Positions 1-47,314 of a stretch of 47,314 nt of DNA are shown here, in pieces. The position numbers and the translations under genes are program-made. Each line of letters opens with the position of its first letter. Positions within the stretch are counted from its first letter, which is position 1. Under the pieces are notes generated by a model. It was not told where the DNA came from and did no database searches. It was given only the letters and a program-made list of their open reading frames with translations. This stretch comes from a bacterium (GTDB taxonomy: Bacteria > B130-G9): the NCBI GenBank assembly GCA_035527515.1, contig DATLAJ010000126.1:1-47314 (forward strand). The letters are read 5' to 3'.

Positions 1-43
1 TCTTTGCGGGAATTCGCAACTTTGACAGTGGAGAATCGTGATA

Positions 44-1417
44 ATGAACAGGACAGTCAACAAACTGGTCGTTGTGGGGGCCTCAGCCGGGGGCCTAAGC
101 GCTGCAAGCCGGGCGAGGCGCGTCAACCCCGGGCTTGAGATTGTGGTTTTTGAGAAGACTGAGCACGTTTCAGTTGGGTTCTGCGAGCTGCCTTATCTCA
201 TCGCCGGTTACATCAAGGACAGGCGCGAGGTGATTGCTGTGTCCCTTGAGAATCTGCGGGAAAAGCGCAACCTCGATGTTCGGATCAGGCACGATGTGCT
301 CGGTATCAATCCGACCGCCAAGACGGTCACCTACAGGGACTTGGAATTAGGCAAGGAGTGCGAGATAGCATACGACCGACTGGTGTTGAGCCCTGGCGCC
401 TCGCCTATTAGGCCGCCAATTCCGGGCCTTTCTGCGCCGAACGTGTTTGTGCTTCACTCGCTTGCTGATGCTGACGCGATAATAAATTACATAAGGGAAC
501 GCGGCCCGAAGAATGCGGTCATCGTTGGTGGCGGTTACATCGGTCTTGAGATGGCCGAGGCGCTGTCGCGGAACGAGCTTTCGGTAACGATCGTCGAGAT
601 GCTGCCGAACGTTCTGGGCACGATGGACGATGAGCTCACATCGCTGGTCGAGGCGCATCTTGAGAAGCAGGGGGTTGGGTTGGCGCTTTCGTCGCCGCTT
701 GAGAAGGTGGTGCTTGGTGAGGATGGATACGTCCGCGCGGTCGTGGCAGGGGGCAAGCAGTATCCCGCCGACATGGTGTTCTTGGCCCTCGGGATCAGGC
801 CCAACGTGCGCCTCGCAAAGGAGGCGAAGATACAGCTCGGAGGAACTGGCGCCATCGCCACGGATTGGAAGCAGAAGACGTCGGACGAGAGCATCTTCGC
901 CGCTGGCGATTGCTGCGAGTCGCAGGACATCGTGACCGGCAGGAAGGTGTGGGTGGCTCTTGGGACGACCGCCAACAAGCAAGGAAGGATAGCGGGAGAC
1001 AACGCGGCTGGCGGCTATTCGGTCTTCAAGGGAATCACCTCGACTGCGATCTCTAAGACATTTGATATTGAGATCGGGCGGGGCGGCCTGACGGAAAAGG
1101 AGGCCAAGAAACTCGGCCTCGATTACGAGACGGTCGTTGCGAGCGCGAGGTCCAGGTCTGGGACGTACCCCGGAGCCCGGAAGATGCGAGTGAAGCTCGT
1201 ATTCGAGCGAGTTGGCGGCAGGCTGCTCGGTGGTCAGGTAGTCGGCGAGGATGGTGTGCTCGCCCGAACCAATGTGCTAGCCTGTGCGCTGTTCAATCGT
1301 CTGACCGTCGAGGAGGCCGCGCGTTACGACCTCGCCTACTCTCCTCCCTTCGCCCCCGTCTGGGACGCAGTGCTCGTTGCGTGCAATCTGGCAGTTAAGA
1401 AGGTGAAGGCGAGGTAG
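44..1417 (+). CDS. FAD-dependent NAD(P)-disulfide oxidoreductase (CoA-disulfide reductase / NADH oxidase family)
   Basis: A flavoprotein of the single-cysteine pyridine nucleotide-disulfide oxidoreductase group, which reduces CoA disulfide, polysulfide or O2 with NAD(P)H in the cytoplasm. The N-terminus has the FAD-binding GASAGG motif, followed by the redox-active Cys in FCELPY at the place occupied by Cys43 of CoA-disulfide reductases. A second Rossmann motif (VIVGGGYIGLE) marks the NAD(P)H domain, LALGIRPN and FAAGDCCE close the FAD site, and a C-terminal dimerisation domain follows. The length of about 457 residues is normal for the family. ATG 44 is preferred because a GGAG lies 10 nt upstream; GTG 38 in the same frame is possible but very close to that site. 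The gene is alone on its transcript as far as can be seen. Exact substrate cannot be told from sequence. Confidence 0.9.
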   Translation: MNRTVNKLVVVGASAGGLSAASRARRVNPGLEIVVFEKTEHVSVGFCELPYLIAGYIKDRREVIAVSLENLREKRNLDVRIRHDVLGINPTAKTVTYRDLELGKECEIAYDRLVLSPGASPIRPPIPGLSAPNVFVLHSLADADAIINYIRERGPKNAVIVGGGYIGLEMAEALSRNELSVTIVEMLPNVLGTMDDELTSLVEAHLEKQGVGLALSSPLEKVVLGEDGYVRAVVAGGKQYPADMVFLALGIRPNVRLAKEAKIQLGGTGAIATDWKQKTSDESIFAAGDCCESQDIVTGRKVWVALGTTANKQGRIAGDNAAGGYSVFKGITSTAISKTFDIEIGRGGLTEKEAKKLGLDYETVVASARSRSGTYPGARKMRVKLVFERVGGRLLGGQVVGEDGVLARTNVLACALFNRLTVEEAARYDLAYSPPFAPVWDAVLVACNLAVKKVKAR

Positions 1418-1511
1418 GGGATGTCTTTAGCTGGCCTTCTTGGTGGCAACGCTGTTAGAATGTGTCGGAATTGGGGAACGATTAGAGTGATAGTCTGACA
1501 AGGACTGCGCA

Positions 1512-3245
1512 ATGCTTACGAAGCTGATCATCAGAAACTTCAAGCGATTCAAGAGTGTCGAGATAGAGCTCGGGAATCCCGTCGTCTTCATCGGCCCCAA
1601 CAACTCCGGCAAGACATCAGCTCTTCAGGCACTATCTTTGTGGGAGCTGGGTCTGAGGCACTGGACTGAGAAGCGGAAGGGGCAGAAGACCCCAGAAAAG
1701 CGACCGGGCATCACCATCAACAGGCAAGACCTCATCATGCTCCCGGTGCCGGGGACGAAACTGCTCTGGCATGAACTCAGGGTGAAAAAACCGGGCACAC
1801 AAGGGAGGGACCCCGCTTTCATAGACGTGAGGGTGCAAGGCATAACGCGAGGCGCCGAATGGAAGTGCGGATTTGAGTTCTACTATGCCAACGAGGAGTC
1901 GTTTTATTGTCGCCCGTTGCGCCTCAGCGAGGCAAAGAATCCTGAGAGAATGTTCGTTCCCGAAGAGGCGGAAGGCGTTAGGCTGGCTTTTCTTCCACCC
2001 ATGTCCGGCCTTGCTGCCGCTGAGACAAGGCTCGACGAGGGTGCTATCAACGTTCGAATCGGCGAAGGAAGAACCGCAGAGGTCCTCCGCAATCTCTGCT
2101 ACAAGGTATATCAGGAGACTAATGGCTCTTGGGAGAGGCTGACCGGACAGATACAGCGGCTTTTCGGGTGCGAGCTCAACCTGCCCGAGTATATCGCCGA
2201 ACGTGGTGAGGTAACGATGAGTTATAGCGAACGTGGCATAACTCTCGACCTATCGTCGTCTGGTCGAGGTCTCCAGCAGACGCTTCTCGTCCTTGCATAT
2301 ATGTATGCGAATCCTGGCGCTGTCCTACTGCTCGATGAGCCAGCAGCCCATCTTGAGATGCTCCGGCAGAGGCAGACTTATGAACTACTGACTGATGTAG
2401 CCCGCGAGAACGACAACCAGATCATCGCAGCAAGCCATTCCGAGGTCCTTTTGAACGAGGCCGCGAGCAAGGACACGGTGGTGGCGTTCGTCGGTCGGCC
2501 TCACCGTATGCTGGCAGCCCGGAAGGACGAGGTGCTGAAGTCCCTGAAGGAGATCGGTTACGACCAGTACTATCTTGCGGAGCAAACCGGCTGGGTGTTG
2601 TATCTGGAGGGGGAGACAGACCTCGACATCTTGAGGGCGTTTGCGAAGCGTCTGGACCACCAGGGAGCGCTCAAGGCTCTTGAGCGGCCCTTTGTCCGCT
2701 ACACGACCGACATCACGGGCGGAGTAAACAAGCACTTCTACCCACTGAGAGAGGCGTTCCCGGACCTGAAGGGCGTGGCGCTTTTCGACAGGCATGACAA
2801 GAGCCCTGCTGATGAGAAAGGGCTCGTCTGGTTGATGTGGGAGCGGCGCGAGATCGAGAGCTATCTATGCTTCCGTGATGTGCTCATTGCCTACGCTGAA
2901 AGCACGGCCAGAAAAAAGGCACCGGGACTGGTATTCGAGGCAGCGGAGGTTAAGAGGCGAGGAGAAACGATGCAGAAGGAGATTGCCACCCTGGAGGATG
3001 CGATGAAGACACTCAAGAAGGGCTCACCCTGGGACGGGGAGATGAAGGTCAGCGACGAGTTCCTGACGCCTCTATTCGAGAACTACTACGAGAAATTGGG
3101 GCTCTATAACGATATGGCCAAACGATCATTCCATGAACTAGTAGACTTCGTCCCAGTCGAGAATCTGTCAGGTGAGGTCAAGCAGAAGCTCGATGCGATA
3201 GCTGAGGTGGCAAAGCAAGCACGGCCCGTATCGGAAGCTGAGTAG
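1512..3245 (+). CDS. OLD-like AAA/ABC ATPase with C-terminal TOPRIM domain
   Basis: A 577-residue single-chain protein with an ABC-type ATPase half and a TOPRIM-like nuclease half, the layout of OLD-family nucleases. In the ATPase half are the Walker A GPNNSGKT (residues 28-35), a signature-like SSSGRG (about 248-253), Walker B VLLLDEP (271-277) and the ASHS switch histidine (307-310). The second half carries LYLEGETD (363-370), LFDRHD (424-429) and REIESYL (446-452), the acidic residues expected of a TOPRIM metal site. Family members act in DNA cleavage and phage defence. No UvrD-like helicase partner follows, so this is not a Gabija-type pair; function as a stand-alone class 1 OLD protein is an inference. 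Start ATG has AAGGA 7 nt upstream. The downstream gene has its own promoter. Confidence 0.85.
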   Translation: MLTKLIIRNFKRFKSVEIELGNPVVFIGPNNSGKTSALQALSLWELGLRHWTEKRKGQKTPEKRPGITINRQDLIMLPVPGTKLLWHELRVKKPGTQGRDPAFIDVRVQGITRGAEWKCGFEFYYANEESFYCRPLRLSEAKNPERMFVPEEAEGVRLAFLPPMSGLAAAETRLDEGAINVRIGEGRTAEVLRNLCYKVYQETNGSWERLTGQIQRLFGCELNLPEYIAERGEVTMSYSERGITLDLSSSGRGLQQTLLVLAYMYANPGAVLLLDEPAAHLEMLRQRQTYELLTDVARENDNQIIAASHSEVLLNEAASKDTVVAFVGRPHRMLAARKDEVLKSLKEIGYDQYYLAEQTGWVLYLEGETDLDILRAFAKRLDHQGALKALERPFVRYTTDITGGVNKHFYPLREAFPDLKGVALFDRHDKSPADEKGLVWLMWERREIESYLCFRDVLIAYAESTARKKAPGLVFEAAEVKRRGETMQKEIATLEDAMKTLKKGSPWDGEMKVSDEFLTPLFENYYEKLGLYNDMAKRSFHELVDFVPVENLSGEVKQKLDAIAEVAKQARPVSEAE

Positions 3246-3262
3246 GCGACCCCTCCGAAAGC

Positions 3263-3291
3263 TTGAACGTGATTTTTGGGGAGTTTATACT
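3263..3291 (+). promoter_or_regulatory. Sigma70-type promoter for the ferritin-like gene
   Basis: TTGAAC at 3263-3268 and TATACT at 3286-3291 are separated by exactly 17 nt. They lie about 50 nt before a strong AAGGAGG ribosome site and the ATG at 3342. This is the best-looking promoter in the window and implies that the ferritin-like gene is transcribed independently of the OLD-like gene. Confidence 0.6.
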
Positions 3292-3341
3292 AACAGCAAT
3301 TGTTGTTGTGGAGTTGTTTTATCAAAGAAGGAGGCTGAACG

Positions 3342-3647
3342 ATGGCAGAGTTCGTGAATCCATTCAGCGGGGTCGTTCCGGGCCGGAAGCTGACCGATTC
3401 GGAGCTTCTCCGGGCGCTGAGATTGACGCTTGCCGCCGAGGAAGAGGCGGTCCATTTGTATGAGTCGATCGTGGATGCAACCGACAACAAGCTGGCCAAG
3501 GCTGTCCTGCACGACATAGCGAATGAAGAGCGTGTCCACGCGGGTGAGTTCCAGCGCCTCATCAATATCTTGGCGCCGGAAGAGGAGAGGTTTTTGGCAG
3601 AGGGGGCCGAGGAGGTCAACGAGATGGCGTCTGACCTCGAGGGATAG
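3342..3647 (+). CDS. Ferritin-like di-iron protein, encapsulated-ferritin/rubrerythrin type
   Basis: A 101-residue two-helix ferritin-like protein. Helix one carries Glu33-Glu34-Glu35 and His38/Glu41 (AAEEEAVHLYE) and helix two carries EERVHAGEF with Glu62, Glu63 and His66, the pattern of di-iron ligands in half-ferritins that dimerise to make the metal site. From memory of the family, it aligns best with encapsulated ferritins (EncFtn) and the short proteins often labelled demethoxyubiquinone hydroxylase-like. Its role would be iron oxidation or peroxide handling. No encapsulin shell gene is present here, and the C-terminus (MASDLEG) lacks an obvious encapsulin-targeting peptide. Start is fixed by AAGGAGG 7 nt upstream. 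The gene has its own promoter. Confidence 0.85.
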   Translation: MAEFVNPFSGVVPGRKLTDSELLRALRLTLAAEEEAVHLYESIVDATDNKLAKAVLHDIANEERVHAGEFQRLINILAPEEERFLAEGAEEVNEMASDLEG

Positions 3648-3668
3648 TATTCTAAGAGCCCTTCGAGG
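3635..3668 (+). terminator. Possible terminator hairpin after the ferritin-like gene
   Basis: CCTCGAGGG (3635-3643) can pair with CCCTTCGAGG (3659-3668) with one bulged base and a 15-nt loop spanning the stop codon. No T-run follows, so a classical rho-independent terminator is not supported. It may simply separate this gene from the convergent gene at 3782. Confidence 0.25.
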
Positions 3669-3781
3669 CCAACTGGAATAGCGATGACATGCCCGGAGTC
3701 GGTTTCCTTGGAGATTGGCGCAATAGTTATCGATAAATGCACAGGTCCCTCGGATGGACGCTATGAGTTGCTCGTTTCTGA

Positions 3782-5749
3782 TTAATGCCCGAGCCGCTTC
3801 AATACCTTTTCAGTGATTCCTATCCGCTCCTCAGCGGCGGCCAGAATACTATGGATCGCATCTGCGTAGGACATGCCGGCCAGCGCAGCCGCTTTTACTA
3901 AGTGGCCGTCCCAGCACCAGCCAGGGTTCGGATTCGCCTCGAGTAATCTGGGACTGCCTTCGCCATCCAGGCGCCAATCAAACCGGAAGTAATCGCGACA
4001 TTCGACCCGGCCCGCAAGCAGAAGGCACCACTCGACAATCGTTTCTTCCACACTTGAGAGAAGATCGGCGGGAATGGTCTTGATTTTCCAGTATGGAGAG
4101 TCGGGGCACCACTTTGCCTCATAACCGCAGATTCTGGGCAGGTCCGGGGGCAGGGTCGAGTAATCTTCCTGGGTTATGGGGAGCACCTGATAGGAACCGC
4201 CTGGTTGCCCTATAATTCCTACCGTTAGGTCCTTACCGGTGAGAAACTCCTCCACAAGGATGGGCTTATCATACCCAAACTGCTCCCGCAAACGGCTAAC
4301 TGCATCAACCAGAGCTTCTTCGCTTTCCACCACGCTGTCAGCGAAAATGCCGAAACTGGAATCGCCCAAATTGGGCTTCACTATGACAGGATAGGATACA
4401 GCGATTTCTATACTCTGTGCATCGGGCAGAACAATGGAGGACAAGGGGACGGGGATTCCCATCTCCTGAGCAATGCCTTTTATCATCGACTTGTCGTAGC
4501 AGCTGGCAAGACACCGGGGTCCTGAGCCGGTGTAGGGGATTCCAAGGATTTCAAGCAACGCAGGGACGTGCAGCTCTTTCCGAGGATCGTTATCATAGCC
4601 TTCGTCGCAAAGGTTGAGCACATAATCTATTTTGGGGCGTAGGCGCACGAGGTCATTCAGCAGCCGGTCGTGGCGCTTAATATAAACGAATTTTCGGCCA
4701 GAAATGGAGCCCAGGGCAGTCTTCAACTCGTCGATGGTGCTGAAGTCATCCTCATCGAACGTGTTGTTGGGCTTAATAGGGTCAGACTTTTCGGGGTCTC
4801 CCAGAATCACCGCTACTTGGATGAACTCTCTCTTTCTGGCGGGTCTTGGGGTCCACTCTTTTCTTGCCGAGGCGGTCACGAATATCCGCCGGGCCATCAT
4901 GCCGAGGTCCTGGTTGCGGCTCGATTCCATTTCCTGGTTGTCTTGAACAACCACTTCGGTGAAACCCACTGTCTTCAAAAGACCCTGCAGATCGCTTTTG
5001 GTGTAGAGGCGTTCCGCGTAGATTTGGTCCGTCAGCACGCCTTTTTCTACGTGCGTGATCACCTCGCGGCAGATGAGGCGGTCTTTCTGGACAAGCATCC
5101 GCTCCCGGCAAACAAACATCCTGTCGTCAATCCATTCCCAGGAGCGAGCTTCGTAGTGAGCTGCTACGTACTCACCGTCCGCGACATCCAAAAGAAAACG
5201 TCCCGAAGGCTTGAGTACGCGAAATACCTCCTTTAGCACCATGACATCTTCGCTTGGGTTTTCAAAGTACCCGAAACTGTTGCCCAGGAGGAGGACTACC
5301 TCGAAGCTGTCCGGGGAATAGGGTAGCTTTCGCGCATCACCCTCTCGAAGATCAACGCTGAGCCCCTCATTAGTTGCAAGGGACTTTGCCTTTCTGATCA
5401 AGAACCGAGAACGATCGAGCCCGTGAACACTCCGGTATCCCCGCCTTACCATCTCCAATGAGTGGCGTCCCTGGCCACAACACAGATCGAGAATATCCTC
5501 ATCCGGTTGGAGATGGACCAGCTCGCAGATACGGTCAACTTCCATCCTGGTGATGCGTTCGTCACCCACAACATCACCATCGGTCTTCAGGTAGAGGCTG
5601 CCGAAGAGCGACCGCCACCAATCGGGACGCAGATAAGACTGAAGGTCGGGAATGGGACCGTAGGTTCTTCTTTTCGAGGTCTTCCGGCGCGCCCTTCTCT
5701 TACCATTAGAAAGCGCTGGTTCTTTCGCCATCTTATGCATCTTCCTCAT
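3782..5749 (-). CDS. SAM methyltransferase fused to D-Ala-D-Ala-ligase-like ATP-grasp domain
   Basis: A 655-residue two-enzyme fusion. Residues about 60-295 form a class I methyltransferase: motif I ILDLCCGQG (86-94), GDARKLPYSPDSFE (137-150) and GNSFGYF (156-162). Residues about 310-650 form an ATP-grasp ligase of the Ddl type. It has NLCDEG and a VPALLEILGIPYTGSGP stretch (395-411), the ATP-binding VIVKPNLGDSSFG (455-467), LVEEFLTGKD (498-507) and a metal site with Asp591, Glu604 and Asn606 (LLEANPNPGW). Family knowledge says the ATP-grasp half should make an amide or peptide bond from a carboxylate and an amine; the methyltransferase half could modify the substrate or product. Both substrates are unknown. 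Start is ambiguous among ATG 5749, 5740 and 5731; a GAGGAAG lies between the first two. The gene stands alone, convergent with the ferritin-like gene. Confidence 0.85.
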   Translation of the reverse strand: MRKMHKMAKEPALSNGKRRARRKTSKRRTYGPIPDLQSYLRPDWWRSLFGSLYLKTDGDVVGDERITRMEVDRICELVHLQPDEDILDLCCGQGRHSLEMVRRGYRSVHGLDRSRFLIRKAKSLATNEGLSVDLREGDARKLPYSPDSFEVVLLLGNSFGYFENPSEDVMVLKEVFRVLKPSGRFLLDVADGEYVAAHYEARSWEWIDDRMFVCRERMLVQKDRLICREVITHVEKGVLTDQIYAERLYTKSDLQGLLKTVGFTEVVVQDNQEMESSRNQDLGMMARRIFVTASARKEWTPRPARKREFIQVAVILGDPEKSDPIKPNNTFDEDDFSTIDELKTALGSISGRKFVYIKRHDRLLNDLVRLRPKIDYVLNLCDEGYDNDPRKELHVPALLEILGIPYTGSGPRCLASCYDKSMIKGIAQEMGIPVPLSSIVLPDAQSIEIAVSYPVIVKPNLGDSSFGIFADSVVESEEALVDAVSRLREQFGYDKPILVEEFLTGKDLTVGIIGQPGGSYQVLPITQEDYSTLPPDLPRICGYEAKWCPDSPYWKIKTIPADLLSSVEETIVEWCLLLAGRVECRDYFRFDWRLDGEGSPRLLEANPNPGWCWDGHLVKAAALAGMSYADAIHSILAAAEERIGITEKVLKRLGH

Positions 5750-6093
5750 TCTTCGCTCGTTCTTTGCTGGTTCAGGAGAATCTCAGAGAAATCCCAAATT
5801 TGCACATCGAGATCGATTGAACGTATATGACAATGCAAGAAAATCAAATACATATTTTGCATCTTCCGACTGCCGTTACTCCCGCCTCCTATCTATCCAC
5901 GGCCCGCTCCCCGGCAGGTAACTCAGGCTGGCTTTTCTCGACACACGGCATAGCTGTCGTCCCCCATACGGACAAGGCCGTTCGATATGGGTCGTTTTCC
6001 TCACCAGCCCACTCATCACAAGAAGCCACCCATCAAAGCTCTGCTGTCGGCTCGTCCGGGGATGCTACCTTGGTAAGGGGGAGGTTTTGTCAT
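5750..6093. other. Gene-free interval, 344 nt
   Basis: No convincing gene, tRNA or terminator was seen. A 99-codon open frame on the plus strand (5827-6126) has no ribosome site and no recognisable features. The interval should hold the promoter of the methyltransferase/ATP-grasp gene, read on the minus strand, but no good -35/-10 pair was found. Confidence 0.4.
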
Positions 6094-6987
6094 CTAAAGA
6101 GGATGCGGGCCAGGCCAATAGACTAGCGCTAAGATGCAGACTATCCAGAGCAAGATGTCGATTATCAGCGGCGTGTCCTCGAGGAGAATCTGAGCCGGGC
6201 TGCCACCCATCTCCTTGCGATAGACGATATAAAGATAGCGGAAAAGGCCGTAAAGGACGAAAGGTATCGTGATGAAAAGATATCTCGTCCCGAACTTCTT
6301 CGCGATCTCGGGCGAGACCGTGTAAAGCGAGTAAGCCATAATCGTCGCAGCGGTAACGATGCTGATCATCTGGTCAAGCAGCTGAGGCGTGTATTCCTTA
6401 AGGATGAAACGGTGGGCCGCCGCGTTGTCTCCGAGGCTCACGAGCTCGTGGCGGCGCTTGGCGATCGCAAGGAAAAGCGAAAGAAAAATCGTGCAGGCAA
6501 TGAGCCAGCTGGAGAACTCAACACGAATGACGATGGCGCCGGCCAGAGCGCGGATAACGAAGCCAGCGGAGATGGTCATGATGTCCAGCAGGACGATGTG
6601 CTTCAGGATGTATGAATAGGCCATCATCACCGCGAGATACAGAGCTGAGACAATCCCGAAACCGGCTGAGAGCCAGAAACTGACAACCAGCGCAATTGCG
6701 GCGAGGACTGAGGCCGCGAGGATAGCGAATGATGGGGAGAGCGCTCCCGAGGCGATCGGACGATGCCGCTTCTCGGGGTGTTTCTTATCTTCCTCGATGT
6801 CGGTAACGTCATTTACGACATAGACAAACCCGGAAAGGACGCAGAAGACCAGAAACCCAAGAAAAGACCTCGCGAACAAGTCCGCCTCGAAGAGATGCTT
6901 TGAGAAGGCGATGCCGCCGAACAGGAGAACGTTCTTGGTCCATTGCTTGGGCCGCATCGCTTGGAGCAATAACAGGGTTCTTTTCAT
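6094..6987 (-). CDS. UbiA-family decaprenyl-phosphate phosphoribosyltransferase-like protein
   Basis: A polytopic UbiA-superfamily prenyl transferase of 297 residues with about eight membrane helices. The first Asp-rich motif is NDVTDIEEDKKHPEKRHRPI (59-78); this NDxxDxxxD followed by HPxKRxRPI is the mark of DPPR synthases, which transfer phosphoribose from PRPP to a polyprenyl phosphate. GFVIRALAGAI and AKRRHEL are also typical. The product would be polyprenyl-phosphoryl-5-phosphoribose, a precursor of lipid-linked ribose or arabinose. It is the last gene of a minus-strand set and starts 29 nt after a HAD phosphatase, which could supply the dephosphorylation step. No DprE1/DprE2 epimerase is in the window. 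Start ATG 6987 agrees with the usual MRPKQW beginning of the family. Family is secure; substrate is inferred. Confidence 0.87.
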   Translation of the reverse strand: MKRTLLLLQAMRPKQWTKNVLLFGGIAFSKHLFEADLFARSFLGFLVFCVLSGFVYVVNDVTDIEEDKKHPEKRHRPIASGALSPSFAILAASVLAAIALVVSFWLSAGFGIVSALYLAVMMAYSYILKHIVLLDIMTISAGFVIRALAGAIVIRVEFSSWLIACTIFLSLFLAIAKRRHELVSLGDNAAAHRFILKEYTPQLLDQMISIVTAATIMAYSLYTVSPEIAKKFGTRYLFITIPFVLYGLFRYLYIVYRKEMGGSPAQILLEDTPLIIDILLWIVCILALVYWPGPHPL

Positions 6988-7016
6988 TTTGTCGTCCGAG
7001 GTAACCTATGCCACAA

Positions 7017-7778
7017 TCACTTGAGTATCGCCAGCAGCTCCTTGATGTTCCCTATTGTATAATCAGCCTGCCCGATGTCCACCTCGTGCTTTCGATAGTG
7101 CCTCTGCTGACGGCACAGGACCGTTAGCATCCCGATCTTTGCCGCCGGCACGATGTCCCAGTCAATCCTGTCGCCGACAAGCGCCGCTTGACGAGGCAAG
7201 ACCCCAGCCATCTCGCAGGCCCTGCGGTATAAAGTGCTGTCAGGCTTGTGAATGTCAACCTCGTCGGAGATGACAACATAGTCGAAATCGACCAGGCCCG
7301 CCTCCTTAAGCTGGGTTCTCTGCATCTGTCCGTCGCCCTCCGTGATGACGCCGAGGGCGTATCGCCTTCCGAGGTCGGCCAGCACCTCCACGGTTCCCGG
7401 ATAGAGCGTGAGGCTCTCCTGCCTATAACGCGTGTAAACCTCGCCCACATCCTCAAAACGCTCGACGAGCCCCGGCCCCAGGCTCCTCAAGAACTGCTCG
7501 GTTCTCGCCCTCCGGTCCTTGAGAAGCGTCCGCGGGATCTCCCCCTTTGCGTCCTTCTCCTCTAGCTCGGCCAAGAAATCCCACTGAGCACGCAGGAAGC
7601 TATAAAGGTCCAAGGGACATACATCTTCTATCCTCTCCCACAACTTAGTGGTCGCATAATCGACCGACGCCTCGTAATCAGTTAGCGTCCCGTCGAGGTC
7701 AAAGAATACCACCTTCAATTCAGATATCCGCAACTTGCTGCGCACCTCTTCTCCTGCAATCCTCCCTCTAATAACCAT
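7017..7778 (-). CDS. HAD-superfamily phosphatase
   Basis: A HAD-IA type hydrolase: FFDLDGTLTD carries the nucleophile Asp27 and acid Asp29, VITEG holds the motif II Thr, DIHKPD the motif III Lys, and LVGDRIDWDI the motif IV acids. The cap region between motifs I and II is helical, as in phosphoglycolate phosphatase-like enzymes. The gene lies one base after the glycosyltransferase stop and 29 nt before the UbiA-type gene, so it is surely co-transcribed. HAD domains are found fused or adjacent to UbiA-type transferases, and here it may remove the 5-phosphate from the lipid-linked phosphoribose; that link is inference. The ATG at 7778 has no clear ribosome site; a GTG twelve codons in (AGGAGAAGAG upstream) is an alternative start that leaves the catalytic Asp intact. 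Confidence 0.82.
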   Translation of the reverse strand: MVIRGRIAGEEVRSKLRISELKVVFFDLDGTLTDYEASVDYATTKLWERIEDVCPLDLYSFLRAQWDFLAELEEKDAKGEIPRTLLKDRRARTEQFLRSLGPGLVERFEDVGEVYTRYRQESLTLYPGTVEVLADLGRRYALGVITEGDGQMQRTQLKEAGLVDFDYVVISDEVDIHKPDSTLYRRACEMAGVLPRQAALVGDRIDWDIVPAAKIGMLTVLCRQQRHYRKHEVDIGQADYTIGNIKELLAILK

Positions 7779-7779
7779 A

Positions 7780-8958
7780 CTATATGCCAGGAACGAGCTC
7801 CTTCAGAAATGATGCGAGTTTCTCTGCACGCTTCAAGAATGTATGCCGCCTCGCTGTCTCGAGGCCGTTTGTCATGAGATCAAGCGCTAGTTGCGTGTCA
7901 AATGCAACTGTCTTAATGCCGTCTGCAAGCGATTCTGCGTCATCCGGCCTCACGAGATAGGCGTTTTGTCGGTGCCGAAGTATCTCTCGCAGGGAAGGCA
8001 CATCGCTCGCAACAACTGGTATCCCGGCCGCCATGTATTGAAAAAGCTTCAACGGACAGGTGAAAAACGCGGGTTCCGAAGAGTGTCCCGCTGGCAGCGG
8101 TATCACGGCTGCCGTGAAATCGTTCGAGTGAAGGAAGGGCATGACATCGCGAGGCGCAAGATAGCCAGTGAAAGAGAGCCTGTCCGCCGGGAGCGATCTG
8201 GCACTATCAAAGAGGTTTGAGGCCCTTGCGCCGACAACGACAAGTTGGCAACCCTCAAGATAGCGCAGCGATTCAAGAAGCGTCTCAGTGCCCTTCCAGC
8301 CGCCCATACTGCCCACATATACGACTCGCAAAAGGCCGCCGTCGCTTCCGCTCGCCGCCGTTTCCTTGTTCGCTCCTGCGGGCACGACCGGCTCCGGCCC
8401 ACCATTCCTTGCGACGATCACCTTGTGGTCCCGGCCAAACAGAGTCCTGCTCAGCGCCGCAGCGGCGTCAGACGTGCAGACAAGTCCGGCCGCCATATCG
8501 AGGACCTCGCTCTCCGCCTTGAACGTGCGCATCGCTTTGTGTCGAACTCGCCTCGGCGAGAGCCCTGCAAGCCTCGCCTCGTCCGAGACCACCATAAACG
8601 TCATCTTGTGCGCCTCGTAAACAAGAGGTGTTTTGGTGCTTCTGCTCAAAGGAAGGAGCTTCCGCGCCGTTCTGAGGTTTCTCGCGTAGAGAAGGGGCTT
8701 TTGTGGCGAGCTCTGTTTGAGTAAGGCTCGGACTGCATGCCGGCTGCCAGATTCGGCCTTACCGGTGATCGTCATGTTCGCGGGCAGAACGAGGCCGTAG
8801 AAGTCTGCGACGTCGGCTGGGGTCTCGAGAGTGAGCCGATCGACCAAGAGGTGAACTGCGATTCCCAGCTTGGCGAGACTGACGCAAGTGTTTAGCACCT
8901 GAATCGATCTTGCTTTTCTCTCGGGAAGCGCCGCCTCATGGACATAGATGATCGGCAT
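7780..8958 (-). CDS. Glycosyltransferase family 4 (GT-B fold)
   Basis: A 392-residue retaining glycosyltransferase. The N-terminal half begins PIIYVHEAALPERKARS, a donor/acceptor domain start common in GT4 enzymes. The C-terminal Rossmann half has VYVGSMGGWKGTETLLESL, a VVVGAR strand, the linker SFTGYLAPRDVMPFL and the nucleotide-sugar site in PLKLFQYMAAGIPVVASD, in which the usual E-x7-E site is only partly preserved. It should add a sugar to a lipid-linked glycan on the cytoplasmic face. It starts six bases after the PilM-like gene with no separate ribosome site, so it is probably translationally coupled, and it runs directly into the HAD gene. The sugar specificity cannot be told. Confidence 0.87.
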   Translation of the reverse strand: MPIIYVHEAALPERKARSIQVLNTCVSLAKLGIAVHLLVDRLTLETPADVADFYGLVLPANMTITGKAESGSRHAVRALLKQSSPQKPLLYARNLRTARKLLPLSRSTKTPLVYEAHKMTFMVVSDEARLAGLSPRRVRHKAMRTFKAESEVLDMAAGLVCTSDAAAALSRTLFGRDHKVIVARNGGPEPVVPAGANKETAASGSDGGLLRVVYVGSMGGWKGTETLLESLRYLEGCQLVVVGARASNLFDSARSLPADRLSFTGYLAPRDVMPFLHSNDFTAAVIPLPAGHSSEPAFFTCPLKLFQYMAAGIPVVASDVPSLREILRHRQNAYLVRPDDAESLADGIKTVAFDTQLALDLMTNGLETARRHTFLKRAEKLASFLKELVPGI

Positions 8959-8964
8959 GGTCGG

Positions 8965-10086
8965 TCAATGGCCCAAGAGTCGCTTGTGGCCCGGTAAGGC
9001 CGAACGCGAATTGCTACCGTATCCGGTGCTGACGTATCGTGCCCTAAGCGCGAGCCCCATTGCTACGGCAAAGAGCGTCGAGGCGGGCGGCATCGGCTTC
9101 TTTGAGAGACTCCCGCACCGATGGGGTAACCCACGAAATGGGTCCAACACCGTAACCCCATACCTGAATAGCGGGGACAGGGCCTCGACTATACATGGAA
9201 TCGCCGCCCCTCCGCCGCAAACAAGCATCCTGTCGAAGAACCACGTCTGTGAGTTGAGCCTGGCTCGCCAGATAAGGTCCTTGATGCGCGTAACAAACGC
9301 ACTTATATCGCTCTGAACGTTCTTTATCGCATACTCGGGTGCCAGGCCGGCCGCCTCATGGCCCGAGATCAGGGCCACTGCCGGCCAAAGTGCAACTCCT
9401 AGCCTTCGCTGGAGGGCGGAGATGATAAACCGGCTGCCGATGTCCATCTCTTCGTAGAAGAAGAACTCACCCTTCTTGAGCAAGACTATCTTCGTCAACG
9501 CCTCGCCGATGTCCAGAATCCCTATGAGCTCGTCCTCGGAGCGTAGGGAAGCCCGCTGATAAGTCGCAGCCAGCGCAAGGCCAGCCGCCTCGAACTCGAC
9601 AGGCGCCTTGTGCGACGACATCAGAACCTCGTCATAGAAATCACAGATAGCCTGCCTTATCCCAACGAAAGCTACCTCGCTGCCCTCTGCACTCGGATTG
9701 AGGACCGGGTTAGTCGTGCTGAAGCCCTTGATGTAGCCGTCCGCGTTTTCAGGCAAATACTGTCTCGCCTCAGCATCAGCCGCCGACGCGACATCGCCCT
9801 TCGGGATGCCTCTTAAATCGATGCGCTTGAGTACAACGTTGTGCCCGCCATAGACGCCGAGCGCTGACTGGGCCGCTCGCTTCATCCGACGCGGGAGTAT
9901 ATGTTTCAAAGTCCTGACCAGCAATGTGCGACCAGGAACCTTGTCCTTTGATATCTCAATGCAGTAGCCGTCCGCCATCGTCCGCCGCTCACGAGCATCG
10001 TAGTGAAGCTCAACGAGTTTCACCAAATGGTGCCCTATGTCTATGCCGAACGTACTCCCGCCCATCTCACCATTACTTATCGTCAA
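8965..10086 (-). CDS. PilM-like actin-fold ATPase
   Basis: The protein matches the PilM family of type IV pilus assembly: GIDIGHHLVKLVEL near the N-terminus is the actin-like phosphate-1 motif, SALGVYGGHNVVLKRIDL and DAEARQYLPENADGY fit the region that contacts PilN, GILDIGEALTKIVLL is the second phosphate motif, and MLVCGGGAAIPCIVEAL is the adenosine motif. PilM is normally encoded with PilN, PilO, PilP and PilQ, but none of these is in the window; here it leads a glycosyltransferase/phosphatase/UbiA operon. TTG 10086 or ATG 10065 may be the start; neither has a strong ribosome site. Whether it serves a pilus, secretion or glycan-export complex is open. Confidence 0.8.
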   Translation of the reverse strand: MTISNGEMGGSTFGIDIGHHLVKLVELHYDARERRTMADGYCIEISKDKVPGRTLLVRTLKHILPRRMKRAAQSALGVYGGHNVVLKRIDLRGIPKGDVASAADAEARQYLPENADGYIKGFSTTNPVLNPSAEGSEVAFVGIRQAICDFYDEVLMSSHKAPVEFEAAGLALAATYQRASLRSEDELIGILDIGEALTKIVLLKKGEFFFYEEMDIGSRFIISALQRRLGVALWPAVALISGHEAAGLAPEYAIKNVQSDISAFVTRIKDLIWRARLNSQTWFFDRMLVCGGGAAIPCIVEALSPLFRYGVTVLDPFRGLPHRCGSLSKKPMPPASTLFAVAMGLALRARYVSTGYGSNSRSALPGHKRLLGH

Positions 10087-10349
10087 TTCCCGATTACAAA
10101 CAAGCCAAGACCACGATACCTGATACAGGTCGCCGGGAAAAGCACTCCCGAGAAGCCGAGTGGTTGCTGTGCCGCAATTAGGTGCTCAGCATCCGCCAAA
10201 CCTAGGACCTTGCATCTAATCCCGCTCGTTTTTATTCCCAACGTCGCATCTATGATCTTTCCAGCATATACACTATACTTCCTTGAGGTAGGCAACGCCG
10301 GCGTTCATCACCTTGTCATCTTCTCAAGCAATCTGGTATTTTGCAACTA

Positions 10350-11810
10350 ATGAACACTCCCCGAAAAACCGCAAAGAACTTCACCGCAGTCTTTCTTAGC
10401 GAGATACTCGGGAAACTAATCACCTTCTATGCGGTAGTATTTTACCTCGCCAAATACCTCAGCAAAGACCAATTCGGAGCCTACAACCAGGTCTTTGTGT
10501 TCATCTCCTTCTGCTTTCTGCTCGCCACCTTCGGGATGGACAGAATTGTCGTCCGAGAGATCGCCAAAGCTCCCAAGCATATCGGTCGAATAACCGGCTC
10601 TGCTCTACTCATCAAGGGCATCCTGGCGCTTGCATCGTTTGGGCTGGCCAACCTGGTTCTCTCCCTCGCGGCAGGTTTTCTCAACTACTCACCCAGCCTG
10701 ATGATGCTGATACGGATAGCCTCGCTCGGCATACTCTTGTCGGTATTCTCCGTCTTCGGCGCCGTGCTTCACTACCGGCTCAGGCTCGGCCAGCGCAGCG
10801 CGGCGACCGTGGCTGCAAGGCTTCTCGCAGCCGGGGCAATGATCGCTCTGGTCGCTCTTCATGCACCGCTTTACTGGTTCGTCATGGCTGGCCTTCTGCT
10901 GGGCGTGCCCGGCGCACTACTGGGCGTCCCGGAGGCGCTTTTGCTTTATATCTTCTATCGAAGGACTGGCCAAGAGTCACTCGCCGTCAACATCGGAACT
11001 TGCGCGAGGCTCGTCAAACAGGCCGCCCCAATTGCTCTTTGCGACATCTTTATCATCACCTACGCCAGAGTCGATCAGATCATGCTCCAGAGTATGCTCG
11101 GGAAGGAATCCCTCGTCGGGATATACAACTTCGCCACGCGGTTCGCAGAAGTGCTGCGCATTATCCCTCTCGCCTTCATGGCATCCATATTCCCGTCGCT
11201 GTGCAGAGCCTACGAGGATAGGCGCGCCTCATTCGAGGAGGCATACCGCTGCTCGTTCAAATACATGAACCTCATCTGCATCCCGGTTGCGTTTGCCAGC
11301 ATAGCTCTCTCCAGGCCGCTCATCCTCGCCATAAACAGCAAATACAGCGAAGGCGCCCCGATACTGACACTCCTGCTTTTCGCCGAGGTGTTTGTCTTCC
11401 TCGGCATCGTCAACAACAGGCTCTTGGTCTCATCAGGTCGTCAAACCCTTGACATCCTGTTCACCGGCGCCTCCGCCGCACTCAACGTCGCCCTGAACCT
11501 TCTTTTGATAGGCCGGCTCGGCATGGTCGGCGCCGCGCTCGCTTCACTTATAGCGTACGCCACCGGGCCCATACTTGGCCTACTCATCCCATTCACAAGA
11601 CCTTTCTCAATGGCAATGTTCAAGACATCGCTCAAACCGATCGGCGCAGCGTGCATCATGCTGCTCGCGGTCTGGCTTTCGGCCGACCGGATAGGACTCT
11701 TGGCCTCGGCAGCGCTTGGCGCTGCTGTCTATCTCGCCGCGATCGCCCTCCTCCGGGGACTCGACAGGGAGGATGCGAGCCTCGTCAGGAGAATCTTTCA
11801 CAAGGCGTGA
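10350..11810 (+). CDS. Wzx-type polysaccharide flippase (MOP superfamily)
   Basis: A 486-residue membrane protein with about 12-14 hydrophobic segments. The N-terminal NFTAVFLSEILGKLITFYAV and the following helices, with charged FGAYNQ and FGMDRIVVRE loops, are typical of O-antigen and exopolysaccharide flippases that carry undecaprenyl-linked oligosaccharide across the inner membrane. It is divergent from the PilM-led operon and would share its 260-nt upstream region. ATG 10350 is chosen over the in-frame TTG 10341; no Shine-Dalgarno is visible for either. It probably works with the glycan genes on both sides, because no other flippase is present. Confidence 0.88.
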   Translation: MNTPRKTAKNFTAVFLSEILGKLITFYAVVFYLAKYLSKDQFGAYNQVFVFISFCFLLATFGMDRIVVREIAKAPKHIGRITGSALLIKGILALASFGLANLVLSLAAGFLNYSPSLMMLIRIASLGILLSVFSVFGAVLHYRLRLGQRSAATVAARLLAAGAMIALVALHAPLYWFVMAGLLLGVPGALLGVPEALLLYIFYRRTGQESLAVNIGTCARLVKQAAPIALCDIFIITYARVDQIMLQSMLGKESLVGIYNFATRFAEVLRIIPLAFMASIFPSLCRAYEDRRASFEEAYRCSFKYMNLICIPVAFASIALSRPLILAINSKYSEGAPILTLLLFAEVFVFLGIVNNRLLVSSGRQTLDILFTGASAALNVALNLLLIGRLGMVGAALASLIAYATGPILGLLIPFTRPFSMAMFKTSLKPIGAACIMLLAVWLSADRIGLLASAALGAAVYLAAIALLRGLDREDASLVRRIFHKA

Positions 11811-11813
11811 CCG

Positions 11814-11872
11814 GGTCCAGCGGGGATACTCTAGGGTATTGTCCGCAGATTGCGCAGATTCAGGGGATTAGT
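11814..11872. repeat. Dispersed intergenic repeat, copy 1
   Basis: Shares GTCCAGCGGGGATA-like, TTGTCCGCAGATT and CAGGGGATTAG blocks with the copy at 22461-22516. The GTCCGCAGATTGCGCAGATT part is the reverse complement of the AATCTGCGTAATCTGCGGA-type sequence at 20190-20220 and 22421-22449. All copies lie between genes, so it is not coding. Confidence 0.55.
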
Positions 11873-11974
11873 CCGAATAATTTATATGAAGCACAATCCC
11901 CTCCGACCCTCCACCAACTCAGCCGGAATCCAACGAACCCCCCAAAAGCGTGTCCCAAAACCGAATCAACAACC

Positions 11975-12306
11975 CAATATCCACCGTCTATGAATAATCC
12001 GGGTTAAGAAACCGGAACACATTCCTATAAAGTTTTCGCCTTTACAATAATCTCTTGTTTGTGCATTATGGAGGCAGCAGCTCAGAGAATAGTCTCGGGC
12101 CATTTCTTCAACCCATTTTGTGAATGGAGGAACCAGCCATGTCAAGGCTCAGAATGATGCTACTGGTCGGTATCGCTGCTCTTCTGTTTTGCGGGATGGC
12201 TTCTGCTGGCGAGTTTTACGTTGATGCGGAGGCCGGAAGTGATTCCAACAGCGGGACCTCGCCAGAGAACGCTTGGCTGACGATCACCCATGCCTTGTCA
12301 TCTGTG
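11975..12306 (+). repeat. Duplicated block: gene tail, promoter and 5' end of beta-helix gene (copy 1)
   Basis: Near-identical to 17164-17494 with only a few substitutions and single-base gaps. It covers a relic of a gene 3' end, the promoter, the leader and the first 56 codons of the secreted beta-helix gene. The relic tail reads CAATATCCACCGTCTATGAA, the same bases that end the second beta-helix gene. Confidence 0.85.
12041..12069 (+). promoter_or_regulatory. Candidate promoter of beta-helix gene 1
   Basis: TTTACA (12041-12046) and CATTAT (12064-12069) are 17 nt apart and both hexamers are unchanged in the duplicate at 17229-17257. The hexamers match consensus at 5/6 and 4/6. Conservation within the duplicate is only weak support because most of the block is conserved. 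Confidence 0.4.
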
Positions 12307-14982
12307 GAAGGCCGCCCGGACGGTCCCGTGACTATCCACATCACTGCCGGAACCTACAGCGCCTCGACCAACGGCGAGCGCTTCCCGCTTGAGATGAAGT
12401 CTTATGTGTCGCTCGTTGGGGCACGCGCGGATCGAGCAGTACTGGACGCGGAGGATGATGCCTACCATGTCAGTTACTGCAATGACCTAACCAATCTCAC
12501 AATCGAAGGTCTCACGATTACGGGAGGCGTCGCCAATGGGGATTATGTTAGCGGAGAATCCTCTGACCGGAAGGGCGGCGGTGTCTATTGTGAGCACTGC
12601 TCAGATGTGTTGATTAAGAATTGTGTGATCACCGGGAATTATGCCGAGCACGGCGCCGGGATTTATCTGTTCGAAGCATCCCCAGTCATTGATGGCTGCG
12701 AGATCACATCTAACGAGAAGCCTTCTGATCTAACCGGCTACTCGTGGGGAGGCGGCATCTATGCGCACAATTCAGGGCCCACAGTTATTAACAGCACGAT
12801 TGCGGAGAATGGCTCGTTTTGGGGCGGCGGCATCTATTTCTGGCGGGGCGGTGGCAGCATCGAGCAATGTACGATATCGAAGAATCACATCTCAGGAGCC
12901 AGCGCCTTTCCCTACAACGAAGGGGGCGGTATCTACTTGGATGAGTCATCCACGGCGATTCTCAACTGCACAATATCGCAGAACGATGCATATAGAGGGG
13001 CCGGAATCTACTGCGAGCGATTCACCGGAACAATTGAGGGATGCGCCATCACTGATAACGCGTGGACGACCTATGCTTGGTACGAGAGTTGGGGAGGCGG
13101 TATCTACATCGCCGATTCCGAGTTCACTGTTCGCGGCTGTGAGATAGTTGAGAATCTGGCGAGCAGCGGAGCGGGGATCTCTTGCTCTGACTCATCCGGA
13201 AGCATATCTGGATGCCTGATATCAAGAAACGTAGATCGCCCGGAATCGACTTTGGAGAAGTGGGGGGGCGGCATCTGCAGCAGTGATTGCTCTTTGACGA
13301 TTGAAGGATGTACGATAACAGAAAACTCGGCCAATCAGGGCGCCGGGCTATACTGCTATAATTCAGCCACGACGATCCTACATTGCACGATATCTTCGAA
13401 CGAGGCACAAGTTAACGCTGACGACGGCAGTTGGGGTGGAGGCATTCATTTTCGTGGGAGCTCTGGCGACGACACGGTCGGTCTTATATCCGGATGCACA
13501 ATAACCGAGAACTCGGCACTGAATGGAGGCGGCGTTTACTGCCTGGATGCGGAATGCTTAATTGAGAACTGCGAGGTATCAAGGAACATTGCGCCTCTTG
13601 ACGATGATGACTTCAGTTACGGAGGAGGGATCTTTTGCCACAACTCGGCCATGACGGTTGATGGGTGTCAGGTTTCACGGAATGCGGCATCTGACGGCGC
13701 TGGCATCTATATGCGGGAGGCATCTGGCTCCATCCGGGACTGCGCTATATCACACAACGAGGCGCCACCCGGCTCAGCCCGCGGGGGCACTGGCGGCGCC
13801 ATCCAGTGCAATAGGTCTTCTCCCAAGATCGAGAACTGCGCAATTGCGGGGAACCGGGCTTGCAGAGGAGGCGGGATTTACTGCTGTTCATCCTCACCGC
13901 TTGTTAGCGGCTGCGTCATGGAAAGCAACATCGCGGTGGGGGACGCTTTGAGCAGAAGTTGGGGCGGCGGTCTTTTCTCCTATATGTCAACTCCGGAAAT
14001 CCAGAACTGCGTCGTGACTGGCAACTCTGCATGGTCCGGTGCAGGCCTCGCGTTCACCCATTCGCCATGCGCTGTGAAGAACTGCCTCATCACGGACAAT
14101 ACCGCGACGGTAGATTGCGAGGACTACAGCCAGGGCGGCGGTGTCGTTTGTTTCGGACTATCATTGGACATCGGCAACTGCACGATAACCGGGAACTCTG
14201 CTCTTCATGGCGGAGGCATCCAATGCGCAGCCGGCTCTTCGGTCTCGGTCACGGACACAGTCCTCTCGGCGAACGGAGGCGAGATTGGTCTTAAGGAAGA
14301 CTCTGCGGTCTCGATCAGCCAATCCTGCGTCGAGGGTGGTTACGATGGCGAGGGCAACATCGAAGCCGACCCGCTCTTCGTGACGGGGCCGTTTGGCGAT
14401 TACTATCTCTCCTGCCAAGGCGCCGGGCAGAGGGAGAACAGCCCGTGCGTCGACGCGGGGAGCGATTCCGCCGAGAATCTGCGCCTCGCGCAGCTGACAA
14501 CCAGGACCGACAGCGAGGCGGATGCTGGTGTCGTCGATATGGGTTACCATTACCCCATCTACTTCGGCGGACCGACGATTGAGTGCTCGCTCAACGCATC
14601 GAGCTTCCGTCCCGGGGATTATCTCGTTGGCTCGCTCAAGGTCGCAAACGACGGACCCGATATCGAGGTCGATGTCTATGTCGCATTCGTGCTCCCAGAC
14701 GGGACGATATTCTGCATAACCCCGCACGGCGGTTTGACGAGCGAAATCCTGCCCTGGATGCAGTATATGCTCTTGCCCAAGGGCTATTCCTACGGCCCCG
14801 CGCCGATGTTCGAGACAACGGTTCCGGACGGTCTCCCATTCGGCGACTACCTGTTTGCGGCGGCGCTCTCGAGCCCCGAACGGTTTGAGGTCATCGGCGG
14901 CAGTGCGCTCTTCCCGTTCACGCTGCAGGCTGAGACTTTATCCGCGTCGATGAGGCATTATCGATCGCGTTATTTTCAATAG
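12139..14982 (+). CDS. Secreted right-handed parallel beta-helix protein 1
   Basis: A 947-residue exported protein. A Sec signal peptide (MSRLRMMLLVG...MASA, cleavage before GEFYVD) leads to a DUF1565-like start (FYVDAEAGSDSNSGTS). Then about twenty beta-helix turns follow, built on I..C.I..N.A..GGGIYC. Turns alternate between a short type (GAGI) and one with a long loop before SWGGGI. After the helix comes a cap of the choice-of-anchor Q kind (DPLFV, GDYYLSC, SPCVDAGS, DMGYHYP) and then a C-terminal domain of about 115 residues (IECSLNASSFRPGDYLVG to LFPFTLQAE) shared with three other proteins here. Beta-helix proteins bind or cleave polysaccharide or act as surface scaffolds; no catalytic site is recognisable. 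ATG 12139 is preferred because TGGAGG lies 9 nt upstream; the ATG at 12124 overlaps that ribosome site. First of three tandem paralogues. Confidence 0.88.
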   Translation: MSRLRMMLLVGIAALLFCGMASAGEFYVDAEAGSDSNSGTSPENAWLTITHALSSVEGRPDGPVTIHITAGTYSASTNGERFPLEMKSYVSLVGARADRAVLDAEDDAYHVSYCNDLTNLTIEGLTITGGVANGDYVSGESSDRKGGGVYCEHCSDVLIKNCVITGNYAEHGAGIYLFEASPVIDGCEITSNEKPSDLTGYSWGGGIYAHNSGPTVINSTIAENGSFWGGGIYFWRGGGSIEQCTISKNHISGASAFPYNEGGGIYLDESSTAILNCTISQNDAYRGAGIYCERFTGTIEGCAITDNAWTTYAWYESWGGGIYIADSEFTVRGCEIVENLASSGAGISCSDSSGSISGCLISRNVDRPESTLEKWGGGICSSDCSLTIEGCTITENSANQGAGLYCYNSATTILHCTISSNEAQVNADDGSWGGGIHFRGSSGDDTVGLISGCTITENSALNGGGVYCLDAECLIENCEVSRNIAPLDDDDFSYGGGIFCHNSAMTVDGCQVSRNAASDGAGIYMREASGSIRDCAISHNEAPPGSARGGTGGAIQCNRSSPKIENCAIAGNRACRGGGIYCCSSSPLVSGCVMESNIAVGDALSRSWGGGLFSYMSTPEIQNCVVTGNSAWSGAGLAFTHSPCAVKNCLITDNTATVDCEDYSQGGGVVCFGLSLDIGNCTITGNSALHGGGIQCAAGSSVSVTDTVLSANGGEIGLKEDSAVSISQSCVEGGYDGEGNIEADPLFVTGPFGDYYLSCQGAGQRENSPCVDAGSDSAENLRLAQLTTRTDSEADAGVVDMGYHYPIYFGGPTIECSLNASSFRPGDYLVGSLKVANDGPDIEVDVYVAFVLPDGTIFCITPHGGLTSEILPWMQYMLLPKGYSYGPAPMFETTVPDGLPFGDYLFAAALSSPERFEVIGGSALFPFTLQAETLSASMRHYRSRYFQ
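14331..14936 (+). repeat. 606-bp repeat, copy 1 (3' end of beta-helix gene 1)
   Basis: Aligns without gaps to 16559-17164, covering the helix cap and the shared C-terminal domain. Long runs are identical at the base level, for example from GGCGATTACTATCTCTC to the DMGYHYP codons, while the helix turns upstream are far less alike. This looks like recent gene conversion or selection for a constant C-terminal end. Confidence 0.85.
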
Positions 14983-15079
14983 CAGTAATCCAATAGCGTA
15001 TTATATGCTAATATTCTCTAATAATTGTCAAGGAAGCAGGTTTCATAAATATAGTCAAACTCGATGGAGGAGATCGAGA

Positions 15080-17186
15080 ATGCTGAAGCCGAAGATCGCT
15101 TTGTCTTGTGCTGTCGCATTCGTTATCATTGGCAGCATCGCATTCGGGACGGACTTCTACGTTGATGCGGAGGCCGGCAGTGATTCCAATAGTGGGACCT
15201 CGGCGGACAGCGCCTGGCTAACAATCACTCATGCGCTGTCCTCCGTGACCGGAAGCTCGTCGGATCCCGCAACTGTTCACATCGCCGCCGGAACCTATAG
15301 CGCCTCAACAAACGGCGAGACCTTCCCGCTTGAGATGCGGTCTTGTGTGTCACTCGTAGGGGCAGCCGCGGATACGACCATGCTGGACGCCGAGGGCAAC
15401 GCTCATCACGTCATCGTCTGTTCTCATCTAGGCAATGGTGATTACGATAGCGCGGTGCACTATACGGGACAACGCGGGATACGTCGGCACCGGGATTTGC
15501 TTTGACTCCTGCTCTTGCACACTGGAGGATTGCACAATCATCAACAATGCTTGCTCGCGCGATTTAAATGGCAGATCGTGGGGCGGCGGCATCTACTGCT
15601 ATGATTCCTCGGCTACGATCAGAGGCTGCACCATATCAAGGAACGCCGCGTATATGGGGGCCGGAATCTACGCGTATGAGTCCTCAGGCTCCATTGAGGG
15701 CTGCGATATCACTGGAAACCTCGGGATACCTGATTCACAAGGCTTCAGCTGGGGTGGAGGCATAAGCTGCTACGAATCATCCCCGGAGATCAGCATTTGC
15801 GCTGTCTCAGATAACTTCGCCTGGAGAGGTGGTGGCATTAGCTGCTACGGATCATCTCCCAGCATTGGCGCATGCAGCTTGGTTGAAAACACGGCAAACC
15901 AGGGCGGCGGGATCTATCTTCAGGGCGACCCATCAGCGGTTGTCTTCGATTGCTATCTTGAGGGAAATGTCGCGACGCCGGACTCTGATGGTTATAGTGA
16001 TGGCGGAGGGATTGCATGCCTGGAGGGTTCCCCGACCGTACGAGATTGCACATTTGTGCGGAATTCTGCTGTCTCCGGAGGCGGGCTAGATTTTGAAGAA
16101 TCCTCCCCAGTAATCACGAATTGCCTGATCCTCGACAATGCGGGGATTCCCAATAAGATGGGCAGGAGTTGGGCCGGTGGCCTCAGCTCCTACAGGTCAT
16201 CCTCCAGGATTGACGGATGCACGATATCGGGTAACTCAGCCTGGATGGGAGCCGGTCTCGTTCTGGGCGATTTGCCAACAGGGATTACTGACAGCGAGGT
16301 CACGAATTGCATAATAACCGGTAACGTCGCCGCGCCTTCTCCAGAAGGTGACTGCCGGGGTGGAGGTATCAGTTGTTACAGTAGATTCTCGCTGATTCGG
16401 GACTGCTCGATATGCGACAACACAGCCTCAATAGGCGGCGCACTCTACTGCTTTTTAGGCGGCGCCTCAGCTATATCCGATTGCATCATCTGGGGTAATG
16501 CAGATAAGATGATATACCTACGGGATGAAGCGGTTGTAGCCATTGTCCACACCTGCATCGAAGGTGGCTACGAGGGCGAAGGCAACATCCAAGCTGACCC
16601 GCTATTCGTTACCGGGCCCTTTGGCGATTACTATCTCTCTTGCCAAGGCGCCGGGCAGAGGGAGAACAGCCCGTGCGTCGACGCGGGGAGCGATTCCGCC
16701 GAGAATCTGCGCCTCGGGCAGCTGACAACCAGGACCGACAGCGAGGCGGATGCTGGTGTCGTCGATATGGGTTACCATTACCCCATCTACTTGGGCGAGG
16801 CGACGATTGAGTGCTCGCTCAACGCCTCGCGGTTCCGTCCCGGGGATTATCTCGTTGGCTCTCTCAAGGTCGCAAACGACGGGCCCGATATCGAGGTCGA
16901 TGTCTATGTCGCATTCGTGCTCCCGGACGGAGCGATATTCTGCATAACGCCGCACGGGGGGCTAATTGGCGAAATCCTGCCCTGGATACGGTATATGCCC
17001 TTGCCTGAGAATTACTCCTTCGGCCCCGCGCCGATGTTCCAGACAACGGTTCCGGACGGTCTCCCATTCGGCGACTATTTGTTTGCGGCGGCGCTCTCGA
17101 GCCCCGAACGGTTTGAGGTGATCGGCGATATTGCGCTCTTCCCGTTCACGCTGCGGGCTGAGACAATATCCACCGTCTATGAATAA
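15080..17186 (+). pseudogene. Secreted beta-helix protein 2, frameshifted
   Basis: Homologue of the flanking genes broken near its 5' end. ATG 15080 (GGAGGAG just upstream) opens a signal peptide MLKPKIALSCAVAFVIIGS and the FYVDAEAGSDSNSG start, but this frame ends at 15505. From about 15435 the beta-helix pattern (TIARCTIRDNAGYVGTGI) continues in another frame to 17186. Compared with its two paralogues, some 30-45 codons around the junction are also missing, so a small deletion rather than a sequencing slip is likely. About eleven turns, a cap and the C-terminal shared domain remain intact in the second frame. A protein could still be made from the second frame but would lack a signal peptide. 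Its own upstream region (14983-15079) differs from that of genes 1 and 3. Confidence 0.8.
16559..17164 (+). repeat. 606-bp repeat, copy 2 (3' end of beta-helix gene 2)
   Basis: Ungapped partner of 14331-14936. It ends at base 17164, exactly where the second repeat family (11975-12306 and 17164-17494) begins, so the two repeats meet in the last codons of gene 2. Confidence 0.85.
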
Positions 17187-17494
17187 CCTGGATTAAGAAA
17201 CCGGAACACATTCCTATCGAGTTTCGCCTTTACAACAATCTCTTGCTTGTGCATTATGGAGGCATAATACCCAGAGAATAGTCCCGGGGCGATTTTTCAA
17301 CCCATTTGTGAATGGAGGAACCTGCCATGTCAAAGCTCAGAATGATGCTACTGGTCGGTATCGCTGCTCTTCTCTTTTGCGGGATGGCTTCTGCTGGCGA
17401 GTTTTACGTTGATGCGGAGGCCGGCAGTGATTCCAACAGTGGGACCTCGGCGGACAGCGCCTGGCTGACGATCAGCCATGCCTTGTCATCTGTG
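17164..17494 (+). repeat. Duplicated block: gene tail, promoter and 5' end of beta-helix gene (copy 2)
   Basis: Partner of 11975-12306. Here the block starts in the real 3' end of gene 2 and runs through its stop codon (17184-17186), the intergenic promoter and the first 56 codons of gene 3. Confidence 0.85.
17229..17257 (+). promoter_or_regulatory. Candidate promoter of beta-helix gene 3
   Basis: TTTACA (17229-17234) and CATTAT (17252-17257) with a 17-nt spacer, the same as upstream of gene 1. The leader is about 65 nt to the ATG. Confidence 0.4.
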
Positions 17495-20092
17495 CTCTCA
17501 AGCCAGGGGGACCCAGCGACGGTCCACATCGCCGCCGGAACCTACAGCGCCTCAACCAACGGCGAGACGTTCCCGCTGGAGATGAGGTCGTACGTGTCTC
17601 TGGTAGGTGCGAGCGCTGAAACCACAATACTGGACGCGGAAGGCGCCGCCTATCACGTTATTCTTGCGACCTTCGTCCGTGATGTGTCGATTGAGTGCAC
17701 GACGATCAAGGGTGGAAACGCCACGGGGGTCTATGAGAACGGGTCTGGAGGCGGAGTGTTTTGCACCAGTGTCCTGAACATTACGATGCGCAGCTGCACA
17801 GTGACAGAAAACGCGGCTGTTATAGGGGCAGGCATTGTATTGGGCCAGTGCTCCGGGCTGGTGACGGACTGCGATTTCGTCTCTAATACGGCTCAGGGCA
17901 TTCCCGAAAGCGACGGAATAGGTCTGGCTGGAGGTGTCCTCTGCACTCTCTCTGAGGTCCGATTTGAGAACTGCTCGGTCCGCGAGAACCAGGCACTAGC
18001 CGGAACTGGAGCGTACGCCGACGCGATGGCTGCTGGCGTGTGTCTCATGGACATCAGCCAACGCTCGCGCAGCGAGAGAAGTTCGTTCCTTAGTGCGGAT
18101 GGCGCAACCGCGACCCTAGTTGGATGCAGTGTTCTCGATAATATCTGCGTGGGTGAGCACAGCCTTGGCGGAGGGATCGCTTGCATTGCGGAATCTATTG
18201 TTTTCGCGCCGGCTATCGTGGATTGCACCATCTCTGGGAACACCGCCTGGTCGGGTGGAGGCATATGCTGTGCAGGTCAATCCTCCCCTACAATCCTTGA
18301 CTGCACTATTTCGCGCAACGTCTGCCCGCTCGGCACAGATGGGTCGTCCTACGGCGGCGGGATCGAGTGCGATGATTCCTCTCCGACAATTGTCGGCTGT
18401 CAAATAATGCACAATTCAGCCAACTATGGCGGCGGCATTGAATGTTACGACCTTGCAGCTCCTACCATAGAGGACTGCATCATCGAGGACAACACCGCAC
18501 CGCCAGATATGGACGGCGATAGCAGAGGTGGCGGCGTATGGGGCTATCGAGCCCTCCCCACAATCGTATCGTGCTCCGTAGCGCGCAATTCCGCATATTT
18601 AGGAGCTGGTGTCTATCTTTCTGTGTCTCGAGGGAGCATAGAGAACTGCCTCGTGGCCGACAATGTTGGCACGCAGGATGCGAATGGCCAGAGCTGGGGC
18701 GGTGGGATGTATCTAAGCGACTCATCAACGTCGATCAACAGCTGCACCATCTCAGGCAATTCTGCCTACGCGGGCGCCGGCATTCGCTGCAAAGGCACGC
18801 CATCCTGCGAGATAATAGAATGCACTATCGCTGACAACATCGCGTCGCCCGACCCTGATGGTGACAGTTGGGGCGCTGGCATTAATTGCTATGAGTCGTC
18901 ACCCGAGATAAGGGGCTGCACGGTGTCGGGCAACTCAGCCTCACACGGTGCAGGAATCCGCTGCTCTTCGGGATCATCACCTGAAATCGTCAATTGTAGA
19001 ATCGTGAACAACGAGGCCGTATTCGCCGCGGATGACAAGAGCTGGGGCGGAGGCATCGGATCGGGTGGATCGGCACCATTTATCGATAATTGCACAATTC
19101 TGCGGAATTCCGCGTGGGCTGGCGCCGGCATCTCGTCCGATGAGGATCTCTCGACGAGCATTCGCAATTGCACAATCTCCAATAACATCGCGGCGCCAAA
19201 TTCGGGCGGTAACAGCTACGGCGGTGGCATCTGGTGCTACGACAGTTCCCCGGTCATCGCCAACTGCCTCATTCACGATAACTACGCTGTCCGGGGTGGC
19301 GGCGTTCGGGCATGTAACTCTCTATCCAACCTCACGAATTGCACAATTAGTGCGAACCTTGCCGATGGGGGCGGAGCGCTCTACTGCACTGACAGTTCTT
19401 CACTAACCATAACTGACTCCGTTGTTTGGGATAACGGCGACGAATTCTGGGTTGAGGCATTGTCATCGGTGAACCTAACGTACTCCTGTATCCAGGGCGG
19501 TTACACTGGCGTTGGCAACATCTCGGAGGCCCCGCTGTTCGTGAGCGGGCCGCTGGGCGACTACTACCTGTCGTGCGAGGCGGCGGGGCAGGGCGCCAAC
19601 AGCCCGTGCATGGACGCGGGCAGCGACACGGCGGAGGCGCTGGGATTAGATGAGCTCACGACGAGGACGGATTGCGGGCCGGACGCCGGCGTCGCCGATA
19701 TGGGCTATCATTATCCGCTGACTTCTGGTGAGGCCCCCGTGATTGAGTGCTCGCTGAATGCCGCTGAATTCTGGCCCGGCGACCAATTGGTTGCAATGTA
19801 TGACATTGACAATCCTGGGCCCGACATAACGGTGGATGTCTATTTTGCTTTCGTCTTCCCCGACGGAGCCATTTTGTGTATCTCTCCGGATAGGATTGCG
19901 TTCGGGATATTCCCTTACATGATGGGCCTGTTTCTGGAGCAAGGCTACTCAATGGAGCCGGAGACCTTGGTTGACATAGCGGTGCCGGGCGGGCTTCCGG
20001 GTGGAGGCTATCTGTTTGCGGCGGCGCTGTCGAGCCCCGAACGGTTTGAGGTGATCGGCGACCTCTCGCTTTTCGCCTTCTCAATGAGATAA
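17327..20092 (+). CDS. Secreted right-handed parallel beta-helix protein 3
   Basis: A 921-residue paralogue of gene 1 with an almost identical signal peptide and DUF1565-like start. The helix differs in its first third, which has an irregular insert around residues 225-255 (MDISQRSRSERSSF). It then follows the two-turn rhythm, with long loops such as PDMDGDSRGGG and PDPDGDSWGAG on every second turn. The helix cap is GPLGDYYLSCEAAGQ to DMGYHYP. The C-terminal shared domain (IECSLNAAEFWPGDQLV to LFAFSMR) has diverged from copies 1 and 2, so it did not share in their recent conversion. Start ATG 17327 is set by TGGAGG 9 nt upstream. Presumed surface or extracellular; no catalytic residues recognised. 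Confidence 0.88.
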   Translation: MSKLRMMLLVGIAALLFCGMASAGEFYVDAEAGSDSNSGTSADSAWLTISHALSSVLSSQGDPATVHIAAGTYSASTNGETFPLEMRSYVSLVGASAETTILDAEGAAYHVILATFVRDVSIECTTIKGGNATGVYENGSGGGVFCTSVLNITMRSCTVTENAAVIGAGIVLGQCSGLVTDCDFVSNTAQGIPESDGIGLAGGVLCTLSEVRFENCSVRENQALAGTGAYADAMAAGVCLMDISQRSRSERSSFLSADGATATLVGCSVLDNICVGEHSLGGGIACIAESIVFAPAIVDCTISGNTAWSGGGICCAGQSSPTILDCTISRNVCPLGTDGSSYGGGIECDDSSPTIVGCQIMHNSANYGGGIECYDLAAPTIEDCIIEDNTAPPDMDGDSRGGGVWGYRALPTIVSCSVARNSAYLGAGVYLSVSRGSIENCLVADNVGTQDANGQSWGGGMYLSDSSTSINSCTISGNSAYAGAGIRCKGTPSCEIIECTIADNIASPDPDGDSWGAGINCYESSPEIRGCTVSGNSASHGAGIRCSSGSSPEIVNCRIVNNEAVFAADDKSWGGGIGSGGSAPFIDNCTILRNSAWAGAGISSDEDLSTSIRNCTISNNIAAPNSGGNSYGGGIWCYDSSPVIANCLIHDNYAVRGGGVRACNSLSNLTNCTISANLADGGGALYCTDSSSLTITDSVVWDNGDEFWVEALSSVNLTYSCIQGGYTGVGNISEAPLFVSGPLGDYYLSCEAAGQGANSPCMDAGSDTAEALGLDELTTRTDCGPDAGVADMGYHYPLTSGEAPVIECSLNAAEFWPGDQLVAMYDIDNPGPDITVDVYFAFVFPDGAILCISPDRIAFGIFPYMMGLFLEQGYSMEPETLVDIAVPGGLPGGGYLFAAALSSPERFEVIGDLSLFAFSMR

Positions 20093-20189
20093 GGCCGCCT
20101 GAGGTTACCTACAGGCTGATGGGTAAGCTCAACAGGTTAGCAGCAGCCTACAAGCGGCATGTGCCAACGTGTTTCCTGGCCGCGCATTT

Positions 20190-20220
20190 CAATCTGCGTA
20201 ATCTGTGTAATCTGCGGATA
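20190..20220. repeat. Dispersed intergenic repeat, copy 2
   Basis: Contains AATCTGCGTAATCTG and TGTAATCTGCGGATA, the core sequence that recurs in direct or inverted form at 11841-11872, 22421-22449 and 22491-22516. It sits in the 156-nt gap between convergent genes. Confidence 0.55.
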
Positions 20221-20248
20221 GACCTCTCCCACATATCAGCTAAGGCCG

Positions 20249-21613
20249 CTAATTGACTCCTTGACGGTCGAGGACTTTCCTGAACGTTTTGAGGATGATC
20301 TTGATGTCCAGCGACAGACAGTGATTGCGGAGATAATACATGTCGTATCTCAGCTTATCGTTAATCGAAAGATCGTCTCGGCCGCTGATCTGAGCAAGGC
20401 CAGTAATGCCGGGCTGCGCGTCGAGCACTCGGCGCTGCCATTTCTCGTATCGGGCGACAATTGACGGGACCTCTGGCCTGGGCCCGACCAGGCTCATCTC
20501 CCCCTTCAGAACGTTTATCAGTTGAGGCAGCTCGTCGATGCTCGAGAACCGCAGGAACTTCCCCACTTGCGTTATTCGGGGATCGTTCTCCTGCGTCAGC
20601 ACGGGCCCAATGCTATCGGCATTTTCGACCATCGTTCGGAACTTGATTATCTTGAACAGTTTGCCTCCCCTAAGGACCCGCTGCTGGGTGTAGAACACCG
20701 GCCCCTTGGAGCTGAGCTTTATCGCCAGGGCAGCAAGGAGGAAGATGGGCGACAGCACGATCAGCGCGATAATTGAGACGACAACGTCGAATATGCGCTT
20801 TACGATCTTCTGCTCTCTCCTGATTCGGCTCTCAAAAAAACTCATCAGTAGCAGGTTAGCCGTGTCGTCCATGGGCGCTGTCTGAGTTATTATCTCAAAA
20901 AAACTCGGGACGATGCTGTATTCGGTGGAGGTCTCGTTGCAGATAAGTATGAAGTCCGAGATGGTTGACCTGTGCGCAGAGGGCATCGCTATCACGACAC
21001 GGTCCGCCCTGTGTTTCCTGATCATCTCCTTCATTTGCTCGCGGGTCCCGAGCACCTCAAATCCAGACACAACTGACCCGGTCTTGGCCGGGTCATCATC
21101 GATGAACCCGACTATCTCATCTTTCTTATCGACCAAGTCTCGCATCTGGGTGGCAATCCTCGCACCGGCGTTGCCGGCGCCGACGATCAAGACCCTTCTG
21201 GCCTCACGGGCCGACTTCAGCAGAAGCCGCGCGTCGATGTACGACCTCCAGATGAAGATCAGAGCCCAATTTGCGAGGAAAATGGAGAGCATGACGCTCT
21301 TGGGAAATGGGTATCTATGAAATGCGAACACGTAGGCAATAAGAAGAAGCGTGCCCGCTATACAGGCCTTGCCGGACGAGAACAGAAGTCGAATCTTATC
21401 CCTGAACGTATCAACATAATACAGGCCGAAATAGTAGTAACACAGCAGGAATAGCCCGATCCCAACGAGCGCAACAGCGAAGTGTCCAAACGCGCCTCGA
21501 ATGCCCGCGCCCGCGCCAAAGTTGAAGACGAAGCTCATCAAGTAGGCCAGGACAATTAGAAGAGCGTCTGCCGATAGGACCTGCCACCAGTTGGCCTTGT
21601 TCAGCAGCTTCAC
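20249..21613 (-). CDS. Polyprenyl glycosylphosphotransferase (initiating sugar transferase)
   Basis: A 454-residue WbaP/EpsE-type membrane enzyme that starts glycan assembly by moving a hexose-1-phosphate to undecaprenyl phosphate. Four to five N-terminal membrane helices are followed by a nucleotide-binding-like domain (VLIVGAGNAGARIATQM), another membrane segment (RIFDVVVSIIALIVLSPIFL) and the catalytic bacterial sugar transferase domain: FYTQQRVLRGG, IIKFRTMVENAD, SSIDELPQLINVLKGEMSLV, GPRPEVP and GITGLAQISGR. All the catalytic landmarks are present. It is the last gene of the minus-strand exopolysaccharide operon, 33 nt after the GT2 gene. Confidence 0.93.
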   Translation of the reverse strand: MKLLNKANWWQVLSADALLIVLAYLMSFVFNFGAGAGIRGAFGHFAVALVGIGLFLLCYYYFGLYYVDTFRDKIRLLFSSGKACIAGTLLLIAYVFAFHRYPFPKSVMLSIFLANWALIFIWRSYIDARLLLKSAREARRVLIVGAGNAGARIATQMRDLVDKKDEIVGFIDDDPAKTGSVVSGFEVLGTREQMKEMIRKHRADRVVIAMPSAHRSTISDFILICNETSTEYSIVPSFFEIITQTAPMDDTANLLLMSFFESRIRREQKIVKRIFDVVVSIIALIVLSPIFLLAALAIKLSSKGPVFYTQQRVLRGGKLFKIIKFRTMVENADSIGPVLTQENDPRITQVGKFLRFSSIDELPQLINVLKGEMSLVGPRPEVPSIVARYEKWQRRVLDAQPGITGLAQISGRDDLSINDKLRYDMYYLRNHCLSLDIKIILKTFRKVLDRQGVN

Positions 21614-21646
21614 GCTCTATTCCCTTATATCCTGTCGATTCATTCG

Positions 21647-22330
21647 CTAACCAAACAGATTGTATCTGACAATACAGTAGATAGCACGCAGCCCATCCCG
21701 CCAGCCGATCTTCTTGCCCTCAGTGTATGTTCTGCCTCGATATGAGATGCCCACCTCGTAAACCCTGGCCTTTGCCCTTGCCACCTTAGCGGTTACCTCG
21801 GCCTCAAAGCCGAACCTGTTCTCCTTGAGGTCGAGTGATTTGATGAGCGAGGTCCGAAACGCCTTGTAGCAGGTCTCCATATCGGACAGGTTGAGGCCGG
21901 TGAGCATATTGGAGAATATCGTAAGTAATCGGTTGCCGATATAGTGCCAGAAATAGAGGACCCTATGCTCCTCACTACCCTTGAAACGCGACCCATAGAC
22001 CACGTCCGCCCTGTCCTCGAATATCGGCCGTAGGAGTTTGTGATACTCGCCAGGGTTGTACTCAAGGTCGGCGTCCTGCACAAGAATGACGTCGCCTGTC
22101 GTCGCTGCGAGGCCCGTCCTGAATGCCGCGCCTTTGCCCATATTCCTATCGTGAAAGAGCAGCTTTTGGATGTAGCGCTCGAGCTTGGGATAGACGTCTC
22201 TAGTGCCGTCCGTGGAGCAGTCATCGACCACGATGAGCTCTGAGGCAATGTCAACCTCCGAGACACGTCTAACGATCTCCGCTATCGTGTTCTTCTCGTT
22301 ATAGACAGGAATAATAACAGAGACCTTCAT
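21647..22330 (-). CDS. Glycosyltransferase family 2, polyprenyl-phosphate mannosyl/glucosyl transferase type
   Basis: A 227-residue GT-A enzyme: VSVIIPVYNEKNTI, IVVDDCSTDGT, KGAAFRTGLA and the donor-binding DADLEYNPGEY are hallmarks of DPM1-like transferases that charge polyprenyl phosphate with a sugar from a nucleotide donor. The chain ends without the C-terminal membrane helices found in longer relatives, as in stand-alone DPM1 proteins. It lies between the dehydratase and the initiating transferase; a 252-nt gap with a repeat separates it from the dehydratase, so it may have a separate promoter. The sugar is unknown. Confidence 0.9.
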   Translation of the reverse strand: MKVSVIIPVYNEKNTIAEIVRRVSEVDIASELIVVDDCSTDGTRDVYPKLERYIQKLLFHDRNMGKGAAFRTGLAATTGDVILVQDADLEYNPGEYHKLLRPIFEDRADVVYGSRFKGSEEHRVLYFWHYIGNRLLTIFSNMLTGLNLSDMETCYKAFRTSLIKSLDLKENRFGFEAEVTAKVARAKARVYEVGISYRGRTYTEGKKIGWRDGLRAIYCIVRYNLFG

Positions 22331-22420
22331 CTGGGCAACCTCCTGATAGTCCGCAGCAGTGCAACATAACCCAACACAGTCCTCAGCAGCCTTAATTTTG
22401 CTCTTACCAAGCTTCCTATG

Positions 22421-22516
22421 TCAATTCTGCGTAATCTGTGGAGAGGTCTTTCTCGTATCAGTCCAGATACAGCGGGGACATCTTGGGGTGTTTGTCCGCA
22501 GATTCAGGGGATTAGA
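22421..22516. repeat. Dispersed intergenic repeat, copies 3 and 4 as an inverted pair
   Basis: AATCTGTGGA (22433-22442) pairs with TCCGCAGATT (22495-22504) with one G-T wobble, giving a 10-bp stem around about 50 nt. The right part (GTCCAG...CAGGGGATTAG) matches 11814-11872 and the left part (TCTGCGTAATCTGTG) matches 20190-20220. The whole looks like a miniature inverted-repeat element inserted inside the exopolysaccharide operon. Confidence 0.55.
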
Positions 22517-22582
22517 TGATGACGAACTGACTGAGGGCAGATGTCGCGCATCTCAACTTGTCAGATGCCCTCCGCCAAGCGC

Positions 22583-24541
22583 CTATTGTTTCTTCGCCTC
22601 GGTCAGGCCAGGATTTGCGTGAGCACCCTGCTTAAACTCCGCTCGCCCATCTGACTCCGCCGACTTGAGGACGTAACTCCTCAAAAGCGACATCTGATCG
22701 ATTGGGCCCTCACCAACGAACTCCGGGACCATCAGTCGCATCGCTCTGAGCGCACCTTGAAGGTCTCCACGGCCCACGGCCTCCTTGAGCATGTCGATCA
22801 GTTTACGTGTCCTGTGAACATCCCGCTCCTCGCCGCCAGCTGCAAGGATGTCTGAGTGCTCCGTGGCTTGTAGGTTCTCGCCCTTCAGAAGCAACTCCTC
22901 GAAGAGCTTCTCCCCAGCTCTCAACCCCGTATAGACGATCTCTATGTCCTCGCCCGGGGTAAGCCCTGAAAGCCTGATCAAGTCCTTCGCAAGGTCAACG
23001 ATCCGTATCTGCTCCCCCATCTTGAGCACGAATACCTCTCCCCCCTTGCCCATCGTGGCCGCCTCGAGAACCAGCTGAACTGCCTCAGGAATTGTCATGA
23101 AATAGCGCGTAACCTCGGGATGCGTAACCGTCACGGGGCCGCCCTGACGAATCTGTCGCATGAAAAGAGGAACTACACTGCCGGTCGAGCCCAACACGTT
23201 CCCAAACCTCACGATCATGAACGCCGTCTTCTGAGAATCTACGCAATCATGAACATATAACTCTGCCAACCGCTTCGAGGCGCCCATTATGCTAGTCGGA
23301 TTAACCGCCTTATCCGTCGAGATCAGCACAAAGGACTCCGAGCCCCACTTAATTGCCGCCTCAGCGAGCGTTGCAGTCCCGATCACATTGTTCTTGAAAG
23401 CCTCCAATGCATTCCTTTCCATCAGCGGGACATGCTTGTGAGCGGCGGCATGGAAAATGAACTGCGGTCTTGACTCCCTGAATATCTCGTCAACGCGAAC
23501 AGCATCCACGATGTCGGCTACCATTGCAGTGTGCCTGACCTTCGGCACCATCTCGCGTTCCAGCTCGTAGTCAATCGCATAGAGGCAGTTCTCAGCCTGC
23601 TCAACCAGAATCAGGACTGCCGGGTCGTACTTCGCCGCTTGCCTACAAAGCTCCGACCCTATCGACCCACCCGCACCGGTCACAAGAACCCTCTTACCAC
23701 GGATAGATTGCAGTATGCGCTCCGCGTTCAAGCGAATCGGAGGCCTCCGCAGGAGGTCCTCGACCTGCACATCTCGAATCTGGTTCACGGAGACCATCCC
23801 CTTGATTATGTCCCCCAAAGGCGGCAGCGTCCTGAACTTGATGTCCGCCGCCTTGCAGACGTTAATGATCCGCCTAACCTGCGCCCCGCTGGCCTTTGGC
23901 ATCGCGATTATGACCTCATCCACCTGCTTCTCGGCCGCTATGTTGCCCACCTCTGCGATTGAGCCCAGCACAGGCACGCCGTGAATCCGGTTCCCGACCA
24001 AGTCAGGGTCTTCCGTGATCAGGCCAACTAACTCCAACCCAACCGAAGGGTTGCTGAATATCTCCCTGATGAGCATCTCGGCGGGGTCTCCATCTCCAAC
24101 GACTAACACCTTGCGACTCGCCTTCGGCTGCTCAGAGACAATCAGCCGGTAGCCTCTGGCAAGGAACCTCACCGCGCCGACAGCAAAGATCGTCAGCAAC
24201 CAATCAATGATGAACACTGGGGCGGGACTGTCGGTGCGGCCATAGAGGATTATGACGACCATGATGATAAGAACTGTGGCTATGCACGTGGCTCGGATGA
24301 TGACGAGGAGGTCGGCCATGCTGGCGTATCGCCATACGCCCCTGTAACAGCCCGAGAAATAGTAGGCGGCGAGTTTTATACCAATCACTAGAATAATCGT
24401 GTTTTGGAAGAGCCTGGCCTCCAGGTGCGGCAGCGGGAACTCAAACTTCAGATAGAACGCCAGAAGATAGCAACCTGCGATGGCCAGAGAATCAGCAAAC
24501 ATCAGCAGGAGTCTCTTCTCCCTGGACGTCAGATCACGCAT
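22583..24541 (-). CDS. Nucleotide-sugar 4,6-dehydratase, WbpM/PglF/CapD type
   Basis: A 652-residue membrane enzyme. Four N-terminal membrane helices are followed by a first Rossmann-like domain (VLVVGDGDPAEMLI) and then the catalytic SDR domain (VLVTGAGGSIGSELCRQ, FHAAAHKHVPLME, LISTDKAVNPTSIMGASKR). As usual in the large WbpM/PglF group, the catalytic Tyr of YxxxK is replaced by Met (MGASK). The enzyme dehydrates a UDP-HexNAc to a 4-keto-6-deoxy sugar, feeding deoxyamino sugars such as bacillosamine or FucNAc into the glycan. It starts the second half of the exopolysaccharide operon, 78 nt after a CheY-like gene. No aminotransferase or acetyltransferase for the next steps is in the window. 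Confidence 0.92.
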   Translation of the reverse strand: MRDLTSREKRLLLMFADSLAIAGCYLLAFYLKFEFPLPHLEARLFQNTIILVIGIKLAAYYFSGCYRGVWRYASMADLLVIIRATCIATVLIIMVVIILYGRTDSPAPVFIIDWLLTIFAVGAVRFLARGYRLIVSEQPKASRKVLVVGDGDPAEMLIREIFSNPSVGLELVGLITEDPDLVGNRIHGVPVLGSIAEVGNIAAEKQVDEVIIAMPKASGAQVRRIINVCKAADIKFRTLPPLGDIIKGMVSVNQIRDVQVEDLLRRPPIRLNAERILQSIRGKRVLVTGAGGSIGSELCRQAAKYDPAVLILVEQAENCLYAIDYELEREMVPKVRHTAMVADIVDAVRVDEIFRESRPQFIFHAAAHKHVPLMERNALEAFKNNVIGTATLAEAAIKWGSESFVLISTDKAVNPTSIMGASKRLAELYVHDCVDSQKTAFMIVRFGNVLGSTGSVVPLFMRQIRQGGPVTVTHPEVTRYFMTIPEAVQLVLEAATMGKGGEVFVLKMGEQIRIVDLAKDLIRLSGLTPGEDIEIVYTGLRAGEKLFEELLLKGENLQATEHSDILAAGGEERDVHRTRKLIDMLKEAVGRGDLQGALRAMRLMVPEFVGEGPIDQMSLLRSYVLKSAESDGRAEFKQGAHANPGLTEAKKQ

Positions 24542-24619
24542 TCAGCCATCCTTCTAACGCAGACCATATTCGTCGGCCCCAAGGCCTTTCTTGCAATAGT
24601 AGTGCCAAGCAAAACGCCT

Positions 24620-24997
24620 TTATCCCTTCGGCGGTGTTAGCATCTTCAAAATGCTCTGCACCTCTGAGATGCGAAAAGGCTTCACCATCACGGAGTTTGC
24701 CCCGAAGCTCAATGCCTTTTCGACCATCTCACGGTTTCTAACACCCGTCATGACGACTATGATCACCTCGGGAAACGCTGACTTGATTTTCTTGATCGCC
24801 TCGCACCCGTCCAAGACAGGCATGTACAAATCCATGAAAACCACATCGTATTTCTTGCTCTGGGCCATCTCGAGACCCTGTTGTCCGTTGTAGGCTACGT
24901 CAACGTGGTACTTGGCTTTCGGCAAAGCATCGACAATCACGTCGCATACCGGCTGCTCGTCGTCAACTACAAGAATGTTAAATGCCTTCTGCCGCAT
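24620..24997 (-). CDS. Single-domain response regulator (CheY-like receiver)
   Basis: A 125-residue receiver domain with all phosphorylation residues: acidic pair Asp12/Asp13 (ILVVDDEQ), phospho-acceptor Asp56 (VVFMDLYMP), Thr84 (VVMTG) and Lys106 (VMVKPF). There is no output domain, so it would act by protein contact, as CheY does, or pass phosphate along a relay. It lies inside the exopolysaccharide operon between the BY-kinase and the dehydratase. No histidine kinase is encoded in the window. Together with the receiver/GGDEF-like protein at the head of the operon, it suggests control of polysaccharide output by signalling. Confidence 0.92.
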   Translation of the reverse strand: MRQKAFNILVVDDEQPVCDVIVDALPKAKYHVDVAYNGQQGLEMAQSKKYDVVFMDLYMPVLDGCEAIKKIKSAFPEVIIVVMTGVRNREMVEKALSFGANSVMVKPFRISEVQSILKMLTPPKG

Positions 24998-25052
24998 TTG
25001 AACTCTCCATCATTACGGCCAAACGAAACTGTTAGAGAACGATTCGCACTGC

Positions 25053-26060
25053 TCACGCCCGCCTTGGACGTGAATACGCATAGACCTTATAGTATGGCTT
25101 GTGGACATCAACCTCGTTGAGAACCGCTCCCAAAACACGACACCCAACGTTCTCAAGCATCTGCACCGCTAGCGACATCTGTTGCCTCGAGGTCCTCCCC
25201 GCCCTGATGACAAGGACAACGCCGCCCACAATCGTGCCCAGCACGACCGCGTCCGTCAGCCCAATTAGAGGAGGTGAGTCCACGAGCACCACGTCGAAAT
25301 CATCTGACAACGTCGCCAACAGCTCTCGCACCGAGGAAGATGACAATATCTCGGCCGGATTCGGCGGCGTGGGCCCACTAGGAAGAACATGTAACCTCTC
25401 GAAAACCGTGTGGCTGATGGCCGAATCTGGGTCCAGGCCGTCAAGGACTACGTTCGTAACGCCCAGGGAGTTGTCGACCCCCATGAACTCATGAAGCACA
25501 GAGTGCCTGAGGTCCATGTCCACAAGTATCGTCTTCTTGCCAGCGTTGGCCAGCGCGATGCCTAGATTCGCGACGATAGTGGACTTCCCCTCACTTGCCG
25601 AGGGGCTAGTGATAAGAAAACTGTTTACGCCATCCTGCTTCATCTGAACAAGGAGATTAGTCCTGAGAGCCCTGTATGCCTCAACAGAAGGGTCCTCGCT
25701 CGTGAACACATCCAGGCCCTGAAGGAGCTGCTGCTCATCCACGCCTTTGGCAAGCCGCATCATGTGCTTGCGACTCGTCTGCGCAAACAGCAGCTGTTCC
25801 TCGGCAGAAGAGACGCCGGTGCCCTCCCTGATATCAAGCGCGCAGCCAAGCCTCTCAAGTTCCTCCTTCGCCGCCTGTGCAGAGTCAAAATTCATTCTGC
25901 GAAATGAAAACGGAGGGCTTTTGATAGCATGTTCGATCTCTTCCATCCTGGCGCCTTTGCAGAACTTGGAGAGCTTCTCGATGATCGCTCGAACATCAGC
26001 GTCCGACGATATCTCCTTTACACAGACCATATATGACTTCTGCGGCTTATCTTTTTTCAT
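25053..26060 (-). CDS. BY-type tyrosine kinase (CpsD/CapB/Wzc cytoplasmic domain) with an unusual N-terminal domain
   Basis: Residues about 115-335 are a bacterial tyrosine kinase: Walker A SASEGKST (154-161), Walker A' ILVDMDLR (178-185), Walker B VVLVDSPP (257-264), and a C-terminal tyrosine cluster (YYKVYAY, Tyr323-329) for autophosphorylation. It partners the Wzz-type protein just upstream (ATGA overlap) to regulate polymer length. Residues 1-80 are not the usual Wzz part. They read like the C-terminal fold of ribosomal protein L7/L12 or ClpS (VRAIIEKLSKFCKGARMEEI, KSPPFSFRRM, AAKEELERLGCALDIRE), a small alpha/beta module of unknown purpose here. Kinase identity is firm; the N-terminal assignment is by pattern only. 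Confidence 0.92.
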   Translation of the reverse strand: MKKDKPQKSYMVCVKEISSDADVRAIIEKLSKFCKGARMEEIEHAIKSPPFSFRRMNFDSAQAAKEELERLGCALDIREGTGVSSAEEQLLFAQTSRKHMMRLAKGVDEQQLLQGLDVFTSEDPSVEAYRALRTNLLVQMKQDGVNSFLITSPSASEGKSTIVANLGIALANAGKKTILVDMDLRHSVLHEFMGVDNSLGVTNVVLDGLDPDSAISHTVFERLHVLPSGPTPPNPAEILSSSSVRELLATLSDDFDVVLVDSPPLIGLTDAVVLGTIVGGVVLVIRAGRTSRQQMSLAVQMLENVGCRVLGAVLNEVDVHKPYYKVYAYSRPRRA

Positions 26061-27508
26061 TGCCTCTCTCTCCGCCCGCCCTTACGAGCCATCTGTGCCC
26101 TGACGTTGGCAAAACTGAGAGCTCGCTCTGTCCCCGACTCAAATCTGGGAATCACGCCCACTACCCAAAGTCCCAAGTGCCGCTCGATGTCCTCCGGCGT
26201 CTTGTACGTCATCTCAAGATAGTCCAGCAGAAACGCCAAACCCGTGCCCACCAACAGGCCAATTATCGCAGCAACCAACAACTTGAGGCCCAACTTCTGG
26301 GAGACCGGCGCCGTAGGGACAATCGCTGACTCCACAACGCTTATCTTACGTCGATTGACAGCGCTCTCCAGTGCGCTCTTCTTCTGCCGCTCCGCCAGCA
26401 GGTCGTAAAGGTCTTTTGAACTAGTTACTTCACGCTCGAGGATCGAGTATTGAAGCTCCATGGCGTTGAGCTTTTGAACTTCCTCCTTGTAGGTCGCAAG
26501 GGTTCCAGAAAGGGACTCATCGATCTTTTCCAGACTCTGAACCTTGTTCCGCTGAGTCCTGATGATCTCCATCTCCCGACTCTCCAGCTGCGCCTCGAGC
26601 GATCGTATCTTCTCCTTCAGGTCCAGTATGACGGGATGTTTTGGCCTGTACACCCCCAACTTCTCTTTAAGCTCCATCTTGACCTTATCGAGCTCGGACC
26701 TGAGATCAGCTATGCCAGCCGAACCATAACTCCCAAAGGTCGCCGTCGCGGCCACCGGCCCCAGCTTCAGTGCCTTCTCGAGCGAGGACAGTGCGAGCTC
26801 CGTATTCATCCTGTCCAGGCGGGCCTGAAGCTGCGCACTCGACGTGGTCTGTAACTTGGACGCCAGCTCGTTCTTTCGCTCCTGTAGCCCAATAATGCCC
26901 TTCTCAAGCTTGAAATCCTGGAACTTCTTCTCCGCCTTGTTCACATTCTCGCGCATCTGGACAAGCTGCCTGCCAAACCAGTCGAGCCAACTCTTCGCCT
27001 CGGCCACCTCACGATTGTGGGTCTGGTCAATGTAGGTCTGGGCGACCAGGCTGGCAACCTCAGCAACTTTGGCGGGGTCAGGCCCTTCCACGGTAATCTC
27101 TGCTAACGCCGACTCGGACGACTTATAGACTTTAACCTTGTTAAAGTCGATTGTGATGTTCTTCTTGAATTGCCCGATCCGAGCCAGCTTCTTACTCTGC
27201 GAAAGGCTCTCATAGTAAGGGTCAAGCTTTCTCAAAACCGAATCCATCACGGGCCTACTGAACAGAAGTATCCTCTCTATCTCTGGTTCGATCCCCGCAG
27301 CCTGCGTCTCCAACGCCCTGATCGGCGCCCCGCCCTGCTCAATCAAGACCTTCGCACTTGCCTCATAGACAGGTTCTGCCCTCATGAACATTATCCCCGT
27401 GGGAACGACCGTGACAAGGACCGCAAGGACAACTATCCAAAGCTTCTGCCGGACTACCGCCAGATACTGCCTGAGGTTGATCTCTTGATACTCATCGTGT
27501 TCGGCCAT
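26057..27508 (-). CDS. Wzz/GNVR-type polysaccharide co-polymerase (chain-length determinant)
   Basis: An inner-membrane protein of 483 residues. An N-terminal membrane helix (LWIVVLAVLVTVVPTGIMF) is followed by a large periplasmic coiled-coil region, a PTAPVSQK proline motif and a second membrane helix (LLVAAIIGLLVGTGLAFLLD). The cytoplasmic tail ends in GGRRERQ. It sets polymer length and links the periplasmic exporter to the kinase, which is a separate protein here. ATG 27508 is chosen since GGGGAGG lies 5 nt before it; the in-frame TTG 27511 overlaps that spacing. The stop overlaps the kinase start in ATGA. Confidence 0.92.
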   Translation of the reverse strand: MAEHDEYQEINLRQYLAVVRQKLWIVVLAVLVTVVPTGIMFMRAEPVYEASAKVLIEQGGAPIRALETQAAGIEPEIERILLFSRPVMDSVLRKLDPYYESLSQSKKLARIGQFKKNITIDFNKVKVYKSSESALAEITVEGPDPAKVAEVASLVAQTYIDQTHNREVAEAKSWLDWFGRQLVQMRENVNKAEKKFQDFKLEKGIIGLQERKNELASKLQTTSSAQLQARLDRMNTELALSSLEKALKLGPVAATATFGSYGSAGIADLRSELDKVKMELKEKLGVYRPKHPVILDLKEKIRSLEAQLESREMEIIRTQRNKVQSLEKIDESLSGTLATYKEEVQKLNAMELQYSILEREVTSSKDLYDLLAERQKKSALESAVNRRKISVVESAIVPTAPVSQKLGLKLLVAAIIGLLVGTGLAFLLDYLEMTYKTPEDIERHLGLWVVGVIPRFESGTERALSFANVRAQMARKGGRRERQ

Positions 27509-27529
27509 CAATTCCTCCCCACTTGATCG

Positions 27530-28552
27530 CTAGAATATCGAACGAGGGACATAGACAACATCGCCGGGTTGAAGCAGTAGGTCTGCGCTCTGGTCGCCAC
27601 CCTCTATGATCTCATTGATGTTGACCTTCAACGTGACAAGTTTCCCATCCGCCGCCTTTCGCTTGACCTGAACGCGAGACCTGGCCGCGACCTCCGTGAA
27701 ATTGCCGGCCTTCAGTATGGCCCGAAGCGCGGTCAGACCTTTCGAGTAAGTAATGATCCCAGGATTCCTCACTTGACCAAAGACCAAGACATTACCCTCC
27801 TCGGAGCCAGAGAACTCCCTAGCGTGCTCACCCGACAAGACGTAGATGATGTCGCCCGCCTTGACCGGAACGTTCAACTTGCCGCTCGTGTCGTTCATCA
27901 ACTCGAGAAGGTTGAATGTGTAGCGCTCGGGTGTCCGCAGCCGCTCCGCGCTTTCGCCTGAGCTGGGCAGCCTAATGAGAAATCCCGTCTTATTGAACCC
28001 GTTGACTGGCCCACCAGCACGGATTATCACGTCTTTGAGAAGCTCGCTCTCCGCCTGAAGATAGTAGGTCCCTGAGCTGGCGATCTCGCCCACAAGCCTA
28101 ACCTTGTGACTCTTGCGCGCCTTGAGCGTAATATAAACTCTGGGCGAGACCAGGTAATCAATGCCGAGCAGCCTCTCGACCTTTTTTGAGAACTCAGTAA
28201 GTGTGAGACCACCCGCCCTAACCTTGTTTACCATAGGAAGCATCACGGTCCCCTGAGGAGTAATCGCAACGTCAACTGACTCCCGATACCCTCCCTTCCC
28301 GCTGATCACCACCGAAAGCTCGTCGTCAGGTCCAAGTGTATAAACCTTGTCCGACAGCTCAGTCTGCAGCGGCGCCGCAACCATTGGCTGCGAAAACGCA
28401 GAAGGCTGCCCCAAGCTCTCTGCCTCAGGGAGCGTGCTAGCTGATTTACGCTCGTGACAACCCAGAGCGCCTAGTAAGATTGCTACACAGAAAACAAACA
28501 AAACAAACGCGGCTCTTCTAGCCAAAATCACCCACACCCATGGAACGAGCAT
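27530..28552 (-). CDS. Wza-type polysaccharide export lipoprotein with SLBB domains
   Basis: A 340-residue outer-membrane export protein. The N-terminus has a hydrophobic signal and a Cys in LLGALGC that fits a slightly atypical lipobox. Then come a poly-export (PES) domain (YTLGPDDELSVVISGKGGY, VMLPMVNKVRAGGLTL, VSPRVYITLKA) and SLBB-type domains (VRLVGEIASSGTYYL, ILKAGNFTEVA). The C-terminus is LLLQPGDVVYVPRS. It forms the exit channel, with Wzz below. The start at ATG 28552 avoids the overlap with the upstream gene that the longer frame (28621) would need. The long Wza C-terminal helix is not evident; the neighbouring beta-barrel may supply the pore. Confidence 0.9.
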   Translation of the reverse strand: MLVPWVWVILARRAAFVLFVFCVAILLGALGCHERKSASTLPEAESLGQPSAFSQPMVAAPLQTELSDKVYTLGPDDELSVVISGKGGYRESVDVAITPQGTVMLPMVNKVRAGGLTLTEFSKKVERLLGIDYLVSPRVYITLKARKSHKVRLVGEIASSGTYYLQAESELLKDVIIRAGGPVNGFNKTGFLIRLPSSGESAERLRTPERYTFNLLELMNDTSGKLNVPVKAGDIIYVLSGEHAREFSGSEEGNVLVFGQVRNPGIITYSKGLTALRAILKAGNFTEVAARSRVQVKRKAADGKLVTLKVNINEIIEGGDQSADLLLQPGDVVYVPRSIF

Positions 28553-28565
28553 TGAAGTTCTCAAC

Positions 28566-29759
28566 TTATTTCGCAAACGAATACTCGACGTAAACAGAAG
28601 CCTCCACGACGTGCTCATCATACTCGTATGTTTCTATTGTCGAGTCAACTTTTGCAAAAGTATAGCCTCCCCTTATCGACAGCCATTTGAACAGCTTATA
28701 GCCAAGTTTGGCCGACGCCCGATAAGCATAATCCCTCCGATCGCTCTCCCCCTCGTACTTCCGGCGCTGGACACCCCCGTCGAACATCGCCTCTATCCGG
28801 TCAAGAAACACCTGTCGGACTGACGCATCGATGCTTCTGCTCCTGTAAAAAGTCCCCGTTGCCTGGTCACTCGGCACATAACTGGCGCTGCCAACGATCT
28901 CCGCGCGGGTGTCCTCGCCGAGGTCCCTTGCGATCCTCAGAAGCCCACTGAAGCTCGATCTGCCCTTCTTTGCCTCATCCGAATCGCCCTCACTCTTGAA
29001 CGTCGTGGTCTCAAACCCTCCCTCACCCCTGATAGTGGTATCAATGCCGACAAGCTTGGTCTCAACATAAACTCTTCCCGAGTAATCGTAGCGATCGGTC
29101 TGATTCTCTGTCTCGTTGTCCACCAACCCCCAATCACCCGTAACCCCGATCTCCGTCTGCATTCCTAACCTGTAGCCAGCGCTGCCCGTAACAGAGTTGT
29201 CCTCTCGGTTGCTGCTCCTGTCAACCTCCCTGCGGGATATCATGTTGCTCGACCTGTGCCCCAGCGTGAAAACCAGCCTCGACCCGGGCGCATACCGCAC
29301 CGTCTCATTCGTGGAGTTCTCCATAAACCGTCTGTCGAGACTCGGAACGTCCGAGCGCGACTTCGTACCCACCACCGAGTCGGTCACCCGATCCGAGATG
29401 GCGAGCGACAGTTTGTCCGTGAAGTGCAGAGTTCCCGCTAGCTCGCCCAGATGGCTTTTGAGGGAGTAGTGCTTTTGGCCTGAAGGGTAATAAACCTTGT
29501 AATAGGGCTCGTAGCGCAGGCTGAAGCTCCCGATGTCCGAAATGTAACTAACACTTAGTGAGGGGGAGTATTGCACCGCGTACGAGTCTTTAACATAGTC
29601 CTCGCTCGTCCTCTCGTTCGAAAGCCAAGGGTTCCGCTCATACATCCCGGATATCTCCAGGCTCGTCTTGAACGATAACGACCTCTGCGCAAAAGACGTC
29701 GTAAACAGACCAAGAGGCAGCGATGCCGCCAAAACAAATACTGTTACTTTGAAGTTCAT
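28566..29759 (-). CDS. Outer-membrane beta-barrel protein of an exopolysaccharide operon
   Basis: A 397-residue exported protein with a Sec signal peptide (MNFKVTVFVLAASLPLGLF to SFAQ) and then alternating-residue beta strands throughout, such as LSVSYISDIGSFSLRYEPYY, VYVETKLVGIDTTIRGEGGF and the final VVEASVYVEYSFAK. This is the look of the large barrels found with Wza in exopolysaccharide and PEP-CTERM-associated operons. No sugar-modifying enzyme motif is seen. It is the second gene in the operon and overlaps nothing; GGAG precedes ATG 29759, which begins a much better signal peptide than the upstream in-frame ATG at 29795. Likely a pore or export scaffold. Confidence 0.8.
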   Translation of the reverse strand: MNFKVTVFVLAASLPLGLFTTSFAQRSLSFKTSLEISGMYERNPWLSNERTSEDYVKDSYAVQYSPSLSVSYISDIGSFSLRYEPYYKVYYPSGQKHYSLKSHLGELAGTLHFTDKLSLAISDRVTDSVVGTKSRSDVPSLDRRFMENSTNETVRYAPGSRLVFTLGHRSSNMISRREVDRSSNREDNSVTGSAGYRLGMQTEIGVTGDWGLVDNETENQTDRYDYSGRVYVETKLVGIDTTIRGEGGFETTTFKSEGDSDEAKKGRSSFSGLLRIARDLGEDTRAEIVGSASYVPSDQATGTFYRSRSIDASVRQVFLDRIEAMFDGGVQRRKYEGESDRRDYAYRASAKLGYKLFKWLSIRGGYTFAKVDSTIETYEYDEHVVEASVYVEYSFAK

Positions 29760-30024
29760 GCTTGCTCCACGTCCCGATGAATGCTCAGTTGCCATACAAC
29801 TTCCACTTTGCCGGTCCGTGCTCGTTAGACCCTAATGTTAATGCCACTCACCGCTCATAACTGCGGATGACCTGAAAGATACATCGTAAAGCCCGTCGCC
29901 CGGTTCTGCAAGATGGCTAAGCGGGTTTGACAAACATAACGCCTCGACCTTTGCTCAAAACAGAACGCGACAGCTCTTGCCCCGGACTCGAAGAGAAACC
30001 TGCCGCCAGTTAGATGCGCAGCGA

Positions 30025-30981
30025 TTATTCCTGGGACTTGTGCTCCTTCGAAAAACGCTTCTGTTCCCCCTCGGGCGTGAAGGAGTAGCTGCGAGACGAG
30101 AAAACAAGCCCCGTCTTACCCTCAAAACCCTTTGCGATGAGGATACCTCTTGACCTCAAACTGTTGGTGAGGCGCTGTATCACATGTTGCCTCGCCTCCT
30201 CGCTGGTCTCAGGTAGGAGCAACAGAATAGACGGGTGCTGAAAGGTGATTAGGTCGGAGCCCCTTATGTTCGGGCGAATGATGCGCAGGATCATCTTGGT
30301 CAACTCGGCGTCCTGCGCAACTCCGAACTCAGCCCGCGCCTGAGCGAGGTCCTCGAGGTTTATTTTCACCATCGAGACAGACCTGCTGTACCTCATCGCC
30401 CTGTCGAGCTCCTCCTTCACTCGCACCGCGAAATACGCCGCTGTCTGGCAGCCATATTCCACGTCCAGCGGCGGTGATGCGAGGTCCGCCTCCTCCCATA
30501 CCTTGCCGAGAAAGGAGCGAACGTCGCGCGCCACCATGTCTCGACTGACCCCGGCCGCCTCCAATGGCGCCTCAGCTTCGGCCGCCTTGACCTCCTGCTT
30601 CGCCAACGCCTCCTCTCTAACCTTGAGGCCCATGTCGATCAGCGAAAGCAGTTCCCTGTAGGAATAAGGCTTCTTCAGGAGCGCATCGAACACGTCCCCC
30701 GGATAGTGCTCCCTTAACGCATAGGGACTGCTGCCCGTAACCAGTATGCAATATGTATTTAAGCCGAGGGATTTAACCTGCGTGATCAGGTCAATGCCAT
30801 TCATCACCGGCATCGAGAAATCAGTCAAGAGCAGGTCACAGTCGTTCTCCTTGATGAACGCGAGCGCCTGCCTGGGCGAGACGAATGTCTGGATGTCGCA
30901 CTCTGATCTCTCGAGTCGCAGGATATCCGCAGTGAGGTCGAGCATGGTTTCGTTGTCGTCAACACAGACTATCCGGACCAT
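30025..30981 (-). CDS. Response regulator with degenerate GGDEF domain
   Basis: A 318-residue protein: receiver domain with acidic pair (VCVDDNE), phospho-acceptor Asp54 (LLLTDFSMP), Thr (LVTGSS) and Lys (LLKKPY), all intact. It is followed by a helical linker rich in Glu and Ala, and by a GGDEF-fold domain. That domain is recognisable from AMRYSRSVSMVKINLEDLAQ and LILLLPETSEEA-like strands, but the signature GG[DE]EF site is replaced by FQHPS and the usual DxLTGLxNR start reads DVEYGCQTAAYF. It cannot make cyclic di-GMP and is probably a binding or regulatory module. First gene of the exopolysaccharide operon. ATG 30981 is chosen over TTG 30996. Confidence 0.82.
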   Translation of the reverse strand: MVRIVCVDDNETMLDLTADILRLERSECDIQTFVSPRQALAFIKENDCDLLLTDFSMPVMNGIDLITQVKSLGLNTYCILVTGSSPYALREHYPGDVFDALLKKPYSYRELLSLIDMGLKVREEALAKQEVKAAEAEAPLEAAGVSRDMVARDVRSFLGKVWEEADLASPPLDVEYGCQTAAYFAVRVKEELDRAMRYSRSVSMVKINLEDLAQARAEFGVAQDAELTKMILRIIRPNIRGSDLITFQHPSILLLLPETSEEARQHVIQRLTNSLRSRGILIAKGFEGKTGLVFSSRSYSFTPEGEQKRFSKEHKSQE

Positions 30982-31437
30982 CTTTTCACCGACCAAACCT
31001 AATTAACTCAGCAACATTCACTTTCTCACTCCAATCCTCGGGCTCAGGGGAACACTAAACCCGTAAAGAGCCTTATGCACCGGGCGGATCGCAAAGCTGG
31101 CAAGACAGATAGCTGTCCGCAACAGAAGCCCACGCTCCGCAATTTGCCCGCCTCATGTAGGATAATATGTCTCAAACCTGTCGCAAGTGTCAAGCTCGCC
31201 AAGAAAAGAACTGTATTGGGGCGTAAGGCTCGAGGCGGGTCCGTTTGAGTGGGTGGCTTGACGCAGTTTTGCTCTGCTGCTGGGTCCGCTTGTCAACAAC
31301 CTTGCAATCGTGACTCCAAGATGTAGCATCACGTCGTTGTTCTACTGTTGAGGGTATCAGCGAATGAGCGTTCTTTTGCCGGGTTATCTTTACTTGCCCA
31401 TGATGCAATAACTACTGGTGAAGGAGTATATGCAGCG
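30982..31437. other. Divergent intergenic region, 456 nt
   Basis: It separates the exopolysaccharide operon (-) from the pyrophosphatase gene (+) and must hold promoters for both. I see no convincing -35/-10 pair, tRNA or small gene. Short open frames on both strands lack ribosome sites. Confidence 0.4.
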
Positions 31438-33588
31438 ATGACAGCTGACGATCTATTCTGGATAGCCCCGATCGGGTCTGCCCTGGGGCTCATCTTTGCA
31501 TACGTATTTTACCGCCAGATCATGAAGAAGGCCGAGGGCGATCCTGAGATGATCAGGATCGCCGGTTACGTGCGCAAAGGCGCGATGGCCTACTTAAAAC
31601 AGCAGTATAAAGTAGTGGCTGTGTTTTTTGTCTGTGCGGGTCTGGGCTTTGGCGTCCTTGCCCTCCTGAACATGCAATCCAAGTGGGTCCCGTTTGCTTT
31701 CTTCACGGGTGGTTTTTTCTCTGGGCTCTCGGGCTTCATAGGCATGAAAACCTCCACGAACGCCGCAGCAAGGACGACGTTTGCGGCGAAGCAGTCGCTC
31801 AATCAAGGACTTAATGTTGCATTCCGCGCTGGCGCCGTGATGGGCTTGACCGTTGTGGGTCTGGGGCTTCTGGACATCAGCCTGTGGTTCATAGTGCTCA
31901 GGAAACTGATGGGCTACAACCTCCACGTCGTTACGACCACGATGCTCTGCTTCGGGATGGGTGCGAGCTCCCAGGCGCTGTTCGCGAGGGTCGGCGGCGG
32001 CATCTTTACTAAGGCCGCAGACGTGGGGGCTGATCTAGTTGGGAAAATCGAGGCGGGCATCCCGGAGGATGACCCTCGCAATCCAGCTACCATCGCGGAT
32101 AACGTGGGCGACAACGTCGGGGACGTGGCCGGCATGGGAGCTGACCTTTACGAGTCTTACTGCGGCTCGATACTGGCTACTGCTGCCCTCGGCGTCGCCG
32201 CTGGGCTTGGGATAAAGGGTGTGATCGCGCCGATGATCCTTGCCGCCGCTGGCATCGTGGTGTCAATAGTGGGGGTCTATCTCGTTCGGACAAGTGGCGA
32301 AGAGTCCCAGAAGAAACTCCTGGCCGCGTTAGGCCGCGGCATCAATACGAGCTCTTGGCTCGTGGTCATCGTTTCGTTTCTGACTGTCCTGTTCCTCATG
32401 CCAGATCATTTCGGCGTGTTCTTCGCGGTAGTCATTGGCCTGGCCGTGGGAATCATCATCGGAAAATCCACGGAATACTTCACATCAAACGCATACCGGC
32501 CGACGAGGCGCGTCGCCGAGCAGGGCAAGACAGGTCCCGCTACGGTGATAATCGAGGGTTTAGGAATGGGCATGCTTTCGACAGTTATCCCCGTGCTAAC
32601 TGTTGGGTTCGGGACACTGGCCGCATACGGAGCGACCGGCGGATTCAGCAATACGGCTATGGGCCTCTATGGCATCGGCATCGCCGCAGTCGGGATGCTC
32701 TCCACGCTCGGGATAACGCTTGCTAGCGACGCATACGGCCCCGTCGCTGACAACGCGGGCGGTAACGCTGAGATGACCCGGCAGCCAGCTTTCGTCCGCA
32801 AGAGAACTGACGCACTGGACAGCCTGGGCAACACCACCGCCGCGACCGGCAAGGGTTTCGCTATCGGTTCGGCTGCCCTGACTGCTCTTGCGCTTCTCGC
32901 CTCCTATGTCGAGGAGATCAGAGTAGGTCTTGATCGCCTCGGGCAAGAGTCGCTCACGCTTATGAACAGCCAGGTGCCGCTGATGAGCGCAACGCTAGAG
33001 AACTTCATGGATTACTACCAGGTTCACTTGATGAACCCTCGCGTTTTTGTCGGGCTTTTTCTCGGAGCAATGCTGGTTTTGGCTTTCTGTGGGATGACGC
33101 TGAAGGCCGTTGGCCGGGCCGCTTCCGCTATGGTGGAGGAGGTGCGCCGGCAGTTTAGTCAGATCAAGGGCATTCTCGAAGGTAAGGCCGAACCTGACTA
33201 TACACGTTGCGTTCAGATCGCAACCAAGGGCGCCCAACGCGAGATGATACTGCCGTCCTTGATGGCCATCATAGCCCCGATAGCGGTTGGTCTTGTGCTC
33301 GGCGTCCCGGGCGTTATGGGCCTTCTGGCCGGTGCCTTGTGCTCAGGCTTTGCCATAGCCATTTTCATGGCCAACGCCGGTGGCTCGTGGGATAACGCCA
33401 AGAAATTCGTCGAAGAGGGCCACCTTGGTGGCAAAGGCTCCGACATACACAAGGCCACAATCATCGGCGACACCGTTGGTGACCCGTTCAAGGATACCGC
33501 AGGCCCAAGTCTCAACATACTCATCAAACTAATGAGCATGGTCAGCATTGTCGTCGCGGGACTCATCGTCAAATACCACATCTTCTAA
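31438..33588 (+). CDS. hppA: Membrane-bound ion-pumping pyrophosphatase, K+-dependent type
   Basis: A 716-residue polytopic membrane protein that hydrolyses pyrophosphate and pumps H+ and/or Na+ across the inner membrane. Substrate-site motifs are complete: [20 protein letters not shown], the following [20 protein letters not shown], and [18 protein letters not shown] near the C-terminus. In [10 protein letters not shown] the Ala and Gly at the diagnostic positions fit the K+-dependent subfamily (K+-independent enzymes have Lys and Thr). Whether it moves Na+ or H+ cannot be decided from what I checked. ATG 31438 is preferred; AAGGAG lies 11 nt upstream, and the longer frame from 31348 adds 30 residues with no family resemblance. 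Useful in an organism short of energy. Confidence 0.95.
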
Positions 33589-33699
33589 AGACGTTATGAA
33601 CTATCGGCCGAGCAATGCGAGTCTGCGCTCCGCATGCCGAGTGCCTGCACTGGCTGCCAGCGAAGCATCTGTGGTGCTTGACAATGGGGCGATTCGGGA

Positions 33700-34428
33700 A
33701 TGATCATCCCATACAAGGACGTCAACCCGACCGACTCCTTCCCATACGTCACGGTAGCAATTATCGCCGCAAACGCGGCCATGTTCCTCGGGCAGACCTA
33801 CATGGACATCACGGAGGGGCCGGGCCATAGCGTGCTCAACTTCGGTTTCAGGCCGGTCGCATTACTTCATCCTGCCGAGGCAGTCGCAGCTGTCTCTCCA
33901 ATTCTAACCCTCTTTCTCTCCATGTTCATGCACGCCGGCATAATCCACATCGCCGGCAACATGCTCTACCTCTGGATATATGGGGACAACGTGGAAGATG
34001 TGATGGGGCATGTCTTCTACCTAATCTTCTACGTCACCGGCGGACTTCTGGCCACGTTCACACACCTTCTCTTCAATCCCACCTCTAATGTCCCAATGAT
34101 CGGCGCAAGCGGAGCGGTCGCCTCCGTCCTAGGTGCTTATCTCGTGTTATATCCACACGCCAAAGTCAAGACGCTCGTCTGGATATTTATTTTCATTACC
34201 GTTGTATATCTCCCCGCCTGGGCACTCATCGGCTTCTTTGTCGGCCTGAACCTGGTGATGGGTGTGATCAGTCTCGCCTCGCCCAGCGCCGGCGGCGTCG
34301 CATGGTTCGCACACATGGGGGGCCTGGCCTTTGGCGTCGCCATCGCGCTCCTGTTTAGAAGCGGGCTGCGACACGCCAGAAGAGACCACAGTAGTTTTAA
34401 CCAATGGCCTAGTGAGTGGAGGCTTTAG
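33700..34428 (+). CDS. Rhomboid-family intramembrane serine protease
   Basis: A 242-residue membrane protein with six or seven helices. The catalytic dyad is visible: Ser137 in GASGAV and His205 in AHMGG, with the conserved HAGIIHIAGN loop (His78, His83, Asn87) that shapes the oxyanion hole. The N-terminal MIIPYKDVNP is typical of the bacterial rhomboid group. It would cleave membrane proteins within or next to the bilayer; the substrate is unknown. It lies 111 nt downstream of the pyrophosphatase gene on the same strand and may share its transcript. The start ATG has a weak ribosome site (GGGG 12 nt upstream). Confidence 0.9.
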   Translation: MIIPYKDVNPTDSFPYVTVAIIAANAAMFLGQTYMDITEGPGHSVLNFGFRPVALLHPAEAVAAVSPILTLFLSMFMHAGIIHIAGNMLYLWIYGDNVEDVMGHVFYLIFYVTGGLLATFTHLLFNPTSNVPMIGASGAVASVLGAYLVLYPHAKVKTLVWIFIFITVVYLPAWALIGFFVGLNLVMGVISLASPSAGGVAWFAHMGGLAFGVAIALLFRSGLRHARRDHSSFNQWPSEWRL

Positions 34429-34635
34429 GACCGTGGCTAGTTAGGTTGTCGGCTCCGCCGTCGCCATGACCATGCTGGACAGGTTCGCAGCTGGAGGCGC
34501 AGCTCGCCCCGTGATGGAATCGCAGGAGTTTCCCCAAAAGCGGCTGCCAATCTGTTGTGTTGTTGGCTGTGGGGCTTGGTTTTGTGCCAGAAGACAGTGG
34601 AATCGGGCTTGACGTCAGGTCGGAGGGGCAGAAGT

Positions 34636-34814
34636 CCCCTGAAAGGGGGCCACGTGGGTAGCCCCGTGTGAAACGCGGGGTACTCGTGCGGGAACACGAC
34701 CCTCACCCCGAAGGCGTCGGACAATCTCTCGCAGATTGCCCGACGCCTTCGGGGTCTATTAAAAGATCCGTGGGTTGTACTCACGGCTACCCACATGATG
34801 CCCTTCTAGGGCAT
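34636..34814. ncRNA. Hairpin-dense element: structured RNA or insertion-sequence end
   Basis: Inverted repeats in order: 34636-34648 (5 bp, loop GAA); 34662-34680 (7 bp with one wobble, loop TGAAA); 34684-34699 (TCGTG/CACGA); 34706-34754 (22-bp arms with one mismatch, loop CTCGC); 34768-34786 (CCGTG/CACGG); 34798-34814 (7 bp ATGCCCT/AGGGCAT, loop TCT). A CCACGTGG palindrome lies at 34650-34657. Such density is not expected by chance in 180 nt. Strand of transcription is unknown. It could be an RNA, the terminal part of an IS200/IS605-like element or a genome-specific repeat; no intact transposase adjoins it. Confidence 0.4.
34706..34754. repeat. Near-perfect 22-bp inverted repeat
   Basis: CCCCGAAGGCGTCGGACAAT begins the left arm (34706-34727), the right arm is 34733-34754, and only one base pair (A opposite C on the folded strand) fails. 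The five-base loop is CTCGC. A run of AATCTATT-like bases is absent on one side and TCTATTAAAAG follows on the plus strand, so a simple terminator is not obvious. Confidence 0.85.
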
Positions 34815-34956
34815 TGAAGCATCACTCTCGAACAGTCCCCGCATCCGGCCCACATTGCAGAAGTTTCTGGCGCCAGAATCCCTCAAACTCAGCCCGCCAC
34901 CACGTTTGCAGCCGCACCAAGGCATGATGTTACGAAAACTCCTTGAGGAATCGATG

Positions 34957-34985
34957 TTGACAACCCCAAAGCGAATCAGAATACT
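34957..34985 (+). promoter_or_regulatory. Candidate promoter of the threonine dehydrogenase gene
   Basis: A perfect TTGACA (34957-34962) and AATACT (34980-34985) are 17 nt apart. Transcription would start near 34992 and give a leader of about 84 nt that includes the stem at 35005-35029. Confidence 0.45.
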
Positions 34986-35004
34986 GCTGCCCAAAAGTAC
35001 ATGA

Positions 35005-35029
35005 TCCCCACAACCTCTCAGTGTGGGGA
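35005..35029 (+). terminator. Terminator- or attenuator-like hairpin before the dehydrogenase gene
   Basis: TCCCCACA (35005-35012) pairs perfectly with TGTGGGGA (35022-35029) around a nine-base loop, followed by CTGTTTGTGG. The stem lies between the candidate promoter and the gene, 46 nt before ATG 35076. The T-rich stretch is short, so termination would be weak or conditional. Confidence 0.35.
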
Positions 35030-35075
35030 CTGTTTGTGGCTAATATGAAGTAGACAACGTGTTATGGAGGAAGTG

Positions 35076-36029
35076 ATGGAGCGAATCATGGTTATCGGTG
35101 CTGTCGGTCAGATCGGCTCTGAGCTGACTATGGCGCTGAGAGAGAAGTTTGGTAACGACAACGTGGTCGCCATCGGCCGCAAGACGAAACCCAGCGAAGA
35201 GCTGCTCAACTCGGGCCCTTTTGAGTTCAGTAACGTCCTCAACTACGACGAGCTGAAGGCCATGGTCCAGAAATATCGGATAGACACAATATATCTGATG
35301 GCGGCGATTCTCTCCGCCACCGGCGAGCAGAACCCGATGTTGGCCTATCGCGTCAACAACGGCGGACTCGTCAACGTGCTCGAGATAGGGCGCGAGCTGA
35401 AGCTCGAAAGAGTGATGATCCCAAGCTCAATAGCCGTGTTTGGGCCCGAAACGCCTCGTGATAACACGCCCAATGAGACCATTCTCAAGCCGAAGACGAT
35501 GTATGGTATCTCAAAGGTCCATGGAGAGCTTCTCTGCGACTATCACTTCTACAAATACGGCCTCGATATTCGTGGGCTGAGGTATCCCGGCATCATCAGC
35601 TACAAGACGCCCCCGGGCGGTGGCACGACTGACTACACGGTCGAGATGTATCGCGCCGCGGCGGAGGGTAAGCCTTACACCTGCTTCGTGAAACAGGATA
35701 CCGTCTTGCCAATGATGTATATGCCCGATGCGCTCAAATCAATCATGGATTTGGCCGAGGCAGACCTGGGCAGACTCAAACACCATTCGGACTTCAACGT
35801 AACTGCGATGAGTTTCAGCGCAGGCGAGCTGGCCGAGTCGATCAGGCAATACAAGCCCGACTTCAAGGTGAGCTATGAGCCCGACTTCAGGCAGGATATC
35901 GCCGACTCTTGGCCGAGATCGCTCGACGATTCTGCGGCCAGGGAAGAGTGGGGCTGGGACCCTGAATACGACCTGGAAGCTATGACAGAAGATATGCTGG
36001 AGAATCTACCGAAGGTATTGGGCATGTAG
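35076..36029 (+). CDS. SDR-type L-threonine 3-dehydrogenase
   Basis: A 317-residue extended short-chain dehydrogenase. The NAD+ site is GAVGQIG (8-14). The catalytic residues are the Ser pair at 117-118 and Tyr143/Lys147 (MYGISKVHGELL). Family-specific blocks of SDR threonine dehydrogenases are present: LRYPGIISYKTPPGGGTTDY and LPMMYMPDALKSIM. The reaction is L-threonine + NAD+ to 2-amino-3-ketobutyrate, normally followed by the lyase Kbl, which is not in this window. ATG 35076 has GGAGGAAG just upstream; the earlier ATG 35064 overlaps that site. A promoter and hairpin lie in the leader. Confidence 0.92.
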   Translation: MERIMVIGAVGQIGSELTMALREKFGNDNVVAIGRKTKPSEELLNSGPFEFSNVLNYDELKAMVQKYRIDTIYLMAAILSATGEQNPMLAYRVNNGGLVNVLEIGRELKLERVMIPSSIAVFGPETPRDNTPNETILKPKTMYGISKVHGELLCDYHFYKYGLDIRGLRYPGIISYKTPPGGGTTDYTVEMYRAAAEGKPYTCFVKQDTVLPMMYMPDALKSIMDLAEADLGRLKHHSDFNVTAMSFSAGELAESIRQYKPDFKVSYEPDFRQDIADSWPRSLDDSAAREEWGWDPEYDLEAMTEDMLENLPKVLGM

Positions 36030-36144
36030 TCCGTCTGGCAGACACGCTTCAATCTCCTATCGAAGACTTCTCATGTCGCCTGTCCCTGTGCTTGATGCAA
36101 GGCCAGAAGACCCGAGGCGAACATCTCTTGGGGGCCACAGCGGG

Positions 36145-36174
36145 TTGACATGCTGGCTCTCGTTGACGTAACAT
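36145..36174 (+). promoter_or_regulatory. Candidate promoter of the secreted-protein gene
   Basis: TTGACA (36145-36150) and TAACAT (36169-36174) with an 18-nt spacer, 54 nt before the ATG. The -10 matches at four of six positions, so support is modest. Confidence 0.3.
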
Positions 36175-36227
36175 ATCGAGAAATCTCTTTAGCTTTTAAT
36201 ATCCACTGATTCTCAAAGGAGACGAAA

Positions 36228-37454
36228 ATGGACAACAAACTCGCTAGATTCCTCCTCACAGTAGCGGCGCTCTGCCTCATCGCGGGCGGGGCGTTTGCGC
36301 AAGACCCATCCCTATCGATAACCACGAGCTCCTCCTCCGGGATTATGGGCCAAGACAGTGTCGATCTCTGGGTCGAGGCCGATAACTACGGACCGACTAT
36401 CAACGTGGACGTCCACTTCGCGATCGTGGCGCCCACCGGTGCGATCTACGAAATACCGAGCTGGTTGACTGACCTCACCCCGCTCTTTCGGGACCTGACT
36501 TTGCCGCAGGGATTCAGCTTCGGGCCAGCAGTGCTCGGGAACTACGCGGTCGGCGATTTCCCACTGAACGTGGCCGGCAATTACCTCTTCGCAGCCGCAT
36601 TCGCCGAGCCGTGGACGCCGCGATTCATTGGGGATATCTCTTTTGCATCATTCACAGTGAACGAGCAAGGCGCCTCAGAGGGCTCAAGCGGCGGATTGAC
36701 TGTCGCACGCGAGAAGTCCTTCGACAGTTCTTTCACTCACGAGTGGACCACAGATGTCTCTGCTTCCGGAGTCTTTCTGGAAACCGTTAGCACGAGCAGA
36801 ATCTCTAGACTGCCCCTGGTTGAGGGCTGCGAGGTGGCCACAACTGATTGGGGAAGCTGCACGGAAGGTATGAGATGGTTGGACGCCGGAGAGAAGATCG
36901 ACATGCAGGGGAGCCCGCAGGGGAACATCGAGCTTCAGAAGTATGCTGAAATGGGTTACGTGCTATACCAGCCGGGACGCGAGCTCCAGGAAAGTGACTA
37001 CGCCGGAGGCAATACCTACGCTTTCACGGGCTACGGCGGGCCAGACGTAGGAAGTTTCGATGTCTCGGTCATTGCGCCAAACATTTTAGACCTGTATCAG
37101 CCACAGCTGGACGCAACTCCTGCCATCGATAGGAGTCAAGACTTCGGTGTCCGTTGGAACGGCGCCGGGTCTGGGCAGGTTTACGTTACTATCAGCGCAT
37201 ACGACATCGACATGACCACTATGATGCCGAAGACCGTTACTACGTGCTCGTGCGTATTCGAGGACGATGGCGAGGCGCAGATTCCGGCGAGCATCCTAGG
37301 CCAGTTGCCGGCGTCATCGGGACTATTCGGCCTTTGGATGCCGAACTTCTCGATAGGGCGCTTCAATTACAACTATTTTGAGGCTGATGGTCTGTCCAAC
37401 GGCGGAACGGTGGCGGCGAGCACCTCCGTTAGCGGAGGAGTTGAATTACAGTAA
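36228..37454 (+). CDS. Secreted protein sharing a domain with the beta-helix proteins
   Basis: A 408-residue exported protein of unknown function. A signal peptide (LARFLLTVAALCLIAGGAFA) precedes residues about 27-147, which resemble the C-terminal domain of the three beta-helix proteins. Shared landmarks, in the same order, are DLWVEADNYGPTINVDVHFA, a P-G-A-I-Y/F-x-I strand, LPQGFSFGPA, GNYLFAAAF and IGDISFASFTV; the beta-helix versions read VANDGPDIEVDVYVAFVLPD and so on. The remaining 260 residues look like one or two Ig-like beta domains (VYVTISAYDIDM) with paired cysteines and no catalytic signature. A strong AAAGGAG lies 7 nt before the ATG. It stands alone between the dehydrogenase and the ABC exporter genes. 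Confidence 0.8.
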   Translation: MDNKLARFLLTVAALCLIAGGAFAQDPSLSITTSSSSGIMGQDSVDLWVEADNYGPTINVDVHFAIVAPTGAIYEIPSWLTDLTPLFRDLTLPQGFSFGPAVLGNYAVGDFPLNVAGNYLFAAAFAEPWTPRFIGDISFASFTVNEQGASEGSSGGLTVAREKSFDSSFTHEWTTDVSASGVFLETVSTSRISRLPLVEGCEVATTDWGSCTEGMRWLDAGEKIDMQGSPQGNIELQKYAEMGYVLYQPGRELQESDYAGGNTYAFTGYGGPDVGSFDVSVIAPNILDLYQPQLDATPAIDRSQDFGVRWNGAGSGQVYVTISAYDIDMTTMMPKTVTTCSCVFEDDGEAQIPASILGQLPASSGLFGLWMPNFSIGRFNYNYFEADGLSNGGTVAASTSVSGGVELQ

Positions 37455-37480
37455 GCGACAATCTGGCGGAGAGCCTCCGC
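37423..37480 (+). terminator. Two small hairpins around the stop codon
   Basis: CCTCCG/CGGAGG (37423-37438, loop TTAG) lies in the last codons and GCGGAG/CTCCGC (37466-37480, loop AGC) just after the stop. Neither is followed by a T-run, so the terminator call is weak. Confidence 0.25.
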
Positions 37481-37486
37481 TCCCAT

Positions 37487-37534
37487 GCCCTGGGCCGAGG
37501 CTGGCGTGGCCACACCAAAGCCCTGGGCCGAGGC
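37487..37534. repeat. Pair of 15-bp direct repeats
   Basis: GCCCTGGGCCGAGGC occurs at 37487-37501 and again at 37520-37534, 33 nt apart, in the gap before the ABC transporter genes. No function is suggested. Confidence 0.7.
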
Positions 37535-37721
37535 GCCGCGTCCGCCGTCGCTTCGGCTGTGAAGGCGAGCTCCGTTTCGGTGCGAGCCGACCCAGTTCGT
37601 TCGCAGATTGAAGCAGCTATCCGAGTGCCGTGGGCACCCATGCGTGTCAGCGCTTGCCGACCAATTCCGCCGGCTGGATCTGGTTGAATAACTGCTGTGC
37701 CTCGGGAACCCTTGTATCGAT

Positions 37722-38735
37722 GTGACAGAATCGATAGTTGTTGAGAATCTGACGAAGGCTTATCGGACGTTCGCGAGGCGCCAGGGGCTGCTGGGTGCTG
37801 CTCTGGACCTCGTGAATCGCCAGTATTCGCGGACGGTAGCTGTAAACTCGGTGTCGTTCGAGGTCGGAAGGGGCGAGATCGTCGGCTACATCGGCGCAAA
37901 CGGCGCCGGCAAATCAACGACGATCAAGATGCTCACCGGCATACTGCGCCCCACTTCAGGTAGCGCCGTGATTAACGGCCTTGTGCCGTGGGAGCAGCGG
38001 AAGAGGCACGCGCGCAACATCGGCGTGATCTTCGGTCAGCGGACGCAGCTTTATTGGGATATCGCCGTTATCGAGACCCTCAACCTCCTGCGAAAGATCT
38101 ATCGAGTGAGTAAGTCCGATTACGATAGGCGCCTCGAGGAGCTGACATCGCTTTTGGACCTGGCGCCGCTGCTCACTAAGCCCACAAGGAAGCTCAGCCT
38201 CGGCGAGCGGATGCGATGCGACTTCGCTGCGTCCATGATCCACGACCCACCGATTCTGTTCCTCGACGAGCCGACGATTGGCCTCGATGTCTCGGCCAAG
38301 TTCAGAGTGCGGGATGCTATCCGCCACTTCGCTTCGGCGCGAGGCAAGACTGTTCTGCTCACGACGCACGATCTGGCGGACATCGAGGACCTGTGCGAGA
38401 GGATCATCATAATTGACAAGGGCGGCATAATCTTCGATGGCCTAATAAGAGATATCAAAGGGAAGATGGGCAAGACGAGAAGGGCAGTCATTGACTTCCA
38501 TGGCCAGGTCTCGACCTATACTGTCTCCCATCTGTTTGAGGGCAAACCGCTTGAACTTGAACAGATAACACCCGAGCAGGTTGGGCTGAGCTTTGAGGTC
38601 GAGGCAATCGCTCCGAGCGACCTCGTCAGGACGCTCTTGTCGAGGTTCTCGGTCAAAGACATCGTACTAAAAGGCCCCGATCTCTCCGATATCGTGCGGC
38701 GGATATACGATGGTAAGGAGCGGATTGATGCGTAG
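37722..38735 (+). CDS. ABC-2 type exporter, ATP-binding subunit (COG4586-like)
   Basis: A 337-residue ATPase: Walker A GANGAGKST, signature LSLGERMRCDFA, Walker B ILFLDEPTIGLD and switch TTHDLADIE. The N-terminus VENLTKAYRTFARRQGLLGA with its long insert, the FGQRTQLYWDIAVIETLNLL Q-loop and the added C-terminal domain mark the COG4586 group, which goes with two ABC-2 permeases of the COG4587 and COG3694 groups, exactly the two genes that follow. The cargo of this three-gene exporter is not known in general. Start is GTG 37722 with no clear ribosome site; no other start precedes the conserved domain. The stop overlaps the first permease start. Confidence 0.92.
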   Translation: MTESIVVENLTKAYRTFARRQGLLGAALDLVNRQYSRTVAVNSVSFEVGRGEIVGYIGANGAGKSTTIKMLTGILRPTSGSAVINGLVPWEQRKRHARNIGVIFGQRTQLYWDIAVIETLNLLRKIYRVSKSDYDRRLEELTSLLDLAPLLTKPTRKLSLGERMRCDFAASMIHDPPILFLDEPTIGLDVSAKFRVRDAIRHFASARGKTVLLTTHDLADIEDLCERIIIIDKGGIIFDGLIRDIKGKMGKTRRAVIDFHGQVSTYTVSHLFEGKPLELEQITPEQVGLSFEVEAIAPSDLVRTLLSRFSVKDIVLKGPDLSDIVRRIYDGKERIDA

Positions 38736-39522
38736 CCTCGCCGGGTCGCTCATCAAGGTCGGCATCCTGGAGACCCTTGCCTTCCGCCTGAAGCCACTGA
38801 TGGACCTGTCCGCTTACCCGGTCATCATGCTCGCCAATTACTGCCTGTATTCTGCCATCTTTGCGAACAGCGAGATGGTCGCGGGATACACTGTCGCCCA
38901 GGCGATCACTTACATGGGCATAGCCTGGATGCTCAGGTCAGCCTTCAAGACGCAGACAGACCGGCTTATCGGAAACCGGGTTCGATCTGGCGATATCGCG
39001 CTGGACCTGATGAGACCCATCTACTACCCGTCGTTAGTCTTCTGGCAGGGCCTGGGCAGGTCACTGGGTCGAGCCCTCTTCATATCTGTCCCACTCGTTG
39101 TATTCAGCGCAGTCTTTCTCGACGTCTCAGCACCGAAAAACCTCCGCACCTGGGCTTTCTTTGCCGCAAGCGTCGCAATTGGCTACCTGATGGCATTCTC
39201 AATAGACCTGTTGGTCGGCGTCGCCGCCTTCTTCGTCGAGTACAATGTCGAGCTCTCATGGACAGTTGACATGACTGTCCGTCTGCTCGCCGGGCTTCTG
39301 ATCCCGCTTGATTTCTTCCCTGAGAGAATCGCCGCAATCCTGCTCCATTCGCCGTTCAGATACATCTATTTCCTGCCGATCCAAATCTACCTCGGGCGCA
39401 TCTCGAGCGAGGAGATAATTCCAGCTCTTATGACGGGGACGCTATGGCTGATTGGGATGCTCATTGCTGGACATGTTCTTTACTTGATCGGCACAAGGCG
39501 CCTGACCATCCAGGGCGGATGA
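38728..39522 (+). CDS. ABC-2 type exporter, permease subunit (COG4587-like)
   Basis: A 264-residue integral membrane protein with six hydrophobic segments. It has the family's middle LIGNRVRSGDIALDLMRPIY motif in the long cytoplasmic stretch and LLAGLLIPLDFFPERIAAIL near the C-terminus. ATG 38728 has AAGGAG 6 nt upstream and overlaps the ATPase stop by eight bases, so the two are translationally coupled. The pairing with the next permease makes a heterodimeric channel. Confidence 0.9.
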   Translation: MRSLAGSLIKVGILETLAFRLKPLMDLSAYPVIMLANYCLYSAIFANSEMVAGYTVAQAITYMGIAWMLRSAFKTQTDRLIGNRVRSGDIALDLMRPIYYPSLVFWQGLGRSLGRALFISVPLVVFSAVFLDVSAPKNLRTWAFFAASVAIGYLMAFSIDLLVGVAAFFVEYNVELSWTVDMTVRLLAGLLIPLDFFPERIAAILLHSPFRYIYFLPIQIYLGRISSEEIIPALMTGTLWLIGMLIAGHVLYLIGTRRLTIQGG

Positions 39523-39572
39523 AAGACATGTATATCAAAGGTCACTTTCTGAGTTAAGAGGCGGCAATACAT

Positions 39573-40373
39573 GTGAAGAACCTTCCCCACATCATCAGTA
39601 TCGTGGCCTCATTCATTGCGCAGCGTGCGAAGATGTCGATGGCGTATCGGTTCGATTTTTTCATAAGCACGGTGTCCACGATAGCGTTCGGCGTGATGAA
39701 CATCTCGCTTCTTTACGCGATCTGCTCTAGAATTCCAACGCTTCTGGGCTGGTCGTTCTATGAGCTCCTGCTGATCTATGGATTAGGCGAGCTCAACTTC
39801 GGCGTGTTCGCCATGTTCTTCACCTTCCTCTATCGCGTGCCGTCGCACTACATCGTCGAGGGAAAGCTCGACCAGAAGCTCACCCGGCCTGTGCCAATCT
39901 ACCTACAACTGGCTGCCGAGGGGTTCAATTTCAAGGACATAATCATAGTCGCAAAAGGTTTAGGCATCGTCATCTACGCCTCAGCACAACTCTCGCTCGA
40001 CATCTCACTCTCTCGACAGCTGATGATTGCCTTGCTCTGCATGAGTGCGGTCGCAATCTACGCCTCGGTATTCACGATATTCGCCTCGTTCTCATTCTGG
40101 GTAATGGACCGAACGGGCTTCTTCAATCCCCTGTTTCCGATTAGCGACTTCTCGCGATTCCCATTGACGATCTACCCGCTTGGCATCCGCCTCTTCTTGA
40201 CGTGGCTCATCCCCTTCGCATTCGTGGCGTTCTATCCCGCAACGGTCCTCTTGGACCGTGGTGAGTTCCTGACGATGGCAAGCATTGCGCCCCTCGTCGC
40301 ACTAGTTTTTGTGCTTATCGCCTCGCGCGTCTGGAAAGCAGGTCTCGCCCGCTACGAGTCAACAGGCACCTAA
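39573..40373 (+). CDS. ABC-2 type exporter, second permease subunit (COG3694-like)
   Basis: A 266-residue membrane protein with about six helices. FDFFISTVSTIAFGVMNISL, the LDQKLTRPVPIYLQ motif in the cytoplasmic loop and FSRFPLTIYPLGIRLFLTWL are typical of the COG3694 permeases that accompany COG4586/COG4587. Start is GTG 39573, with a purine-rich GAGGCGG about 11 nt upstream. It completes the exporter operon, 50 nt after the first permease. Confidence 0.9.
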   Translation: MKNLPHIISIVASFIAQRAKMSMAYRFDFFISTVSTIAFGVMNISLLYAICSRIPTLLGWSFYELLLIYGLGELNFGVFAMFFTFLYRVPSHYIVEGKLDQKLTRPVPIYLQLAAEGFNFKDIIIVAKGLGIVIYASAQLSLDISLSRQLMIALLCMSAVAIYASVFTIFASFSFWVMDRTGFFNPLFPISDFSRFPLTIYPLGIRLFLTWLIPFAFVAFYPATVLLDRGEFLTMASIAPLVALVFVLIASRVWKAGLARYESTGT

Positions 40374-40721
40374 GAGGGGCTCGGACCGCAGGGTCTGAGG
40401 GGGAAGCCACTGAGTTCTTGCCAATAATGTCGCATCGGCCTCGTCCCAATCTAAAGTCCGCATCTGATTCTGTCCAGCAATGGCGCTTGCCCAAGCTGCT
40501 CCCATCGCTTTGTCCGGCTGAAGGTCATGAGGGGTGTATTCCTTTGTGAGAATCAACGGCTTAAAAACACTGGAATAAGAAGCGGGAATGCGCCAATAAT
40601 CGGATATTGCACAGGGACTTTGGTGCGGGATAAGCGCCTGGCATGGTGACGTCGGTTTGATTGCTATGCGGTCTGAAGAGACGTGGCAAACGGAAATATC
40701 TTCTCTGAAAGGAGAATCCTA
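40374..40721. other. Interval before corA with a start-less minus-strand open frame
   Basis: These 348 nt hold no supported gene on the plus strand. On the minus strand one frame is open from about 40716 to 40359 (roughly 118 codons), but the first ATG/GTG/TTG is a TTG at 40556. Its translation includes SDYWRIPASYSSVFKPLI and AMGAAWASAIAGQNQMRT; I do not recognise it. It could be the tail of a degraded gene or chance. Confidence 0.3.
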
Positions 40722-41789
40722 ATGCTGAAGCGATTCAGAAAATCATCCAGAACGGTCGGCTTGCCTCCGGGCACACCTGTTTACACGGGAGAGATAAGAA
40801 AAGAAGAGAAGGTCAGAATCACGCTCTTCAAATATGACGAGTCGCAATTCCAGGAAAGAGAAGTAGATGACATCGAGAGGGGCTTCCGGCTTTCGGAGAA
40901 TCTGACCGTAAGCTGGATCAACATCGATGGGATTCACAGGCCCGAGATCGTCCAACAGGTTGCTCAGCAATTTGGCCTCCACTCACTGACAGTCGAGGAT
41001 ATCGTCAACATCCACCAACGTCCCAAGGTCGAGGAGTTCGAATCCTACGTCTTTGTGGTCCTCAAGATGCTCTATCTCGACGAGGCGACAGACCAGGTGA
41101 TCGCTGAGCAGATTAGCATCGTACTTGGCTCGGGCTTCGTTCTGTCGTTTCAGGAACGTGAAGGAGACGTATTCAAAAGCATCCGAGATAGGATACGCGG
41201 CGCTAACGCACGCATCAGGCACAAGGGCGCCGATTACCTTGCTTATTGCCTAATTGACGCCGTTGTTGATCATTACTTCACGATTCTGGAGCGCATGGGG
41301 GACGATATCGAGAAACTGGAAGAGCAGATTCTGAGCGAGCCCTCAAGGGAGACGCTTCAAGGCATCTGGCGGTCTAAGAGCGAGATCATGTTCATCAGGC
41401 GATGCATTTGGCCATTGAGAGAGGTGATCGGTGGCCTTCAAAGGCTCGAAAGCTCACTTGTTCAGGAATCCACAAACCTGTTCTTGAGAGATGCCCACGA
41501 TCATATCATCCAGATCATCGATACCGTTGAGTCCTTTAGGGACACCCTCACAGGGATGCTTGACACGTATCTTTCGACAATCAGCAACAGGATGAATGAA
41601 GTGATGAAGGTACTGACCATCATCGCAACGATATTCATCCCGCTGACTTTCATCGCAGGAGTCTATGGGATGAATTTCAAATTCATGCCGGAGCTCGAGT
41701 GGGGTTTTGGCTATTTCGCGGTTCTGATTGCGATGGGCATCGTTGCGTTAGGGATGGTAATCTATTTCTTCAGGAAAAAGTGGTTTTAA
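40722..41789 (+). CDS. corA: CorA-type Mg2+/Co2+ channel
   Basis: A 355-residue CorA protein: a large cytoplasmic N-terminal domain (HSLTVEDIVNIHQRPKVEEF is typical), a long stalk helix (GMLDTYLSTISNRMNEVMKV) and two C-terminal membrane helices, the first ending in the universal GMN selectivity motif (VYGMNF). It forms a homopentameric channel for Mg2+, or Co2+ and Ni2+, in the inner membrane. ATG 40722 has AAAGGAG 7 nt before it; the frame could be read from GTG 40683 but without family support. Single gene, convergent with the RHS region. Confidence 0.95.
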   Translation: MLKRFRKSSRTVGLPPGTPVYTGEIRKEEKVRITLFKYDESQFQEREVDDIERGFRLSENLTVSWINIDGIHRPEIVQQVAQQFGLHSLTVEDIVNIHQRPKVEEFESYVFVVLKMLYLDEATDQVIAEQISIVLGSGFVLSFQEREGDVFKSIRDRIRGANARIRHKGADYLAYCLIDAVVDHYFTILERMGDDIEKLEEQILSEPSRETLQGIWRSKSEIMFIRRCIWPLREVIGGLQRLESSLVQESTNLFLRDAHDHIIQIIDTVESFRDTLTGMLDTYLSTISNRMNEVMKVLTIIATIFIPLTFIAGVYGMNFKFMPELEWGFGYFAVLIAMGIVALGMVIYFFRKKWF

Positions 41790-41804
41790 GTAGCGCTGAG
41801 CCCT

Positions 41805-41826
41805 GGCTCGCATCAGCCCGCGAGCC
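41805..41826. terminator. Possible bidirectional terminator between corA and the RHS fragment
   Basis: GGCTCGC (41805-41811) pairs with GCGAGCC (41820-41826) around eight bases, between convergent coding regions and overlapping the last codons of the RHS fragment. No T-runs flank it, so the call is weak. Confidence 0.3.
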
Positions 41827-42121
41827 CAGCGACGAATCGCCTCAGTAGGCCCCAACTAAGCCGACCGGAGAGCGAGGACCAAAACACGGAGCTCATCCGG
41901 TCGAAGGGATCATAGTTGAACGCCTTAGTGTCGCCGCCCGCCTGCTTGGCGGTCTTATCCGTCATGGAGAGAGGCTCATCAACCCACGGCCCGTGCGTGT
42001 ATTCTTTATTCACCGTTGACCAGTCCGAGTTATACTTCTGAATGACGTCGTTTCTATCGTAGAAGAACTTACGCGTGCCCGAGGCGTCCGTCAAGCTGAG
42101 GCGCTTGCCATTCTGAATCAC
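41813..42121 (-). pseudogene. RHS core fragment 1, truncated and rearranged
   Basis: About 100 codons of RHS core. GKRLSLTDASGTRKFFYD and YTHGPWVDEPLSMTDKT match the second fragment at 44187-44341 base for base over most of 155 nt. After AGGD, however, it jumps to TKAFNYDPFDRMSSV, a segment that in the second fragment comes before GKRLSL, so the order is permuted. The frame then ends in an unrelated 20-residue tail. The GTG at 42121 overlaps the TGA of the preceding gene (42118), probably by accident of the junction. No signal or complete core; best seen as a recombination relic. Confidence 0.8.
41955..42109 (-). repeat. RHS direct repeat A, copy 1
   Basis: Ungapped 155-bp partner of 44187-44341, with scattered substitutions. 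Same orientation, about 2.2 kb apart. Confidence 0.9.
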
Positions 42122-43260
42122 GGTGTAAAGCTGGCAATGACCTCCCCGCCGAGCCTTTGGATCACAATCTCACGCGAGGTAGAATCGTAATAGACCATCT
42201 CCATAAGGTCCACATCCCAGGCTGAGACCCTGAGCGATGTCGGTTTCGGCAGAACTACTCTCTCAAGCAGCTCACCGCTGATACTGAAGACCCTCGCGCC
42301 GACCACCATCTTCGTTGTGCCCGGGAGGCCGTCTTTCTGAGATTGACCTTCTGTTTCGAGGAAGCCTATGTTGCCCGACGCAATGCCGGCTTTGAACTGG
42401 TCACCAACCCAGTCCACTAGCATTCTCAACTCTCCTGTCGCTACGTCGTATGACCAAAGAGCAGGCGCGCTTCCCACTTGGGCAAGGTTCTGTCTCGAAA
42501 AGAACACCCTCCTAGCATCAGCCGTGATACCTAGCAGCTTCACAACCCCATCAGCTATGGCCCTGCCATCCTGACAAAGCACTCCCGGGGCGTTTGGTCT
42601 CTCAATGTCAACGCCCGCCCAGACCATTTGGCGGTCCTTGAGCAAGAACATCCCGTCTCTGACGTGACGCACACCGTCAGGTGCCAACTCCGTTTCAGCC
42701 GTTCCGACCGAAACTAATACATGCTTCGATTGGTCCGAAGAATCCGGAGCAATGTCAATCGATATTGCAGCAAGACGACCGTCTAAGATGTTGTAGCGAT
42801 CGAAGCAAAACAGTCTCTTATCCGGCGCGCCTTGAATTAACTCGCAGCATTGCATAGTCATGGGATCGAGTTGCCATAAGGAAGTCATGGCTTCGTGGCC
42901 GCCGTTGAATGTGGTAAAGCAGTACGGGCCATTTGGCGCTGTCATGACAAACGTAGGCAACTGCCTCTGACCAGAAGTGAAGATGTCGCACAGCCGTTTT
43001 CGCTTCACGTTACCTTCGGGGTCCCATGAGAATCCCCGTACCGACCCGTTTGTGAATCTGGGGAAGCCCATCGAGTCTTTGGCTGGGCGGAGCTTCACAT
43101 AAAGTGCCTCCCTCCTCCCCGGAATGATCGCGAGCTCTGACACAGTGACGGGCCCTTGACGCGGCTGCGTCAAAAGAAACACTACGAGGAGGATACCCAA
43201 CAAAGCGGTGCCCATAACGAACTTCAAGACTACCCGCCCAGATGATGCAGATTCAGGCAT
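42118..43260 (-). CDS. Membrane-anchored protein of unknown function, possibly a beta-propeller
   Basis: A 380-residue protein without a recognised family. One N-terminal membrane helix (VMGTALLGILLVVFLLT) is preceded by a short charged tail, so the bulk would face the periplasm. The rest has repeated strand pairs with Trp and Asp turns (FSWDPEGNVKRKRL, SLWQLDPMTMQCCEL, LWSYDVATGELRML, VFSISGELLERVVL, AWDVDLMEMVYYD), spaced like blades of a beta-propeller. ATG 43260 follows AGGAG at 12 nt; the longer frame from TTG 43317 adds 19 residues. It sits between two RHS fragments, after the C-terminal cassette of fragment 2, a place where immunity or accessory genes are often found. That role is speculative. 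Confidence 0.6.
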   Translation of the reverse strand: MPESASSGRVVLKFVMGTALLGILLVVFLLTQPRQGPVTVSELAIIPGRREALYVKLRPAKDSMGFPRFTNGSVRGFSWDPEGNVKRKRLCDIFTSGQRQLPTFVMTAPNGPYCFTTFNGGHEAMTSLWQLDPMTMQCCELIQGAPDKRLFCFDRYNILDGRLAAISIDIAPDSSDQSKHVLVSVGTAETELAPDGVRHVRDGMFLLKDRQMVWAGVDIERPNAPGVLCQDGRAIADGVVKLLGITADARRVFFSRQNLAQVGSAPALWSYDVATGELRMLVDWVGDQFKAGIASGNIGFLETEGQSQKDGLPGTTKMVVGARVFSISGELLERVVLPKPTSLRVSAWDVDLMEMVYYDSTSREIVIQRLGGEVIASFTP

Positions 43261-43450
43261 GTCGTGGGCTTCTCCTATGGTCTTCACCGGGCGAAGCAAC
43301 AGTTCAATCGGAGCCAAGCTCTTCTTTCCATCGATCAGGGTGATAGTCTTCTGACCGTGAAATGTCTATTCTTCCGGACCTGCAAACGAGTCCTCGCGCA
43401 AGCGAGGCGAAGGAGACCCAGCCTAACCAACCTACCCGGAGGCGTCATTG

Positions 43451-44743
43451 CTAGAAGAAAAGGTCCCAAACCGATTTGATGGTCCAGACGGCCGCTCCAA
43501 CGTAGGCCCACACCTTCTCCCCTATTTCAGTGTCGTTCTTTGCTGCAAGGGCGAAGCCCTTTGCAACGTCTTCAGCACTCCCGCATTTACCCTTGCCATC
43601 CTTACCCACATATCCGATCACATCTCCATTCTCGTCGTAGAGCGGCATCTCCTCGTCTCCGTCCTTCTCCTCGTCCCAGTCTCGCTCCTCGTTGCCCTCC
43701 TCGCTATCCTTGACCTTTATGCTTCCGTCTTCCTTCTTAGTCGCTTTCTTAGTCATGAAAGCCCATATCGGATCCCAGCATGGAGGTCGCACGCCAGGGC
43801 CACACGGCCTGGCGCATGATTCTGCATCCAATCCAATTGACGCCCCGGCAATCAGGCCAAAGGGATCGGTGAAGTTGGTGGGGGAGTTGTGGCAGTAGGC
43901 GTAGAGGCTGCCGAGGGAGAAGACGGGGTCGCGGCTGAAGAAGCGACCCAGGGATTGATTGTAATACCTCGCCCGGTAGAAGTAGTTGCCCATCGCCTCG
44001 TCATAGACCCGGCCCGTGAAGCGATACATGCAGTCAACATGGCCAGAGTGATACGTCGCGGTGGGCTGGCCGAAGGCATCATACGAATACGTCGTTTTGA
44101 GGTTCTCGTTGCTATCCATGATGTTGATTATGGAGCCGAGCCGGTCCTTCATGAGGTAGTGCGTATCTCCCGCCTGCGTCTTTGTTTTATCCGTCATGGA
44201 GAGCGGCTCGTCAACCCACGGCCCATGAGTGTATTCTTTATTCACCGTTGACCAGCTCGAGTCGTATTCCTGAATGACGTCGTTACCGTCGTAGAAGAAC
44301 TTACGCGTGCCCGAGGCGTCTGTCAAGCTGAGTCGCTTGCCGTCGGGGCCGTAGGTCATTGATTGGAGGGTGTTTCCGCCTTCTGAGACCGAGGTCATGC
44401 GATCGAACGGATCGTAGGCGAATGTCTTAGTGACACCGCTGGTTGTCTGCCCTGTAAGGTTTCCATTATCATCGTGCGAATAGGACGTGCCTATCGTGCC
44501 CTCGGTTGACTGCGTGAGCTGGTCGGCGGCGTTGTAGATGTAGGAGATAGTTGCGTCCGAGCTCCGCGCCCACTGCGTCCTGTTGCCGTTGTCGTCGTAG
44601 CTGAACGCGTCGGTATTACCCGCCGGATACGACGCCTCGGTCAGCTGCCCCTCGGCATCGTAGGTGTAGTCCGTTTCCCCAACGTTGTATTCGTCTTTCT
44701 CGGTTACGCGCGCACAGGCGTCGAATGTCAATAAAGACCACAA
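43451..44743 (-). CDS. RHS core fragment 2 with variable C-terminal region
   Basis: A 430-residue frame holding the last part of an RHS protein. YD repeats (ETDYTYDAEGQL, NTDAFSYDDNGNRTQW, TISYIYNAADQL, TFAYDPFDRM) lead to the RHS-associated core end (RDPVFSLGSLYAYCHNSP, NFTDPFGL). About 125 residues of a non-core C-terminal region follow: acidic in the middle (EEGNEERDWDEEKDGDEEMP) with a hydrophobic end (VWAYVGAAVWTIKSVWDLFF). Complete RHS proteins exceed 1000 residues, so the N-terminal two thirds are missing. The frame opens abruptly at a TTG without ribosome site, 25 nt after the TPR gene. It looks like an orphan core/tip cassette. No known toxin family is recognised in the tip. Confidence 0.75.
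   Translation of the reverse strand: MWSLLTFDACARVTEKDEYNVGETDYTYDAEGQLTEASYPAGNTDAFSYDDNGNRTQWARSSDATISYIYNAADQLTQSTEGTIGTSYSHDDNGNLTGQTTSGVTKTFAYDPFDRMTSVSEGGNTLQSMTYGPDGKRLSLTDASGTRKFFYDGNDVIQEYDSSWSTVNKEYTHGPWVDEPLSMTDKTKTQAGDTHYLMKDRLGSIINIMDSNENLKTTYSYDAFGQPTATYHSGHVDCMYRFTGRVYDEAMGNYFYRARYYNQSLGRFFSRDPVFSLGSLYAYCHNSPTNFTDPFGLIAGASIGLDAESCARPCGPGVRPPCWDPIWAFMTKKATKKEDGSIKVKDSEEGNEERDWDEEKDGDEEMPLYDENGDVIGYVGKDGKGKCGSAEDVAKGFALAAKNDTEIGEKVWAYVGAAVWTIKSVWDLFF
43866..44176 (-). repeat. RHS direct repeat B, copy 1
   Basis: Ungapped 311-bp partner of 46271-46581, coding for the conserved end of the RHS core from AGDTxYLMKDRLGS to NFTDP. Same orientation, about 2.4 kb apart. Confidence 0.9.
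44187..44341 (-). repeat. RHS direct repeat A, copy 2
   Basis: Partner of 41955-42109, coding for GKRLSLTDASG to SMTDK of the RHS core. Confidence 0.9.
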
Positions 44744-44768
44744 ACAGCAAGGGGAAATCAGTACATTC

Positions 44769-45782
44769 CTAATCTCCCGAAGCGTCGGCTGAAGCGACGT
44801 TCTCTAGCATCCCCTCAAGTCTCGTGATGTCTGCTTGGGCATATTCGACTTCGCATCTTTCAGTGAGGTCCGCATTGTCCACGAATCTCTCGTAGCTGTC
44901 AATGGCCTCACTTAATCGGCCCAATTCTTCCAGGACCCTCCCCCTTAGAAGGTGAGCTATAGCATAGTCAGGCACCAACGCTATTGCTCTATCGCAGTCG
45001 GATAACGCCTCGGCATATCGCCCTACTTCTTTCAGGGCGCAGCCGCGGTTGTAATAGGATTTAGCGTCATCATGATCCAGCGCGAGTGCCCGTTCGAAGT
45101 CGCTAAGAGCTCTATCATGTTGTCCCAACGTTTTGAAGCATATCCCTCGATTGCAATACGCACTCGCGTGCTTCGGATCTACCGATAAAGCCCTGGTGTA
45201 GTTCTCAATGGCTAGGTTTGTGAGGCCCAATTCCACGTATGAGTTACCACGGTTGTAGTATGCTTTAGCATACCTTGGATTGAGCTCTACCGCCCTGTCA
45301 TAGTCCGCAATTGCTTTGTGAAATTCACCGGACTGTCTGTATGCCGCCCCTCGAAGTAGGTAGCCCGAGAAACTAGCAGGTCTCAGGCGGATCGCATTGC
45401 TGCAATCGGCAACGGCCTGCTCCGACATTCCCATTTCTAGATAGACATAAGCCCTCTTGAGATAGGCCTGGAAATACTCTGGCTCCACTGCTATTGCCCG
45501 TGAATAGCTTGCTATAGCTTTGCCATATTCATGCTCTGCCTCCCACCGTTTCCCGTCCGAGTAGTGAAACTGCGCATTGTTCTCTTGACAGCCTGAAGCT
45601 AGAATGCAGAATGCGACAGCAACTGACCCACAGAATACCCGAATTAGCCGATGACCCCTCGACTGCTCTCGAGAGCCAACCGAAGGGCTGCCAAGATGTC
45701 GATTCCTGCCTATACACAGGGACTCTAGTGGCCTCCTCGTGTCCCCATGTGAGCAGAACATGACGTTACGCAAGGCTCTCAC
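44769..45782 (-). CDS. TPR-repeat lipoprotein
   Basis: Seven 34-residue TPR units (first at HYSDGKRWEAEHEYGKAIAS, last at LLRGRVLEELGRLSEAIDSY) follow a hydrophobic stretch ending in a lipobox-like LASGC, so the protein should be a lipid-anchored periplasmic or outer-membrane adaptor. TPR proteins bind other proteins; the partner is unknown. The start is a problem: the frame opens at GTG 45782 or ATG 45761, putting about 45-55 polar residues before the hydrophobic segment, and no ATG, GTG or TTG lies nearer. The 5' end may have been replaced by a recombination junction. It lies directly after the C-terminal cassette of RHS fragment 3. Confidence 0.75.
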   Translation of the reverse strand: MRALRNVMFCSHGDTRRPLESLCIGRNRHLGSPSVGSREQSRGHRLIRVFCGSVAVAFCILASGCQENNAQFHYSDGKRWEAEHEYGKAIASYSRAIAVEPEYFQAYLKRAYVYLEMGMSEQAVADCSNAIRLRPASFSGYLLRGAAYRQSGEFHKAIADYDRAVELNPRYAKAYYNRGNSYVELGLTNLAIENYTRALSVDPKHASAYCNRGICFKTLGQHDRALSDFERALALDHDDAKSYYNRGCALKEVGRYAEALSDCDRAIALVPDYAIAHLLRGRVLEELGRLSEAIDSYERFVDNADLTERCEVEYAQADITRLEGMLENVASADASGD

Positions 45783-45807
45783 ACCAGCTCTCTGACACGC
45801 ATCGTGC

Positions 45808-46026
45808 TCATTCCCATCCTGGTCCCGACCCCACCCATCTCATCTCGTTTTCTTCCCCCTCGGGTGGATCACCGCTTGGTGGATCGTCATCGTTGTCGTC
45901 TATTGGCGGCTCTTCGTCGATCTGGTTGCCCTCATCGTCAAACAAATCTATCTCGTCACCATAGTAATCGTCTTTATCTCTGTCTTTGTAATTAGGGTCC
46001 ATCCAGGACCTATACTCGAGTGCCAC
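45808..46026 (-). pseudogene. Acidic in-frame continuation of RHS fragment 3
   Basis: Seventy-two codons in the same frame as RHS fragment 3, directly after its TGA (46027-46029). It is very acidic (DEIDLFDDEGNQIDEEP, DDNDDDPPSGDPPEGEE) and resembles the acidic middle of the fragment 2 tip (DEEMPLYDENGDVIG). The simplest reading is that the TGA is a nonsense mutation in one longer tip. It has no ribosome site of its own, though the GTG at 46026 abuts the stop. A separate small gene cannot be excluded. Confidence 0.5.
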
Positions 46027-46656
46027 TCACCAGAAGCCATATACATCCATTAGCTCCATAAACATCAACCAGTCAAAACCATCTCCAGAATCACCATCTG
46101 AGTCATAATCAATACTGGACTGCCATGCTGGAGGATCGCCAGCGCTTGCTCTTGGCAGATGGAAAGTCCATGACCAGTCACTGGTTGAGCCCGAACTAGC
46201 ATCACCTCCGCCCGTGTCTCCTCCCCCTCCGGCCGGGTTAGGGTCGGGTACAGAGAACGTCCCACTCGGGTCGGTGAAGTTTGCGGGGGAGTTATTACAG
46301 TAGGCGTAGAGGGACTGGAGGGAGAAGATGGGGTCGCGGGAGAAGAAGCGGCCAAGCGATTGGTTGTAGTAGCGAGCACGGTAGAAGTAGTTGCCCATCG
46401 CGTCGTCGAACACTCGGCCTGTGAACCGATACATGCAATCGACCTGGCCGCTGTGATAGGTCGCGGTCGGGTCGCCGAACGCGTCGTAGCTGTAGGTCGT
46501 CTTGAGGGTCTCGTTTTCGTCGAGGATGTTGATGATCGAGCCGAGGCGGTCCTTCATTAGGTAGTAGGTGTCGCCCGCCTGGTTGCTGATCGCGTTGCTG
46601 TGGTTCCCCAAGTGCGGCTTCTCACTTTTGTTGGACAGCAAATAGAGAGCATTCAT
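46027..46656 (-). CDS. RHS core fragment 3 with variable C-terminal region
   Basis: A 209-residue frame. The first 26 residues are unrelated to RHS; from QAGDTYYLMKDRLGSI to NFTDPSG it is the end of an RHS core, nearly identical to fragment 2 in the 311-bp repeat B. The tip then differs completely: a Gly-rich linker (NPAGGGGDTGGGDASSG) and WTFHLPRASAGDPPAWQS before an acidic end and a TGA. The ATG overlaps the stop of the preceding small membrane gene (ATGA). It lacks a complete core and a signal, so it is another orphan cassette. The tip matches no toxin family I know. Confidence 0.7.
   Translation of the reverse strand: MNALYLLSNKSEKPHLGNHSNAISNQAGDTYYLMKDRLGSIINILDENETLKTTYSYDAFGDPTATYHSGQVDCMYRFTGRVFDDAMGNYFYRARYYNQSLGRFFSRDPIFSLQSLYAYCNNSPANFTDPSGTFSVPDPNPAGGGGDTGGGDASSGSTSDWSWTFHLPRASAGDPPAWQSSIDYDSDGDSGDGFDWLMFMELMDVYGFW
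46271..46581 (-). repeat. RHS direct repeat B, copy 2
   Basis: Partner of 43866-44176. Homology starts and stops sharply at both ends, so the flanking tips and upstream parts are unrelated. Confidence 0.9.
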
Positions 46657-47018
46657 GACCCATGTTGGGTAAGCTCGCGCGATACTTCATTAGCACCCAT
46701 ATCTCGCAGCTTTTCACCGATCCTCTTAAGGGAGATGAGGTATGTAATCGGCATTATAATGCCACTCAATACAATAAGCCCACACGGCATGACCGCCAGT
46801 GGCAATATACGCATAATTCGTTTCAAAAGCGGAAGCCTGAAATATGGGGAGGAGGTTGTGACGTATGCGTCAACAATGAAAAAGATGCATAAGAGTGCCA
46901 CCAGAATAACATTAGCCACCGTAAAGAAGAAGCGCCAGCGGCTGGAGGCCAGCTTATCAATCAATTCCATTGTTCGTTTGCCCTGCCGATCAATCAGAAG
47001 TTCCCAAAACCAAGCCAA
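46653..47018 (-). CDS. Small two-helix membrane protein
   Basis: A 121-residue protein with two clear membrane segments (FFTVANVILVALLCIFFIVD and ILPLAVMPCGLIVLSGIIMP) and basic ends; no family is recognised. TTG 47018 has GGGGAG 8 nt before it and is taken as start; ATG 46970 gives a 105-residue product that keeps both helices. Its stop overlaps the ATG of RHS fragment 3. Small membrane proteins of this kind serve as immunity proteins beside polymorphic toxins, but nothing here proves that. Confidence 0.55.
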   Translation of the reverse strand: MAWFWELLIDRQGKRTMELIDKLASSRWRFFFTVANVILVALLCIFFIVDAYVTTSSPYFRLPLLKRIMRILPLAVMPCGLIVLSGIIMPITYLISLKRIGEKLRDMGANEVSRELTQHGS

Positions 47019-47314
47019 CGCGCGTCTCCCCTTTTCCTTAAATACTCAGTCCTATTGCATCCCTAGCGCCACATAATACAGGCAATTGGAAGGACCGTAA
47101 ACCCTAAGATAAGACCTTTTGAAGGTTACCAGAGATCCCAACTGTTGTCAACTCTAAGCCGCCAGGCCATTTTACTGAAGACGTAGCTTGCCGTCCCAAA
47201 GTAAATACTCATCCCGAAAACCCCAGGGCCTCCTAAAGGCGACAAAAGCGCATATTCGATTGAGAGAAAAAACAAAGCGTCCGAATACAGATTGTAGTTA
47301 TCGGCTATTTCCTT
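47019..47314. other. Gene-free right edge
   Basis: No supported gene, RNA or repeat was seen in these 296 nt. It may hold the promoter of the small membrane gene, and any full-length rhs gene would lie further right. Confidence 0.3.

Follow-up and report, generated by a model that had tools for sequence, protein, structure and literature searches.

An array of RHS core fragments, tips and membrane or exported partner genes, probably an orphan rhs-CT/immunity array, in a candidate-phylum bacterium

The window analyzed here is the entire contig C126 (47,314 bp) of a draft assembly of 183 contigs and 3.47 Mb that is 95.6% complete (G000) and comes from a little-studied environmental bacterium. 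Three RHS open reading frames and three other genes lie at its right end, every one on the minus strand. The first-pass annotation had described three RHS fragments with a small membrane protein, a TPR lipoprotein and a propeller-like membrane protein between them, and all six are found where it had placed them. The ungapped blocks that it had reported between fragments were also recovered, as 300 nt at 79% identity (43863-44162 and 46268-46567) and 173 nt at 88% identity (41937-42109 and 44169-44341). From right to left, the features are:

47126..47314, minus strand: C-terminal half of the core-plus-tip fragment 'A-own', whose core lies on contig C111 (L013:8057-8801)
46653..47018, minus strand: partner 1, 121 aa with two hydrophobic helices, likely ATG start at 46970
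46027..46656, minus strand: RHS fragment W3, core between QAGDTYY and TDPSG, tip acidic and Gly-rich
45808..46026, minus strand: 72-aa acidic ORF immediately after W3, known from the ORF list alone
44769..45782, minus strand: partner 2, TPR protein with a lipoprotein-like signal (LASGC)
43451..44743, minus strand: RHS fragment W2, core of about 300 aa from FDACARVTEKD to FTDPFG, the longest of the array
42118..43317, minus strand: partner 3, 399 aa, N-terminal membrane helix and beta-propeller
41813..42121, minus strand: RHS fragment W1, 72 aa of core with a scrambled 3' end, without a tip

All three fragments had been described as core plus tip, which holds for W2 and W3 and fails for the fragment at 41813-42121. 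There the sequence returns after QAG to a preceding repeat, FNYDPFDRMSSV, and closes with some 20 unrelated residues; W1 looks like the terminal debris of the array. The 72-aa ORF, for which a family search gave no match, is possibly a remnant of a tip, and its status as a gene is doubtful.

The array continues past the window. Contig C111 and the window share exactly 25 bp at their right ends, and the reading frame is continuous across them (...YRKEIADNYN into LYSDALFF...). The joined array spans about 8 kb, in which five RHS core fragments and five partner genes alternate in cassettes ordered head to tail. The count of three fragments thus falls short of the array total. The upstream flank, on C111, consists of ABC-transporter genes, and the downstream end faces a CorA gene (40683-41789). 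The C111 part comprises:

L013:6064-6429: two-helix protein, 121 aa, the first partner after the ABC-transporter genes
L013:6433-6777: RHS core fragment that stops inside the core
L013:6885-8057: TPR-like protein, exported, between two RHS fragments that both have an MKDRLGSI stretch
L013:8057-8801, then window 47314-47126: core-plus-tip fragment 'A-own', spanning the contig join

The observation is therefore real and longer than first described. Assembly error at the repeats, which had been named as a way in which it could fail, was rejected: the longest exact repeat between RHS copies is a 55-bp stretch common to W1 and the C111 fragment at L013:6433-6777, the others are at most 33 bp, which makes such an error unlikely, and the copies differ at a dS of about 1. 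We examined the four junctions at which an RHS fragment follows a partner without an intervening repeat, and at three of them the stop codon of the partner overlaps the start codon of the fragment: ATGA at 46653-46656, where the W3 ORF begins on the stop codon of partner 1, GTGA at 42118-42121, and TGATG at L013:8055-8059. By our own estimate chance would give such an overlap at about 1/8 of junctions, so these are suggestive only; W3, W1 and one C111 fragment, which start on a partner stop codon, could be produced through translational coupling instead of recombination.

W2 has RHS repeats, and both W2 and W3 have the RHS-associated core domain TIGR03696, above curated cut-offs. W2 matches PF05593 (E=4e-21, 75 bits) and TIGR03696 (E=1.4e-18, 67 bits, against a curated cut-off of 32.5 bits), W3 matches TIGR03696 (E=3e-19, 69 bits), and so does the core of 'A-own' (E=7.6e-13). 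The N-terminal and export part of Rhs is missing from the fragments. Relatives of W2 were found at 62-79% identity. In its structure model the YD shell reaches a pLDDT of 70-85, and the tip, 136 aa long with a helical C-terminus, stays below 40 and was left uninterpreted for that reason.

Beyond the core, similarity between the copies ends abruptly. In six of seven pairs, DNA identity is about 80% up to the (F/Y)TDPxG codons and has dropped to about 25% within the next 30 nt; in the seventh, formed by two copies in the related genome G002, it extends about 110 nt further, through the linker. These are detached cores in which homology ends at DPxG(L) and the sequence beyond is unrelated. They retain both Asp-Pro motifs of the Rhs self-cleavage region. 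DPxG is the known border of Rhs tips (PMC3150448; PMC3967940). Among the core copies, dN/dS is mostly 0.1-0.4 and dS mostly 0.5 to >1, with frames still open. Differences between W2 and W3 are dominated by third codon positions (14, 9 and 45 by position; dN/dS = 0.11), dN/dS among W2, W3 and the fragment that spans C111 and the window is 0.11-0.37, and these three are open from start to stop, with no stops despite a dS of about 1. Neutral copies at such a dS should carry stops, and the lack of any in the intact ones points to selection on the core.

Tips and partners were searched against Pfam, NCBIfam, PADLOC and PDB sequences, which returned the RHS core and generic TPR only; no known toxin, immunity or defence family in these libraries was matched. 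The remark in the first-pass annotation that the tips and intervening genes belong to no recognized family stands, the TPR match being generic. Partner 1 had nothing above cut-off in the family libraries. Its similarity to two-helix proteins that follow the tips called A in related genomes (see below) is weak (prob 12%; z=2.7), and we do not claim it as a member of that family; it is a candidate immunity protein. Partner 2 matches TPR_1 (E=5.6e-55), carries a hydrophobic signal and is a candidate either for an immunity protein or for a bystander. Its role is the least certain, since TPR relatives are common across these genomes, and the same spread of relatives left undecided whether it belongs to a specific TPR immunity family. 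The AlphaFold2 model of partner 3 (pLDDT 81, pTM 0.78) was matched by Foldseek to propellers of the TolB, prolyl-oligopeptidase and Kelch types (E 1e-7), kinds so diverse that they identify a fold and no specific function; partner 3 is a candidate immunity protein and the founding member of a lineage-restricted family. A hydrophobic membrane or signal segment is present in all partners examined, and exported or membrane partners would fit toxins that act at the envelope.

We compared four genomes of the phylum, the present one included, and found the same RHS core in all of them. G001, congeneric with G000, yielded a single core piece. Comparable arrays are present in G003 (JAFGIT), a MAG labelled Candidatus Coatesbacteria (L039/L040), and in G002 (AUK292; contig C47, L041), whose contigs C30 and C47 overlap by 91 bp. 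Their cassettes are ordered as follows:

G003:C362: tip A with a two-helix protein; another tip with a propeller; another tip with a membrane protein
G002:C30-C47: a tip with a CPBP-type membrane protein; tip A with a two-helix protein; tip B with a propeller

An A tip with its membrane protein, followed by a B-position tip with a propeller, is the order common to both. The A tips of the two genera match at E ~1e-33 and their two-helix partners at E 3e-11; between G002:C47 and G003:C373, the B tips are matched at E 1e-8 and the propellers that go with them at E 9e-26, with no crossing between the A and B families. In these relatives, each A or B tip is followed by a cognate gene that varies with it. 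Profile comparison of the window's own tips with the relatives' A and B tips detected no relation beyond the short linker; the significant match is a 26-residue linker alone, and we do not claim the tips as homologues. The own A-position tip likewise shares only the linker with the relatives' A tips. Because no relation of the own tips was detected beyond the linker, the co-variation is that of the relatives' pairs rather than of the window's. Among the own cassettes, the propeller is the only partner clearly related to partners in the relatives.

The window's propeller matches the relatives' propeller family at E 4e-27 to 3e-12; for the tip that precedes it, no relation to the B tips was detected. 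Members of this family were found in 3 of 386 genomes searched, all within this bacterial family, and occur at four RHS-free sites besides the arrays. Two of the RHS-free sites are gene clusters:

G000:C132 (L076:6687-8982), same strand: two membrane proteins, then a propeller
G002:C50 (L077:265-4046), same strand: three propeller-type genes with 5-9 bp spacers

One membrane protein of G000:C132 is a relative of the A-tip partners (28%, 1e-11), and the last propeller of G002:C50 is the nearest relative of the window's propeller (37%). In both clusters the genes lie close together on one strand with no toxin between them, as in the polyimmunity loci described for polymorphic toxin systems (PMC3482391), and by analogy we regard them as polyimmunity-like.

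A full-length rhs gene, which the first-pass annotation had suggested seeking past the right end of the contig, is not what lies there: C111 provides more of the array and then ABC-transporter genes. Nor does the 95.6%-complete draft assembly hold one with this core anywhere, an absence that is not final because the assembly is a draft. Within the own genome, the core occurs at high identity on C126 and C111 only; C16 carries two long RHS fragments with a different core (33-40% identity), and the sole Rhs N-terminus, on C138, is confined to a truncated ORF that encodes a signal sequence and a short DUF6531. Enterobacterial orphan modules usually stand behind a main rhs gene whose core resembles theirs; no such gene was found ahead of this array. 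One array head in G003 retains more RHS repeats upstream, as far as the contig reaches, so a main rhs gene may exist there, and DUF6531 N-termini are present in both G003 and the own genome.

Two further RHS loci in G000 (L010:718-7394 and L012:508-4897) have a different core and cysteine-rich tips, and exported propeller-type proteins of 738 and 858 aa adjoin them. At L012:508-1597, a cysteine-rich tip-like ORF comes immediately after a shortened Rhs N-terminus (signal sequence and DUF6531), an arrangement that looks like the outcome of a deletion of the entire shell.

All four genomes also contain a dispersed element of about 100-240 bp, whose two ends carry different, conserved stem-loops (GTGCC-CAC-GGCAC and GCGGAG-GCT-CTCCGC) around a variable middle. 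Its sites include:

Window 37465..37639, minus strand: copy outside the array, with ends GTGCCCACGGCACTCGG and GGGAGCGGAGGCTCTCCGC
L013 (C111): 5413-5614, 6508 and 8195-8303
L010: 2503-2521 and 7605-7836
L044:3750-3918 and 4053-4190; L045:904-1040; L047:272-397; L048:220-348

Four of the 18 exact right ends in the own genome fall in RHS loci, against 0.10 expected from the 0.56% of the genome that these loci occupy (P ~4e-6). RHS fragments start at or beside a right end of the element on C111 (6433) and C16 (718), in G003 (2356, 4886 and 590), in G002 (272) and in G001; none of the window's three fragments does. On C111 (8195) and in G003 the element substitutes for a stretch of core in frame, and elsewhere it does so out of frame. 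In G001 it lies exactly between a truncated ABC-transporter gene and the RHS core, at the place equivalent to C111. Comparison of L048:3-562 with L013:1803-8801 shows that the G001 ABC-transporter gene breaks off after some 75 codons and that the element connects it to the core; the equivalent place in the own genome is taken by two complete ABC genes and the head of the array. We consider the element a candidate agent of rearrangements at RHS loci. It had no match in Rfam. The own genome has a single Y1-type (REP-associated) transposase gene (G000:C146:61682-62026, L090), and the element was considered as its product; element ends were not found beside this gene on C146, and the link is therefore unproven.

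The array shares with enterobacterial orphan rhs-CT/rhsI modules (PMC3150448; PMC3967940) 3' core fragments of variable retained length that end at DPxG, unrelated tips, one gene per tip, and a head-to-tail arrangement in a single orientation. It differs in that no main rhs gene was found upstream, that several fragments begin on the stop codon of a partner, that a hairpin-ended repeat stands at many fragment starts, and that the partners are membrane or exported proteins of 97-443 aa (two-helix, propeller, TPR), whereas known rhsI genes are small ORFs. Polymorphic toxin systems (PMC3482391) likewise combine cassettes with separate polyimmunity loci, which the same-strand, toxin-free clusters G000:C132 and G002:C50 resemble, but the tip and partner families here match none known in the libraries searched. 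The core can be aligned to the PDB Rhs cores 8h8a, 8qjd and 7q97 and to the Tse5 toxin 8cp6 (3e-27 for the best alignment of W2 to Rhs chains), although the fragments keep the last part of the shell only, without an N-terminal plug or delivery domain. The Rhs toxin Tse5 acts on membranes and is paired with an immunity protein of the membrane, a combination that the proposed A-tip pairs resemble.

We propose, with a probability of roughly 0.72, that this region belongs to an Rhs polymorphic toxin system, as the downstream part of its orphan rhs-CT/immunity array. The break in homology at DPxG, the conserved pairing in relatives, the partner-only clusters and the exported or membrane partners lead us to this reading, as do the retained Asp-Pro motifs, the excess of third-position differences and the cassette order common to two genera. 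The first four lines also support the earlier idea of orphan core-tip cassettes that could be new toxin/immunity pairs. Each cassette would consist of a 3' piece of RHS core, a variable tip starting at DPxG, and one exported or membrane-anchored partner gene. The tips would be antibacterial toxins acting at the cell envelope, and the two-helix membrane proteins, the membrane-anchored propeller and perhaps the TPR lipoprotein would be their immunity proteins; each partner probably protects the cell from the preceding tip. At present the array may mainly retain immunity genes and spare tips. Several findings count against this explanation: neither tips nor partners match a toxin or immunity family already described, the co-variation of tip and partner is that of the relatives' pairs, immunity proteins are rarely as large as the partners of 337-399 aa, ABC-transporter genes and no main rhs gene were found upstream of the array, and the comparison rests on four genomes of the phylum.

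A refinement of this proposal, which does not exclude it, is that recombination through core homology equips an expressed full-length rhs gene with a new tip and immunity gene from the cassettes, as in Salmonella. The layout is that of the enterobacterial orphans for which this has been shown (PMC3967940; PMC3150448), and the longer RHS stretch at one G003 array head and the DUF6531 N-termini in G003 and the own genome agree with it. Against it, pair order is kept between two genera rather than shuffled, and the copies share just 79-88% identity across 170-300 bp, compared with 95% over 522 bp in Salmonella (PMC3967940). Since the assembly yielded no recipient with this core, we consider it rather unlikely that the cassettes feed an expressed rhs gene. 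The first-pass annotation had pointed to such recombination in enterobacteria; for this array it is not supported, given the lack of a full-length rhs gene with this core and the divergence of the copies, and the overall interpretation of the annotation is partly supported.

A decayed rhs locus, broken by duplication, deletion and repeat insertion, with intervening genes unrelated to the tips, would account for the scrambled, tipless W1, the C111 fragment (6433-6777) that stops within the core, the array head without a main rhs gene, the lack of a full-length gene with this core, and the replacement of core stretches by the dispersed repeat, in and out of frame, in several copies. It is unlikely, however, given that W2, W3 and the C111-window fragment remain open at a dS of about 1 with dN/dS of 0.11-0.37, that the partners are open reading frames with conserved relatives, and that tip and partner families co-vary across genera. 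We judge a surface or adhesion system, with teneurin-like shells, propeller receptors and neither toxins nor immunity proteins, to be very unlikely: propeller and TPR folds are frequent in binding proteins, Rhs-like shells act in adhesion in animals, and the partners here are exported, but the tips are short, variable from DPxG onward and without repeats or anchors, and the partners track particular tips and also occur in partner-only clusters. Nothing pointed to the surface-variation store that had been raised as another option.

If the orphan rhs-CT/immunity reading is correct, the layout is one already known; what is new is the lineage in which it occurs, along with the families of tips and partners and the element at the borders. 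We know of no description of array building by a repeat at cassette borders; that this repeat, as a non-autonomous element of a lineage-specific cassette system, and not core homology, sets the 5' borders of cassettes and drives deletion and joining, with the membrane-anchored propeller family as a new immunity class, is a doubtful proposal. The orphan-array reading, if true, would extend Rhs cassette arrays to a barely studied candidate phylum, add two families of tips and, as candidate immunity proteins, the exported or membrane propeller and two-helix families, all absent from family libraries, and provide small, expressible gene pairs for testing.
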